From: Acephala macrosclerotiorum | Lineage: Eukaryota; Ascomycota; Leotiomycetes; Helotiales; Mollisiaceae | Assembly (NCBI GenBank): GCA_014904845.1 | Contig: MU119344.1 | Coordinates: forward strand, 62,001-126,000 | DNA length: 64,000 nucleotides | Direction: 5' to 3' | Shown here: positions 1 through 64,000 of the stretch, piece by piece | How positions within the stretch are numbered: the stretch's first letter is position 1 | Layout: each line of letters starts with the position of its first letter | The notes under the pieces: model-generated | What the model was told of the DNA's origin: nothing | The model's input: only the letters and a program-made list of their open reading frames with translations | Database searches by the model: none | Translations under genes and position numbers: made by a program

Positions 1-137
1 TGTTAAAAGGAACATTCTTACATGCAATAAGTGCAGGTTGGACGTCCTTATGACTCTGAGAAGGTTTGCCTGTACGAAATCAACTTAAGTTAATAGTGTA
101 ATAAAATATTTTCAAGTCCCCTTGACAGTCATGCTTC

Positions 138-2206
138 CTAGACAAGCTTGATCTCCTGCATTGTCGTATCCTGCCACCACTCCCTGCCATACGTCTTTCC
201 CACTCCAACTCTCTCATACGTAAAAGGCATATCATCACATCTCCTAAGCACCAGTACCCAGTACACGCGCAATCTCCGTGATACAGCAACTCCAGTCCGC
301 TGCTCGTTCTCTTCGTCTCTCCGGCTACGTGTGCCCATAAGAGCAAGGCAAAAGAGCGGCTCATAATCGAGCTCTTCAGTCCATAAGTCAAAGACGGCCC
401 ATCCAAGATTTTCACCGCTTGCTGTATAAAAAAAGCGACACAAGGAATGTGTTTGCTTTGCGTTGGATGTGATAATGTCGTTGGAGACCATGGAAGGCAC
501 GGGAAAGGATTTATCTCGCCCACGGGTTTGCTGCAAGGACCCTATTTGCTTCAACTTCGCGCAGACGAAGAGCCCGCTGGATTCTCTCCATTTGATTGAT
601 TTGCAAAGGCTCTTGGCACCGTAAATGCCTACAAAGCGCACGCTACAAGGAACTGAGGCCCATGTCCAGGATGGCAACTGCAGAGGGTTGCAAGGTTTAT
701 GAACTTTCTGCGTAATCTGCCATAGAAGCTGGTCTGGAAGTGAGCTCTTCCAAAGGCCGTACAAGTATGTGTCTCCGGTCTTCTTCTGGAGCTCAGTCTT
801 GAGCCCTTCGAGCGCAATGAGGCGGTCGGTAGAATGAGTTAGTTGTCGCTCGGAGTATTGCTCAATGACGTTCTTCCACTTTGGGTTTCGAGCAGTACTA
901 TGAAACTTTTCGCCAGTTTCTCGTTGCGTGAGTGTCTTGCAAGACCAGATGATTTGGCCGTTGGTATAGAAGACCATTCGACGGGAGAGAAGCCATTCTT
1001 GAGTAGCCCAGGCACGCTTACTGAGGGAACCGTGCTCTGGAAATATGTCATCCACTTGATCGCGGCGGATGGTTGCAAACACCCTGGTCGAAGCTCGCTC
1101 GCCTTTGAAGAATTGTGGAAGTTCTACGATAGGTGGTGACGCAGAGCGTGGTAGAAATAGCCCGTGCCATGAGTCTGGTGAGTGAGACGCGGCAATTGTA
1201 AGCTCCGCTCTCTCATATATCGATCCCATCTTGACCGACTCTCTTAGCCACTCATCTTGATCGTCTTGCACAATGCATAAGGAATCTATCCAAATATATT
1301 GAAGACCTATCTGGCGGACAGTAGTGATAGCATCCTGAAACGTCCTTGGCATGGTCGACCACTCGATATGATGGCAATACTCTCGGAGGTTGCCCCGAGT
1401 CGTTGTTAATGGAGGTCGTTCTTGAGAGCCCCAGCAGTGGCTAAGAGCAATGTATCTTGCTTTGGCACCATTCGACTCAAAAATTCTTGCAGGCTTCGTG
1501 CCGTCAATGCTTCCAACATCAACAACACGCATCGGAAGTTCAGGGAGGGTTGATTCATCCACTATTGCCCCCGAAAATGTCTCCCTACATTTAATATGTT
1601 CATCTCGACATGCCCTAAGCCATTTTCTTATGAGGTTGAAAGCCTCTTCGCCACCTGAGTCTGGCAGACGCTGTCGCCCAAGTATAAAGTCTTTTAATTG
1701 TGTCACATCATCAGCTAGCAACGGTTAGCGCTGAGCCGTACACGGTGTCTTGAAATACCATTGTTTGTATAAAGGCGCACAGCGCCTGCGACTAGTTCAA
1801 TATTGCCCCTGGTATTCCGTTGTCCATTCACTTCAAACCCCCTCACGTGGATGCCACCAGCTGCAGAGTGAGGGAATGCACAGCCTAGGGGATCTACCAT
1901 TGGTGTAAACCACAATGGGTTAGAAATAAGATTTTGCTCGATCTCGGTAAGGCCATGATTTTCTGGACCGGGCAGTTGAATCTGAGCCGCGGCCAAATCG
2001 TCTTGCCGGGAGAGTCGGACGGACAATGATTCTTCAATCAGTGCGCATAGAGGGCAGTGTCGAGCAGATTCTGCCAGATCGGATATACACTTAAGATGAA
2101 CCGTTCTTCTCTCCTTCCTACCAGCTGTGCCATCTGCACTATCATCCGTAAGCAGTGATGTCAACCTCTGCAAATTTATCGAATGGCAGGAGTCACAGAG
2201 GCTCAT
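138..2206 (-). CDS. HET-domain (heterokaryon incompatibility) protein, two exons
   Basis: Likely a member of the fungal HET family, which triggers growth arrest or cell death when incompatible strains fuse. Exon 1 is 1759-2206 and exon 2 is 138-1714. The 44-nt intron (1715-1758) starts GTATTT, has a GCTAAC branch site and ends TAG, and splicing restores one frame of 674 aa. The N terminus has CDSC near residue 4 and a second CPLC pair near residue 50, as in many HET proteins. The HET core starts with ALSHCWG at about residues 239-245 and continues with the WIDSLCIVQDD and ITIAASHS-like blocks. The start ATG at 2206 has a CAAC context. The C-terminal part (about residue 400 on) is the usual variable region. 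The family is certain. The allele type and whether the gene acts in vegetative incompatibility cannot be read from the sequence. Confidence 0.9.
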
Positions 2207-3109
2207 GTTGGATAGATCTAGACGTCTCTTGTGTATTCACAAAAGTATGTTGCAACAGTTGCATCGTCCCGAACCATATATGAGCCAGCTTGAGGAGCAA
2301 CTGTCTATCTCAGCTCCCCTTTTCTCTCGCGCCAATCGTTCTAGTTATCCTGCTTGGTAGATGTCAGTTGTCAGGCTACCTTGGGCAGGTAGGGGGCAGT
2401 TGAAGGGCAGATTACCGGATTACGACTAAAGTCAGGGGTATAGAGTATATAGGCATTTATCAAAGCCTAAGGTGCTCCTCAGACTCTTTAATAAAGCGTC
2501 AAGCAACCCAAAAGGTCCATCAGTGCTTGCAGCTGACAGTAGGAGCTGATGTGTTTAACCGTGCTACCAGGATGGGACCTACATTAAAAGCAGATTAGAG
2601 CGCGACTAACGATTCGAGTTAGCAAATGTCGGCGATCAAAGGTGAGGTGGTAGCACTGGTGAGGCTTCATATATGTAGAGAGTGAAGATGAGACAGGAGG
2701 TGTTGGTGGTCTTCAAGCTCGCTAAAAACCACCAATCACGGCATTTAACACCCGAAAGCAGAACCGAAATACTTCCGATACAGCTCAACACTCAGGACTT
2801 GGTACGGTGCCTCAGCAAGCACAGACCTCTACGATACTTCGAAGAAAAACATACTATCAGCATAAACACTCTGATGGTATGTATGCCAACGTGGCACTAA
2901 AAGGACCTACTTTGAAAGGTTCGAGTCCATTTGTTAAGCAATCCGACAGTACCCGTCTTTTGCCACCTATATCCTCGTTGGCGACTGGATCACGAAAAAG
3001 TGGAGTTAAAAGAGCTTTACTTTTGATTGGTGCGATATTCGGACTTCAGAGATAGAAAAATTGACGAACTAGCCAGGCGATCCAAGAGTAATAAAATGGA
3101 GTTTGAAAA

Positions 3110-3710
3110 GGTTTATATTTTTTATATATATATATATTTTTTTTACGTTTTATTAAATTTTATAATATATTTTATTATATATATTATTATAATAATTAAA
3201 AAATAAAATCTTATAAAAATTATATATTTATTATAAATTTAATATTATTATTTTTTATTTATAATTATTATAATATTTTTATTTTTATTTTTTATATTAT
3301 ATTAAATAAATTTCGTTTATATTTTAAATATAAAAATATAATTTTTTATAATTTATTACGAGAAACTCTACTTCTCTATACGCTGGTGCCTTAGGCACTA
3401 GTCTAATCACGTGTCACGGACTATATAGTCCGTGGTAGCACTCTTTAATTGAATTAAACTCTTTATTACTATTGTAATATTATTATTTAAACGTAATATA
3501 TTTTTAATTTTATTATTAATATTATAAATAAAAAATAAAATAATATTAAAATAAAAATATTTAATAATTTTTTTAAAAGTAAATAAAACGAGTAAAAGTA
3601 ATTGCCGAAAATAAAAAAAAAGTAATTAAACTATTATAAACTTTTTATTTAATATAAAAAAGTAATAAAGTACAAAGTAAAAAAGTCTAATCGTAAATCC
3701 GTTCGTCTTA
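3110..3710. repeat. AT-rich island, probable mutated transposon remnant
   Basis: Two blocks, about 3110-3360 and 3440-3690, are almost only A and T. They bracket a normal-composition core at 3361-3440 containing two palindromes (3386-3398 and 3415-3434). Such composition is typical of repeat DNA degraded by repeat-induced point mutation in ascomycetes. No transposase or polymerase fragment can be read, so the element class is unknown. Confidence 0.5.
3415..3434. repeat. Perfect 20-bp palindrome
   Basis: CACGGACTATATAGTCCGTG reads the same on both strands. It sits in the only GC-containing gap of the AT-rich island, 17 bp after a second short palindrome, GTGCCTTAGGCAC (3386-3398). It could be a terminal-repeat remnant or a cruciform site; the function is unknown. 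Confidence 0.8.
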
Positions 3711-3940
3711 GCCAGTGGACTAGACTTATTCGAAGTAATCCGTAATCCGTAAATCAATCAATCAATTAGTCAGAGTAGAAGTAGAAAGGGTTGTTGATTA
3801 GTCTATGGTAAGCGAAAGCTCCTTATGTACTAGAAGACACGTGACCAGCACTGCCCTCGAAACTAGCTATTTACAAGGATTTTTGAAGAGAGAGCATATA
3901 GCCCCACCACACTAACGGCAAACACGGCTTATAAATGAAA

Positions 3941-3960
3941 TCCAATCCAATCCAATCCAA
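3941..3960. repeat. TCCAA pentanucleotide microsatellite
   Basis: Four perfect TCCAA units in a row, followed by a partial CCCTG. Confidence 0.85.
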
Positions 3961-4319
3961 CCCTGTAGTGGTTGCTGCTCTCCGGCGCTAGTTGATTAAT
4001 AAGTCATTAAAAAAGGTTACACTGCAGAATGCCCAACCTACTAAAAGCGTATGAGGGCCTGTTTTGCTCGACGAGGCGTACGCGAAAACGCAGCGAGTGG
4101 AGTGGCCAAAATATAAGTGTATTTTCAGCCCAATATGCTAAACGCCCAGCAGAGCCTTAAATTTCAGAACACGTGACGAGGCCATCAAACAATAGTCGCA
4201 GCATCTGCTAGATCTCCGAGAGACGAAATATTTTCTGTCATTCTCTTCCATCGAATTCTCTTGCATTTCCAACCTTTCCACCACCACGTTACGAGAGGCA
4301 CTGAAACTTCATTCCAGAC

Positions 4320-6401
4320 ATGCTTTACACGAGACTCGACGATGCATCCTATCAAGTCCGACTTGTTTCTCTTTTGCCCGCAAACTCCACCACAGAGGCC
4401 GTACACTGTGTATTGGAGACAGTATCACTTCTCAGTTACGTACCGACGTATGAAAAGTTCGCATCAAAACCTTCCTCTGCAAGAAAGAAACGAGCCTTTC
4501 TCTCCGAATGGGTTAAAGACATAAATCACGCAGAACTAGGAGACGATAATCTTCCAGGACAAGTCCCGTCTGAGGATGTCTATCGTTTTACTTGGGGCGA
4601 GTTCGCAACTCTTTCCTACAATTGGGGTGATCCAAATAACACAGTGAGCATATATCTAAACGGAGAAGAGACGAAAGTCACCAAAAACCTGGCAGCAGCT
4701 TTACGGGCTTTCCGCAAATTGAACTTCTTTCACGGCAGATATAAGCTTTGGATTGATGCCATTTGCATCAATCAACATGACAACCAAGAGCGTAGCGCCC
4801 AGGTTGCCAGGATGCGAGACATATATGATGGCTCTTGGACCACCGTGACATGGCTTGGTGAGGCTGCGGATGACAGTTATAAGGCTATTGAGTTGCTGAA
4901 GACTCTAGCTGAGTACGAGGCGCGAGGCGAATCTGTTATTCTCAAAGAAAAGCTCCAGGAGCAACCGGAATACCTAGGCGTGGGCAAGTGGATGGCTCTA
5001 CATACCTTCCTTCAACGGCCATATTGGTCGAGACTGTGGATAATCCAGGAAGTCGTTCTTGCTCCAAAGAACATGTTGGTGTTTGTTGGGGAGGATTCAA
5101 TTACTTGGCAGGAAATATATGATGGTCTGGGCGTAATTCATACCACTCATTGGTATGCCAAGGATGCTTGCTTGCGCAACGATCGGAGAGTGCATCGCAT
5201 GATTCGGGGTCTCGAAGGGGAAGACTCTCCTGTGTGGAACACAGAGAATCTTCACCATATCGACAAAGATATAGCCGGAGTTGAGAAAAAAGAATTGCGA
5301 GGAGAAGGCTTACCGACATTCACTGAGCTACTTTACACAGCTAATGGAGCCCAAGCCTCGCAACCACTAGACAAAGTCTACGGACTCCTCGCCATCATGG
5401 ATCCCGTAATATCCCAGCATATCATCCCAGATTATACCATTAAGCCCTCAAAGCTATTTGCCCAAGTTGCACATCTTTACATTTCGCACTCCCGCAATCT
5501 CGAAATTATTCGTGATGGCAATCCTTGGGGAAACAGAGAAACGCCATCTTGGGCCCCTGACTGGCTCTGGGCCCACAGAGGCCGCGACAAAGACAAACCC
5601 CAACTCCGATACACCGCAGACGCCAACCGACCCTGTAAGTGTTCATTCTCCCCTGATCTCAGCCTCCTTACCGTCGATGCCATCTTCATCGACACCATCG
5701 ACGGTCTCGGCGCCAGTGCCTGCCCTGATGACGCAACGTGGTACAACTTCCTCCCAGAAACAATGATACATCCTCGCAAATTTCGTAGCGCCTACGGGTC
5801 AGTCTCGTCAACTCACCTCGCGTTTCACCGTACCTTAATTGGTGATCGCCGCGGTCACAGCGGCGCTCAGCGGTCTTTGTGTAGAAGGAACCTCGACCTC
5901 TTAGGCCTCCCTGGTTCAGCTGCCGCTGCAACCGCCGAGTTCCAACGCCGAGGGTGGACCGAATTCGCAATACAAGGTCAGAGGTATTTGCATTGGGAGA
6001 AATGGCGGGAAGTTCATCAGAGCTTCTGGCTGGGCGATGAACTAGGGAGGATGGGTGATATGTTCACCGATGAAATACCGAAGGAGGCTGAGTTAGGCCC
6101 GATATGGGAGGTATATGTAAGGTTTAGGAATGTGGCTACCGGGAGACGTTTTGTAACAACGGAAGCAGGGAGGTTTGGATGGGTGCCAGATAATGCAAGT
6201 GGAAGACAAATGGATCAAGTTCGTAAGGGTGATTTTTTGGTAGTTGTGTTGGGCTGCACGGTTCCGCTTGTTGTAAGGAAATATCGAGATGGTATGTATC
6301 AACTTTTAGGTGATAGCTATGTTCAAGGATTTATGGATGGCGAGGCTTTACAAATGGTGGACGACGAAAACATAAAGGTGGAGAGGCTTACATTCTGCTG
6401 A
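4320..6401 (+). CDS. HET-domain protein, single exon
   Basis: A 693-aa uninterrupted frame of the second common HET subtype, in which the HET core lies near the N terminus and no CxxC leader is present. The core runs from about residue 95 to 255: FATLSYNWGDP, the NLAAALRAFR helix, LWIDAICINQHDNQERSAQV, then the MRDIYDGSWTTVTWLG block. A second conserved stretch, CLNDRRV/FTELLYTAN..ASQPLDKVYGLLAIMD, follows near residues 280-365, and the C terminus carries the small domain with GRFGWVP typical of this subtype. Members are thought to act in non-self recognition. It is not a close paralogue of the HET gene at 138-2206. The ATG at 4320 is the first in frame and precedes all conserved sequence. 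The family is certain; the biological role is inferred. Confidence 0.92.
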   Translation: MLYTRLDDASYQVRLVSLLPANSTTEAVHCVLETVSLLSYVPTYEKFASKPSSARKKRAFLSEWVKDINHAELGDDNLPGQVPSEDVYRFTWGEFATLSYNWGDPNNTVSIYLNGEETKVTKNLAAALRAFRKLNFFHGRYKLWIDAICINQHDNQERSAQVARMRDIYDGSWTTVTWLGEAADDSYKAIELLKTLAEYEARGESVILKEKLQEQPEYLGVGKWMALHTFLQRPYWSRLWIIQEVVLAPKNMLVFVGEDSITWQEIYDGLGVIHTTHWYAKDACLRNDRRVHRMIRGLEGEDSPVWNTENLHHIDKDIAGVEKKELRGEGLPTFTELLYTANGAQASQPLDKVYGLLAIMDPVISQHIIPDYTIKPSKLFAQVAHLYISHSRNLEIIRDGNPWGNRETPSWAPDWLWAHRGRDKDKPQLRYTADANRPCKCSFSPDLSLLTVDAIFIDTIDGLGASACPDDATWYNFLPETMIHPRKFRSAYGSVSSTHLAFHRTLIGDRRGHSGAQRSLCRRNLDLLGLPGSAAAATAEFQRRGWTEFAIQGQRYLHWEKWREVHQSFWLGDELGRMGDMFTDEIPKEAELGPIWEVYVRFRNVATGRRFVTTEAGRFGWVPDNASGRQMDQVRKGDFLVVVLGCTVPLVVRKYRDGMYQLLGDSYVQGFMDGEALQMVDDENIKVERLTFC

Positions 6402-7453
6402 TTCTTCTTGAATGCTACTATGCCCGTGCTTTTAACCAATGCCACTGGCCTCTGGTGTGACTTCTCAGGCGCAGCATTAATGTGGCATAAATTTTTAATG
6501 AGATGCTAACTGGCGATATTGGATAGGACCTAAGAGAAAATAGAAAGATATTTTCCTACTCTGTGCAAGGCAGTGACTATTTTAAAACGTTTATGCAACA
6601 GATAAAAAATATATAATATGGACGATATAAAGTAGTCGTGGTGATACGTTATATTATATACGAGGGCATATGCTTACTGCAGCGGATTAGCAGGCGAGGC
6701 TATGTGGGTTATTTCCGAAGCAAGCGCGCTGAACTTAAAAGAGGCAGCACACTTAAACATAGTTTACAATAGAAATTATCGATCTATAATAACTTCTCTT
6801 TTAGGAGAACATAGGTTTAATTGAATAAGCGACACTTTTCTATGCTGTCACACTTCCCTAAAGCCTGTTATTAAGCAGATTCTCGAAAGTAACCAGAGCT
6901 GGAATTCTAAAAATAGTATAACTTGATGGTATCAGGATTGAGAAATTTTTTCACTAAATTTCAGGAAAGCTCTCGTACAACTCTGGCGATTCATTTTATA
7001 CAAGCATCACAGTGGAGAACTAGACTGCTGAAAATGGCATCATTTTGCAAAAGTGTGTTGTCTCAAGAACGCAAAGTTATGTATCTTCCTCCCAACTATT
7101 GCTGGTTGCATGAACCTAAAAGAAAAGTCCTAAGCCAAAAGCTTGACTTTTATGCCTCCAAAACCCTATCCTCGGGTAGTAGGCATCCGTTTGCTAGAAA
7201 ATGGAAAGACTCAAGAAGCCTAGATAGGCCATAGCGGAGGTGTATCTTGAGAGATATAAATACATTAAAAGAAAGCTTTTACTCCCATTTTGGTGTCGAA
7301 GTAGAAAAGACGTTCATTGCCAAGTGATAAATGCCGATGATCCTAAGATTCTCAAATTAGTATATCTTTATTGTATCTGCTGTCAAGGAAGACTTACATC
7401 TTATTACAAACGTTGTCTCCTCTACACAGAGTTAATAACAGTTTGCGTAATAG
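6402..7453. other. Gene-free intergenic region
   Basis: Moderately AT-rich DNA. Two ORFs of about 100 and 87 codons (6923-7234, 7240-7503) have no recognisable motif and overlap nothing conserved. I see nothing else. Confidence 0.5.
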
Positions 7454-8579
7454 TCAAATTGAGTATCGTCTCGACGGCATTCGGACATGAAACCAAGTTC
7501 TAGGTGTATGGTCCGTAGCCCATTCTTCGTCAGGAGCCCAGGGTGAGGAGAAGTCGACTTGTGGCCTAGCAGCAGAGTCGTTGGCTTCCCCATTGTGTTG
7601 TTCGTCAAGAGTGGAAGAGGCGATGGTACTAAAGACACATCCGGAGATAGTTGTTGAAACACTCGAAGGTATCGCAATTCCACCTTCTTCGGTACCTTCC
7701 CTGACGTGGGGTTGACTCGTAGCAAGAGTCAATTCACCAGAGGTTGGTTCTGTAGTACGTGGAAGTGTCATCGTTGCTTTGAGGCTGGATTCAAGACTAG
7801 TAATCTCGAAACGTACGACATCTCCGTTTTCCTGGGAGATCGGCATTTGTCGGCGACTGAGAATATCTTCCAACAAGTTCCAGTCCCTAATTTCGCCGTA
7901 GGTCAAAACCAAGTTCTTCAAACCGCGCAAGGCAATCAGATTGAAGAATCCTGGACATTGCGTAAATTGGATTCCTCCACCTACGAGGTATTGCGCCAAT
8001 AAGGTGATGTCTAATGTAATGTGCTTGAGATGCTTCAGACTAGAAAGCATAGTAAGAGCCGGTGATGGATCCTGAAGCGTATTGTACAAGATTTTAATGT
8101 TCTGGAGTGCGTGGCGATGACGTGGAGGGAGAGCCTTTACATAGTGAAGCAATGTTGTGAAGTTGTCGAACTCGAAAGTGTTTGACTGGTAGAAGAGATT
8201 ACTCTCATCGACAAGTTCTCGCAGGGTTTCGCATGATTTTCCGAGTTTGTAGATCGTCAATGCTTTGTAATACAAAGGATCGCTCTCATTCCCAGCTGTA
8301 CCCCTTAGTTGGAATCCGCCGCGCATAGTCGTGTAAGGAGTAAGCCCAAACTTGGAGGAGCCAGGGAGCCAGAGGTGAGGACGGATGGTGCTAGGATGCG
8401 TGCAAGCCCACGTACAGATCCGTAAGAGGATATCGTAAGGGAGGTCAAGCAAGAAGACTTGCTGACCAGCTCGAGGAATTGACGGATCTGGGGAAACAGT
8501 CACGGTTGCTCCTATGGTTTCGTAAGCCTCGTTTCTTGACCAACAAGCACGACAATGGTAGATTACCTTCTTCTACCAT
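7454..8579 (-). CDS. LPxEI-type (F-box-like) hypothetical protein, local family copy 1
   Basis: An unassigned protein of 356 aa. Near the N terminus it has the block FLLDLPYDILLRICTWA, which resembles the F-box-like LPxEI motif found in many fungal hypothetical proteins. It is clearly paralogous to the gene at 13122-14361. Shared blocks include PxLWxPG, EALTV-YKL-K-C, NxLFYxxNxFEF, HITLDITLL, NLIALRGLKNLVLTYGE and a SGELT segment. The frame has no suitable ATG before GTG at 8503. A 13-nt first exon (8567-8579), encoding MVEE plus the first base of a glycine codon, splices by a 55-nt GTAATC...TAG intron (8512-8566) to give MVEEGATVTV. The paralogue has the same arrangement, which supports the mini-exon. 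Function unknown; a substrate-recruiting role is only a possibility. Confidence 0.72.
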
Positions 8580-9482
8580 CGCAGCAGAAAAATTTGTCCT
8601 ATTGGGAATCGCGGAAGCGATGTGCAATGCGCTGCAGTGTAGTAAGGTGTAGATGAAAGATATAGTTCTTGCGAATGTGGAGCAACGCGACTCTATATAC
8701 AGAAAGGTGGGTCCTCACCAAGTTCTGCCTAGCTCCATATTCAGGCCCAAGTGGTGAACCACGTGTCGAGTTTCTGACATTCTATTTCGTTCAGTGTTGA
8801 GAGTTTTCAAGGAGCAGTCGGATGGGCTACGACGTCACATCGAGGCATAATTGTAACCTTCATCACATGACCCACCACTCGAGAATTAGCGAGCTGTAGA
8901 GGGGGTTGGCTTAAGCGAGACGAGGACCAAAAAAAAAAGGGAAAGATCCTGGGAGCGTGCTCAACTTGAAATGCGCTCCTACTACAGGGATTTGAACCGA
9001 GTAAAGCAAGGAGATGTTAATTCACCCCACAGAGATCTCCTACAAGTCGTGCGGTCAACGAGTAGCCTTCTGTCTTTTCATTTCTTTTTAAGGGGTTTTT
9101 GTTGCACTTACCGTCCACTTACCTATTAGATGGGGAGGGAAAGGGAGGGGTTAATTGTACCTTTTTTAGTTGGGGGGTTGTCCTTCAAGTCGAAAATGTG
9201 CTTATTTAAATCTATAAGCAACTTTCGGAGTGCCCGAGGTTTCCCCTTCTCAAACTCCCTCTCAAATTTACCTTTGCAGCCAACGCGTAAGGTACCGACC
9301 GAGCTTTTGTCAACGTCACGATATCACGCTGTCACGTCGACGCGTCTGCGCGTCTCAAATCGAAGATGAGCATTACATACATCAAGGCGTTCAATTCGTT
9401 CTAGTTAAGTTTACAGAAGCACCCAGCTTCACGGTAATCTACTACTTTCTATACAGTACAATTTGCTCTTGACCCATCATAG
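8580..9482. other. Gene-free intergenic region
   Basis: Promoter side of copy 1 and the downstream side of the 2EXR gene. There is an A-run at 8930-8940 and a box resembling a tRNA B-box on the minus strand at about 8990, but no foldable tRNA. ORFs of about 80 codons at 9130-9472 lack motifs. Confidence 0.45.
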
Positions 9483-10427
9483 CTAGTCTCTTGGCTGCCA
9501 GTACTTCTTCACTTCCGATGTCCAGTCTTCCGGGGCGAGCAATGTCAAAGGGACCCGAGGAAACTGAGAAACGAGCTGAAGCTTCAGAACAGTCCGATTC
9601 ATACTCTTAACAACGCTCCTCAACGCCTGCTTGCGGGGGCGCGTAGAACCTCCAAAATTCTTGATCCCCTTAGCAACTGCTGCATTAACATCGACATCCA
9701 ACAGAAGCTTGTTGACCCTATGTCTGCTGCCCAACTCAACCAAATCTTCTTCTCAAAACTGAAATCGCTCTGATACATCCCGATATGCCATGACGATGTT
9801 GAGCTCACTCAGTTGCCGAAACTCGGCCAACATTCTGGCAACGGCTTGGTATTCGTTGTCATTGTACCAGTAAAGGGCCCGCGAGGATAATCGTAGGGTG
9901 TTGATTTTGCCAGCCCAAGCTCCAAGTCTCATTCCATTAGCGTCTGCTGGGAGAATATATTGGTACATATCGACCATTTCGTGACCATTGATGATGCAAA
10001 TCGCGTCGAGGTCACCGAATCGGTATTCCTGATTTCTTCCAATTGATAGGAGTCGATGCGGCAGAGCCTTCAACACTTCATGCCTTGATTCATGGCAAGC
10101 AAATTGAAGACCAAAGGCAGTCTGCTTCCTCGTGGCTTGAAAACGAATGACAGCTCCACCATTGATGGGACCGCGGAATTTGATATAGAACTGCTTCGTT
10201 TCAGGCTCCGGAATAGCCTTCTTCCAGATCCTCACACGCAGCTCGGGAATCAGCTTCTCAAATAGTGTAAAGGAGGTTAGGCGGGTGACAGCATCATTGA
10301 CTTGAGGTTGCTTGGGAGGGGCTCGGTCGGTCTGTGGAGGAGATCGGGGACGAGAACTGGCTTGAAGTTTGCACGAGGTCTTCTTTTTAGAGGTGGAGAA
10401 TTGCTTGAGGGTTTTTGGCTTGGCCAT
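9483..10427 (-). pseudogene. 2EXR-domain protein gene interrupted by an in-frame TGA
   Basis: The first 224 codons encode a basic, Ser/Pro-rich leader, then a 2EXR-type domain beginning FTLFEKLIPELRVRIWKKA (residues 53-71), with the usual ACHESRHEVLK block near residue 110. The frame meets TGA at 9753-9755. The same frame then stays open for another 90 codons (EEDLVELGSRH ... KKYWQPRD) to 9483, so the natural product was probably about 313 aa. A GTGAGC donor at 9808 paired with an AAG acceptor at about 9746 could remove the stop as a 63-nt intron. However, it would delete protein-like sequence and lacks a branch site near its 3' end. I therefore favour a nonsense mutation or a sequencing error. 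2EXR proteins are expanded in fungi and their function is poorly known. Confidence 0.65.
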
Positions 10428-11377
10428 GATTCATCAATTGAGGAATTTGAGGGTAAAAGTGGCTGTTTGGAGGTGGTGGAAGGATTGACGCGTGTGTACA
10501 AATTTTGAAGACCAACCACGAAAAAGAGAGTTACGCGTGAAATCCCAAAAAGATGAGTTCAAAAGTGAACTTCATGTCAAGCGAGATTCACTGCGACTTA
10601 AAGCAGACATGTGGGCAAGGCTTTTCAGGAATGCCATGCTAAGTCTTGAATGCTTTGATAAAGTCATTCAAAGCGGCTCCGGACCAAAGATACACTATCG
10701 GCAGCTCAAATTCCTCACGAGGCCCTCGCATCCCTCCCAGCTGCCCTCTCAAAGCTAATATGTTTCGTATCGTCCTTTCAAGTTTATGATACATACAGTT
10801 TTACCGTCCTAGACCCAAGACTCCACCCTCAAGCAGATATGGCTTGATTGTCTCGTCATGATGGATGCTTTGTGCATGAACTATAGTGTTTGAGAGTCTT
10901 GAGATGCAGAACGGCCCGATGACGGACGTTTCTTGATGCCTAGTGATTGCGAGTTGCCGTCTGGGCAGCAATACTAGCCCCCCGAGAGCCCTTTGGAGAT
11001 ATGAGAGTGGATGCCGAGTAGGCGGGAGGAGTTGCTATATACTATGCATTCGGCGGTGAGCTGACAGGAGTTCTTGGTCCCTGAAAAATATAGAAGCTTA
11101 TTGGATGCCAAACAATCGGCGAAGAGCAGTTAGTACCGACGTGCAGCGAGTCGTGGAGCTTGTCAGCAAAGAGGCTCCAGCTTCATGACTTGAAGCATAT
11201 GCTGGCTCAGGATCTTGGTTTTCCTTATGGATCTCACTAGCTGCCACTGAAGTTGATGAAGAGATTTTAAGCGACTTGCAGCGAGTTGGAGCAAGGCACG
11301 CCTCAAACAGCACTCTCGCGACCACACCATTCCTGGCCCTGAACAGCACGGCTTGGGCCTTGGATGCCTGAAGCACC
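10428..11377. other. Gene-free intergenic region
   Basis: No supportable coding sequence. Minus-strand ORFs of 72 and 92 codons at 11098-11381 follow the pseudogene below but do not align with the C termini of its relatives. Confidence 0.45.
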
Positions 11378-11835
11378 TCACTGGAGGCCCCCAGCCTCGA
11401 AGCGAATGTCGTCTTCCTCCTGAGCCGTGAGAGGAACGTGACGAATCTGAGTCAGAACGTCGTCAACCAGATTCCATCCGTCGTTCGTACCATACGTGAG
11501 AACCACCGAGTAAAGCCTTCGCAGAGCCATAAAATGCTTGAAACCCGGCGCCTTGTCGATATTGGTAGCATTCGGGACTGCGAAATATTCGGCCATGATG
11601 GTGATGTAATGGAACATGTCTACAGGGTTGCGAAACTCGAAGTGATTGGCTTTGTAGAAGAAGCTTTCGCCGTTAGCAATCCTATAAATGTCCTGCAGGT
11701 GAAGAGGGGCTCAACGACAGTCAGAGCTTCCTGTAGGCGCCCGTCAATGCGAGGATCGCGATGAATTTGGCCCCAGTGGTAGGTAGTATAGAGTGAGTCG
11801 TGAGCGAATTGCGAGTCCTTGGGGAGCCAGCGAGC
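11378..11835 (-). pseudogene. Decayed, internally deleted copy of the LPxEI local family
   Basis: Minus-strand reading gives WLPKDSQFAHDS, then DGRLQEALTVVEPL, then after a frame change FYKANHFEFRNPVDMFHYI, and finally ALRRLYSVVLTYGTNDGWNL and DDIRFE. These match, in order, WMPGESIFAHDS, NGRMPEALTVVDLL, FYHLNRFEFRIPLCMLNYL, ALRGLESLTITYGE and SIRFE of the copy at 13122-14361. Roughly 50 residues that lie between MLNYLKAL and LIALRGL in the paralogue are missing, and at least one frameshift lies near 11690. The N-terminal LPxEI segment is not detectable. This is a relic, not an expressed gene. Confidence 0.75.
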
Positions 11836-13121
11836 AAAGGAGGTTAACCGTCTATTATACCCTGCCTTTTGGGTTTGGTGCTCTTATAGGGCCTTCTGCT
11901 GCTGCTCAGAAGACATTTGCACGTTTCAAGCATCAACGGCATCGCCATTATTCGAGAGCTACTCTGCCGCAAAAAACAGCATATCAAATCCATTGGGGAT
12001 GATGAAAGCACTGACTTCCAATGTGGCAGAGTCTTCTCGTGCTACTCGACGCGTTCCAGGCTTTGACCTCAGCCACAGCCTGCGAGAATTCTTTCCAGCA
12101 CTTGCATTACACTGCACTGCACTTCAATCGACAGACCAATCTTACGATAACCTGCAAGAAATGGTCGAGCTCTTCTGGTTATCTGCCGTAGAGTCCAGAT
12201 GGCGGCGATGGCGAAGATAAGATGGTCTTGGAAGAGTTGGCGACCAAAATGGGAACGAGTTTCGGGATCCCAGTTCGCGTGGACAACCAATCAAAATGCG
12301 ATTCATCCCACTCCGGCCCTCCAACACCATTTGAGCATATGGATCTATTTACGGCTCGAGTTCATGGGATTTCATAAGCATCAAGAAAACGATCAAGATG
12401 AATAGCAGTAGATGCTACAGTAGGCAATCATGTTTCAAGGTACGAGGATACAGACGCGGGGTATCATGTCGGGTGCGGGTAACTTTTCAGAGAGCGTCAG
12501 TCTTCGGTGGATGCCACTCCGTTGCAACGCTAAAAGTAAAGACTTTTGAGAATAATGTAAACTTCAATAAATGTTATCAGATAGGCTTCGGTTGCCATAC
12601 GTCCTGTTAGTTCAAAATGTGTACATTTAAACATGAATCGAAGAGAGGAGGGGACAGAAAGGTCATGGGTGTGGAGGTTTAATTGCGAAGACTACACTAC
12701 GAAGAAAGATCCAAGAAGATTGATCCTCCTTACCAAGCCTTGCGCGGGGATATCAATCCTAAAAGAAGTATCCAAAGCCGTGAACGACTTCTTTATCGTC
12801 GAGTCCCAAATCCCCCTGCCCAAAGTTATGCTGTAGAGGTAAAATCACGCTGAAGTGTACCGAAAAGCAGGAAAGACATCCGACAGGCCGAAGCCTTGCG
12901 GGTGTATCCTTAAAATCAAAAACTTTTAGTTGCTGAGAGTCGTAATGGTTCCTTTTCACCGTGGTGAAGTGATGGGAAAGGCACGAGTTTGGGTTTGTGG
13001 TCACTATATGTCCTCCGTTAGAATGGATCCATGGTTATCCTCCCAGTAGTTAGTGAGGGATTAAACTCACTGGATAGCAAGACATATGTCTTTTTCTCTA
13101 AAGAAAGTTGACAGTGCGTTC
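11836..13121. other. Intergenic region with a duplicated relic
   Basis: Apart from the duplicated segment noted at 12185-12330, I see no coding sequence. Small ORFs at 12398-13004 lack motifs. Confidence 0.45.
12185..12330 (-). pseudogene. Relic of a small membrane-protein ORF, second copy at 14978-15172
   Basis: On the minus strand the DNA encodes, in shifting frames, a DWLSTR motif followed by a hydrophobic stretch. Both this segment and 15000-15140 share CGGCGATG-AAGATAAG and GACAACCAATCA blocks at matching spacing. In each case the segment lies upstream of an LPxEI family copy (relic at 11378-11835, gene at 13122-14361). This implies duplication of a two-part unit. Confidence 0.45.
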
Positions 13122-14361
13122 TTACTCCCAGCTGCTGTTCTGAACCTCTTGTTCCATCGTGGGGAGAGCCCAGTGTGCAGGAGTGACATCGTTTGCCCAT
13201 GCGGCTACCTCGTCAGAGACTGGGTAGGGTGTTGGTGTAGTGTTTCCGCTCTCATCATATTGTGTTAAGCCAAGAGTGGAAAAAGTTATGGCTGGTCGTG
13301 GGAGTAGAAGTTGCGAAGATATATCTCCTTCGACGACGCCGGAATGACTCATAGCTTCGGTCAATTCGCCGGCGGTGACTAGAGTGTCCGTAGGGGAAGG
13401 TCGCTTGAGCGTGACCAGAGCGTTGATTTTGGCCTGAAGCTGGTGAATCTCGAAACGAATCGAGTTCTTGTTGACTTCTGTGACGGGAAAGAAGCGAACT
13501 CTCTGGAGAATGGTGAGTACAAGATTCCAGTGTGATCCAACTTCGCCGTACGTGATGGTCAATGATTCGAGACCACGCAGAGCAATCAGCTTGTTATAAA
13601 CTATTGTCTGATCGATGGTGGTAGCCCACGGAATCTCAAAGAGATGGCTTAGAAGGGTGATGTCGATAGTTAGATGTCGAAGGCCTAGACAAGTCCGGAG
13701 GACGGTAAGCGCAGGGGCAAGACATGAGTTACGGGAGTGATCGAAGAGAAAGGTAACGTCCTTGATTGCTTGCCTCCGGCCTGTGGACAAAGCCTTCAGA
13801 TAGTTGAGCATGCAAAGCGGAATGCGGAACTCGAACCGATTCAGATGATAGAACAAGTGGTTCTTATTAACGATCGTACGAATCATTCGGCAAGTCTTCA
13901 GGAGATCAACCACTGTCAGAGCCTCCGGCATGCGTCCATTGACTCTGACTGGGGAGCGCAAGTATAGACCGCGGCCCATTTCAGTGTGAACGCTGTCGTG
14001 TGCGAAGATCGACTCTCCAGGCATCCACAATTCAGGTTTAATAACATCAGAGTGCTTGACGGCCAGTCCGTATATCTCTGTCTGAATCTCAACGGGGAGG
14101 GTTACTAGGTACAGGATTTGGTTCGGAGTCGGAATAGACGGGTCAACCACGATTTTATCTATTGCATGTAAGTCTTGTTGCCATATCGCTAGAGGAGCTA
14201 TTGAAACACCTTCATGCGCCATGGTGGTAGATGGCTTGGCGGGTGTGGGAGTTGCTCTGTCCAGAGTGCGCAACTGCTGGAGCGCATCCATGTTGGTAGC
14301 TATCTCTCGTTAGAATTGGTTCCTTATTATTCAGAAACTATTAGATACCTTCATTCGCCAT
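13122..14361 (-). CDS. LPxEI-type (F-box-like) hypothetical protein, local family copy 2
   Basis: An unassigned protein of 396 aa, paralogous to the gene at 7454-8579. Conserved blocks in order: YLVTLPVEIQTEIYGLA (F-box-like), ELWMPGES, EALTVVDLLKTCR, LFYHLNRFEF, LRHLTIDITLL, LIALRGLESLTITYGEV and SIRFEIHQLQ, then a Thr/Pro-rich tail. A 13-nt first exon (14349-14361, MANE plus one base) joins by a 49-nt intron (14300-14348; GTATCT donor, CTAAC branch site, TAG acceptor) to give MANEGATNMDALQ. Copy 1 starts MVEEGAT by the same exon layout, so I prefer this to the ATG at 14291. Function is not known. Three copies within 7 kb mark a lineage-specific family. Confidence 0.75.
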
Positions 14362-16347
14362 GAAGGCGGAAGTGCCGTCTTCTGCGCGAACGTTTGGGAT
14401 TACGTTTAGTGCAGATGCAGGTGGTGCAACACGGCCATGTTCTGGAAATGTAGGAGTATTTACGCTAGAGGATGGTTCGCGTATATACCACTAGTCTCGC
14501 TAGTCATTCATCTGAAGTTACCTTGAACAAGTGACATCGTTGAACTTTCAACTTTGAATTCGGATGAAAGTGTGATTCACGTGATGCGACACGCCACCTC
14601 GATACTCCGAATCATGAAGCCCCTTGGCCCCACTCATGTTTTGATCTCACAGAAACTTCTTAAATTCATAGAGTAATCTCAGAATTTAGGTACGAAGAGA
14701 TATAGTCTCTCCCATCTTAAACCACGTGCTCAGATTATGACATCATGGAAATTCGACGACCGAGCAACGATAGATTTCAAGTATCAAAAGACATCGAAAA
14801 GTCAACGACAACACGCAAGACCTCTACCTCCTCGGGTAGAAATATTAAATCTAGTACTGAGTCATAGGCAAGAACCGAACTTCAATCCTGGCTCACTCAA
14901 CGCCTTGCAAGCTAGGGGCCACTGAGCAGCTTCAAAAAATGTAAACATCGTTTCACCGTCTCAATCGACCGTATTGATCACACGAGGCCAATCAAAGGCC
15001 CACCGAGAATTGGAAGCTGATCTACCATGCGACTGCGGATAGCGGCGATGAAGATAAGGATGAATAGGTGAGGAATGATCCACAGGAGAGGCTTGAGGAT
15101 GAAGACTTCGCGACGCGTCGACAACCAATCAGGATGAGGTACGAGCACCTGTCTCTCTGCCAACTGTATCAACGTTCACTCGAACAATCTGTTTCCGTTA
15201 CTTTGCATCCAACAACGCCCTACACCCTAAATCAGCTGAAATGATTCACGAGAAGCCACTTGAACTTGACGCGTCGTTGCGATGATCATTCACACGTGTG
15301 TCGGTGTCCCCAACACTCCTTCTCCAAACGTCAAGTGGCACTTACCTCTTCCGCAGCTTCAATGTGGAGGGTACCGTTTTGAGGCCACTTCCATCTTTTG
15401 AAGAAATCTTCGATCCTGCCCTCCTGTTTGGCTGTGCGTCGAGAGAAGGTATGCCAAATAAGCAGCTAGGTCTATTTTATACCTAGAAGCCACTAGACAA
15501 CAAAGTTTGCCTCATCCGCCGACGAGTTCATACAAGCTTATCACAAGACGATGAGCAGTCATTATTATTTGTTCTCGGTTTGCTGTTGCCAACATCTTCC
15601 GCGCGCATGATGCACGTGACTAATGCTCAACTTGAGGACGATTACATTCTGCAAGAAACAGCTCTTTTTACTGATGATTGCGCGGCAAGTTTCCGATCTC
15701 TCCTCATGTCTTCTCTTTAGGTCTTCTATGCGCTGAATTGGATTCAAGGAAGCAAATTTCCAATACTCTCGAGTGGAAAGATTACTGATCATGCCTTCTC
15801 TCCTCCAATCATTCACAAGGACGTCGTCACTTTTAAGGTTGCCAAGGCATCCGCAGGATGATTACTGTTCAAAGCACAGTGTGTCTTAAAGTACTTCTTG
15901 TCAACTGTGAAGCACCCCACCACTAGCGCGGGGTTGCGGACAGGGTCTGCGGCAGCGGACCAGGGGCAGCATCAGGCACAAGCCATCGCATTCTTCACAA
16001 GAAACATTTATCTCCGTCTCTTCGTACGGACCGATATTTGAACCTCGGGGTTGATCAATAATCGGCATACAGCACCTAAAACAATTCCCTATTTTGTGTC
16101 GTAATCCTGTTCTACGCTTAGAAAGCTTCATCGTCGTGAGCATTTATTCTGAGGCTGCTACTGCCAGCAGTAATGCATCACAACTTCTCCTTCAATACTT
16201 AAGAGACCTTCATCCTCCTTGGGGGTCTTATTCATTCCACATCAACAACAGCTTCAATCGCATCAAACATCTTTACGATTTCGCAGCTCAGCAACACATA
16301 CTACTACCAACACAACTTCAGAACCAACGTCACCACAATCTGCCAAT
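14362..16347. other. Intergenic region
   Basis: Contains the small ORF at 14978-15172 and otherwise no recognisable coding sequence. The last 200 bases are a C/A-rich leader ahead of the carbonic anhydrase ATG. Confidence 0.45.
14978..15172 (-). CDS. Small hydrophobic hypothetical ORF (64 aa)
   Basis: The ORF has a polar start, a DWLSTRREVF motif and one hydrophobic segment (about residues 27-45) that could span a membrane. It is recognisable only because a decayed second copy exists at 12185-12330 in the same position relative to an LPxEI family member. No known family. It may itself be a remnant of a larger gene. Confidence 0.3.
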   Translation of the reverse strand: MIQLAERQVLVPHPDWLSTRREVFILKPLLWIIPHLFILIFIAAIRSRMVDQLPILGGPLIGLV

Positions 16348-17048
16348 ATGAAGATCACCGGTCCTCTCGTCGAGATGCTGGCTCGCAACAGCCTATTCGC
16401 CCAAAAATATCAATCTCCACCTCCACTGATGGAGATGATCAAAGGGGTGCGGGCTTCTGGAGCCGGTGTTGTCGTTCTTTCTTGCTCAGACCCTAGACTG
16501 AACCCATATCAAGTTCTGGGCATTGACCCGACTCTCAGTAAGCACCTCACTCCCTCGACTTGAGTCGCATCTGACCCAATACAGAGGCAACGATGGTACG
16601 AAATGCAGGTGGAAGAGCTTTCGACGCTATCAGAACACTTGCTGTCCTTCAGACGATCGGAGCTCCAGGGACCATTGTTGTCATGCATCACACTGGTGAG
16701 TCTCGAAGGAATCAAATTGAATCAACCATGACTAATGATTCAAGACTGTGGTATGACACATTTCCACGATTCGGAAATCAAGAAAGCTCTTCTCGAACTT
16801 GCACCAGAAGAGAAGTCCTTGATTGAGGATGCCAAGTATGGAGAGATCACTGGCTCGTAAGTCATCAGAACACTTTCAAACGATCATGTCACTAAGCTTC
16901 CTGTAGTATCGAAGACAGTGTGAGAGAAGATCTTGCTCTCATCAGGGCTTCACCCTTAATCAAGAAGACTACTCAGGTTATTGGGCTCAAGTATGACATC
17001 CATACCGGCGTCCTCACTCAAGTCGAGGAAAACAAAAGTGAATTATAA
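16348..17048 (+). CDS. Beta-class carbonic anhydrase
   Basis: Zinc enzyme that interconverts CO2 and bicarbonate. Four exons: 16348-16537, 16585-16695, 16745-16856 and 16907-17048. The three introns are 47-50 nt, each with GT donors and AG acceptors that keep frame. They give 184 aa, the size of the short fungal beta-CAs. Zinc ligands are visible as C46 in CSDPR (with the D48-R50 dyad) and H99-x2-C102 in HHTDCGM. RNAGGRA, conserved in the family, lies at residues 69-75. There is no targeting signal, so it is probably cytosolic. The C terminus contains VIGLKYDIHTGVLTQVEE, the usual final strand. Intact and well conserved, in contrast to its right-hand neighbours. Confidence 0.93.
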
Positions 17049-17365
17049 TTGTAGGATATTCCAAGTGGAGCGAGGTACTGTCACCAGATGGACAGGAAAG
17101 ATTGCTCTGTGTAATTCTACTTTATAATTAATGATCTATTTTGGAAAATCGGAAGTCTGCTCAAGTCTCAACCTGTGAGGTACCAAGCCTTACCAATCAC
17201 ACGATGACATGTACGGTACAAGGATACATTTCAGATCCCAACCTTCCTTATCGAAGTCCAATGGGGCTCTGCTGACAAGTCGTTGGCCTTGTACCACGGA
17301 GGCAAACTTGCTAGCTTCATATATCAAACCTTACTTCCACTTCCTTTCTTTGCTGTTCATCAGCT
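17049..17365. other. Intergenic region
   Basis: 3' flank of the carbonic anhydrase and former promoter of the regulator pseudogene. No features seen. Confidence 0.4.
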
Positions 17366-19185
17366 ATGAGCACATCTGATGCCCCTTCCATATCGCTGAA
17401 TGCGTGCATCTCGTGTGTAAGTCAGGCAAGCGGAAATGTAACAGGCACCGACCGACATGTTCAACTTGTGCACGGTAAATCCATCCTCCCCTTCTCAATA
17501 CGATAGCTAACCAAACCTCCAGAGTGGGCCGAACTTGCAACTATGAGGAAGACTCTCCAGACTTTCTCCAAGGTCCAACTCCCTTCCGATCCCAATCCTA
17601 CCCAGCCACATCAGAAGATGGCGGGTTCGTTCCATCTCATGCGAGCTCCAACTCCGGGTATGGTTATTCTCCCGAGCAATCTTTCAACAGCCCAGCTGTG
17701 AGCGTAGATCCATTCCGGCATGAGGCTCTCAGACAACCCACCGTCACCGTCGCCCTCAGCACCGAGGCGACCAGGATCATCGGGTCATCTCAAGGATTGC
17801 AGGTGATGGCGTCCAAATATTTCGAAGGACCAGGGTGCCGACTTCCCCTTATCTCTCATGGACGATTTTCCGAACGACTCCCAAACGTTCTGTCAAATCC
17901 ACAAGCCGACTTCATTCTCCTCTGTATGGCGATGCATCTTCTCAGCCAGGGTCCCTCTCATCCTAGACAGAACATGCAAACCTCACTCTACGTATCGGTG
18001 AAGCAGCCTGTTTGAAGCTACGAGTTTCCTTTCTCGTGAAGTCATTCAAGCACGGTTGCTAGTCACGTTCTATGAGATGGGTCATGGGATCCACCCTGCT
18101 GCTTCAGCTTCGATTGCTGCTTGTGCACAGTTGGCGCGTTTGATTGGTCTAAATAAGAAGAGATTTCAGAATCCTGATGATAGTTATGCTGCGAAGATCG
18201 TGGCGGAGGAGGAGAAGAGGGTCTGGTGGGCTGTTGTTAATCTTGATCGGTAAGTTTTACTATCCAACCATTTAATAGCAGGATATTCAACTTTATACAG
18301 TTACATAAAATTGCTCAGCTGGGACTCGTTATGTCACACCGAGGATCCCAAAGCTGATGATCGTCTTCCAATATACGACACGATGTAGGCTCAAAATGTA
18401 ATCTCCCCGCTCCACTCCTCTGCATGCAAGTACTAATGCAACGAATCTCCTAGATAATCCCAGAAACTGACCCTCTCAACCTTACAACACCATCAAATGT
18501 CCTCGTTGGACCCTTCGCTCACGAATGTCAGATCTCTCACCTCATAGGACGAGTTCTCCGGCATGTCTTCGAGCCATCTTCCGATACCGAGTTCCACCTC
18601 CAAGAAGCATTACAGCTAGAGAGAACCCTGATGGCGTTCATGCCGCTTCTCATCGAAGAACAAACGAAGTTTCAGTACTACTGTGCTGCTCTGGGTATGT
18701 GCAGCAGGTCCGTCCTCCCTCCCATTCCGTGACTTCTGCCGCAACTCCTTTTTCTTTCGCTGACTGACAACTTTCAGCGCGCTCTTCATCCTCTTCGAAT
18801 CCATCCTCCTCACAAACAAAAACACCTCAGCCTACCAATCCTCCCTCCACGGCTCAATCGAAACAACATCAACCCGCATCGCCGAATTCTCCCGCCACCT
18901 CTTCGGCGATCCCGACGCCGTAAATTTCGACACCACAAGTCCAGTTGTGATGCACAGCTTGTATCAAGCCGCGATTGTGCAATTGAGGATTTGGAGAAAG
19001 GTGGGGAGATTCGGAATTGGAATGCGTTGAAGGGGTTGAAGACTGTGTTGGGGCATTTTAATCGGAGGTGGAGTATGGCGGGGAGGTATTTGGAGGTTTT
19101 GGAGGGTATCGGGAAGGAGGTTCCTTGTGCGATGCTGCCGGTACATGGGTCGTATGTCAGTGCTAACTGTCCGGAAAGTTGACAT
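17366..19185 (+). pseudogene. Zn2Cys6 transcription-factor pseudogene
   Basis: A full-length fungal binuclear-cluster regulator with a fungal_trans middle region, broken in several places. The zinc cluster begins ACISC at 17402-17416. It then loses one base, so KSGKRKC and RPTCSTCAR continue in the next frame. An intron (CG|GTAAAT ... GCTAAC ... CAG, ending at 17521) leads to VGRTCNYEE. A second frameshift lies near 18001-18007, before SLFEATSFLSREVIQARLL. An in-frame TAG is at 18386-18388, where MWAQN would fit. A third frameshift lies near 18985, before NWNALKGLKTVLGHFNRRW. Introns at about 18252-18300 and 18398-18453 are still spliceable. The order of family blocks is intact, so the decay is recent on an evolutionary scale. 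The original target genes are unknown. Confidence 0.88.
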
Positions 19186-20040
19186 TACAGACGCTGAAAC
19201 CCAAATCGTGTTTCCCTTCCTAGTGGGAATTTTGCCACATACTGATGCGGGGTACATTTGGCCCCCGAACCCTCATTACACTCTGAGACCGACCTCTTGG
19301 TTGATATCGGAAGGTTTATCTCTTGATGGGAAGCATTGGGATATCACTTAACACCAACGCGAGGGATTTCTGGAGTCAAATGTATAAATTTGGTTGGCAA
19401 GCGCTGAGCCTTCGCGTCCCGTATGAATGCGTCCAAGTCAGGAAAGAGTCCTCAAGGCATCAGTCGCGTCTGCTGTTCCTGAATACGGCGTACCCTCTGG
19501 AATTGGAACAGGTCCCATGGGATGTCCTAAATTTTCTATTTCGATTTCGTCTTCGTCTTTCACTTCATTTCCAGAATATCTCACCACCTAGCCTCTCGGC
19601 CATTTAGTTCGGCTACTTCTCCTAGTCAGCATCTCCGAGACTCTTACCCTTTGTCTTTCTCCAACCTTCAAGTCTCGGGTTCTCTATAATCACAAAGGCT
19701 TCTCTGAGTTGATCGTCGAAACGATGAAATAAAAGATGCATGTGGATGCCTGGCAGGCATGTTGCATATCCTCATACCAACTCAATGATCCTAGTCATCA
19801 GCAAGCACGACCTTTCTTCTCATCAGCTCATGTGGTTTCGTATCTCAGACAGAATGCAGTGGAAGAACGATCTCGGCAGCTACATAAGTTCAAAGATTGC
19901 CAGTAAGTTTATGTTCTCGCTCTTTACTGATCAACAGGATCCACTTCTTTCCAGCATCACTTATCAACGATTAGTACGTATGTCCTCCACGATGAGAATC
20001 TTGAACTAATCTTTCGAGCAGAACATCCATAACCATCGTT
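19186..20040. other. Intergenic region
   Basis: No supportable coding sequence. ORFs of 60-94 codons in 19323-20009 lack motifs. Confidence 0.4.
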
Positions 20041-21551
20041 ATGGCATTCGGATACCAACAAGACCAATTCAAGGTGGCCTTGGAAGACCCCCGCTTATCA
20101 TCAGCTGGACACAAACACGTTCGTATTTCCCACCGCCATCTTGGAAAACTTGATATCAGCTTTCGACGTACCATACGCGTGCCCGACAACGGAAGCACTT
20201 ACCAGTTGCCACCTGACTGTGGACCATTCTCGATCTTTTCCGTAAAGGATTACGAGAAGCAATTGCCAGATCTGATGGTGACGAAAGGTGGAATGTTCAT
20301 CCCGATGTACAGTGAGTCCTGTTTTTGCAGTCGCAGGCGCATCCATGATCCGGTGCTAATCTTTCTGCAGAACGCGAGGCCATGTGGATCAACTTCAAAG
20401 GACGTCGCCCATTTGCTATCAAGATCTATGTCGGCGGCATAAATGCAGTCTCCGGTGAGCCCGCGGTCGAGACCTCAGGAACCTTGCAACGAAGAAAGCA
20501 ACGTCTGAACCAGGGGAAGTCCATTCAAGATTACGTTGTGCCTCCCAATCAACTCTGGCTCGATGGCATCGCGACTGCCGATGGCAAGGTGATGCAATTC
20601 ACAGCGACGCCAGCAGGATCAGGTTACTCCGTAGAAGCTCAACTTTCAGGTTCCGATACAATTGCCGGACTTCAATTCGAAGTTGTTCCGATCAAATTCG
20701 ACCCAAACAAGCCGTTTAATTCTCTGTATTGAATATCACAGGCAAGTCGATTCAGTTAGAAGTCAGTCTCGGTACAACCGTTTCAGGCCTGAAGGAATTG
20801 ATTCAAGACAAAGAGGGCATACCTCCTGATCAACAACGTTTGATCTTCAAAGAAAGTCAGCTTGAAGACGGTTAGTATTCATGTTGTCTTTGAAATACCT
20901 TAGATTCTGAAAAACTGTAGGCAAAGCACTTGGGTATTATGTCATCAAAGAGGTATGCTGCCCCCAAGTCCACATCTGCAGCTGCAGAATCGCTAATCAA
21001 TCAACAAGGGAGCAATCATTCACCTAGTCCTTCGATTAAGGGGAGGAGGTTCAGGACCGTACGACCCAGAATACGTCAAGGCAAAAGAGGAACTCGCTGC
21101 GAGTATTGAGAAATTCCAAGTGGAGAGAGACCTCGAGACCAAGATGTCCGAAATGGCGATTGCCCCTGGCGGACTCATTCACCAAACTATCGTCAGGGAC
21201 CCTGTCGAAACCTCTCAGTGAGACAAGGACAACACCATCTTCTTCAACGTCCAACTTCTCTATCCTTCAACCTTCGAGCAACTCCTCGGCTTCCCAGCTC
21301 CTCCAACCCCGATCACACCAGAGGTATACCAGAAGCATGGATACCCTTTCTTCAAGCTCTACGAGGAGAAAAGTGGCATCTCTGGCGACTTCAATGGCAT
21401 CAAGAGCGTTGGCCAGATGCGAAAGGGTAAGGGTAAGGGCGATGAGGCTGGTTTGCCATTCCGCACTGTTGAGATCAAGCGCTCGGGTCAGGGGAGTGCG
21501 TTCACGACTGTTTCAGAGTTAGAGGCTGCTGTGGGGAATGTCAACATCTGA
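20041..21551 (+). pseudogene. Pseudogene of a fungal ubiquitin-fold protein
   Basis: Starts MAFGYQQDQF and keeps a long N-terminal region (intron 20312-20370, 59 nt) that ends in the [11 protein letters not shown] segment. That frame stops at TGA 20730-20732. The ubiquitin-like domain resumes in another frame: [35 protein letters not shown] and HLVLRLRGG, with introns at 20871-20920 and 20953-21008. After the domain, the frame meets TGA at 21219-21221 between VETSQ and DKDNTIFFNVQLLYP, a place where tryptophan fits the context. It then runs on to a normal stop at 21549. There are thus one frameshift and one nonsense codon in an otherwise well-kept gene. The intact family carries a ubiquitin domain inside a larger protein of unknown role. 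Confidence 0.85.
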
Positions 21552-22560
21552 TGGCCGAGGAAGCTCGAGACAGATGCAGTTGCGCTTGGGGTAATGTTTC
21601 TGCTGGGGAAGTTTGAACGGAGGGGCATTTCGAGTTTACATATCTACGCTTAGTAGACTAGAATATCAAAGTTCGGGTTCGAAAACTACCTGTCTCTGTG
21701 ACATTTCAAGATTCTTCAACATCTCCAAACCAATTTCTCTGCACATTGAAACAGGAGTGGATTCATCTTCCTATCTAATAGCAATCTGGTGGCTTCCCAC
21801 AGTCCCTGCATGCCTTAAACGTGCCCCCTTCTGCCAAATCTTGTTCTGGGATATCTCGAACCCAGCTTGCGATTCTAGGCCGAAATAAAGCACTTCGTCG
21901 TTGTATGTGGTTTGGACGTTTGATGCATTTCGTGCACCCTTAGAAAACTGCCAAGACCAGTATGCTAGATTATCAGAGGGTCGCGCTGGCGATTTATAAT
22001 CGGCCAACTTCCCCAGGCATATTATTCATCATGACCAGAAAGGAGACCAAAAAATACGAGTCCCGATTGGGAATACGTCGAATATGACCGTATTGCTGGC
22101 GGAAACAAACAGGGTTCATTGCGCATGTCGAAGCTGTAGGCTTGTGCCGCCTGTGGGGGAGGCTACGCATTTGAAGTGAGCCTCGGGAGCGCGATATTGC
22201 GATGTCAAGACGCCCTTACGGCATGTGAACACTGATCGCGATGTCTGGGTGGAGAAATTTGAGACTGCTTAAATGAGGAACAATGGTTTGTAAAGTCTAA
22301 GATGAAAATGAATATAAGTAAGGGGAGTACCTTGAGATGAAGGAGATAGGATACACTGTGGTGAGGCTTGATCAGAGAACGACTCAAATCAGTCGAGCTT
22401 CGAAATGGTTACTCCAATATGTTTCAAGCACTGCCGCATCAACTTCTCTTCTGGATCGCGGCTACGACTGTTATCACTAGCACCGCCATTTCTTCGTGCC
22501 CGTCAAACGTACCAACTATGGGGATCTCAACTTCAAAGCAACTTTCGACCCAACTCCCAA
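21552..22560. other. Intergenic region
   Basis: No supportable coding sequence. ORFs of 60-90 codons at 21613-22568 lack motifs. The last part may include the lost N terminus of the epoxide hydrolase pseudogene. Confidence 0.4.
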
Positions 22561-23816
22561 CCATTTAAGATCTAAGTTGACCCTGAAATCAACAGACTCA
22601 CCAAACTGAAAGCATCTCTCGCCCGCTATACCAACGATACCAATCAACCAGATTTCGCTGACAGGCCCCTCGCCACAACATCACCACCATCCGAAACTAC
22701 CGGGTCAACGAATACGACTGGCACTCCACCCAACAAGAAATTAACCAAAACCTCACCCAATACACAATAACAGTCTACGCAGACGCAAACCACACTCATC
22801 CCATCCCTCTCTATTTCGTGCACCATCGCTCACCTCGAGCAGACGCCATCCTCCTACTCTTCATCCACAGCTGGCCAGGCTCATTCTTAGAAGTCGGAAA
22901 AATCATCAACGACCCCACACATCCTCCAAATGACTCTATTCCAGCATTCCATGTAGTGGCTTCCAGTCTTCCGAGATTTGGCTTCTCTCCTGCACCTGCG
23001 CACCCAGGACTTGGACTACGAGAAGCGGGGCAGGCTTTCAAGAACCTGATGACGAAGTAGCTCAACTATCCGAAATTCGTTGTCCAAAGCGGGGATTTTG
23101 GTGGCTTCACACCTCGATATATGGCTAGAGATTTCCCTGATATTGTTGTCTCCACCCTCTCAAACTTCTTCACAATCCCGGCGAATCCTAAAGATCTCGT
23201 GAGATACGAAGCCGGAACAACGACGGAGGAGGATTTGAATATTGAAGAATTGATGGTCTTTGGGGATAGTTATGCGGGCTATAGAGATATACAGTAGACA
23301 AGGCCGTTACAACTTGCTGTGGCGATGACAGATAGTATGGAGGTTTGCGAGTTAGATTTATTCTGCGTGTAGATGGATATCCGTGGACGCCGAAGGAGAT
23401 TATTATGTGGGCGATGATGTACTACACCCAGAGCCCATGTAGTGGTTTCGCGAAGTATAAGGAGCTTGCAAAGGTAAGATTGATCAAAATTGACAGGAGC
23501 CATTCTATGCTAACTACTCCTCAAGGTTGGCACCTGGTTGAATGAAGGATTTCGGTTCCTCCCCCAGCCTCTTGCGGTATCTGCATTTCCGAAAGATGGC
23601 TTCAGAACGGTTCGTTCTTGCATCAAATTACACAGACAAAATGCTAATGTGCGTTTGAAAGCCGCCATCGTGAGTAGAAAGATATGCCAATCTGAACATC
23701 TACAACAACCCCAGAGGCGGGCACTTCGCAGCTTATGAAGTGCCAGACTTGCTCGTTGGGAACATGCGAGACCCTTGGGGAAATAACTCACTCTTAAATG
23801 TCGACCAGCTGGCCTG
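22561..23816 (+). pseudogene. Epoxide hydrolase (EHN + alpha/beta hydrolase) pseudogene
   Basis: Reads as a microsomal-type epoxide hydrolase in pieces. It starts PFKI, then an in-frame TAA (22573-22575), then VDPEINRLTKLKASLA. A frame change follows, then NYRVNEYDWHSTQQEIN of the EHN domain, HHRSPRADAILLLFIH and the oxyanion motif as HSWPGS (normally HGWPGS). Next come FHVVASSLPRFGFSPAP, TAG at 23058-23060, the nucleophile block VVQSGDFGG, and VRYEAGTTTEEDL. TAG at 23295-23297 is followed by the cap and C-terminal blocks YPWTPKEIIMWAMMYYTQ, AVSAFPKDG and GHFAAYEVPDLL in shifting frames. At least three stops and three frame changes exclude a functional product. The intact family opens epoxides to diols. 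Confidence 0.9.
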
Positions 23817-24342
23817 AAACTATAATGCTGCAGGTTCGGCAGAAACATAATAGTGACTAACATAAAAGTATTTAACAAGAGGTACGAGGAATGGTAGATA
23901 GCAAGAATAGGGCACGATAAATGTAGTAGAGTAAATAACAGACACCTTAATACGAAGATTTTAAATTCATAGCGCAATGTGAAAATCTTGTGCACACTCC
24001 CCACTCGAGGCAAAATGTCTAGCACGACGCTCCCACCAAGCCAAATGTTGGATATTCTCAGCCCCTCCAAGGAACAGAGAGATCAAGAAAGAAGGTAACT
24101 TCGGAATTTCTGAAAAGACTTGGGACATTCTAGTGTCAAGAATGTACGTTTGGTTGTCAGCGGTCAAGTCGAGGAAATTCGTCGTTGTATTCCTGGGATC
24201 GTATATCGTCTGCCAACCAGAAAATCTACGTATCCACTTGTACTGAAAGAAACCTTCCTCCGCAAGAAACCCAGCAACGCCTTATTCTCCATGCCCGTCG
24301 ACCGCTAAGTCATCATATATGGTATTCGCGCGTTCGGGTCGT
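23817..24342. other. Intergenic region
   Basis: No coding sequence or motif seen between the epoxide hydrolase relic and the 3' end of TMA7. Confidence 0.4.
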
Positions 24343-24657
24343 TTATTTCTTCCCAGACTTCTTTATGCCTTGTGCACCGGTGTTGAGGGGTCCTTTGCTG
24401 CCCTTGGCTTTTGCCGCCATCTCAGCCTTGGCCTTCGCATCTACAATTCAAATCAGGATATGTCTGCGTTGTACAGTATGATACAACATACCAGCTCGCT
24501 GCTTCTCCTGGAACGCCTTATCTTCCTCGTCCAACTCGGCCTTGGGACCTTTCTTCGGTGCCTTCAAAGGCTTGGCCTTGCCGCCTGGTGATTTGTTAGC
24601 ATGGTGAACCAGAGTGAAGATCTTGCGCAACATACCTGCTCTGTCTTGGCCTCCCAT
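24343..24657 (-). CDS. tma7: Translation machinery-associated protein 7
   Basis: A small, basic, conserved ribosome-associated protein of 70 aa, near the family norm of about 65. Three exons on the minus strand: 24636-24657, 24492-24584 and 24343-24440. The two introns are 51 nt each, both with GTATGT donors and TAG/CAG acceptors (24585-24635, 24441-24491). The protein reads MGGQDRAGGKAKPLKAPKK, ELDEEDKAFQEKQRA, then a KAKAEMAAKAKG helix, and ends GPLNTGAQGIKKSGKK, the family's hallmark tail. In yeast the protein co-purifies with ribosomes and its loss mildly affects translation. It shares a 438-bp divergent intergenic region with the Prp4 kinase gene. No oddities. Confidence 0.95.
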
Positions 24658-25095
24658 TGTGGTCTTTTTCGTATTGAGATGTAGATTACAGGAGTTGGTA
24701 TCGTAAAGAATAGTAAATAATTCGCAGGTTGTCGAGTGGGATGTTTAAGAGAATTTGGCGGGGTGAGAACTTGAGGTTTTTGTTCTGGCTCAGCCACCCA
24801 TGGACAATCAGCCGCCTTCGTAACGCTAACCCATATTAGGTTACTCTCGGACTTGCCCTCTCGTCATTCAGCTCAAGGAAACATCGAATTTTGATCTGCT
24901 GTTGCTACACCGCGCAAAACGGTTCGAGCAAGTCCGCCAACATTTTATCTACAACAATTATGCCCTGAAGCTCTAGAGCGAGACAATAGATACCCGGTTG
25001 GGCTCTTCTCACTCTGAGATCGTTATTTCTGAGCCTTGCTAACACAATCTTCGAACGACAAGGCAGGGATCTAGAGTCTAATTACTGCAAGCAAT
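24658..25095. promoter_or_regulatory. Divergent intergenic promoter region of tma7 and prp4
   Basis: 438 bp separate the two start codons, so both promoters must lie here. No TATA box or named operator stands out. The sequence around 24940-25080 is unremarkable. Confidence 0.5.
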
Positions 25096-27870
25096 ATGGC
25101 ATCTCCAGCCAGTTCAGATGAGGGAGAGATTCGAGATGGCGGTGTAGAGAAGGCAAACACGTCGCTACCTGAATACGACGGCACGTCCGTTGACCGTCAA
25201 GACAGAAACCATTCCAGCAACTCAAATTCGAGATCTCCGGATAATGGGCACAGGTCGAAGGATAGGAAGTCGCATGAGAGGAGCAGGTCGCCATATGAAC
25301 AACCAAGAGGCTCGAAGCGTTCGAGGGATGAGGACTATCCGGATCGATCTCGAGACCCACGCCGATTCAAGGTTCACTACGAAGATGCGTCGGCAGACTA
25401 CAAACGCCGCACCCGAGGCTACGAAGATCTAGATCGAGGATCTACTGCTTCTGCAGGTTTACAATACGACGAGCGCGACAGATATTCTGAGAAACGAGCA
25501 CGAACACGCAGTCGTTCGCCCTATAGATCCGGACGTGGAGGAGATAGGAATTGGCACGGTTCGCAGTCAAGACGCGATGACAACCGTTACAATGGTTATG
25601 CAAATGACCATCGAAGGCCCGATTCTTATGGACATGGTGACCTAAGAAGTCGGGAATCAAAGGACCAGTCAGTGAGCAAACGGGGACCAAGCCCGCTGCC
25701 TGCTGATAACGCAAGACAAGAGGCTAAAACTACCAAAGGATACTCGCAGCATGCTGATCACTCTGCCAACAATGCTTCTCAGGCTAGGTACGTCACTCGG
25801 TCCTCCTAGAGGCTCCTATACTAACATGATTACAGGACAAACGAGGAGGTCAAGGCACCTGCGATCGAAGCTCCAGAGGAAGAGCCTCTCGATGAAGCAG
25901 CCCTGATTGAGCAGAGAAGGAAGCGTCGTGAAGCAATCAAAGCTAAGTATAGAGGTTCAGCCACACCTTTACTAGTACAAGCCTTGCAGCTGGGAGATAA
26001 ATCAGGAGATTCGACACCTGGTCAACAAGACAGCACCACACCATCCGCTCGATCAAGTACGTCTCCTTTTCATATCTCAGCGACTGGTACTAAGCCGTGG
26101 GTGACAGCCTCGCCGTTGATCTCAACTCCTGGAACTCCAACCGAAGCCCAAGATCCAGGTTCCCCTGCTGTATTTGCTATCACTGATGACCAAGAACTTG
26201 CCAATACAAGAGGATCCACCGGTGACGACAATGATGGCCCTTCAGCAGCCGATTACGATCCTACAATGGACATGAGAGAAGATAAGCAGCGAGACGACCA
26301 GAGACACGGCGATGATGTATCTTCAGGAGCGTATGACGAGACCAAGCGTACCACCGAGCAAGATGTTCTGCTTCCTACTACCGAACCAGTCAAAGAGAAG
26401 GCCAAGAAATCGAAAGATGACTTTGACATGTTCGCTGAGGATGATGATGATGATGATGATATGTTTGCAGAGGACCCCGTTCCCAATGGAGACTCAAACG
26501 CAGAGAAGTCCACTGATGTAGCCAAGGCAGTCGCGATACCACAGGCGAAGGAACTCGATATCGGAATGCTCGACAATTGGGATGATATCGAAGGGTACTA
26601 TAAGGTCATCTTGGGAGAATTGCTGAATGGCAGATACCACGTTCAAGCAAATCTTGGTAAAGGTATGTTTTCGGGAGTTGTTCGAGCTACGGATGTGACC
26701 ACAAAGAAGTTGGTTGCTATCAAACTCATCAGAAACAACGAAACAATGTAAGGTTTCCTTCCACAACCTGAAGTTTTAGACTGACTTTTCTTAGGCGCAA
26801 AGCTGGCTTGAAGGAGATTGAGATTCTGCAAAAGCTCAATGAGGCCGATCCTGAAGACCGAAAGCATATGATCCGACTCGAGCGTCATTTCGAGCACAAA
26901 GGTCACCTGTGCATGGTTTTTGAGAATCTGAGTATCAATCTTCGCGAGGTACTGAAGAAATTTGGTCGTGATGTGGGTATCAACCTCAGAGCTGTTCGGG
27001 CTTACGCTCAGCAAATGTTCCTTGGACTGGGCCTCATGCGAAAGTGCAATATTTTGCATGCAGATCTGAAGCCTGACAATATTCTGGTAAGCGCCCTCAA
27101 CCCAATACAATATGATCTTTGCTCACTACGAATAGGTCAACGAGTCACGCAACATGCTCAAGATTTGTGATTTGGGGTCTGCATCTGATGCCTCCGATAA
27201 CGAGATCACCCCCTATCTTGTAAGCCGGTTTTACCGAGCGCCAGAGATTATTCTCGGCATGAAGTATGACTTCGCAATCGACGTCTGGTCTGTTGGATGC
27301 ACACTGTATGAGCTGTACACCGGCAAGATTCTATTCACAGGTCGCACTAATAATCAAATGCTTCGGTCGATCATGGATTGCAGGGGTAAATTCACGACAA
27401 AGATGCTGAAGCGCTCAGAATTTGCTCACATCCACTTTGATGAGATGGCCAACTTTAGAAGTGTGGAGCAAGATAAGCTTACTGGAAAGGTATGTCTAAT
27501 TTTCATGCTTATTCCTCCAACGTTAGACATTTGAAGCGCTGTGGCGTTCGTGCCGCAGAGTGACAGATGCAAGACTCAGATCAGTGCCCCCCCACATCAC
27601 ATGTTTCGTTTCATCCCGTCAGCCTAGAATAGAACCTCACTGATGCATCATTCTCTGCAGGACACCATCAAGACACTTGCATTCGCGAAACCATCCCGCG
27701 ATCTCCGCACTCGCCTCTCATCTGCATCGAAGGGTCTCACCGAAGCGGAGACCAAAGAGTTGGCCTTGTTTACCGATCTACTGGATCGTTGCTTAGCGCT
27801 GAACCCGGAGAAGCGGATCACCCCCGCTGAGGCGTTGAAACACCCGTTCATCATGAAGGCTTTGCGCTGA
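25096..27870 (+). CDS. prp4: Serine/threonine kinase Prp4 (PRPF4B family)
   Basis: Spliceosome-associated kinase that phosphorylates tri-snRNP proteins during B-complex activation in the nucleus. Five exons: 25096-25787, 25836-26747, 26795-27086, 27136-27489 and 27661-27870, giving 819 aa. Introns are 47-49 nt except the last (171 nt, 27490-27660). The N-terminal 200 residues are an RS/RD-rich nuclear-speckle-type region. A conserved EEEPLDEAALIEQRRKRR block follows, then a poly-Asp run near residue 430. The kinase domain (about 497-800) has the Gly loop GKGMFSGVV, VAIK lysine 526, HADLKPDN as catalytic loop (Ala for the usual Arg, as in this family), DLGSAS in place of DFG, and SRFYRAPE. The C terminus TPAEALKHPFIMKALR is typical. 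Intact. Confidence 0.96.
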
Positions 27871-30451
27871 GATGTAGTTTTGGTAGCTGGGGGGCTGCAA
27901 TTAGATGGCAAATGGCGTGGTGAAAATAGACGCTGTCCATCATAGACCAAGAATAATTATTGTTTTGCTGTACACCTGCAAGTTGGTCACCTGTGAGCTG
28001 TCGTTGATTTTGTTTCCTCTTTCTTCGCCGTACTACGCCTCTCCAATATTAAAAGCTGGCTGGCTTATCTTAGGCTAGGAGTAGTCAGTATTGACACAAT
28101 AGAGGCTAAACTTCAATCAAGCGCCAATGGACCAGAGGCAGTAAGACATCCTGCCTCTTTGCCTCGACAGTGTTCCAATATGCATATAGTTTTGTTTATT
28201 TAGAAAGGGCACAGCTGTTTGATTACACAGTCATCTTCACGGTCGCTACCTTCTTATTTTACCCAAAAGGGTATATGCCGACTTAGGCTAGTGCCTTCCA
28301 CACATCCCTCATATTTCTCAAGTCCTCGATTCATTGTTCCGGCGTGAAATTCTCCCCTAACCGGATATTTCTTCTTCTCAGCCAACATCCAGGTAACAAG
28401 CACAGTGTTCACCATTTCAGCCAGTGTGACAGTGTGACAATGTGACTGCAGAATCTTCAATCTATGGGAAGGTAGGCCAATTAGCCTAACGTTCCTTCTT
28501 CCACCATCTCCCTAAACATTTTCTACGCCGCTACAGTATCTGCAATATTGGGTATCCGCGTATAATCTGCTGTCGGAGTCGCACGTCGATCGCCAAGTGG
28601 AGTCGCAGTGGAGGCTGGAAGGAGTGTCCTCGTGTTTGCAATGAGAAAAGGCTCCCTCGCTGAAGATATGGTGGAAAAGGAGAACGACGGCGAGGCTTAG
28701 GGAGAAAGTGAGAGCTGGACTCTGTTGGGGACTGAGTTAATGATGCAGACAATAACTGAGGGAAAGATTACGTACTATGAACTTCATTCTGCCTCTGTCA
28801 TAAAATCATAAAAATGAACTATGTCTTCCTGACAGTTACATTTCTCTTATAATGGAGTAGAAGTCCCATTCTTTTGATGCTACCCTTGAAATAAGTACTA
28901 CCTCGCCTTCAATTCGTCGATCTTTGTTCGTCCCCGTCGACATACGGGTATAATGGTACACCACACAGTCTGCCCGTTGAAGTCCAACATACCTTGTGGA
29001 ACATGAGTTACCCGAATATCTGTGTTAGCTAGAAGGAAGTGCTGGGCTTGTTCCCGAGTGCGTCATGACAAGGCCTCACCTTAGCAAATAGATTGAGGCC
29101 TAGCAGCTAAAATTCTAAACTCTTCACGCCTACCCATCTTCCGAAGTCAAAGTCTCGATTCGATGTCAGGTTCCGTCAGAGCAGGCCAGTCTTAGTTCTC
29201 TGTAACGAAGATGAGGTAGATTACTATTCTCCAACCTGCCGTCTGACTTCGGCTATGGTCCAGATTTCCTCCTGTGACACGAAGAAGTGTTTTGAACTTC
29301 GACGGACTGCTTGTCTCTTTGTCTCTCTCCTCTCGTCGTAGCTCGTCGGCAACATCATTCTTGCAACACTTATGCTTCCTGGGTGAAGTTGCAAGCACTT
29401 CTTTCATTCCAAGGGCGCAAGTAGATCTTTCGCAGCCAGGAAGTAAGTAAACTTCGGAAGTATCGTTTCCTAGTTTTGCAAGTGCTCTCTGGAGTGAATC
29501 CTCCCCGCTCCATGGCTCAACGCCACAAGCACTTCGAGTCTGTGAGTCCTAGCCTCCCACTTGCTGCTTCATCTCACAAACCCTTCTGATTGAAAAGCTG
29601 CTTGGATGCAGCAACCATACAGAGAGAGCGACAAGTTCTCCTATCTCAATCTTTAGCCGCTTGCAGGTCGATCAAAAGGTAATGGCATAGCTAGCTATTT
29701 ATAAGCTACCCGACCCACAATTACATTTGCCATTTACTCGATAAGGTAAATTTTACTATCAAGTGACGTGGTCCTAGTCAGAGTGGTGGCGGTTCTTGAT
29801 TACGTCGCTTCCTTGATGCTGACGGAGTTGAATCCTTCGAGGCTCTGAGGTGGCGAAGAACTATCAAAGGTGCTGTGCCACCGATAAGCATTTTCGATCT
29901 AGAATTTGGATGGTAATCTTGGGGAGCATGGGGAGGTCATGATGTTCAGATTCTGGATGAGATGGAAAGTGAAAGCTTCGTGTTTTGAAAGCTACGCATC
30001 TAGGCAGAAAAAAAAAAATGAGTGCCGAACTATGAACGGCCGTGGTATTTCTGCTGCCGTAACATCGTCTCCTTCAAATTTGGTCGCTCTGACCTGGGGG
30101 CTTGAATGCCTCCCACAGCTTTGCATTATTACTGTGCTCCTGTCCTAATTTTGAGGAGTCTTCAACCCAGTACCGAACTCTGACCTATTTCCCAGATTTG
30201 CGCCGTGTTGAAGGGGCTTTCGATGCTCTAGCTCCGACCGAAGGAAAATGACGAAAGAAACTCGTGAAGTAGATCATTCCCCAACTCCCATCTCTCCATC
30301 CTAGATGTACAACCAAGGCCCATCATACCCCCAATTCACCGGGTCTCGTTCCTGATGGACGAACCACTGCCACCCCAAAGAAGTCAGCCTCGGTCTTTCT
30401 CCATCCTTCCACCGAGCTCAGAGAACAGTGAACCCCTTCAACTCTCGTGCG
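27871..30451. other. Gene-poor region
   Basis: About 2.6 kb without a supportable gene. Minus-strand ORFs of 60-80 codons (28254-28752, 29192-29407) and a plus ORF at 29906-30148 show no conserved motif. I see no structured RNA. Confidence 0.45.
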
Positions 30452-31321
30452 TTAGAAAACATAATAAGCTTGCCACGGCTGAGCGGGACCAACCCAAAAA
30501 CACCCACAGCACCATTCCCCCTCTCCTCCCTCCCCGGCATCCTGTTCCCTCTCCGCTCGTTGCCGGAGTTCGTACTCTTCATACGGATCCACGTCATCTG
30601 TTGCTACGTAGGGATTGCTCCAAGTTGGTCTTCTGGCCGGCTTTGAGGTTGATGAGCGTGTGAGTTGCGGTTTTGATGAGGGTGTTTGGATAGCTTCGTA
30701 TTTTGGGAGGGGGTCTTGGGCGACGGGTTGAGTGGTGACGGTGCTGATGGTGGAGATTGAGAGGGTTGAACTTAAGGCTGTGGGGTTGGTGCCAAGTTGT
30801 CGAGATCCTGGAGGAGGATTTGAGTCTGAGTTTGGAGGTGAGGTAGGAGTGTAAGTTGGTGGTAATGGCGCTAGATTCACATCTGGTCCTGATCCTGCCG
30901 GCGCTGGATTTGAAGCCAGCTCAGTTTGCGACGACTGGGAAGCTCGCGACGACGTCGTCTTTGACCCACCAAACATGGCTCCAAACCATCCCTTAGAGTT
31001 CGAGTTCGAAGTTGAGGTTGATCCCGATCTAGGTTTCGAGATGTAGGGAGGAGGTTGATGTCTCGTGCTGTTGTACGAGGGAGGTGGTACAGCAGCCGCC
31101 ATCAGCTGACTCGCGAAGATCGACATCTTGGAGAAGACGGTTTCTGATCTCTCGCCTGCGCCCTGAGCTTGCGTTTCTTGATCCTCCGTCTGAAGAAATT
31201 CTGCGTCACTTGATCTGGGGAGTGGATTCGAAGATGAAGTTGGAGAAAGTCGTGCTTGATGATTGACGAAAATGGGGATTCCGATCGGCATGAAACTGGC
31301 CATCGATAGGAAGGCAGCCAT
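30452..31321 (-). CDS. Ser/Pro-rich hypothetical protein with PY motifs and a Cys-rich C terminus
   Basis: A 289-aa open frame of unrecognised family. It is strongly biased to Ser, Thr, Pro and Asn and is predicted to be mostly disordered. Short proline-tyrosine motifs are visible: PPSY (residues 80-83), PPPY (90-93), PPTY further on and LPKY near residue 210. A conserved-looking KGWFGAMFGG block lies in the middle. The last 30 residues are acidic (DPYEEYELRQRAEREQD) and then aromatic/cysteine-rich (WCCGCFW). PPxY motifs bind WW domains of Nedd4/Rsp5 ubiquitin ligases, and a CCxC tail could be palmitoylated, so a small membrane-linked adaptor is one reading. The start is uncertain: M66 (MSIFASQLM) is an alternative. 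Composition supports a real gene, but no homologue is recalled. Confidence 0.55.
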   Translation of the reverse strand: MAAFLSMASFMPIGIPIFVNHQARLSPTSSSNPLPRSSDAEFLQTEDQETQAQGAGERSETVFSKMSIFASQLMAAAVPPPSYNSTRHQPPPYISKPRSGSTSTSNSNSKGWFGAMFGGSKTTSSRASQSSQTELASNPAPAGSGPDVNLAPLPPTYTPTSPPNSDSNPPPGSRQLGTNPTALSSTLSISTISTVTTQPVAQDPLPKYEAIQTPSSKPQLTRSSTSKPARRPTWSNPYVATDDVDPYEEYELRQRAEREQDAGEGGEGEWCCGCFWVGPAQPWQAYYVF

Positions 31322-34300
31322 CTATCTCCTCATTCCTGGAGCGACTGACCTTCAAGAAGGAAAGGAAGAATAAGTTCAGAAGGAAGAGTTGAAGGGAGAA
31401 TTGAAGGGAGAATATGTCGGTAGTTGGATAGAGAACAGATGATAGTGATGCAGCGCTGCAGTGAGGTGAATTCGAATGGAACAGAGTTTACGGCTACCGA
31501 TCCGATAGCGAAATGCCTGAATTCAAGTGAAACCCTTATCCTTACCACCAGCAACTCATATCTGGGTTCGATTCGTTTGAATCTGATGCGCTGGCACGAA
31601 AGAACACTGCCACTTCGCACAGCGTCAGTGAGTGCGAGCTGTAACATAGCCGTCGCGTATGGTGATCTTCTCACGTCAGAATCAGTAAGCGCGTGTAAAT
31701 TTGCTGGCTTTTTTATGCTTTTGCCGACTCTGGGCTGGAGCGGGGATGGGAATAAGCTTTGCGAGATATGCTTGTAGTTCCAGCTTGATATATGAAAGGT
31801 GAAACTTTGCGACTTGAGAGAAAGTTGTGATCCATTTAACTGGAATCATTGGGCCGAAAAAGGAGGAGTTTGAGAGAGTTGGGCTAAGTGGAAGATCGCT
31901 CACATAAGCCTCCTTTCTTCCAGTTGGATGATAGCCGATGAACGAATGAGATGAGATGGAAAGAAGGTTATTTTTGACCCCTGAGATTTGGGCTCAAGCG
32001 ACGAATGAGATGAGTAGCCTTGCCTCAGCCTGACGTTTGTAGACTTCCTGATGTTCGCGGCTGACGAGAGAGCTGAAATATTGTTCTTCCAGGACGGCCG
32101 CATTTCAGTGAGGACGATGCATGATGACGAGGAGTGTTGAAGGCATCGCAGAGAGGAATGGGAAGAGAAGGTGGTCGAGAGGAAAGACAAGAAGATGGGG
32201 GTATGGCTCGGGTTTCTGGAAGATATAATTAGACTTCGAAGGACCCTCGACAGACGGAAGGTATCTTTAGAACTCTCATCTAAATTCAATATGTGAACGG
32301 GGGACTCACAGACGCAATGAAAGCTTCTTGGATGAACGGGATGTCTGGCGATCAGAGAGAAAGAAGATAAGCGAATTTGTGAAGCTATTCTCGTCTGCAT
32401 TTCTAACTCAATAAAAGCATAGGGAACGAGGGAAAGATACAAATGTGGGGATCGCGCTTGATGTTTCGCTACGCGCCTGCACCGCTCCATCTGCAAAGCA
32501 GCCGCTGGTCACGACATTTCGTTCTTTCTATTCCTGTACCGCGATGTGGGGCAAGATTCAGGCGTCTATTCTCATCTTCCAGCCATCCATTTGCTTGCTT
32601 TTCGTTGGAGGAGGATCTTGGTTTCCCCGCAAACGTTGAACGTGGCTTGCCAATACTTTGCATTTCTTCTTAGAGGCTGGGAGGGATGACTTACTTTTTG
32701 TGTGACTTCGGGTACATATCCTCGGAGTTTTGATGTTGGTGATGATAGGAATGGCTTCGTGCTTGACTTCATCATATGCAATGCAGTGCTGAGAACTTTT
32801 CACGTGCATCCCATCCTTTGGAACAGGATGAAAATCTGCATGTAGAAGATTCGGACTCTGTAACAGACAAAATCACATGGTCAAAATAACTCTCTTGATC
32901 CTTCTAAACTTTACCGCATCTCCCGCACCTTCCACCTCAAATATTCCAGTTCCAATTTTAATCTCCTGCCTTGAAGAAAGGTTTTGTTTCGGCCCATCAC
33001 AAAGCCGGAGGTGATCTTCTTCAGATCTGGGCTGCTCATGGACGCTGGAACGAGGACAAGGCTGGGTGGGGTTTGCGGACAGGACAGGGCTGGGGGTGTG
33101 CGCTTTGAAGGTTTCGAATCGCACTGACCGAGCTTCGAGATTATTGAAGGATCTTGGCATGGATCATGGGGGAATGCGTTCGGTGACGATGCTGGCAGAT
33201 ATCTGGGGGTATACCGGTTTGGGTAATTGGGTTGGTAATTGAGTTGTGAAAGGCCTGGTGAGGTTTCTGATGAAGTCTGTGGTTGAGGTGAACTCCGAAT
33301 GCAAATTAAAGTAACTACCCGCGCGACTCCTCATGGAGGATTTAGACTTGACTCGAGCTGCTAAGATGTAGCCGGGATGTGTGATGGAGATGAGGCTGTT
33401 GTACATCCTCAAGGGAAGAGGATGAGTGTATCTTGGTAACTGCCCTGGATGCACATGCAGTGAGAAGGCGTTTGCTGGAGCGAGTATTTCAGGGTGTGAA
33501 GTTCTATCGCTATGGTGCGTGGCTAGAATGATAGACGAGCTTTTCACGTGGCCAGTATCGCCTACTTAGGCAAAGCTTTAATAAAAGCACCCCAGGGCGT
33601 GTCCTCTTAAAATGGCATTTTTCAGCCTCAATCGAGGAATCAATCTCATCAAACCTGCTCTCTTGCAGCAAGATGGTCCTACCATTATTCAATACTGCAA
33701 CAGTACAAGGTACATTATTGCTAAAGCGCTGCTTCCTTCCAATTTTCTACGCGTATACTGCATGTACTGTACCATCGTACGGGAGCGGCAAACCCACAGA
33801 CATCAATATTTCAACAACCCCATATCAATTTCGTAACCCTACCTTTATCGATTACGATTCCTCGGATGATTTCGAACTTACAGATCCATCAAATCTATAG
33901 CTGGAGAACTATTTTGATGCTCGGCATGGTGTTCACTTTGGGAAAGTTCAAAAAGACTGGCGGTGAGTTTCAGGGGTTGACGTCTTCGGGATTCGGTAAA
34001 CGGTTTGATGGGGTGTTTGAATAACGGCTTTACACGGCTGCGATGTTTGCCGTGCTATGCCTGAGTGTGGCTTGTGCTTGTCTAAGTTTTTCTTGATGTG
34101 TTTTTTTACGAGATTGTTTCTGGTGGGTGCAACTCGGGAAGTGCGGCGTTGAGTTAGCTTCGGATAGCGACTTCTGTCTTGCACCACCACAGCTGAAGGG
34201 AATGGCTGTGGCTGGTGGAAGTCCCGGCCGGCGATTCCAATCGCTCCTTCGCATTACGCGTGTTTTCTGCACGCTTGTTTAAAGGTATGAGCGACAGATG

Positions 34301-36574
34301 CAGCTTGAGCAGCGAGGCTGTGGCTGGCCTGGCCACGCTCGGCCGTAATTTGGCGTGTGTCCAATCGTGTTTCGTGGCGCTCTGATTGGGTTGACATCTG
34401 GGTGAGCGATATTTCGAGATGATGAGCTGGCCGTTGCCAGAATACGATATGCTAGCTGCTCTGGGATAAGCGTCTGCGTTCTATTGACGGCAGCTAGAGC
34501 AGAAGGGTGTCGAGCTTTTGTTTTTCTGCTCACCTGGTCCACAACGGGTTTCTCACACTCACACATCTGATTCGCCTCGTCTCTGGATCCTTGTTCCTTG
34601 CGTGGCCGCACTGGATGGGCGCCACCAATGCGTCTTACAGCGCCACTGTCACACGCCAACGCAAGTGATCGATCTCGCGACCAATGGATGCGCTGATCCC
34701 GCCTCGAGGGCAGCCTCACTCTTTCCTGCTCGGGCAATGATGGAGATTGGCACCATAGAGTAATCCTTCCCGTACGGGTACATGTGTGGCCCAGGTCTGA
34801 TGTCGCATGCCTCGGGCGCAGCCAGAGCGACTGTACTAGTAGCTCCCTCCGTAGACAGGGATGCAATTTGCTCTCGCCGTCTGTGGCGTTGGCTTCGATG
34901 GCTGGCTCTGGAAGGATGGAACAGGATGCCATCGGAGATTGGCCACGACGGTTGACGGCGATCCTACTTTCTTCGAGACCGATGACACATCACGATGCAG
35001 AACACCCTTTCGCTTCCTCGTCCACTCCTCCCGTCTCCCCCCCATCACGAACATTCCGTTCCAAGACCTCCTTCGGCCTTACCTCTTCGGGCCCTGGCTA
35101 CGATCGTCAGAACATGAAGGAACGAACAAGGAACAGCAAAGGAATATTGGAATCGTCTGGCGCCGCCGTTGGATCAGAGTGGTGGTGGCCAATCAGACCA
35201 CGCATTGATCGCTGGGAGCCACGAGGCAGCTTGTGCGGCAGAGACAGAGCTTGGTGAAAGTGAAAGTGAAAGTGAAAGACATCAGCGTCACTTGGGGTCT
35301 CATGGACCCATCGTTGACCTGTGGCCGGTCTCAGATATCTTGAGCCCTGGAGTCTGACAAGCTCGAAATTCATGCGACGCCAGCCGGCACAAGGCGAATC
35401 ATCATCACCACTCACACCGCAGCCTGGGCACCGCTGGGCCACTGACAGCGCCCTGCACTTCGTACTGGACGCCACCCTAGCCAACACGCAAACGGCATCA
35501 GCCATGGCCTCTGGCCTACGGAAGAGAGGAGCTGCAACACTCACACCTGACTTCGGCCACTCCATTGTGCGGCACCCATGTCTATGACATGACCCAAGCA
35601 GCAGGCTGCAGGAGGAGGCTTTTTAGCTTTCGACGCACCCATTCGAACGGAGCATCAGAAGGAAGGATTGTGCCGCGACGGTGCTGGCCTGCTGTCCAAC
35701 GCCCGCCTTGCCCATCCAGCCCTGCATTGCAGCAGCAGCAGCAACAACACGGAGCACAGACAGACTCTCGCGAGAGAAGTGTTGAGAGTGTGTGGCCCAT
35801 GCATCAGCTATTTTGAACATCCTGTCCACTTTCCCACCCTGTGACGACGTCCGGGGCCCATCATTTACATGCGAACAGGGGGAAGTGACTCTTCGTCGAA
35901 TCATCTCGAAGTGTCCACCGGCCGAAGTCCCACCACCCTCTGTTTCTCCTAAGGACAGTCGTATGGCCACTCATAAGCCCTGCACCACTGTAATCGAAGA
36001 CCATCATCGGGCCCATGATTTAGCTCGACAGGGAAGACCAACGACTGGCCTGGCACCACACCAGAACGACCCACAACACGCTTCCTGTCGCCTCTACGCT
36101 AACGAAGCCTGCCTCCACTCAGTTCATCGCCCAGCCTAGCTTTAAACCGAAGCCTCACTTTCGCTCCGTCAACCCTCGCTAGTGGCAGCCTTCCCACCGA
36201 CCCCGGTCCTCTCTTCTTCATCATATCAGGACCGTCATCTCCTCCCCACTTCGACCTTCGCCATCAGAACCTCCAACTCCAACTCCAAACTTCAACATTC
36301 ATCACCACTTTGTCCTGTACCTCCTCGTCTCTCCCTCATCGTCGCACTTGTCACACCTCGCGCCCACTTGTCGAACCTCAGGACGTTCCTCTTCCGCGAC
36401 CACTCCTTCAACAACACTTCGCCCGCCTACGTTTGCGACTTCATCGACAACATTTGAGGAACCTTTTCCACAGACACTCCCATTGGACAAGGCCACATTT
36501 CATTTCTGTTCTTTGGACCAGATATACAGGACCCTTTTCCATCCACAAGGAGTGTTATCGGATTTCTTTTTGCC
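31322..36574. other. Long gene-poor region upstream of the Ran1-like kinase
   Basis: More than 5 kb without a convincing gene. Many overlapping ORFs of 60-217 codons occur on both strands (largest 34279-34932 and 31900-32496), but none has a motif or plausible splice partner. 34.8-36.5 kb is higher in GC and 36.1-36.5 kb is strongly pyrimidine-rich. This suggests a long promoter and 5' leader for the kinase, as is common for nutrient- or development-regulated fungal genes. Confidence 0.45.
35254..35277. repeat. GTGAAA hexanucleotide microsatellite
   Basis: Four perfect GTGAAA units in the long region upstream of the kinase. A short CAG/CAA run follows at 35728-35747. Confidence 0.85.
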
Positions 36575-38102
36575 ATGCATACTATTGCCCATGGTATTTT
36601 GACACCACCGACTTCACCACACACATCAACACCACCGCAGTCCCGAAGGTGTCCTCCCACACCTGAGTCAAGGATAGGTATATTCCTGGGGCAGTATTTG
36701 GAGCTGAAGACGATCCTGGGGACCGGCGCATATGGAGTTGTATACGCGGCATTCGATCATCTCACCCAGGCATGGTATGCGGTCAAAGCTTTGAGCAAAA
36801 CCAATGCCAATGGAGAACCTTTGGATAAGAGACAGCGGGAATTCCAGTCCAGGGAAATCCGGCTCCACTACATGGCCTCGGCACATCCTAACATAGTCTC
36901 CGTCCTCAAGATTGTGGATGACCCAGAATGTACCTATGTCGTTCTGGACTATTGTCCCGAGGGAGACCTCTTCTCCAACATCACCGAGAGGGGTAGGTAC
37001 GTGGGCAATGATGCTCTTGTCCGCCAAGCTTTTCTCCAAATTTTGGATGCCGTGGAACACTGCCATCGTTTAGGGATATACCACAGAGATCTCAAGCCTG
37101 AGAACATTTTGGTATCAAATGCCGGGAACCAAGTCTTGCTTGCAGACTTTGGCCTTGCAACCACTACTCCAGTGTCAGAGGACCACGGCTGCGGATCGAC
37201 CTTCTACATGAGTCCAGGTAGGCCCTCTTTTTTACTCCTTCCCCCTTGGACCCACTAACCACCTCTCTCTTCATTTAGAATGTCTGGATCAATCTTCCCG
37301 GAATGCATCATACCGATGTGCCCCTAATGATGTCTGGTCCCTTGGTGTCATTCTTGTCAATCTTACATGCGGCCGCAATCCATGGAAACAAGCTTCCGTT
37401 GAGGATTCCACATACAAGGCTTTCACCAGGAACCGTGACTTCTTGAAGACAATCCTGCCATTGTCGGATGAACTGAACGAAATCCTTGGTATGATCTTTG
37501 AAAGCGACCCAAAGGAGAGGATCAATGTTTCCCAGCTTAAGCAATTGATCTATCAATGCTCCAGCTTCTCGGCGCCCATTCAACAAGCTCTCCCAACTCC
37601 ACCACAATCCCCATGTTCGTACACCGAGGACGTCTTTGAGAATTCCCTGTCCGATGATGGATCCCTCACTGGTTCCTGTTCGACTGTCTCTGACACCGAT
37701 TCCGAAGCTTCCTACGATGGTTGCGACATTCCACCATACACCATTCAACAAACACCCTCTCAAGCCGACTCTGGATACGAATCTGTCGAAGAACCCCTCG
37801 AGCCAGAACCCGAGTCCGCTGCAATCACCAACCCAGAGGTATCCCTACGCGTACAACAACGGCCAGCTGTCCCGGCTCCGTGTACCACCCCGTCATACGT
37901 TCTCCCCCAACCCCAGGAATATACCAATCCATGGGGAGTAGCCAAAACCAATCCAAGTCCCAACCCATGGTACCAGCCTTGGAGCACAAACCCATATGAA
38001 CATCAATACGAGCAAGTCCATGCTGTATCCAATGTTCAGCCCTACCCCCACCCAGCTTTCTATGCCCCTCACTACCATTACGGTCAATCCGTGTGGGTAT
38101 GA
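36575..38102 (+). CDS. Ran1/Pat1-type serine/threonine kinase
   Basis: Protein kinase of the Ran1/Pat1-Vhs1-Sks1 group. In fission yeast its founding member represses sexual conjugation and meiosis, and in budding yeast its relatives act in nutrient and cell-cycle signalling. Two exons, 36575-37217 and 37279-38102, with a 61-nt intron that splits the glutamate of the SPE (APE-equivalent) motif; 488 aa. The leader LTPPTSP and PTPESR is typical. The kinase domain (about 41-330) has GTGAYGVV (49-56), K71, E94, HRDLKPEN (170-177), DFG (191-193), GCGSTFYMSPE, and the subfamily signature NDVWSLGVILVNLTCGRNPW. The tail is Ser/Pro/acidic and then Tyr/Pro/Asn-rich, probably disordered. Intact. The upstream region is unusually long. 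Confidence 0.93.
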
Positions 38103-41100
38103 ATGCATCCTTCCCGATCTCATTTCTTTTTGAAAGCGTGACTGGTCACGAACTTGTTCGTGCTCCATCACAGAATCTTCCTTGGATCTTCAATCAGTGG
38201 TAAACACAGGACACTGGTTTCCGGTTTCAATTTCCGTTAGACATATCCCATTTGGACCCACGTCCCACTTCCTCTGGACCATTCCATGGCAGGCACATAC
38301 GAACCACAATGATACCCCATCGGCCCATGGACAGTCAGTAAACATATTCCGACAACACATGGACCGAGACCGAGATAACATCGAGCCGTGGACGGCCCTC
38401 AATCCCAACTGCAAAAAGTCGACAAAAATTCCAGGGGAAACTTTTTTTTTTTTCTTCTTCCAACTATATACTCAGCCATGTCGTTTTACAACCCTGTACA
38501 CATTTTATTCAACAATTTTTATTTTTGTTTTTATCCATCTTTGGGATTTTCGAAGCAAGGCGCACAGCGAAAACGGAGGACTGCGATGAAATCGACTTTT
38601 TGGGAAGAGTATATTTGGCCATTTAGTATTTAATTATTTTGTGTTTTCACGGCGTTTCTGGAAGAGCTGGCAAGCTCATGAGTTATGGTTGGGAAAGGAT
38701 GGGAGGGTTTCTTTGAAGCATTACAGCGGGTTTCCATCTGTCTAGATATTTCTTTGATGATATCTTTGGGGAGATGAAAGATAGACATGATTGAAGAGAG
38801 GTCTATTCGACTCCCGTTGGGATGTCAACATACGTTTTGCGACCATAGTCTTGGTCTGCAACTTGGTGGATGAGAATCATGTATATCTACGTGCTCATGG
38901 ATTACGATGGAACGAAGAGCAGAGAGCTCAAAACAATACAAGACGGATTCACATCACCACCTCAAAATATTCTCCTGTTGACGTGAACATCAATTCCTCC
39001 CTCATGAAGTCACTACATTCGGCTCACTTGCACATTCTGTCGTTTCAATCTGCCGCTTCTCAATTTACCCGTACCCACGCAACGCATTACTACCCAAAGT
39101 GCCCACCCAAAAATTCCCTTCTACTGGTAATACTACGTCACAAGAAACTCTCCAATCAACCCATAATCCCAATCATAGCCAAAGAACCTTCATGGTCAGC
39201 TCATTTAGAAATCTCTCCATTCCCAATCATCCACTCCTCGAAATCACACCGCTCTAAGTTCCACCTCACCTCACCATCCATCCAAGCTCCCTCCTCAAAT
39301 TACCACCCCTCGCGCTCGACGGGAACGATAAGCCAGCCCAGACCACTCTCTGCCACTTACTACCACCCCGCCTACCTATCAGTAAGCACGAAGCGGGAAT
39401 TTCGAGGCCTCAAGCTGCGACCTTGAGAAGGAGGGCGGTGATTCGTCACCAAGTCCTCCACACTCGTCCGCCTCGTTTCTCTCCCTCTTCATCCGCCTCT
39501 TTGCATGCGTCCAATCAACAGCTCGCAAGAGTTGGGAGGAAGAGCGAATGAGACGAAGGGTGCCAAGTCTCAGAAAACAAAGTTGTTTCTCGTCTGACGT
39601 GCATGCATCGAAATGCATTTCCCATGTGCGTGCAGACACGTTTCCACCCACCGACCAACCAACTCACTTCCACAGTCAGAAAAACTTGGTTTTCGCCACC
39701 TCATCTCCCCTCCACACCTGGCACCATCGCATCAAACATTCATCCAGTCGCGTCCCCATCATTGCACAACCTCCATCCAGTCATCTCATCTCTGAAACCT
39801 TAATTATGGAGAAAACAACACATCGAGGATTCTAGATCAAGCTTCCCGCATCCTGTCGTCCCAGCCATAATCTCTGCCTGAATCTGCCTCGAGACAAGCA
39901 ACCGGCCGAGTCGGTGTCCGGTTGCAGCTTCTTGCATCCCCCACTCGGACTAGCAGACGTTGTGATTGGGTGGCGGTTTCATGTGTGTACTCTGCTGATT
40001 CTCTCGCTGGAGATACCCCTCTGCCAATCAAGAGCCGTGCGCGAATTTTCGCCGCCGTGGAGAACGGGACGGGAGTCAGGCAACAACTGCAGGCTGAACC
40101 TGCAATATCGGGTATCCTGCGTGATATCACTGAAGGACTTCGAGAAACCAATCAATTCCGCAAGCCTGAGGCGTAAACAAAAAAAAACTCGCCGAGTAGG
40201 TATCACAACCCGTCGTCGGTCAGCTCACATGTTACGCTGTATCACTGCTTTCTATTCCCTCTTTCGTCTGAACTTGCATTTGGATGGATGGCCTCAGGCG
40301 ACTACGGTCAGCTGGAAGGAAAGACTTTTATGCAAGGGAAGACGGAGAAAGTATGGGGAAATTCTCCTCTTGGCTCGGGAGGCATCCGGAGCTTGAGTAG
40401 TACCAACGTCAGCTAGGACTTCGTGCCTGCGATGCGAGTGAGGAGTATGGATTGAGATCTGATACGGATGATCTTTGAGCTAGCTTCGGGTGGTAGCCGA
40501 GGAGGACCGCACTGCACTATGGAAGGAAGACATCGATCATCCCCGAGATGACGAGTCCAAACGAACAGAGTATGAAGGAGAATCCCATGTGACTCGAGAG
40601 CGATCCGTGGATACCATGAGTCGTAATCTAAATGAATTGGAGTCTGTGTGTCGCCTTGGGGTCCGAGAATCGATAGTGTCATTGTACAGAGTTCCTTGGC
40701 TGGCCGGGAATAACGTGAGGGGATTTGATCTCCCACGACGCTTTGATTAGAATGCGACATGATCGTGATATTGATTCGTATCTTTCATAACACTCGAGTC
40801 GTGACTCGCAGCGGGGACAACATCAACCTTTCCAACCGAACTTTCTTCACATGAGCAAAGTTCGGAAGATCTCGCTTGGACCCCTTTTCGAGGAAGGCTA
40901 GAGTTGCGGGCCGCTCCTAGACCTCATCGCGTCGCGTGGGGTTCCAATCTTTGGGTATGTTGGCTCAGAATGCACAAAATAGGAATAGACAGCGGACTCG
41001 AAATTACTCTCAATGTCGGTACCAAAAAATGATCAAGATTGTCAAGTCGTTACACGTTCGAGTTTTGTCGATGATTCGACAAAAATTCACCTTACTGCCA

Positions 41101-44100
41101 ATACGTAAGATTACCATGTGACTTGGTTTCGTCTAGTCTAGTCTAGTTCGTGCGGTTGTGCTGCTCCGCTCCGAATAGGTTATGCGTAAGAGGATAGAGC
41201 AAGGGAATTTTGTATGACAATTAGTGAGAAACGTGATCAAAATAATCGGATTTGAAAATATATCTTGACATAACTGTGGATATTACGATGCATATCATTC
41301 TTTCTCCGCGGTTGCGCCCTTGACGAACAGACTTCAGATCTTTGACATCTTAGAGGATGTCACAGATCATGAATCCGCCGCCTAGACGACGGTGCATCTT
41401 CAGCTTTCTTCGTCGTATACGTAACTGTGGTCATCTGGCTCCGTTGGAGTCACATCTGAACCTACTGGGAGCGTTCGAGAAACCGTAGAGGATAGTAGTA
41501 TTAAGTGTTTTGAAACACGATATGCGCAATCATGACGAGCAGCCTTCTGAGCGAGTTGGGAGAGTGGCTCATCGCTTGGCGAGCTCCTTTTTCCGAAGCG
41601 AATATGGCACTTGCAATCAAACCTTAGCCCTACCATCGAGAAAACGAGCATACAGATTGCGGAATGTCCATCTTGCATTCGACTCATCCGCCGTACGGGA
41701 AATTCCATCTCGACCTTGAACTCAGAACAGTCTCGAACATCTTGGTCTTGCAGCAGCACCAAACCCCAGGGTATTAAATTAAAACTCTGACCACTAAACT
41801 TTCGCAGCCAAGAAGTTTTATTTGCCTCGACAGCTTGGGAGGTACAGAGCACTAATACTGTGCCTACCGAGGTCCCTGTGAGATTTTGACTCTTTACCGG
41901 CGCTGCAGACGATGTGATGTAATGTCGACGAAGGAGTTGACTTCACTGGCCGTAAACTTGGTCGTGCATCAAAAGCCAAATCCAGTCGAAATAAATCCCG
42001 TCCCGGCCGGTGAAACGGTTCCTCGGAAACCATCCTCCCGTGTGGTATGCAACATGATCGAAGTTTCGTTCCAAGTGCATCCAGCCTTCAACGCACGAAG
42101 CCTTTTCCTGCCCCCAAAGCCTTGACAGAGCACCAGCCTCCGCCGTCAAACACGTCAAACGCGCTGCCAAAGCAAAACACCATGCTGCCATCCAACTGGT
42201 CCTTGGGGATCAGGAGGATCTTTCCTTCTTGAGACCTCTACACCGCCACTTAGTCCCGTGCTCAGTCCGTGATGATCCAACGAGTCAGGATCAAGAAACG
42301 AATTGGGGCGTTCCCGAGGTGCTGGAGCGAAGAAAATCCGTGCGAGCTGGTAAAAGCTCGAGCGTGCCCCAGCGCATGAAGTCTTGGGATGGAAAGAGGC
42401 TGGCGGTGGTTGGATCATCGTCTTGTGTCCATTTAGGGTTGGCTGTCAAAGCGCTGAAGAGTTTCGCGGCCGCATTGGGGTCGACTCTTGGATCCAAAGA
42501 CAGTCAAACCGGACCACGAGGTCGAGCTTCGACCGCATGGGTCGCTGTGATACTACGTTATAAGCATCGCGGCATGGCGGTAGGGGCTCACTGTTGGTAC
42601 TTAAAATTCCAAGGCCGGAGATTGGACGGCTCGTGGAAGTGCTGACGGCACCCTCCATCGTGCTGCATGCAGCCAGCTTATCGATAGCACGCCGTTGCCA
42701 CTATCACACTTATCACCCCGTGCAGAGGGCTTGTCAACTCCCGTCCTCGACGACGTCAAACATGTTCCTTTTGGAACTCATGCCGCCGACTATCGACAAC
42801 GGTCTGCAAGCCCTCCAACCCGTCGTCTCATGTATCGTCCGTCGACCCATCAGCCGATGTCTCCGATCGATCGATATGCCGGAGGGAAGTTCCCCTGGAA
42901 CTGGAACCGTCAGCTCATGAATCTATTTAGAACAAGGGATGACATTCTCTTGCTGCACGGATGGATCGATGCGGTATGGCGAGCTTGAGGTCGAAGTCGA
43001 TCAGATTCAAACTCCCATGTTTGAGGCAGGTTACGCATCTCATGATCTGGAGAATCAGCCAGACGGGAAAGTCCCAACGCAGCAGCAGGGTGAGGTAGTT
43101 GAGTCGCATCGTAGCAGTACTGCCAATATTCCAGAAAGACGCTTCACACTTTCGGAAGCGTGGGCCGAAGGTTGAGGTGCATTCTCATGCTACTAATACA
43201 AGGTTGGAAACTTGCTTTTGTATGTGTTGTAACTTCAGATTGCGATCAGTCGTTTTTCGGGCAGTTATGAGCTGTAGATCAGGCAAGCGAAGGCAGAGGC
43301 CGCATGGAGCTGCAAGCACATGACCGAGCTGTAGAAGACCTGCCCGGTACTGAATGAAATGTGGCCGTCAACGAGGAACGGGACGAACAATGTGTTGAAG
43401 AGAATGATGATCGTGATCGTTTACAAATTGATGCAAGATTTCGCGATTTTGACTTGGGCCGTTACTCTCACGTGACATGGACACCATATCTTGAATAGTG
43501 GGATGACCCTCGTGCCTCGCGCCATGCCCTGCCTTTGACGACTTGAACTTTGAAATGATATAAAGCTTTTAATCGCACCGGCTCCGCCGGCGCTAGTAGA
43601 AGCGTTCCCCCCCTACAACTCTCCCTACGTAGAGCTGCTCTACGGGGAGCGCTAAATGCCAAAAGCGACACATCTTGGCGTTTCTTGGCAAAACCTTGGC
43701 GCAAAAACGTGCCGCAAATATCACGTTTTATTATGTAATCTCAAAGTAAACCATTTTCCCCTAGCGGGATACTTTTAACTATCGTCAAAGGCATAATGCT
43801 GCTATTTGAACTTTAAGAAAGGGATCTTTGCCGACAGATTCTCATCATAAATTGATATCCAGTGTATCTTGACATGCTATTAAGCTTGCATTCCCATTTT
43901 CGTGTGCGACCTGAGATCACGTGAACTGCAACTCATGAGGGCGTTGACAGGCGATTTCCGGGGAGAAAGGATCTGGTAAAGGGTTGAAACAAGGTTTTGC
44001 TTCCGTAACTTTGTGGAAATAGTCGCGGGGAAACTCTCCGCAAGAGGCTCTTGCCAGGATGGGAAAAGGAGCCCCCTTTTCTTGGGACCCAGTCATAAGC

Positions 44101-44522
44101 GAGCGAGCCCCTTTCGATATGGGGTACCGAAGACTGCGGAGGCTAAGCCCTATGAGCCTTCCTAATTTTATAGTGATATTGTCATGACTGGCACTCAATA
44201 AGGACACGTTACCTGCTTTGGAGTATAAAGTATGACAGATGTCCCCAAAATCAGTGGCTTTGAGCTTTGAGAGCAAGAATTTTGCTCTCGAAGCCCAAAA
44301 CTTTGGTATATTTCCACAATTGTACTCAAAGCACTTCGACTAGACGGTTCTCTAATGATCATGCTGGTAATGATTTTTTTTCTGATTATCTTTAGTGCCC
44401 AATGTTGCCTCACACAATACTGTATATAAATAAGCACCTGCTTCCACTTTTCTTTTTCTTTTCTCCAATTATTGTTCAACTCCCTGCTCTCTTGCAGTTA
44501 CACGTCCTCGCCGCCCTGCGAG
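38103..44522. other. Gene-poor region
   Basis: About 6.4 kb without a supportable gene. It includes the 3' flank of the kinase with a poly-T/C tract near 38440. ORFs of 100-211 codons (38791-39426, 39914-40396, 41400-41852, 42229-42645) are of low complexity or overlap one another and carry no motif. A 17-bp hairpin palindrome is at 43628-43644. Confidence 0.45.
43628..43644. repeat. 17-bp perfect hairpin palindrome
   Basis: CGTAGAGC-T-GCTCTACG: an 8-bp stem with one central base, flanked by imperfectly matching CTCC/GGGGAG. Such a short structure may be a remnant of a miniature transposon or of no consequence. Confidence 0.6.
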
Positions 44523-45725
44523 ATGCAAAGTCCTCATTCCCCACTTTCGAATCATACCCAACACGTCAAGAATTTCGAACCCAAAATTCCCACACAAAAT
44601 CAACACCAAAAGTCGCCTAATCAACACCCCACTCCCACACAGAGCTCTACACAAAATCAACATCAACACCAACACAACTCAACTTCCTCCTTCCGGCGGC
44701 ACACAATCGACGCCTCGCACATCCCAAGACCCTCCAAAGCAATCCTTCTCTGGACAGGAAGACGCGAGAAGTGGCACTTCGCATCCCTAACTGGTGTACC
44801 CACTCAAAAACATCATTTCATTACACATCGACACCCGCTCAGACACCGAGCTGATATCACAAGGGATATGCTGATGTGGAATTGGAAAGACGCTGTGATG
44901 TTTCGGACACAAGTACCAGTTGTTGAGGATGTTGACCCTTTTGTGGTTGTTGACAGGACCGAGGATGGTTCTGTGAAGTTTGCTGGCGAGGCTTGGATAT
45001 CGTACGGGAATCAGAAGGATCGTCCTGGGTGGAAGGGTAACGAGGATGATTCGGATTTCGATACCATGATGGATTCAGACGACGACGGCATGACAGTTGT
45101 CGGAGATGATTTCGGTGACCCTGAGGCCAAAGAGCCATACATCATCATCCACCACAACAAAGGTGCTACCCTGCGATACCAGTTCGCAGCAATCGACCTC
45201 TCACCAGGCCGACTCAAATCCCAAGAAATCCACGAGCTTAAATCCAAAATCGCTCGCTGGTCCAGCCTCCTATCCGATGAGCGACAACTAATCCAGGGCA
45301 TCTCTGCCTGGTTAGAAAGTCTCATCCCCTCCTTCATATTCAACATCTCCCCATGCGGCCAACCCCCAAACCTCTCCACAATCTGCACCAGTTCCCCCTC
45401 CACCTGTCCACTCTGCCTAATCCGCTGTTTAAAACCTCATCCAGAATGGCACTTCCTGTTCCCGATACTCGAGGAGTCGGCGACGAGGCTGGAGAATGGA
45501 GCTTATGCACTTCGTGATCTTGAAGAAAACTTGATTGCTCTTGAGGGTGGTGAAGGGAGGGGATGTGGACAGACATCAGCACGACATCCGAGAGATATAC
45601 CAGAACCACCGCCACCGCAGCGATTAACGCGAAAGATGGAAGCACAAATTTCAGAAGCTGAGCTTCGAGTGGGTAAGATGCGAACTGAGATTGCTATGGA
45701 ACAGTCAACCATTCTTCCGGGGTAA
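44523..45725 (+). CDS. Hypothetical protein with acidic middle and C-terminal coiled coil
   Basis: A 400-aa single-exon frame from the ATG at 44523; the frame is open 17 codons further upstream but without an ATG. The first 60 residues are Gln/His/Asn/Pro-rich. A globular-looking part begins near residue 65 (RPSKAILLWTGRREKWHFASL) and continues through an acidic loop (DDSDFDTMMDSDDDG) to YIIIHHNKGATLRYQF. A cysteine pair CPLCLIRC lies near residue 320, and the last 70 residues (RKMEAQISEAELRVGKMR) are predicted helical coiled coil. I do not recognise the family. The length, balanced codon use and motif-like regions support a real gene. Confidence 0.6.
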   Translation: MQSPHSPLSNHTQHVKNFEPKIPTQNQHQKSPNQHPTPTQSSTQNQHQHQHNSTSSFRRHTIDASHIPRPSKAILLWTGRREKWHFASLTGVPTQKHHFITHRHPLRHRADITRDMLMWNWKDAVMFRTQVPVVEDVDPFVVVDRTEDGSVKFAGEAWISYGNQKDRPGWKGNEDDSDFDTMMDSDDDGMTVVGDDFGDPEAKEPYIIIHHNKGATLRYQFAAIDLSPGRLKSQEIHELKSKIARWSSLLSDERQLIQGISAWLESLIPSFIFNISPCGQPPNLSTICTSSPSTCPLCLIRCLKPHPEWHFLFPILEESATRLENGAYALRDLEENLIALEGGEGRGCGQTSARHPRDIPEPPPPQRLTRKMEAQISEAELRVGKMRTEIAMEQSTILPG

Positions 45726-48447
45726 CTTGGTAAGTTACAGCCAACGGTTTTTTAAGACACGGAAAGTGAAAAAACACACGTAAAAGCGCAAAATAGGGAC
45801 ATAGGATACATAGCTCCATCCAGCCAAGGCTCCGTCCCTGGATGGATAAATTAGAGAGTTGTTCTTCTGTTGATACGGACGGATACAGGTGAGCAGTTTC
45901 AATATGTTATCAATCGCAATTCAAAAAGCGCCTAAACCACCCCCGCGTTAGCGTTCCTGCCCCCAGACTTTACCCTTTCCGTGCGCTTGCGTACGGCATT
46001 TTCTCTCAAACTCTCCGAGAATAGAGCAAGAATGGCTTCAAGCACATGAAGTGATCATGCGCATGAAAGGAAAAATGCTCTTTAGGACCAGGCGGTGTTA
46101 AAGACCCTTTTCAGGTAACATGACACGTTTTGCGGGTCTTTTTGTCATAGAAAACGTAGACAAAAATGAAACAACCATTACGCAGCATTTCTCCGCTCCT
46201 CAAATCCGTGAAGATGGCCAACATGGACCTTGAAACACCAGATAATATTGTGAACTCTAGGCACATAGGTGATGAATGGACCAAGATTGCCTCATAGGCA
46301 CCAGCATTCTCGTTCCTGAGCTTGGTGATGAGCGGAAGTCATGATCGTGAGATGGTCGGCTAATCTCGGTATTCATGTGGATGTGAATGCCTAGAACAAC
46401 GTACTATAATGCGAGGTATAAATAAATTTCAGCAGTGGCGTAAAGTCTTGATGGTAGCCAAGACTAACATGCTTGTAGGAAGGTGCACTATTGCTGATGC
46501 ATTTCCACTGAAAATGCAATCTGGCCGGTGTTTGATGCAAGATCCCCAGAATCGTAAATATCCTGAGACACCAGCATAGCATGAACCAGATACATATCTG
46601 TACGTGGATGGTGAGTCTAGGAGACTCTGTTAATAAGATTACCGTTACTATCAACGATAGAATTAGACAGGATTTGGGATGACAATAAGAGCATGCGTCT
46701 TGTGACTCACCTCCTCCGACCCTTTCTCGGAGTCGAGACAATTCTTCGAAACCAGATCTGGAATCGTACAGAGACGAGGACTAGTTGTAGGGTCAGGGCA
46801 AAGGGCATGAAGACTAAATTGAAGGAGCACAGCGAGGATACTAAATTCTCATCCGACCGAGCCAAAAGGACTGAGACTGTGTGGCGAATGGATCAATGGC
46901 TTGATACCAGTAAGACATATCGAAAAGCTCCACCAGACTGCAATGGGAACCGAGATAAGCTGGACATTGATCCCAATAAATTTGCGGCTTCAGAATGGGT
47001 GTGTGGTGGCAATACCTTTGAGGGAAATTTCGCGACAGACTTGACAGAGAAGGTAAAGCAGTCTGCCTAGCGGGCACAGAGTACTTCTCCCAAAAGATGT
47101 GAAATGGAACACATGGAATTTCAGGTGCGGTCCGAGGACGGCGGGAGAGACTTCTCCGGTAATGGAAATTGAAGCAACACAAAGGATTTTGACCTTTACT
47201 GCGACATGCAACAGTATCCATAAAAGAGAATGGCGTACGGCACATTACTTTATTGAAACTGTAGATGTGCAACAAAGAATTCTGCCCGTTGATCGAAAAT
47301 AGGAGCGAATTTGAAGCAGAGCCTGTTGATAAGCCGTTACAAACTAACTATGTAGTGCCTATAGTTTTATCTGTCATTTTTGTCTGCCATCCACCTTGTC
47401 ACCTTGGTCTCCAAACACGATATAGCATTCAGGATGGGCTGAACCAAGAATTTGGGATCGATGTGCAACAATAGATGTTTGAAAGATTCGATATCATGGT
47501 GTTACACCGTGATAACGTGCGCAGAAAGCGAAATTTTCAGACTCGTTGGATACCAAAAGGAATCTTAGAGATGGTCTATGCCCTAGTCCCAATTTTGAGT
47601 TGCGATGTGCAACAGATATGGTGTGAGGAGCTCTAGGCCATGCAATTGATCCCATGATTCCAAGTCAGTGGTGGCGCGCAATGACTGCGTGATCCTTCAC
47701 CGGAGCAGTGAAAGTGTGTCAAGGGAAGAATTAACGTGGCTAACCAAAAAGCTGGGATTGCGATATGCAACATATGGAAATGCCTCGAATCATGAAACAA
47801 TTTGAAGACAGTTGGTAGTTGGTAATTGAAATGGCTTCGTGAATCACTGTACCGGAGTTGGGAGTGAGCTGAACAGACAAATAGCTGAAGCCCTGCGTTG
47901 GGCTGGTAACAGTCGACTTACACATAGAGTTCTACTTCAGGCACAGAAAATTGCCTGAAACAACGTAGTTATCCTTCGTCATCTTACCGAACAGGTGCAC
48001 CTATCCTTGACCGCAGTATCCTTCAAGCTAGACTAGCTCCATCCTTGGCAACATGAATCTGGTAGAATCCTTGCTCTTGAGTTCACAAGCCGTATCAATC
48101 CATCACGTCTGACGTTTCAACAGTCAACAGGAGATTGCTGGCCATCTAATGATGTTGATCATCCTTAATCCTTGGTTGATGATTCTTACTTCGTGGTGAG
48201 GTGGTGCTTAGACCTCGAAATCTGTTAGCTGGTATGCCTATAAGATCGTTTGTAAACCATATACGATATGGACCGGTATCGTGTTGACCATGGCATGGAG
48301 TTTCTGGAGGCAGCTGGATCTAGAACAAACGGTATGGGAATCAGTATGCTTGAATGATACACGATGACTCGCACACATACCAAAGTTTGAACAGATGCAA
48401 TCAAGATCTTTCGTCGAGATGTCGTTGGCCGAGTCGGAGGATGTGTC
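45726..48447. other. Gene-poor region with a dispersed short repeat
   Basis: No supportable gene. The 125-codon ORF at 46693-47070 is not recognised. The stretch 47201-47772 carries the repeated core listed separately. Confidence 0.4.
47201..47772 (+). repeat. Five diverged copies of a TGCGATRTGCAACA core
   Basis: The decamer ATGTGCAACA or a one- to two-base variant occurs at 47206, 47265, 47461, 47605 and 47763. In the last two copies it sits inside a longer shared context (TTGCGATRTGCAACA followed by ATATGG). Spacing between the last three copies is 144 and 158 bp. This looks like an old tandem array of roughly 150-bp units, or a degraded repeat-encoding exon (the core reads D-V-Q-Q in one frame). 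Confidence 0.5.
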
Positions 48448-49420
48448 TCATCGTCCCTTGGGTTTGCGTATAATAACTTTGTGTCCTTCTAGTTGCCAGC
48501 CGACACCAAAGTCCTTGACCAGGGCTTGCCATGTGGTGTTGGTGTACTCTTCGAGTGATCTCTGATCGATCGATAGATAACTTCTTCCTAAACACTTCAA
48601 CGCCTGTTTCGTAATGACATCCTCTGCAAATTCCATAAGCCTGGATTTCAGACCATCCACACTTCGTTTGACTCGCCAGAATAGGAAGTAGTTATCGTGA
48701 GCCATGGCGTTTAAGGTTGAATCGACTTTTGCATCATGTAATCTGTATTCATGTCTGACCGAGTATGCCTGGGCAAGGTCGTTTTGTCGACATGCGAGAT
48801 CCAGGACCAAGTATCCCACAAACTCTTGCAACTCGGTATTCGTGAGTGGTCGGACCGTGTGCATCTTCTTGAGAAGGTGAAGGATTGCTGGGTGATAAGA
48901 CTCCATATGCTTCACTTGTATGGACAGGCGGATGCAGAAGATGTAGGCTTGTATGGAGAAATCGTCGACACGTTTCGAGGCAACAATGCCCTCGCGGAGC
49001 TTGCGCATCGCCATCATGAGTGTCGATATATCTCTGTTGCTTGTGGAACCGAAGTCAGCTATCATACTGTTGACCTGCACATCCGTCGGGATCGAAGCAG
49101 CTGGCCGTTGCATCCCTTGGCTCTTTCCATTCTCCTGCGATATCTCTAGTCGTGCAAGTCTTCGCGACAATTCATCGCCTCGACCCGCGTCGGCGCAGAA
49201 GGCCATGAAGCGCTCGACAATGTTTGTGTAGTACTGCTCCTGTATGCGGTAGTTGAGAAGCCTATTACGATCAGTGTGGGATCGAGAGTGGCAGGTGGAG
49301 GGGCATTGTTTACCTCTTGTCGCCCTTGGACGGCAGGCCGATGGACTCCAAAGGATCGACATTGACCTGCTTCAGTCGCCCCCATGGTGCTGAAGGCGTG
49401 CGACCTCCACGCGACGACAT
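48448..49420 (-). CDS. PCI/SAC3-GANP-like conserved protein
   Basis: A conserved fungal protein of 306 aa. Exon 1 is 49314-49420 (start MSSRGGRTPSAPWGRLKQV) and exon 2 is 48448-49261. The 52-nt intron (49262-49313; GTAAAC ... TAG) joins GDK-R-LLNYRIQEQYY in frame. The helical body and the C-terminal part resemble PCI-type scaffolds of the SAC3/GANP/eIF3 class: YHPAILHLLKKMHTVRPL, ELQEFVGYLVLDLACRQ, AHDNYFLFWRVKR, then the winged-helix-like end ALKCLGRSYLSIDQRSLEEY and GWQLEGHKVIIRKPKG. Related proteins act in mRNA-export or splicing-associated complexes; this one's partner is not evident. It is divergent to the Izh-type gene, with 327 bp between starts. I am sure of the gene and moderately sure of the family. 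Confidence 0.8.
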
Positions 49421-49747
49421 CTATTCGAGCGCGACGTCGACGGTCTGACGTGGCAAATGGAGAGAAGGAGGTTGAGTTCCTCCTTGGACTCGGCTCCCCT
49501 GCTTCAGCCACCGCTAAGCTCAACTAAGTTAGCACATTTGTACCTCCTGCCTCGGCGGCAGCGACTTGCCATCTGATGTTGCTCCACCCTCAACGTTTTT
49601 CAAAGCCGATTTATTCTCAAAATCATCTGCTTTCCTTCTCCAAGGTAGGCCTCTTGACCCTCGATAAATCCTGATGAATTTCACTTCAGTGTTGAAGCCT
49701 TCTCAAATCTTTTCCCTCTTGATATCTCCTACCTGTGCTCCTCTCAC
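49421..49747. promoter_or_regulatory. Divergent intergenic promoter region
   Basis: 327 bp separate the start codons of the PCI-like and Izh-type genes, so both promoters lie here. No recognised operator. Confidence 0.45.
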
Positions 49748-50780
49748 ATGTCGGTCCGCCAAAGAAGACCCTCGACGACTGAAGTCATCACAGATGCCGC
49801 AAAGAGTCTCGAAAAGCGTGTAGAAAATGCGTTGACGGTTCTATGGGATGATTTGCCTTCATGGCAGCAAGACAATCACTACATTCATTCCGGATATCGA
49901 CCAGCCTCCGAATCGTTCAAGAAGTCATTCGCCAGTCTCGGATACCTTCACAATGAATCGGTCAACATCTACTCTCACTTGCTTGGCGCCGCGATGTTCT
50001 CGTCAATTGGGGTTGTGTTATACACTTCTATAAAGCCAAGATATGAGTCGGCAGCTCCCGCTGATATCTTGGCCTTCGGATGTTTCTTTGCAGGTGCAGC
50101 TCTATGTTTGGGGATGTCTGCAACATACCATGCTATCTCCAACCACTCTCCAATTGTCGCCAAGTTTGGCAACAAGTTGGATTATGTGGGTATTGTGTTC
50201 TTGATTACTGGAAGCTTCATTCCTAGTATCTATTATGGTTTCTACTGCCATCCCCACCTGCAAGAATTCTATTGGACTATGGTCAGTCACGCGTTTCCTT
50301 GATGTTTTGATCTTAAGCTCACGGTCAAAGATCTGCTCCCTCGGTCTTGGATGCGCTTCTGTCTCTATCTTTGACCGCTTTCGAACTCCAGCGTGGCGAC
50401 CCTATAGAGCTGGCATGTTTGTTCTGATGGGCCTTTCTGCTGTGTTTCCTGTGCTTCATGGCATCGAAATGTATGGCATGAACGACATGCGGGATCGAAT
50501 TGGGCTCACATGGCTGGTTCTACAAGGGTTTCTTTACATACTTGGGGCTGGGCTCTATGCAGTGAGTTTTGACTTAACTCTTTTGATTGACTCGACTTCG
50601 ATGACTCGCTAACACACCCAGGCCCGATGGCCCGAACGTTCATGGCCTGGAGCTTTCGATATCTGGGGCAGCTCGCATCAGATCTTTCATGTGCTTGTTG
50701 TTATGGCAGCCGGATCGCATTTGTATGGATTGCTCAAAGCATTCGATTTTCATCACAGTGTGCTTGGCTTAGCATGCTAG
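49748..50780 (+). CDS. Adiponectin/progestin receptor-like (hemolysin III/Izh family) membrane protein
   Basis: A seven-helix membrane protein of the PAQR family. Yeast Izh members affect zinc and sterol homeostasis, and animal relatives show ceramidase-like activity. Three exons, 49748-50281, 50331-50561 and 50622-50780, with introns of 49 and 60 nt; 307 aa. Family hallmarks: SxxSLGYLHNESVNIYSHLLG at residues 61-80, SATYHAISNHS with metal ligand H128, the LDYVGI aspartate D145, and HQIFH with ligands H274 and H278. The C terminus ends HHSVLGLAC. The N-terminal 75 residues are hydrophilic and probably cytosolic. The acceptor of intron 1 is AAG, less common than CAG or TAG but consistent with the frame. 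Intact. Confidence 0.93.
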
Positions 50781-51304
50781 CACTTGGCGGGGCAGCGTGG
50801 GGTTTAAAGGGTTTGGATCAACATATTCCGAAGTTTAGATTTTTGTCATATAAATTGGATCTGAAAACTGAATGTTGCATAGATCTGAGGACACAAATGA
50901 TTGTTCTTGTGTTTACAGTAAATCCATCAGGTAGAGCAGGTGAGGAGTTAGACTTGACTTTCGGCAAGCGGCAACATGAAGAGTATAACGCCTGCCTCCT
51001 TTTCTTTTCTGTCTTTCAAAATAAAATAGGCATTAGGGCCTGTCTCCTAATCCACAACGGCAATCTGAATGGCTCATTTGCCGTTCTGCTGCTCGTACTA
51101 CCGTGCTACCAGTCAAGCCTCGTCTAACGAGGCTGTAAAATTGCCTCGGCCTCGGCTCCGGCTCACAAATCCGGGGGTGCATCTTCCCCACAACATCGCT
51201 GACACCACCAACGTACATATGAACGACTACTTCCCTCACCGTCCTCCCTGAGGTTCGAATGCCATATATCTCTATCCGAGTCCATCTACATACCTTTAGC
51301 AACC
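50781..51304. other. Intergenic region
   Basis: 3' flank of the Izh-type gene and promoter of the SDR. A CGGCTC-type short repeat is at 51140-51163. No other feature seen. Confidence 0.4.
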
Positions 51305-52375
51305 ATGGCAGAACGTGCAGCCCAAATCGCTGGCCACCTCAATTACCCTAAAGGCCTCCTGGCTGGCCAGGTAGCTATTATCACAGGCTCAGGACAAGGC
51401 ATTGGTGCTGAAACAGCTCGTCTCTTTGCCAATGAAGGTGCAAGAGTTGTAGTGTCCGACATTGATGCTGGTACGAAGCTTCACCTCAATCTGCAGCACT
51501 ACTGCTGACTTCAGGGACAGCAAAAGCACAACAAGTCGCCGACAACATCAACCAGTCTGGCGGAAAGGCCACTGCAGTCTCTGGTGATATGCTGGACTCC
51601 GAATACATCAAGACGCTGGTTAAGAAGGCTGCGGAGTTCGGAAATGGGAAGATTAACATTATTGTGAACAATGCGGGGTCAGCGAATCCAAACAACCCTC
51701 ACATCCTACACAGCTGTTGACAAGCTTGCAGATACACCTGGGATGGCGTAATCCACAAGGTAGAAACCCTTCTACCTTTCTTTACTCTCCTCTTTCTCGC
51801 AAATAATTGACGAAACTTCTCGCCCCCGGATAAGTAGACGGAATGCTGACAATGCTTGCTAGATGACCGACAAACAATGGGACAACATAATCGCCCTCCA
51901 CAATACCGCACCCTTCAAACTCGTCCGCGAAGCCGCCCCCTACTTCCGCGTCACAGATGGTGAACCTCGCTGCATAATCAACATTTCCTCCACCTCCGGC
52001 GTCCACGGCAACGCAGGTCAAGCCAACTACGGCCTCGCAAAATCCGGAATAAACGGTTTGACGAAAGTCATTGCGAAGGAATGGGGCCCGAAGTTTGGTG
52101 TCAGAGCAAACTCGATTGCTTTCGGTCATATTTTGACACGGCTGACGGCTGCGAAGGAGGACGGTGCGTTTGTTACGACGCCGGATGGGGAGAAGATTGC
52201 TTTGGGCATACCGAAGGGGCAGGGCTCGCAGTCGGCGAATGCGAATTTGGATATTCCGTTGAGGAGGCCTGGGACGGCTACGGAGGCTGCGAGCAGTATT
52301 TTGGCTGTTGCTAGTCCGCTGTTCAGCTACATCACTGGCCAGGTCATTATGGTCACGGGAGGCAGGAACATGTAG
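51305..52375 (+). CDS. Short-chain dehydrogenase/reductase (FabG-like)
   Basis: NAD(P)-dependent oxidoreductase of the classical SDR type, 289 aa. Four exons, 51305-51470, 51515-51677, 51732-51759 (only 28 nt) and 51863-52375, with introns of 44, 54 and 103 nt. The Rossmann motif TGSGQGIG is at 27-34, NNAG is split across intron 2, and the catalytic S162, Y175 and K179 lie in NISSTSGVHGNAGQANY and the following GLAKSG. The C terminus has the SYITGQVIMVTGGRNM pattern of 3-oxoacyl-ACP-reductase-like enzymes. An insertion around residues 215-245 (TTPDGEKIALGIPKGQG) is typical of a fungal subgroup. The substrate cannot be read from sequence. It has no obvious partner genes nearby. Confidence 0.92.
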
Positions 52376-55300
52376 AGGAAGTACTGAACGGATTTGGTCG
52401 TTGTAAGTTGGCCTATTCGAAGTCCTCCCTCATTAGGGTTGAGGCTGCTCCCTAACTGGAAGCTTCTCGATTTCGTCTCACCTGATGCCTGGTCTCTATT
52501 GCTTGATTGTTGTTTTGCGCTGTTATCCTCTACCGCTCATCTCGTTGATATTCATTGTCCCAAGTTGGGTAGGAACATTGCCCACGTTTCCTTCTCTGTT
52601 ACGGGCCCGGCTACCAACCTCCCGTGGTTGCTAGCCCATAGGGATTCCCAGTTCCAATGCCCTTCCATTGCAGCAAGGAGGCAACCTCGCCGTAGCACCG
52701 TCGTGCCTCGAAGCGTCTATATATCATCACCATCTCCCATCTCTGCTATGCTTCATATCATACATACACCACTCAATCAATAATTCATTCATTCAATCTA
52801 GTTCTTCCTCATCTTTGTTATATAAAGACATCTTCAAAAATTCAACAGTCCTCGAGCTTCTGTACGCAGCACTCCGGATCAAAGCAAGATCAACTATCTT
52901 TACATCTACATTTTACTATTAGCATTTCACCACAACATGCAACATATGGCTAGAACCTCACCCACGACCGTTCAAGAATCTATGCTACATATAGATGCAG
53001 TACACGCGACACCATATCTCTTACCAAAACAGGCTTAATCGTCCGAAGATACTAGCGGACGCGCGATTCACCGCAGTATCCACAACGCTGCCTCCATTTC
53101 GTTCCTAGGCATCCAACCTCAAAGCGAGTGCCACAAGGCAGAGAAGATACTGTCAGTATTCCCTTCTGACCCTCGAAGGATGGAAATCCAAACCTTCATA
53201 CGGCCTGCGACGATGACCACGGTACGGCTTTGCCAACAAATCTACGGCACTACGTCGACAAAAGCCAACACTTTGGAATGATGAGGACCTAACAACCCTT
53301 TCAGCGTCGAATTGCTCTGCGCCAAACATTCCACGACGGAGAGTTCAGCACTGGTTTCAAATTGGAGGAAGGAGAATAATTTGGATCAACAACCGCTACA
53401 AGGTCTTCTTTTCTAGGAGTAAGTCGCCCTTACAGGCATATTCTTAGATGCTGATGAAAGAGCAGACAGCCTACATTCGGCATCGCGAATACGAGTGGGC
53501 CGTTCTCTCTCCGCAAGAAAGGCAGAGTAAATGCCGTCCAAGATATGGGGTTTGAGAATGCTGCTCTGGTACAAAAGGGCAATACTCATTCCTGTCTGTC
53601 GACCTCACGGAGTACAAAAAGCACCTGGGGGATCCTTTGCAACTAGGTCTAGGTAAACGACCCGACCCGATATTTCATCCACCTCTACAGCTAGTATTCA
53701 CCGGTTCTAGAACTCTTCCGCATCCTACCCAGCAAAACCCTAACACCGTCGACCTGAAGTTCATGAATGGGCTATTTCGGCAACGGCTCCGGGGCGTCTA
53801 CCCTACATGATGGAACTTACCATCAAGACCAGCGACAGCGTGTTGGAGAAGCATTCTCCCTACAGGTTCAATTCGTTGGCGGCAACAACCCGGACGACTT
53901 ACCAGGCCTGCGAAACCATTGTCTCTCCGGCCACAGGAAGGCGCAGTTTGCTCCCACCACATTGGCACCACCACACGAGTGCCGAACCTTCGAGGCCAAT
54001 GTGCAGATACTACCAAGTACAGGTCCACGAGCGGCGAAGCTTTATCTCGCTACCAGCAATACCAAATAATGTCAAAAGCGAGGACATTACGGACCATGTT
54101 CGGGGTCATGTTCCGCTCATCCAAGAAGCAGCCTGCGTCTCAGCGAGCGCTAGAACTACCGCCAGCCCCTCCAGTACGCGAACGCTGCGACGAATGGTTC
54201 GACTTTTCAGGCAGTCCAGAATGTTCCTGTGGCTTTGAAGCAAGTGACGACGATTTTCGAGCAGCTGCAGACAGGTTGCGGCTCCCGTTGGCGGAGCTAT
54301 GGATTAGTCGAGCAACTTTGCTGCACTGTCATCTCAAAAGCTGTCCTGGAGCCGGGGATGCCTATTGTTGTAAGTTGGGTGGGCGCGAAAGCTGAGCTGA
54401 GCTGTTTAGTAGCTATAGAATGCTTGAAGCACATTTTCAGGAGCATGCTTTAGACGAATTTGATGCCGTCTTTGGTGATAATGTCCCAGCGAGTAGACCA
54501 CGAGAGCTAGCCGAAGCAGGTGACCTGTAACAAATGGACGCAAGGCGTCTTGCAAGCAATGAGCAGTCTTGGAATGGACGAGAGCTTTCTAATCCCTTTG
54601 GTGTTGTATGCCGTCTACAGGGCTTTATAAGGTTCTGCTCGATGCGTAAGAGACATCATGCCGTGATCTTTACCTTTGCTCGCATTTAATTCAATGTGGA
54701 CGCTCCTCCTGCCTGGGTTGCAGGCTCGGGTTAGGCTCTGCATAAGGTTCTAGCGGGCCTCACGGATGATTGGCTGTCAACAAGTGGCGTTGCATTTCGC
54801 CACACACCCTCACGGCGAGTCTATTTGTTTGCCTCATCGCCTAGACATGATTGCTTTGCCTAGCGGTAGATCCCGCAGTGCCTGAAACAGAGCCAAATCT
54901 GCGGGGCACTTTCGCGCATTGCAGCTGGATTACCGCGGAGGAGCTCATTGGGCCGCGGAATATATCATCGCGGACTCGCGTCTCGTGCTTTGCATGAGGC
55001 TTGTTGTTTTTCTCGTCTCAACTGCATTGCACATGTCAATCTTTACTTGTATCGCTGTGAAGCTGTGTCTGTACCAATTAATATCCGGCGTACAGCATGG
55101 ATTATTCTCTCCAAATATATACATATTTTCTCTTCTTTTTCCCCTTCATTTTTCCCCTTCATTTTCCCCCTCATTTTTTTGGTATCATGGCGTCGAATGT
55201 GTGATTGTCTCGGTGAGCGTCTTTCTTTGACATGAAAGGGGTATAGATCAACAAGCTTATGCCGAGATCTACTCAGCTTGAACCCTCTCCAGTAAGGCCA

Positions 55301-55783
55301 CTGCACCATGGTGGATACCACAATGTCATTCTGGACCTACAAGTATGAGACATTACCTGTGTTGTGTTGTAGACTTGCGAGGTAATTCAGGCATGTCTCG
55401 GTCGGTCCAAGTTGTTTCAGCTCACTGGTTTTCTGCTAGACTATTAGGAGATCTAAGTTCTCCGCGATAGTTCATGTCTCTCTTTCCACTGCGCATTATT
55501 TGTTGGACGACAGCTGCAATGCAGTAGTTTGTTATAGGTAGTCAGTGCCTGGTCACCAGGTCCGTATTAGAGGCGTTCAATGGCTCGTTGGTATTTTCCG
55601 TGTCTCAAGCACTTCGTGTTCTGGGGCAAAGATCGTGGATTGGGAGTACCTCTCAAACTTTATAAAAGCTAGCCCTGCTATGGTAAGTTCTCGCGATCAA
55701 ATCTTATTCTCACCCACGTTACAGCTTCGACCTGCTTTATCATCATAGAGCCTTACTTTGGTTCACCCTCTTCCCGTCTCAGT
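52376..55783. other. Gene-poor region with possible gene relic
   Basis: No intact recognisable gene. ORFs of up to 158 codons (53767-54453) overlap in several frames. A C/T-rich tract lies at 55130-55180 and the promoter of the repeat protein at 55400-55783. Confidence 0.4.
52998..54412 (+). pseudogene. Possible decayed gene, unassigned
   Basis: From an ATG near 52998 one plus-strand frame is almost open for about 430 bases, broken only by TAG and TGA. It contains protein-like sequence such as RVQHWFQIGGRRIIWINNRY. Other open stretches follow at 53480-53640 (VNAVQDMGFENAALVQKG) and 53919-54395. No family is recognised, and the pieces could also be chance ORFs in coding-like DNA. Confidence 0.3.
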
Positions 55784-57388
55784 ATGAATGTCCAAGAAAC
55801 ACTTATGGCCAACGACTCTCACAGCATGAACTTTCATGCGGGCAACTTTCATGCTGGTAATTGTCACGCGGGGGAGACTTCTAACTTTCACACCAGCGAT
55901 GTGAGCACCACATCCAACTTCCACGCTGGGGAGCACTCCAATTTCCATGCAGGCGATCTGAGCACTACTTCCAACTTTCACGCTGGCAATTATCACGCTG
56001 GCAATTATCATGCTGGCAATTATCACGCTGGCAATTATCACGCTGGGAAGACTTCCAATCTCCATGCCGGCAACTTTCACGCTGGCAATTATCATGCTGG
56101 CAATTATCATGCTGGCAATTATCACGCTGGCAATTATCACGCTGGGAAGACTTCCAATCTCCATGCCGGCAACTTTCACGCTGGGGAGCCCTCCAGTTTT
56201 CATGGAGGCGATCTGAACACTACTTCAAACTTCCACGCCGGCAGCTTCCACGCTGGTAGCTTCCATGCTGGGAAGCCAGAGGGAGACTCCAACTTTCATG
56301 CCGGCAACTTTCATGCTGGCAACTTTCACGCTGGTAACTTCCACGCTGGTGACTTCCATGCTGGTGACCTTCACGCTGGGAAGCCCTCCAACTTTCACGC
56401 TGGCAACTTCCATGCTGGTAACTTTCACGCTGGAAAGCTGGAGGGAGACTCCAACTTTCATGCAGGAATCTCCCATGCTGGCAAGGAAATCGTCGATGAG
56501 ACAAGTGAATACGATGCCAGCTCTATCATCAACTTCCATTCCGGGAAGTTCGCTCGTACCACGGTTCACGATAGTGCCGCTCCAAGTCCATCTATGAGGC
56601 CAAAACCAGGTACCATTGAAACTGGACTTAGCTTTTATGCCTCAACATTTGATGGCAAAGAGGCATACAACTACGTGGAAAAGCCTGCCAACGGCAACAT
56701 CTACAGCAATGTCGCCACATCCGAACATATGGTATCAATCACTGATATCCGAGGGCGAGAGAGCGAGCTTGACATCGATCGTGATGCGGTCCTCACCATT
56801 TCCGAAATCCCAGATCGCGGACATACTTTCACGAATGAGGAAAGTATCATCAAAGACTTCTACCCAGAAGTCGAGAACATCCTTCTCAGTAATGTGCCAG
56901 GCGCAAAGCGCGTGTACATTTTCGACCACACTCTTCGTCGCAGGGGCGGAGACCGCGGCCCAGTGACCCGAGCCCACATTGACCAGACGCCAGCGTCTGC
57001 TCTGGCGAGAGTTGCACGCCATCTCCCAGACGAAGCTGGGGATTTGCAGTCTCAGAGGGTCAGATTGATCAATTTCTGGCGTCCTATCAACGGTCTTGTT
57101 GAAAATCATCCTTTGGCATGGGCTGTTTCTGGCTCTGTCGCTGATAAAGATTTGACTCCCGTGGCGCATCACTATCCGACTTGGTCGGGTGAAACGTATG
57201 GAGTCAAGTATAACGAGGATCAGAGGTGGTATTATTGGAGTGGGATGGATAATAGTGAGGCATTGCTGCTGCAGTGTTTCGATAGTGAGAAGGGTGGGAG
57301 GTTGGTGCATTCTGCGATTGTGGATCCGACATCCACGAGTAGGAAATTCAGGGAGAGCATCGAGGTTAGGGCTTTGGTTTTTGGATAA
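55784..57388 (+). CDS. NxHAG pentapeptide-repeat protein fused to an AsaB/CmcJ (GA4-desaturase-like) oxygenase domain
   Basis: A single-exon frame of 534 aa with two halves. Residues 16-233 are built from 32 exact x-x-H-A-G pentapeptides, mostly NFHAG, NYHAG, NLHAG, SFHAG or DFHAG, in runs of one to six. The runs are separated by short spacers such as KTS, EHS, DLSTTS, KPEGDS and KLEGDS; a degenerate NFHSG lies at 250-254. From about residue 276 the protein matches the fungal AsaB/CmcJ/GA4-desaturase family: TDIRGRESEL, RVYIFDHTLRRR, THxDQ-type motif AHIDQT with H398 and D400, RLINFWRPI, DQRWYYWSGM, LQCFDS, H509 before DPTSTSRKFRESIEVRALVF with R529. HxD...H...R is the iron/2-oxoglutarate pattern of 2OG oxygenases (inference for this family). 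Known relatives hydroxylate or desaturate in secondary metabolism. The repeat module is not part of the usual family. Confidence 0.88.
   Translation: MNVQETLMANDSHSMNFHAGNFHAGNCHAGETSNFHTSDVSTTSNFHAGEHSNFHAGDLSTTSNFHAGNYHAGNYHAGNYHAGNYHAGKTSNLHAGNFHAGNYHAGNYHAGNYHAGNYHAGKTSNLHAGNFHAGEPSSFHGGDLNTTSNFHAGSFHAGSFHAGKPEGDSNFHAGNFHAGNFHAGNFHAGDFHAGDLHAGKPSNFHAGNFHAGNFHAGKLEGDSNFHAGISHAGKEIVDETSEYDASSIINFHSGKFARTTVHDSAAPSPSMRPKPGTIETGLSFYASTFDGKEAYNYVEKPANGNIYSNVATSEHMVSITDIRGRESELDIDRDAVLTISEIPDRGHTFTNEESIIKDFYPEVENILLSNVPGAKRVYIFDHTLRRRGGDRGPVTRAHIDQTPASALARVARHLPDEAGDLQSQRVRLINFWRPINGLVENHPLAWAVSGSVADKDLTPVAHHYPTWSGETYGVKYNEDQRWYYWSGMDNSEALLLQCFDSEKGGRLVHSAIVDPTSTSRKFRESIEVRALVFG
55829..56482 (+). 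repeat. Tandem 15-bp array encoding N-[FYL]-H-A-G pentapeptides
   Basis: The coding minisatellite has a 15-bp unit, roughly AAYTWTCAYGCTGGC, that stays in frame over 654 bp. Spacer lengths are always multiples of three. His is invariant in the repeats (CAC and CAT alternate), and the aromatic or Leu position varies by single bases. Synonymous differences between units outnumber changes at His, which suggests selection on the protein. Confidence 0.95.
55973..56170 (+). repeat. Two adjacent 99-bp copies, 98/99 identical
   Basis: Copy 1 is 55973-56071 and copy 2 is 56072-56170. Each encodes NFHAG, four NYHAG, KTS, NLHAG. They differ only by C/T in the first NYHAG histidine codon. A third partial start (NFHAG) follows at 56171. 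This is a recent in-frame unequal exchange or slippage event. Confidence 0.95.
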
Positions 57389-58709
57389 GTTGGAGATTGT
57401 GAATAAATCGTGGCAGGAGAAGTAACGCATGTGGGCCATTTCTACATAGGTAGCGCGATCAGAATGTCATTGCACTCACACTAAGTCTGTACTTCCTTTG
57501 TGAATGGCTTCATTTTTGTATCTGACTGTACTTCAACCATTGACTTCCACTGAAAATTACAAGATGGAAGAATTTTCGCATCGAGAAAAGCTGGGAGGAT
57601 AAACGAATGAAGCAGAGAAGAAAGGGATCGGCTTTCAACTCGCACCTTCCTCACTTTGCCAATCGACTCAGAACCATCATCCAGAGCGAAATCTTGAATT
57701 CATTTCACATCATTCATCATCATTTCACAAATGAGTATCATTGTACATCGAACGTGCATTCATTATTACATTCATCGAAAATTCAACTGTCTTACTTCAG
57801 ACGCGTGATACAACTTCATCACTTACACTATAGACCTCATAAACAGCAATTCGCAAGCGGCAAAGGAAAAGAGGAGAAGAACCAGGATCGCCGGCGCTGA
57901 AATCAAATAAGTCTGTCACTTTTCCTCTACCTCCACACCACCCACGTCTCTACCACCCTCTCTCCCTTGTCTCCTCTCAACGCAGGAGTTCAAATCCCCT
58001 CTTCCTGCACTCATACCCATCAGCTTCCACATGGTATTATTTCAGCCACCAAAGACACAAAACTATTCAAAAGTAGTGTGCGACCGCGATCCGGGGCCAC
58101 TTTCTCGCCTTTCTCTCTCGACTACTCTATCACATTAACTATAAGAGTCGATGCAGCATTCCAGTTATGCAAACTTCGCGTTATCAAAGATGATCGGTGA
58201 GCGAATGGGAAACAGCCGATTGATGAGCTGACTGCGGAAGAGCCGCGTAAAATGGATCATAATTTGAGAACGGTGAGCGATGCGGAGGCGGCATAGGTGA
58301 GGAGAATCGTAGAAACGAGGATGCTGAGAGAGTTGGCGCGGCTTCAGGAGGCTGAGAGAGGATAGGCGATTGAGAGTGGTGCGGAATCTGGTGCTTGCGG
58401 AGGAAATGAGAGAAAGAGTTCCTATGGTGTTGGAATCCTATACCACCGCCACATCCTCAAGCACAACTGCGGCTAGTTCTTGCTGGGTCTGATAACGGTG
58501 AAGCGAGTGGCTCTAGGCAGGAAGATGAGAATGACAATGATGGTGACGTGAACATGGGCGTTGCTGGTAAAGAGAACAAGGCGGAAATAGAGCAACAGTC
58601 CACGATTGCATGATCACGATCAGTTGAAGATGCTAGAAGGTATAGTTGAGTTTGAGGAAAGTATTCGGAGTAGGAAGAAAGATTTATAAGCTTGCAGAGA
58701 GGGGTGAAC
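57389..58709. other. Intergenic region with possible relic
   Basis: No intact gene. The 97- and 77-codon ORFs at 57607-58200 lack motifs. The end of the stretch holds the relic below. Confidence 0.4.
58200..58690 (+). pseudogene. Possible relic of a coiled-coil/acidic hypothetical gene
   Basis: Plus-strand fragments in shifting frames read IDELTAEEPRKMDHNLRTVSD, then RMLRELARLQEAER, then LLAGSDNGEASGSRQEDEND with DGDVNMG. Helix-forming and acidic blocks interrupted by stops suggest a decayed gene. No family is recognised. Confidence 0.3.
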
Positions 58710-58717
58710 TATTTAAC

Positions 58718-59267
58718 CAGTGTTGGCCACAATATGAAACAATATATATTGGGTAATATAGAGTCTCGAATTATTATCGCGATATGAAGTTATTCATATC
58801 GTATTTGATATAATATGGGACTACTATATCATATTTATCATGTAATATATTGCCAATATAACGATACAAACGTTGAAAAGTACTCAATTCAACTAACAAC
58901 TATTAAATCGACCTCGCCGTCGCTCTCTCGCTCTAGGGGTTCTTCTACTATATCCTCCATGTCTTCGGTGTCGTCGTCGAGGGCCTCCACGATATTTAAC
59001 CACGATTTCGAGCACTCTATAGCTTGGATAACCTCAGTTTTGGGGCGGTTCCGGCGATTAAAGGTGGTGGTTTTTGGCGCTAGAGAGAACCTTCGAGCTT
59101 TCAACCTCTTTTTTACCCAATATAAACAATATGAAAAATATGCCAATTTCACCTAATATTGGCAATATAAAGCTGGATCATATCATATTTATCACGATAT
59201 GACTTCGTTATATCATATTTATCTATTATGATAGATAAAATATATTGCCATATTGTGGCCCACACTG
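58718..59267. mobile_element. Non-autonomous hAT-type DNA transposon (550 bp)
   Basis: The left end is CAGTGTTGGCCACAATATG, and the reverse complement of the right end begins CAGTGTGGGCCACAATATG: 19-bp terminal inverted repeats with one mismatch. They start with CAGTG as in the hAT superfamily. The element is flanked by an 8-bp target duplication, TATTTAAC at 58710-58717 and TATTTGAC at 59268-59275 (7/8 identical), the length expected for hAT. The ends are AT-rich with internal GATATGA/TCATATC-type subterminal repeats. The core retains a fragment of a transposase C terminus on the minus strand. It is therefore a deletion derivative that would need a transposase in trans. Confidence 0.9.
58889..59152 (-). 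pseudogene. hAT transposase C-terminal fragment
   Basis: An 87-codon minus-strand frame contains FNRRNRPKTEVIQAIECSKS followed by WL, which resembles the end of the hAT dimerisation region (xxRRNRLxPExVxAxxCLKSW). An acidic tail DDDTEDMEDIVEEP follows. There is no N-terminal DNA-binding or catalytic part in the element. Confidence 0.65.
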
Positions 59268-59369
59268 TATTTGACAACCTGAAGGAGACGGCGTTTCGTC
59301 TAGACATTTATCTTTTCATAATGAAAAAGTGCCTTTCAATCCAAATTGCTCAAGTTCAATGCTACTACT

Positions 59370-60456
59370 TTACGTCACTGCAACCTTCCCAAAACGATAC
59401 TGCGCCCAACTCAAACTTCCTTCAGGGAAAGTCCACAACTGTTCGCCAAGATCCGAACCTGCAGCGCCTGCAGCAACATAAATTGGGAGAATATGCTCCA
59501 ATGTTGGATGCGCCTTCCTGGCATCACTGCGCCTCATCAAAGCTAACATCTTCGCCCGACGTTCCTCTAGCCTTGCAGTGGCAGCCTCTTTCAGCGCCTC
59601 GTCGAAGCTAAAGGCATAACTGAACAACGTTAGCAAGAACAACATCAACCTGATATTGCCAGCAGGGTTCTGCTTACGACGTTGTTTGGCTAGTTCCCCT
59701 TGTGGCTTGGCAGTCACGAAGATTATGGACAGCCATGCCCGCGCCGATGATCAGAATGCCTTCGTCTCGCAGACTTTCCAGCGCCTGGCCCATGCGGTAA
59801 TGTTGATCCGTATTTTCATTATTGAACAGCGAGACTTGCACGATCGGTACATTCAATGGGTTCTTCTTTGGATCAAAAGCTGTGCAGACAGTAGTGTATC
59901 AGCAACGTACAAGATCCCGAGAATGTACAAAGACACAAGAGACTTGGAACGTACCGGCCACAAACCCCACCCAAACACCGTGATCGAGACCCCGTTTGAC
60001 TTTCTCAACCTCAATACCAGCACCCTCTAGCTTCTCGATAACCCTTTCAGCAACCTCAGGACTTCCCTTATTCGGATACTCATACTCGTAGTAATGCGGC
60101 GGAAAGCCGTAGAAATCATAAATAATGTCCGTCTTCTCTGCGACATTGATCTGAACCTTATTTGGGCCATCTTGCCAGTGGGCAGAAAAGACGACTACTG
60201 CCTTGGGTCTGACTTTTGTCGTGATTTCTTGCCCGATTGCTGCCAGTTTGGTATAGGCAGGGTGGTTTGTGTTTTCCATGAAGTTTGGACCGCCAATGCC
60301 GAGGAAGTAGACTGGTGTCCGTGGAGGACTGTTTGGATGTGAGGAACCAGACATGGCGATTGTAGCTTGTGTTGTTGGTTGTGTAGTGGCGGCTTGCCAG
60401 AAGTTACGGGTGTACGACTGCGCAATGCGGTGGACGAGTGGGATGGACAAGCTCAT
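59370..60456 (-). CDS. LigB/DODA-type extradiol dioxygenase
   Basis: Class III ring-cleavage dioxygenase of the 4,5-DOPA-dioxygenase (DODA/YgiD) type. Exons 59955-60456, 59678-59879 and 59370-59619 (introns 75 and 58 nt) give 317 aa. A second ATG at 60354 (MSGSSHPNSPP) would give 283 aa; the extra 34 residues look like a weak mitochondrial presequence. Conserved blocks: VVVFSAHWQ with H93, PPHYYEYEYPNKG, GLDHGVWVGF with H159, VPIVQVSL, GMAVHNLRD with H219, TSFDEAL-like FSFDEALKEA, and the end HPTLEHILPIYVAAGAAG and SWAQYRFG. Where the family usually has SHGGP near the N terminus, with a metal-ligand His, this protein has GIGGP (I54), so activity may be altered. It is divergent to the SDR at 61174, with 717 bp between starts. 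Confidence 0.87.
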
Positions 60457-61173
60457 GAGAATGACAAAGTATTGTGTACTTTGATCGGAGAATTGAACGA
60501 ATGGACGACAACACCAGGCACGTTACGCGCTGTGATTTTCTTGTGTCTAAGGTCTAAGGAGAAGAATCAATTGGCGTCCTAGGCAATGACTGTAATTATT
60601 CAGGTAACGAGGTGACAAATCCATTGTGAAAAGCACAGAGGATAGTGTTTCAATAAGTTGCCGAGATGCCTTTCGATACGAATCGTCCCACATGATCGAT
60701 ACTCAACGTCCTGCAGCGTAGAAATTCCCGCGCCATTGGGGTCAACTTGGCAGGGTTCTCAGCCCATGATGTTCATGTGTGGCTGCAAGTGGAAGCCGCG
60801 CGTGGCCTGCATACAAAATCAGCTGCAGGGCCCCTCCCGCGCGGGTGGGTCCCATTGAACTATAGGTCAGACTACAGGAACGCAGTCTCGACCAACCGAG
60901 TTGCTCTGATACTGCATATGGATTGATGCGATGCCAATATTCCTCCGAAATTCGAACTCGTAGCTCAAAAGGATTGTAAATCAAGAATGTAATGACAAAT
61001 CCTCGGAAAGAAGGAGGGTTGAACCTCCGTGCTGAGAATGAATATAGACTCTGCTTGGTATAGAGAGAGGGCATCTTGGCTTCAAGATAAATCCATTCTT
61101 CCATTCCGTATCTGAGCTTCTCTGCAGCTCAAACCACTTGAAGTTCATCTTTACCATTGACTACCACAGCACA
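60457..61173. promoter_or_regulatory. Divergent intergenic region of the dioxygenase and SDR genes
   Basis: 717 bp between the start codons. No clear Zn2Cys6 CGG-N-CCG pair stands out on reading. Both promoters must lie here. Confidence 0.4.
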
Positions 61174-61926
61174 ATGGCGGCCAACCCTGTTGTACTCATT
61201 CTCGGAGCTGGGCCTAGAATCGGCGCCTCTGTTGCTGAGAAATTCGCCAGCATCGGCTACAAGGTCGCTATTGTGTCTAGGAAGGGAACTGGCACCAAGA
61301 CCGACAAAGGTTTTCTCTCCCTCCAGGCAGACTTCGCCAAGCCAGACTCGATCCCCGCACTCTTCGATGCAGTCAAGACCGAGTTCCACACCTCTCCTAG
61401 TGTCGTCATCTACAACGCAGCAGCACTCACGGACCCTCCCGACAAGGACTCCGTTCTTTCGATTCCAGCGGAGAGTGTCGCCTTGGATTTGAATGTCAAC
61501 ACCATCAGCCCTTACGTCGCAGGGCAGCAGGCTGTCATTGGATGGGAGACACTGCCTAAGGAGACCAAGAAGACGTTCATATACACCGGCAACATCACGA
61601 ACGTATCCATCCTGCCCATGCCACTGTTTCTGGACCTAGGCATGGGCAAGTCCGCTTCGGCATTTTGGATAGGCGTTGCTGCCGCTACATACTCGGCCCA
61701 AGGTTTTCGGTGAGTACCTCGAAGAAAAACTCCGCGTAGACCGCTTCTGACATGCCTCGCCAGGTTCTTTTATGCCGATGAGCGCCAGCCAGACGGGAAG
61801 CTCAAGGGGATGGCGCTCGACGGCCCAGCACATGGCGAGTTCTATGCGCAGTTGGCGAACCTTGAGGAGAATGTGCCATGGCACGCCACGTTCGTGAAGG
61901 ACAAGGGTTATGTCCAATTCAAGTGA
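61174..61926 (+). CDS. Short-chain dehydrogenase-like NAD(P)-binding protein
   Basis: A 232-aa Rossmann protein. Exons 61174-61709 and 61764-61926 join through a 54-nt intron (GTGAGT ... CAG) at QGFR-FFYADERQPDG. The nucleotide-binding loop is LILGAGPRIGASVAEKF, followed by VAIVSRKG and NAA. The usual catalytic YxxxK is not in its classical place. The segment ASAFWIGVAAATYSAQGFRFFYADER instead marks a fungal SDR subgroup of uncertain activity. The start MAANPVVLI at 61174 has a good ACAATGG context; an upstream in-frame ATG at 61138 adds 12 residues. Head-to-head with the dioxygenase, which suggests shared regulation. The substrate is unknown. Confidence 0.85.
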
Positions 61927-62225
61927 TGATTTGAAGAAGGAATAAGCACCTAGAGAAAATTCAGTTAGATATTCTAATCAATTTCATTGGCAAGACTTAG
62001 ATCAAGTACCCTGAGCGTAGCAGAGAGATTGTCAGTGTTCTCAATTCCCCAGCCCTACATGAACTTTGTCGTGACTGCTCTCTCTGTAAAAATACTATCA
62101 TGGGGCAGTGCCATGCCAATGGATGTGGCATCTAAACGTAGCCTCGCCTAGGTCGTAACAAAGTTCCAGTGACGGTGGAGGCTGACAACGCTGGATGTCT
62201 CCTTGTCTCTTCCATGACAGCTCTT

Positions 62226-63989
62226 CTAGACAAGCAACACCAGATCACCTTGGCCTCTGAAGCACGTAGCGAGGTCGCAGTTCGCAAAATCTCCTACGTC
62301 CCTGTTGCGCCATACATTCTCCATGATCTCAAGCGCCTTGCGGACCGTGCCGAAGACGCTTGGAGGTTGCAACGACTCCACCATTTCGCGCAGATGAGCT
62401 TCCTGAGCTGGCTCTGCGAGGCAACCTGCCACGCAAAACGGCCACACCATTGACCTCAGCAACGCCGGCGGTGATAATTGACGCGTGATCAGCTCCACGA
62501 TTCGACCAACATGATAACGCACGTCGATGCTAGCGGGCTGCCATCCGGACACAACGACTGATAGATAAACGAGCGCTGCATGTGCTTAGACACCGGTAAC
62601 TAATGAGCTCTGGCTGGCGTTTGACTGCTGGCAGTAATCTGCTGTGAGGACATCCAGCAGGCTGTTCCCCTCTTTTGGAACAATTACTGGATTGGTTTCG
62701 AGCTGCGTGAGATGAGCTTCTAACGAGTCCTTGATGCTTTTGGCGCGGTGGACCAGCTCCATGACATCGAGATTTCCTGCTCTCTTGCATCGCTGTTTCC
62801 ATGCGTCAAGCACCGCAATCTCGCCGATTTGTAGCAACACCCAATTCTGACATCCTATAACAGCCGCAAGATTGATAGGAGGGTCAGTACTATCGATACT
62901 ATTGAGAAGACTGTGGTGGTACCCGTAGAGTCTAGGTTGCTCCTGAAGCACCGTACTGGCAATAATGTCATCCAATATCAAAAGGGCGGATGAGAAGCGG
63001 AACGCGGCTTGTTCAGCACTTGGAACTCGGAGACACTGGGCAGGTAAAACCCATGACGGCGGTCCCAGGAGGTTCATGACAGAGTTGGAACTTGAACTGG
63101 GCCTCGCCGGTTCGACGGCGCCAGGGCTGTCGAGGAGCTGTTTAAATAGAGCCAGGGCGGCATTGAGGTGTGCTTGACAGTTGTTGAAGCTCAAAATCGC
63201 AATCTCGAAACGCTGTACTTGCATGATGCTCGCCATAATTTGTACAGCGCCGTGCATATGTTCTGTGATGTCTGAGCCATCGATAACCTCCAGAGCCTGT
63301 CTCAGCATCTCAAAGGCATCCCTGGTCTGCGTGAGCACCTTTTCCCAAATTACATCGTGATTGGCCGTTCCCCGAGCGAGAGAAAAGAAATACGAGCTCT
63401 GACATATTATGGCGTTTCGTACAACGGGGCTGCTTATCATCATTTCCAAGATCCACGATCTTCCGCCTTGAGAGAGAGCTGGGCGGTAGAATGGGAACAG
63501 GAAGGGAAACAAGTGTTCAAGGTAAAACATAAGAAGCATAGTATCGGACCGTCCGAAGGCTATACTTTCGCGAGCGTCCTTGCTGAAAAGTGTGCAGTCA
63601 ACCCCACGTTGGGGCGACGTAGTGGATGCCTTGGGGCACGGTTCCATCCCCTCATTGCGAATGTCTGGGGTTGCCTTGAGGAGGTCGAATATCTGACGGT
63701 CGAAGATCGAACGATCGCCAGAGATACGGACTGCACGATCCCCACGACGGCGATGTTCTTTGGCTTCGCGCTTGAGCCGCTCGGCCATCTCTTCCTGCCT
63801 CACGCCGCCATCCATCCACTCCGGTTTGTTTTGCAGGTCGTAATGGCAGGTGACATGGAGTGCAGCGCAGGTGTCACACACGGGATGTCTTTCATCGCAC
63901 TTCTTGCGCCGGAGTCGGCAAGTCCAACATCCATTGGAGGTCCTTGTTGTGCTGCTGGGACGAGGGCCGTGAGGCAGGCCCAAATCCAT
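62226..63989 (-). pseudogene. Zn2Cys6 transcription factor (fungal_trans_2 type) with one in-frame TAA
   Basis: The first 467 codons encode a complete zinc cluster, C21-x2-C24-x6-C31-x6-C38-x2-C41-x6-C48, then the long helical fungal_trans_2 region (e.g. SDTMLLMFYLEHLFPFLFPF, SWILEMMI). TAA lies at 62586-62588. The same frame continues past it without a break for 119 codons with typical C-terminal sequence: AHAALVYLSVVVSGWQP, RSMVWPFCVAGCLAEPAQE, LQPPSVFGTVRKALEIME and a normal end at 62226. The stop falls just before AHAALVYL, where tryptophan (W-AHAAL) would fit the family. No intron with usable signals removes it without deleting that block. It is either a recent nonsense allele, a sequencing error, or a truncated 467-aa regulator. 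It may control the adjoining SDR and dioxygenase. Confidence 0.82.
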
Positions 63990-64000
63990 AATCTCTTGCG

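Follow-up and report, generated by a model that had tools for sequence, protein, structure and literature searches.

An NFHxG pentapeptide array fused to a CmcJ/NvfI-family Fe(II)/2OG oxygenase in Helotiales fungi: a possible substrate carried in cis

Oxygenases of the CmcJ/NvfI family, of which NvfI (PDB 7DE2 and 7ENB) and CTB9 (7EUS) have solved structures, share with the protein described here the catalytic domain, an NvfI-like fold, the HxD...H triad and a conserved arginine. The solved chains and 107 bare relatives are without a peptide array, whereas the fused clade analysed in this work has a shorter loop I and the replacements R467W (12 of 13 proteins) and R493A/G. In the plant burpitides, the products of BURP-domain cyclases, a precursor peptide and an oxidative metalloenzyme share one chain, multicore substrates can be processed, and in the fused pathway cyclase and precursor form one autocatalytic polypeptide (PMC12186524). 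The BURP domain is a copper enzyme, whereas the enzyme here is an iron/2-oxoglutarate (2OG) oxygenase with a putative peptide substrate. In the fungal borosins (OphMA), a fungal enzyme domain modifies its own peptide segment, as PMC7878506 describes, and here, too, enzyme and peptide are on one chain. The borosin enzyme is a methyltransferase with a C-terminal core and a clustered protease, whereas here an oxygenase carries many N-terminal units and no such cluster was recognised. The histidine-rich beak proteins of squid are structural proteins without a known enzyme domain. They resemble the present array in their disorder and in their tandem pentapeptides of histidine and aromatic residues (GHGxY; excerpts of PMC6884462). 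The GETHR pentapeptide repeat (PF05671) is alike in having a pentapeptide period with histidine, at a score below the cut-off. No description of an array-oxygenase fusion was found among the open-access papers listed, in searches that were partly noisy and give weak evidence of absence; the motif string retrieved chance text only among the matches listed, and longer strings retrieved none. The oxygenase domain belongs to a known family, and the fused architecture appears undescribed as far as the searches reached.

The DNA analysed (the window) is a stretch of 64,000 nucleotides from Acephala macrosclerotiorum, and its relevant features, all on the plus strand, are as follows.

55661..55668 (+): TATAAAAG, a putative TATA-like element found by eye, ~120 bp upstream of the ATG
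55784..57388 (+): single uninterrupted coding frame P0001, 534 aa plus stop (ATG 55784, stop 57388, no internal stop), with 12 database proteins of like architecture
55829..56545 (+): array, residues 16-254, with 34 xxHxG units by pattern count, 26 being exact N[FYL]HAG; AlphaFold pLDDT <50 for residues 1-250 and 252-266
55972..56184 (+): tandem repeat inside the array, 99-bp period, 2.2 copies, 99% matches
56546..56611 (+): linker from array to oxygenase, residues 255-276, placed by alignment with relatives, pLDDT <50 up to residue 266
56612..57385 (+): predicted CmcJ/NvfI-type Fe(II)/2OG oxygenase domain, residues 277-534 (NCBIfam NF041278; Foldseek NvfI 7enb_B)
56939..56959 (+): residues 386-392, matched by sequence alignment to gating loop I of NvfI; 104 of 107 bare relatives have 2 aa more here
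56975..56983 (+): iron-ligand motif H398-x-D400, invariant, aligned to NvfI H135/D137
57167..57193 (+): residues 462-470, aligned to NvfI gating loop II and containing W467 (Arg in 105 of 107 bare relatives)
57260..57262 (+): A493 (Arg in 107 of 107 bare relatives, Ala/Gly in 13 of 13 fused proteins)
57308..57310 (+): third iron ligand H509, invariant, aligned to NvfI H250
57350..57370 (+): R523 to R529, both arginines invariant in fused and bare proteins

A pyrimidine-rich tandem repeat of 12-13 bp (CTTCATTTTCCC, 3.8 copies) was also seen at 55132-55178, ~600 bp upstream of the fusion gene. The possibility of a gene-model artefact, or of two genes read as one, was ruled out by the open 534-codon frame and by the 12 fused relatives, and on this evidence of frame and homologues the array-oxygenase fusion is real. 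The same two findings support the statement of the original prediction that one exon encodes both parts. The prediction had also recognised in the second half an AsaB/CmcJ-type oxygenase with HxD (398/400), H509 and R529 kept, which agrees with the results given below. Its description of the array, in contrast, requires correction: instead of 32 N-[FYL]-H-A-G units in the first 40% of the protein, residues 1-262 contain 26 exact N[FYL]HAG units and 34 relaxed xxHxG units, two counts between which the earlier figure falls, and the array occupies ~3-48% of the protein length.

The NCBIfam model NF041278 (CmcJ_NvfI_EfuI) matches residues 281-533 at 204.2 bits against a cut-off of 80, and it matches all 13 fused proteins at E<=0.001; PF27522 is the protein database's label for these proteins. 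A sequence search of the PDB returned NvfI (E 2.2e-17) and its W199F variant (1.7e-17). In the AlphaFold model the block-mean pLDDT is 88-98 over residues 271-534, and the top Foldseek matches to the model were NvfI (7enb_B, E 3.0e-25, TMt 0.86) and CTB9. Residues H398, D400, H509, R523 and R529 are identical in 13/13 fused and 107/107 bare relatives; the first three align with NvfI residues 135, 137 and 250, and R529, from what is known of the family, is presumably the 2OG-binding arginine. The domain matches of the window protein are NF041278 and a sub-cut-off GETHR hit, with neither a BURP nor an N-methyltransferase domain among them. The C-terminal half is, as judged by homology, a CmcJ/NvfI-family Fe(II)/2OG oxygenase with intact iron ligands and putative Fe(II)- and 2OG-dependent activity. 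With regard to NvfI itself, the iron triad is given as His135-His137-Asp250 in the main text of PMC8292354, whereas the PDB sequence has His135, Asp137 and His250.

Exact and relaxed units far exceed what composition alone produces, since over 10,000 shufflings of residues 1-262 exact units averaged 0.013, with at most 2 in any one shuffling, and relaxed units averaged 5.3, with at most 16. One more, decayed unit, NFHTS, can be seen by eye at residues 34-38. Units are spaced by 5, 8 or 11 residues, with one spacing of 19 and one of 21 as exceptions, and the longest run in the window protein consists of six abutting units. Histidine is the most frequent residue (38 of 262), while the same region contains one cysteine and 19 Asp/Glu. 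The even use of histidine codons in the 34 units (17 CAT and 17 CAC) and the encoding of glycine by four codons point to selection on the protein, and the histidines of the array have probably been retained by selection. The ratio pN/pS among the 26 distinct unit DNA sequences is ~0.10, a value biased low because the units were chosen by their H and G. The 99-bp segment, repeated 2.2 times at 99%, indicates that the array grew recently by duplication. The array is predicted to be disordered (pLDDT <50 for residues 1-250 and 252-266), and no strands are assigned N-terminal of residue 278. A beta-solenoid was considered and rejected: pentapeptide-repeat solenoids consist of A[DN]LxX repeats forming a beta-helix, a Pfam scan at E<=10 returned no family of this type, and the array has pLDDT <50 and is without strands. 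GETHR was the sole Pfam match at E<=10, scoring 15.6 bits where 22.4 would be needed to pass the cut-off, and at E<=0.1 it matched one of the 13 fused proteins. Dibasic (Kex2-type) sites are absent from the window array and number 0-4 in the N-terminal parts of the relatives, not between every unit; a signal peptide was not recognisable by eye in the window protein.

The full-protein database search yielded 214 proteins, of which 120 were listed and compared, the window protein (P0002) included. Among these 120, the array is present in 12 other proteins (P0003-P0014) and absent from 107 (P0015-P0121), two of which contain one chance match each to the relaxed pattern. The view of the original prediction that such an extension is unusual in this family is supported by these numbers. 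The fused relatives include Hyaloscypha finlandica, Coleophoma cylindrospora and Coleophoma crateriformis, all Helotiales; by taxonomy look-up, H. finlandica and C. cylindrospora belong to different families of that order. When the array region was used as query against proteins of 0.55-1.75x full length and the best 7998 candidates were scored, 11 matches were obtained (the window protein and 10 others), all labelled as the oxygenase family, with P0013 and P0014 missing as too diverged. An intact stand-alone array was not found, the array-sized search giving two short matches among 2213 candidates. P0122 resembles a fused protein that loses frame after the array, and P0123, from a contig of 1249 bases, has seemingly out-of-frame stretches, both as judged by eye at the protein level; we take them to be probable broken or fragmentary copies. 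A split form, with the array separate from the enzyme, was rejected on the same grounds, as only these two broken-looking proteins were found. Phage records gave no match to the fusion protein. P0013 is a diverged fused protein in which the array has mostly decayed (three strict and six relaxed units), the oxygenase is intact and R467 is kept.

The genome of A. macrosclerotiorum (69.66 Mb, 778 contigs) contains a single copy of the array together with bare paralogues, the nearest being on contig 13 with 48% identity. The tree was built from 122 oxygenase domains, namely those of the 120 database and window proteins and of two own paralogues, two further own paralogues being left out. A branch with 99/96 support, from a bootstrap that was not fully settled, separates the 13 fused proteins from all the others, and one bare paralogue of the same genome (L002) clusters with four bare proteins apart from the fused clade. 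Given this single fused clade and the position of the bare paralogue elsewhere, the most parsimonious history has a single duplication and a single acquisition of the array.

What is conserved in the array was examined from the histidine contexts in the N-terminal parts of the 13 fused proteins (294 histidines, 287 with full context, 244 distinct). Over positions -2 to +2 the 244 distinct contexts read N (82%), F (73%), H, A (67%) and G (82%). Isolated contexts, defined as those with no histidine five residues off on either side (129 distinct), still show N (78%), F (71%), A (60%) and G (71%), and elsewhere the commonest residue reaches at most 23%. Because conservation is confined to five positions, NFHxG is the unit, as opposed to a longer repeat or one in another register. 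By this pattern NFHxG is a specific linear motif between variable linkers rather than a generic His-rich metal sponge. In all eight pairs of relatives compared, change was less frequent at motif residues than in linkers; the pairs are non-independent, and their alignments tend to anchor on motifs and so favour motif conservation. Significance was computed for three pairs, two of which were significant: the Coleophoma pair (changes at 2/91 motif, 40/132 linker and 15/258 domain positions; Fisher p 1.4e-8 for motif vs linker) and P0004/P0005 (10/86 vs 46/127, p 5.9e-5), but not P0003/P0004 (7/140 vs 18/158, p 0.059). In six of the eight pairs the motif residues changed faster than the catalytic domain, so that single units are not strictly constrained. 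The number of relaxed units ranges from 4 to 30 across the 12 relatives, and is 33 in the window protein by the like pattern.

In NvfI, the substrate gate is formed by loop I (residues 122-128) and loop II (199-209), the latter supported by a hydrogen bond between K205 and E208 (part of PMC8292354). In the segment aligned with loop I, 13/13 fused proteins lack two residues, as do 3/107 bare ones (P0064, P0115 and P0120); the long form is present in 104 of the 107. Position 467 aligns with K205 in loop II, and R467W is found in 12/13 fused vs 2/107 bare proteins (P0078 and P0121). At position 493, Ala or Gly replaces Arg in 13/13 fused vs 0/107 bare proteins, all 107 of which keep the arginine. 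The changes were placed near the gate by sequence alignment with NvfI, not by structure. As the 13 fused proteins share common ancestry, these residue associations probably represent one evolutionary episode and not 13. Changes in the gate-aligned segments would fit a new substrate. Separately, the short loop I (P0064, P0115, P0120) and W467 (P0078, P0121) each occur in relatives that have no array.

We propose, tentatively and as the best placed of several possibilities, that a duplicated oxygenase gained a tethered array and a new specificity, and that it most likely binds or oxidises its own NFHxG units in cis. Duplication would have given rise to the fused copy while a bare paralogue was retained in the genome. 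The array would then act as a flexible tether that presents a short peptide many times over to the active site on its own chain, which a segment predicted to be disordered could reach. The remodelled active site would bind the NFHxG units and probably oxidise them, by hydroxylation or cross-linking of Asn, Phe/Tyr or His, and the modified units may be either excised as a product or kept on the protein. On this reading the protein would be the iron/2OG equivalent of the plant burpitides and fungal borosins. A more far-reaching version, which we consider doubtful, is that of a self-modifying Fe(II)/2OG oxygenase carrying dozens of copies of its own substrate: a fungal iron-enzyme fused ribosomal peptide system that arose in Helotiales when an oxygenase from a family acting on small molecules was united with a growing array of NFHxG units.

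Several results argue for the array as the enzyme's own substrate. All 11 matches to the array query carry the oxygenase label, array-sized proteins are only broken-looking, and the array is single in the 69.7 Mb genome; the motif is sharply bounded and changed less than the linkers in 8/8 pairs; the iron ligands are intact, gate-aligned changes mark the fused clade, and a bare paralogue exists in the same genome. Against it, the substrates of NvfI and CTB9, the relatives of known structure, are small molecules, and two AlphaFold models leave the motifs at pLDDT <50 (confidence values only). Docking of a motif was sought in the second of these models, of residues 224-534, and was set aside, as the first 46 residues have pLDDT <50 and these confidence values, the only ones considered, give no support for docking. 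There is also no dibasic site in the window array, no recognisable signal peptide and no UstYa match on the contig; the enzyme of P0013 is intact although its array has mostly decayed, and W467 and the short loop I each occur in array-less proteins too. Finally, the motif evolved faster than the catalytic domain in 6/8 pairs, and the residue associations probably trace to one episode.

The surroundings of the gene were scanned for partners of such a pathway in 29 of the 43 stop-to-stop open reading frames of at least 150 aa in the window and in the fusion frame, a scan that may miss genes of short exons. No peptidase or UstYa was found among these stop-to-stop frames, where other proteases are possible. 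No family was matched by the frame at 59370-59750 (<150 aa) or by the four ORFs of at least 150 aa that lie within 9.5 kb past the window, and no ORF of that length occurs in the last 7.7 kb of the contig. To the left of the window, C143:1-62000 was covered by searches for UstYa and for relatives of the fusion protein. UstYa (PF11807) has no match on the window's contig (C143) vs 59 matches, counted by exon, elsewhere in the genome. Eight of these 59 lie on contig 331, so that RiPP-type potential exists elsewhere in the genome. A biosynthetic cluster was considered and was not recognised in the frames scanned, the Pfam-recognised neighbours being HlyIII, two SDR genes, LigB, a kinase, a CSN8/PSD8 family protein, 2EXR and two HET genes. 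The LigB-type extradiol ring-opening dioxygenase exon (PF02900) is located at 59899-60522 (-), 2.5 kb downstream of the fusion gene, and the short-chain dehydrogenase exons at 51863-52375 (+), ~3.4 kb upstream, and at 61048-61713 (+), ~3.7 kb downstream. The two HET-domain (heterokaryon incompatibility) frames, 138-1724 (-) and 4305-6401 (+), flank A/T-only tandem repeats at 3114-3568.

A condensate scaffold ranks close behind the array as substrate, and we regard it as possible though somewhat unlikely: the pentapeptides of histidine and aromatic residues would be pH-sensitive stickers concentrating the oxygenase in droplets, as in the squid beak GHGxY proteins. For self-coacervation, at least four tandem GHGLY repeats are required and histidine deprotonation is the switch (part of PMC6884462). 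The window protein has runs of up to six abutting units, above four, although its motif differs from GHGxY; the array is of low complexity and predicted to be disordered, and each unit has a histidine and mostly Phe or Tyr. Isolated units with longer linkers are nevertheless common in the relatives and still keep N, F and G, stickers account for the aromatics and histidines better than for Asn and Gly, and the changes in the gate loops are left unexplained.

The gate-loop changes are equally unaccounted for if the NFHxG units are linear motifs through which another protein binds multivalently and brings the oxygenase to its substrate or site. We consider such docking of a partner improbable, even though a sharply bounded short motif amid variable disordered linkers has the look of repeated docking motifs: no partner is known, and in the searches made the array was found only with this oxygenase.

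Of much the same low likelihood is the binding, storage or delivery of metal, in which Cu, Zn, Ni or Fe would be bound by the 38 histidines of residues 1-262, so as to serve the iron enzyme or to buffer it. The copper site of PrP consists of a histidine, three small residues and an aromatic (HGGGW), and abutting units, read as His-Ala-Gly-Asn-aromatic, resemble it; histidine is also the commonest residue and uses its two codons equally, so it is probably kept by selection. That register, however, exists only where units abut and is lost in isolated ones, and the one cysteine and 19 Asp/Glu offer few other ligands. The original prediction is thus partly supported: it was right on the fusion, the type of oxygenase, the intact Fe/2OG residues and the unusual architecture, but the metal storage or delivery that it suggested is not the best fit because it explains the histidines and not N, F and G, which are conserved as well. 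Scaffolding, its other suggestion, is a live rival.

Non-functional drift, in which tandem duplication left a tolerated low-complexity tail, is very unlikely, for although copy number varies widely, the 99-bp segment was duplicated recently, the P0013 array has decayed and motifs outpace the catalytic domain in 6/8 pairs, it is opposed by the (low-biased) pN/pS of ~0.10 among the 26 unit DNAs, by motif change below linker change in 8/8 pairs (two of the three tested being significant) and by the retention of the array in two Helotiales families.

If the array is the substrate of the oxygenase, iron/2OG cofactor chemistry would join the fused self-modifying peptide systems, and the combination of an NFHxG array with NF041278 would provide a handle for genome mining. 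If the array is instead a condensate or docking scaffold, the protein would be a compact natural example of an enzyme equipped with a histidine/aromatic pentapeptide array.
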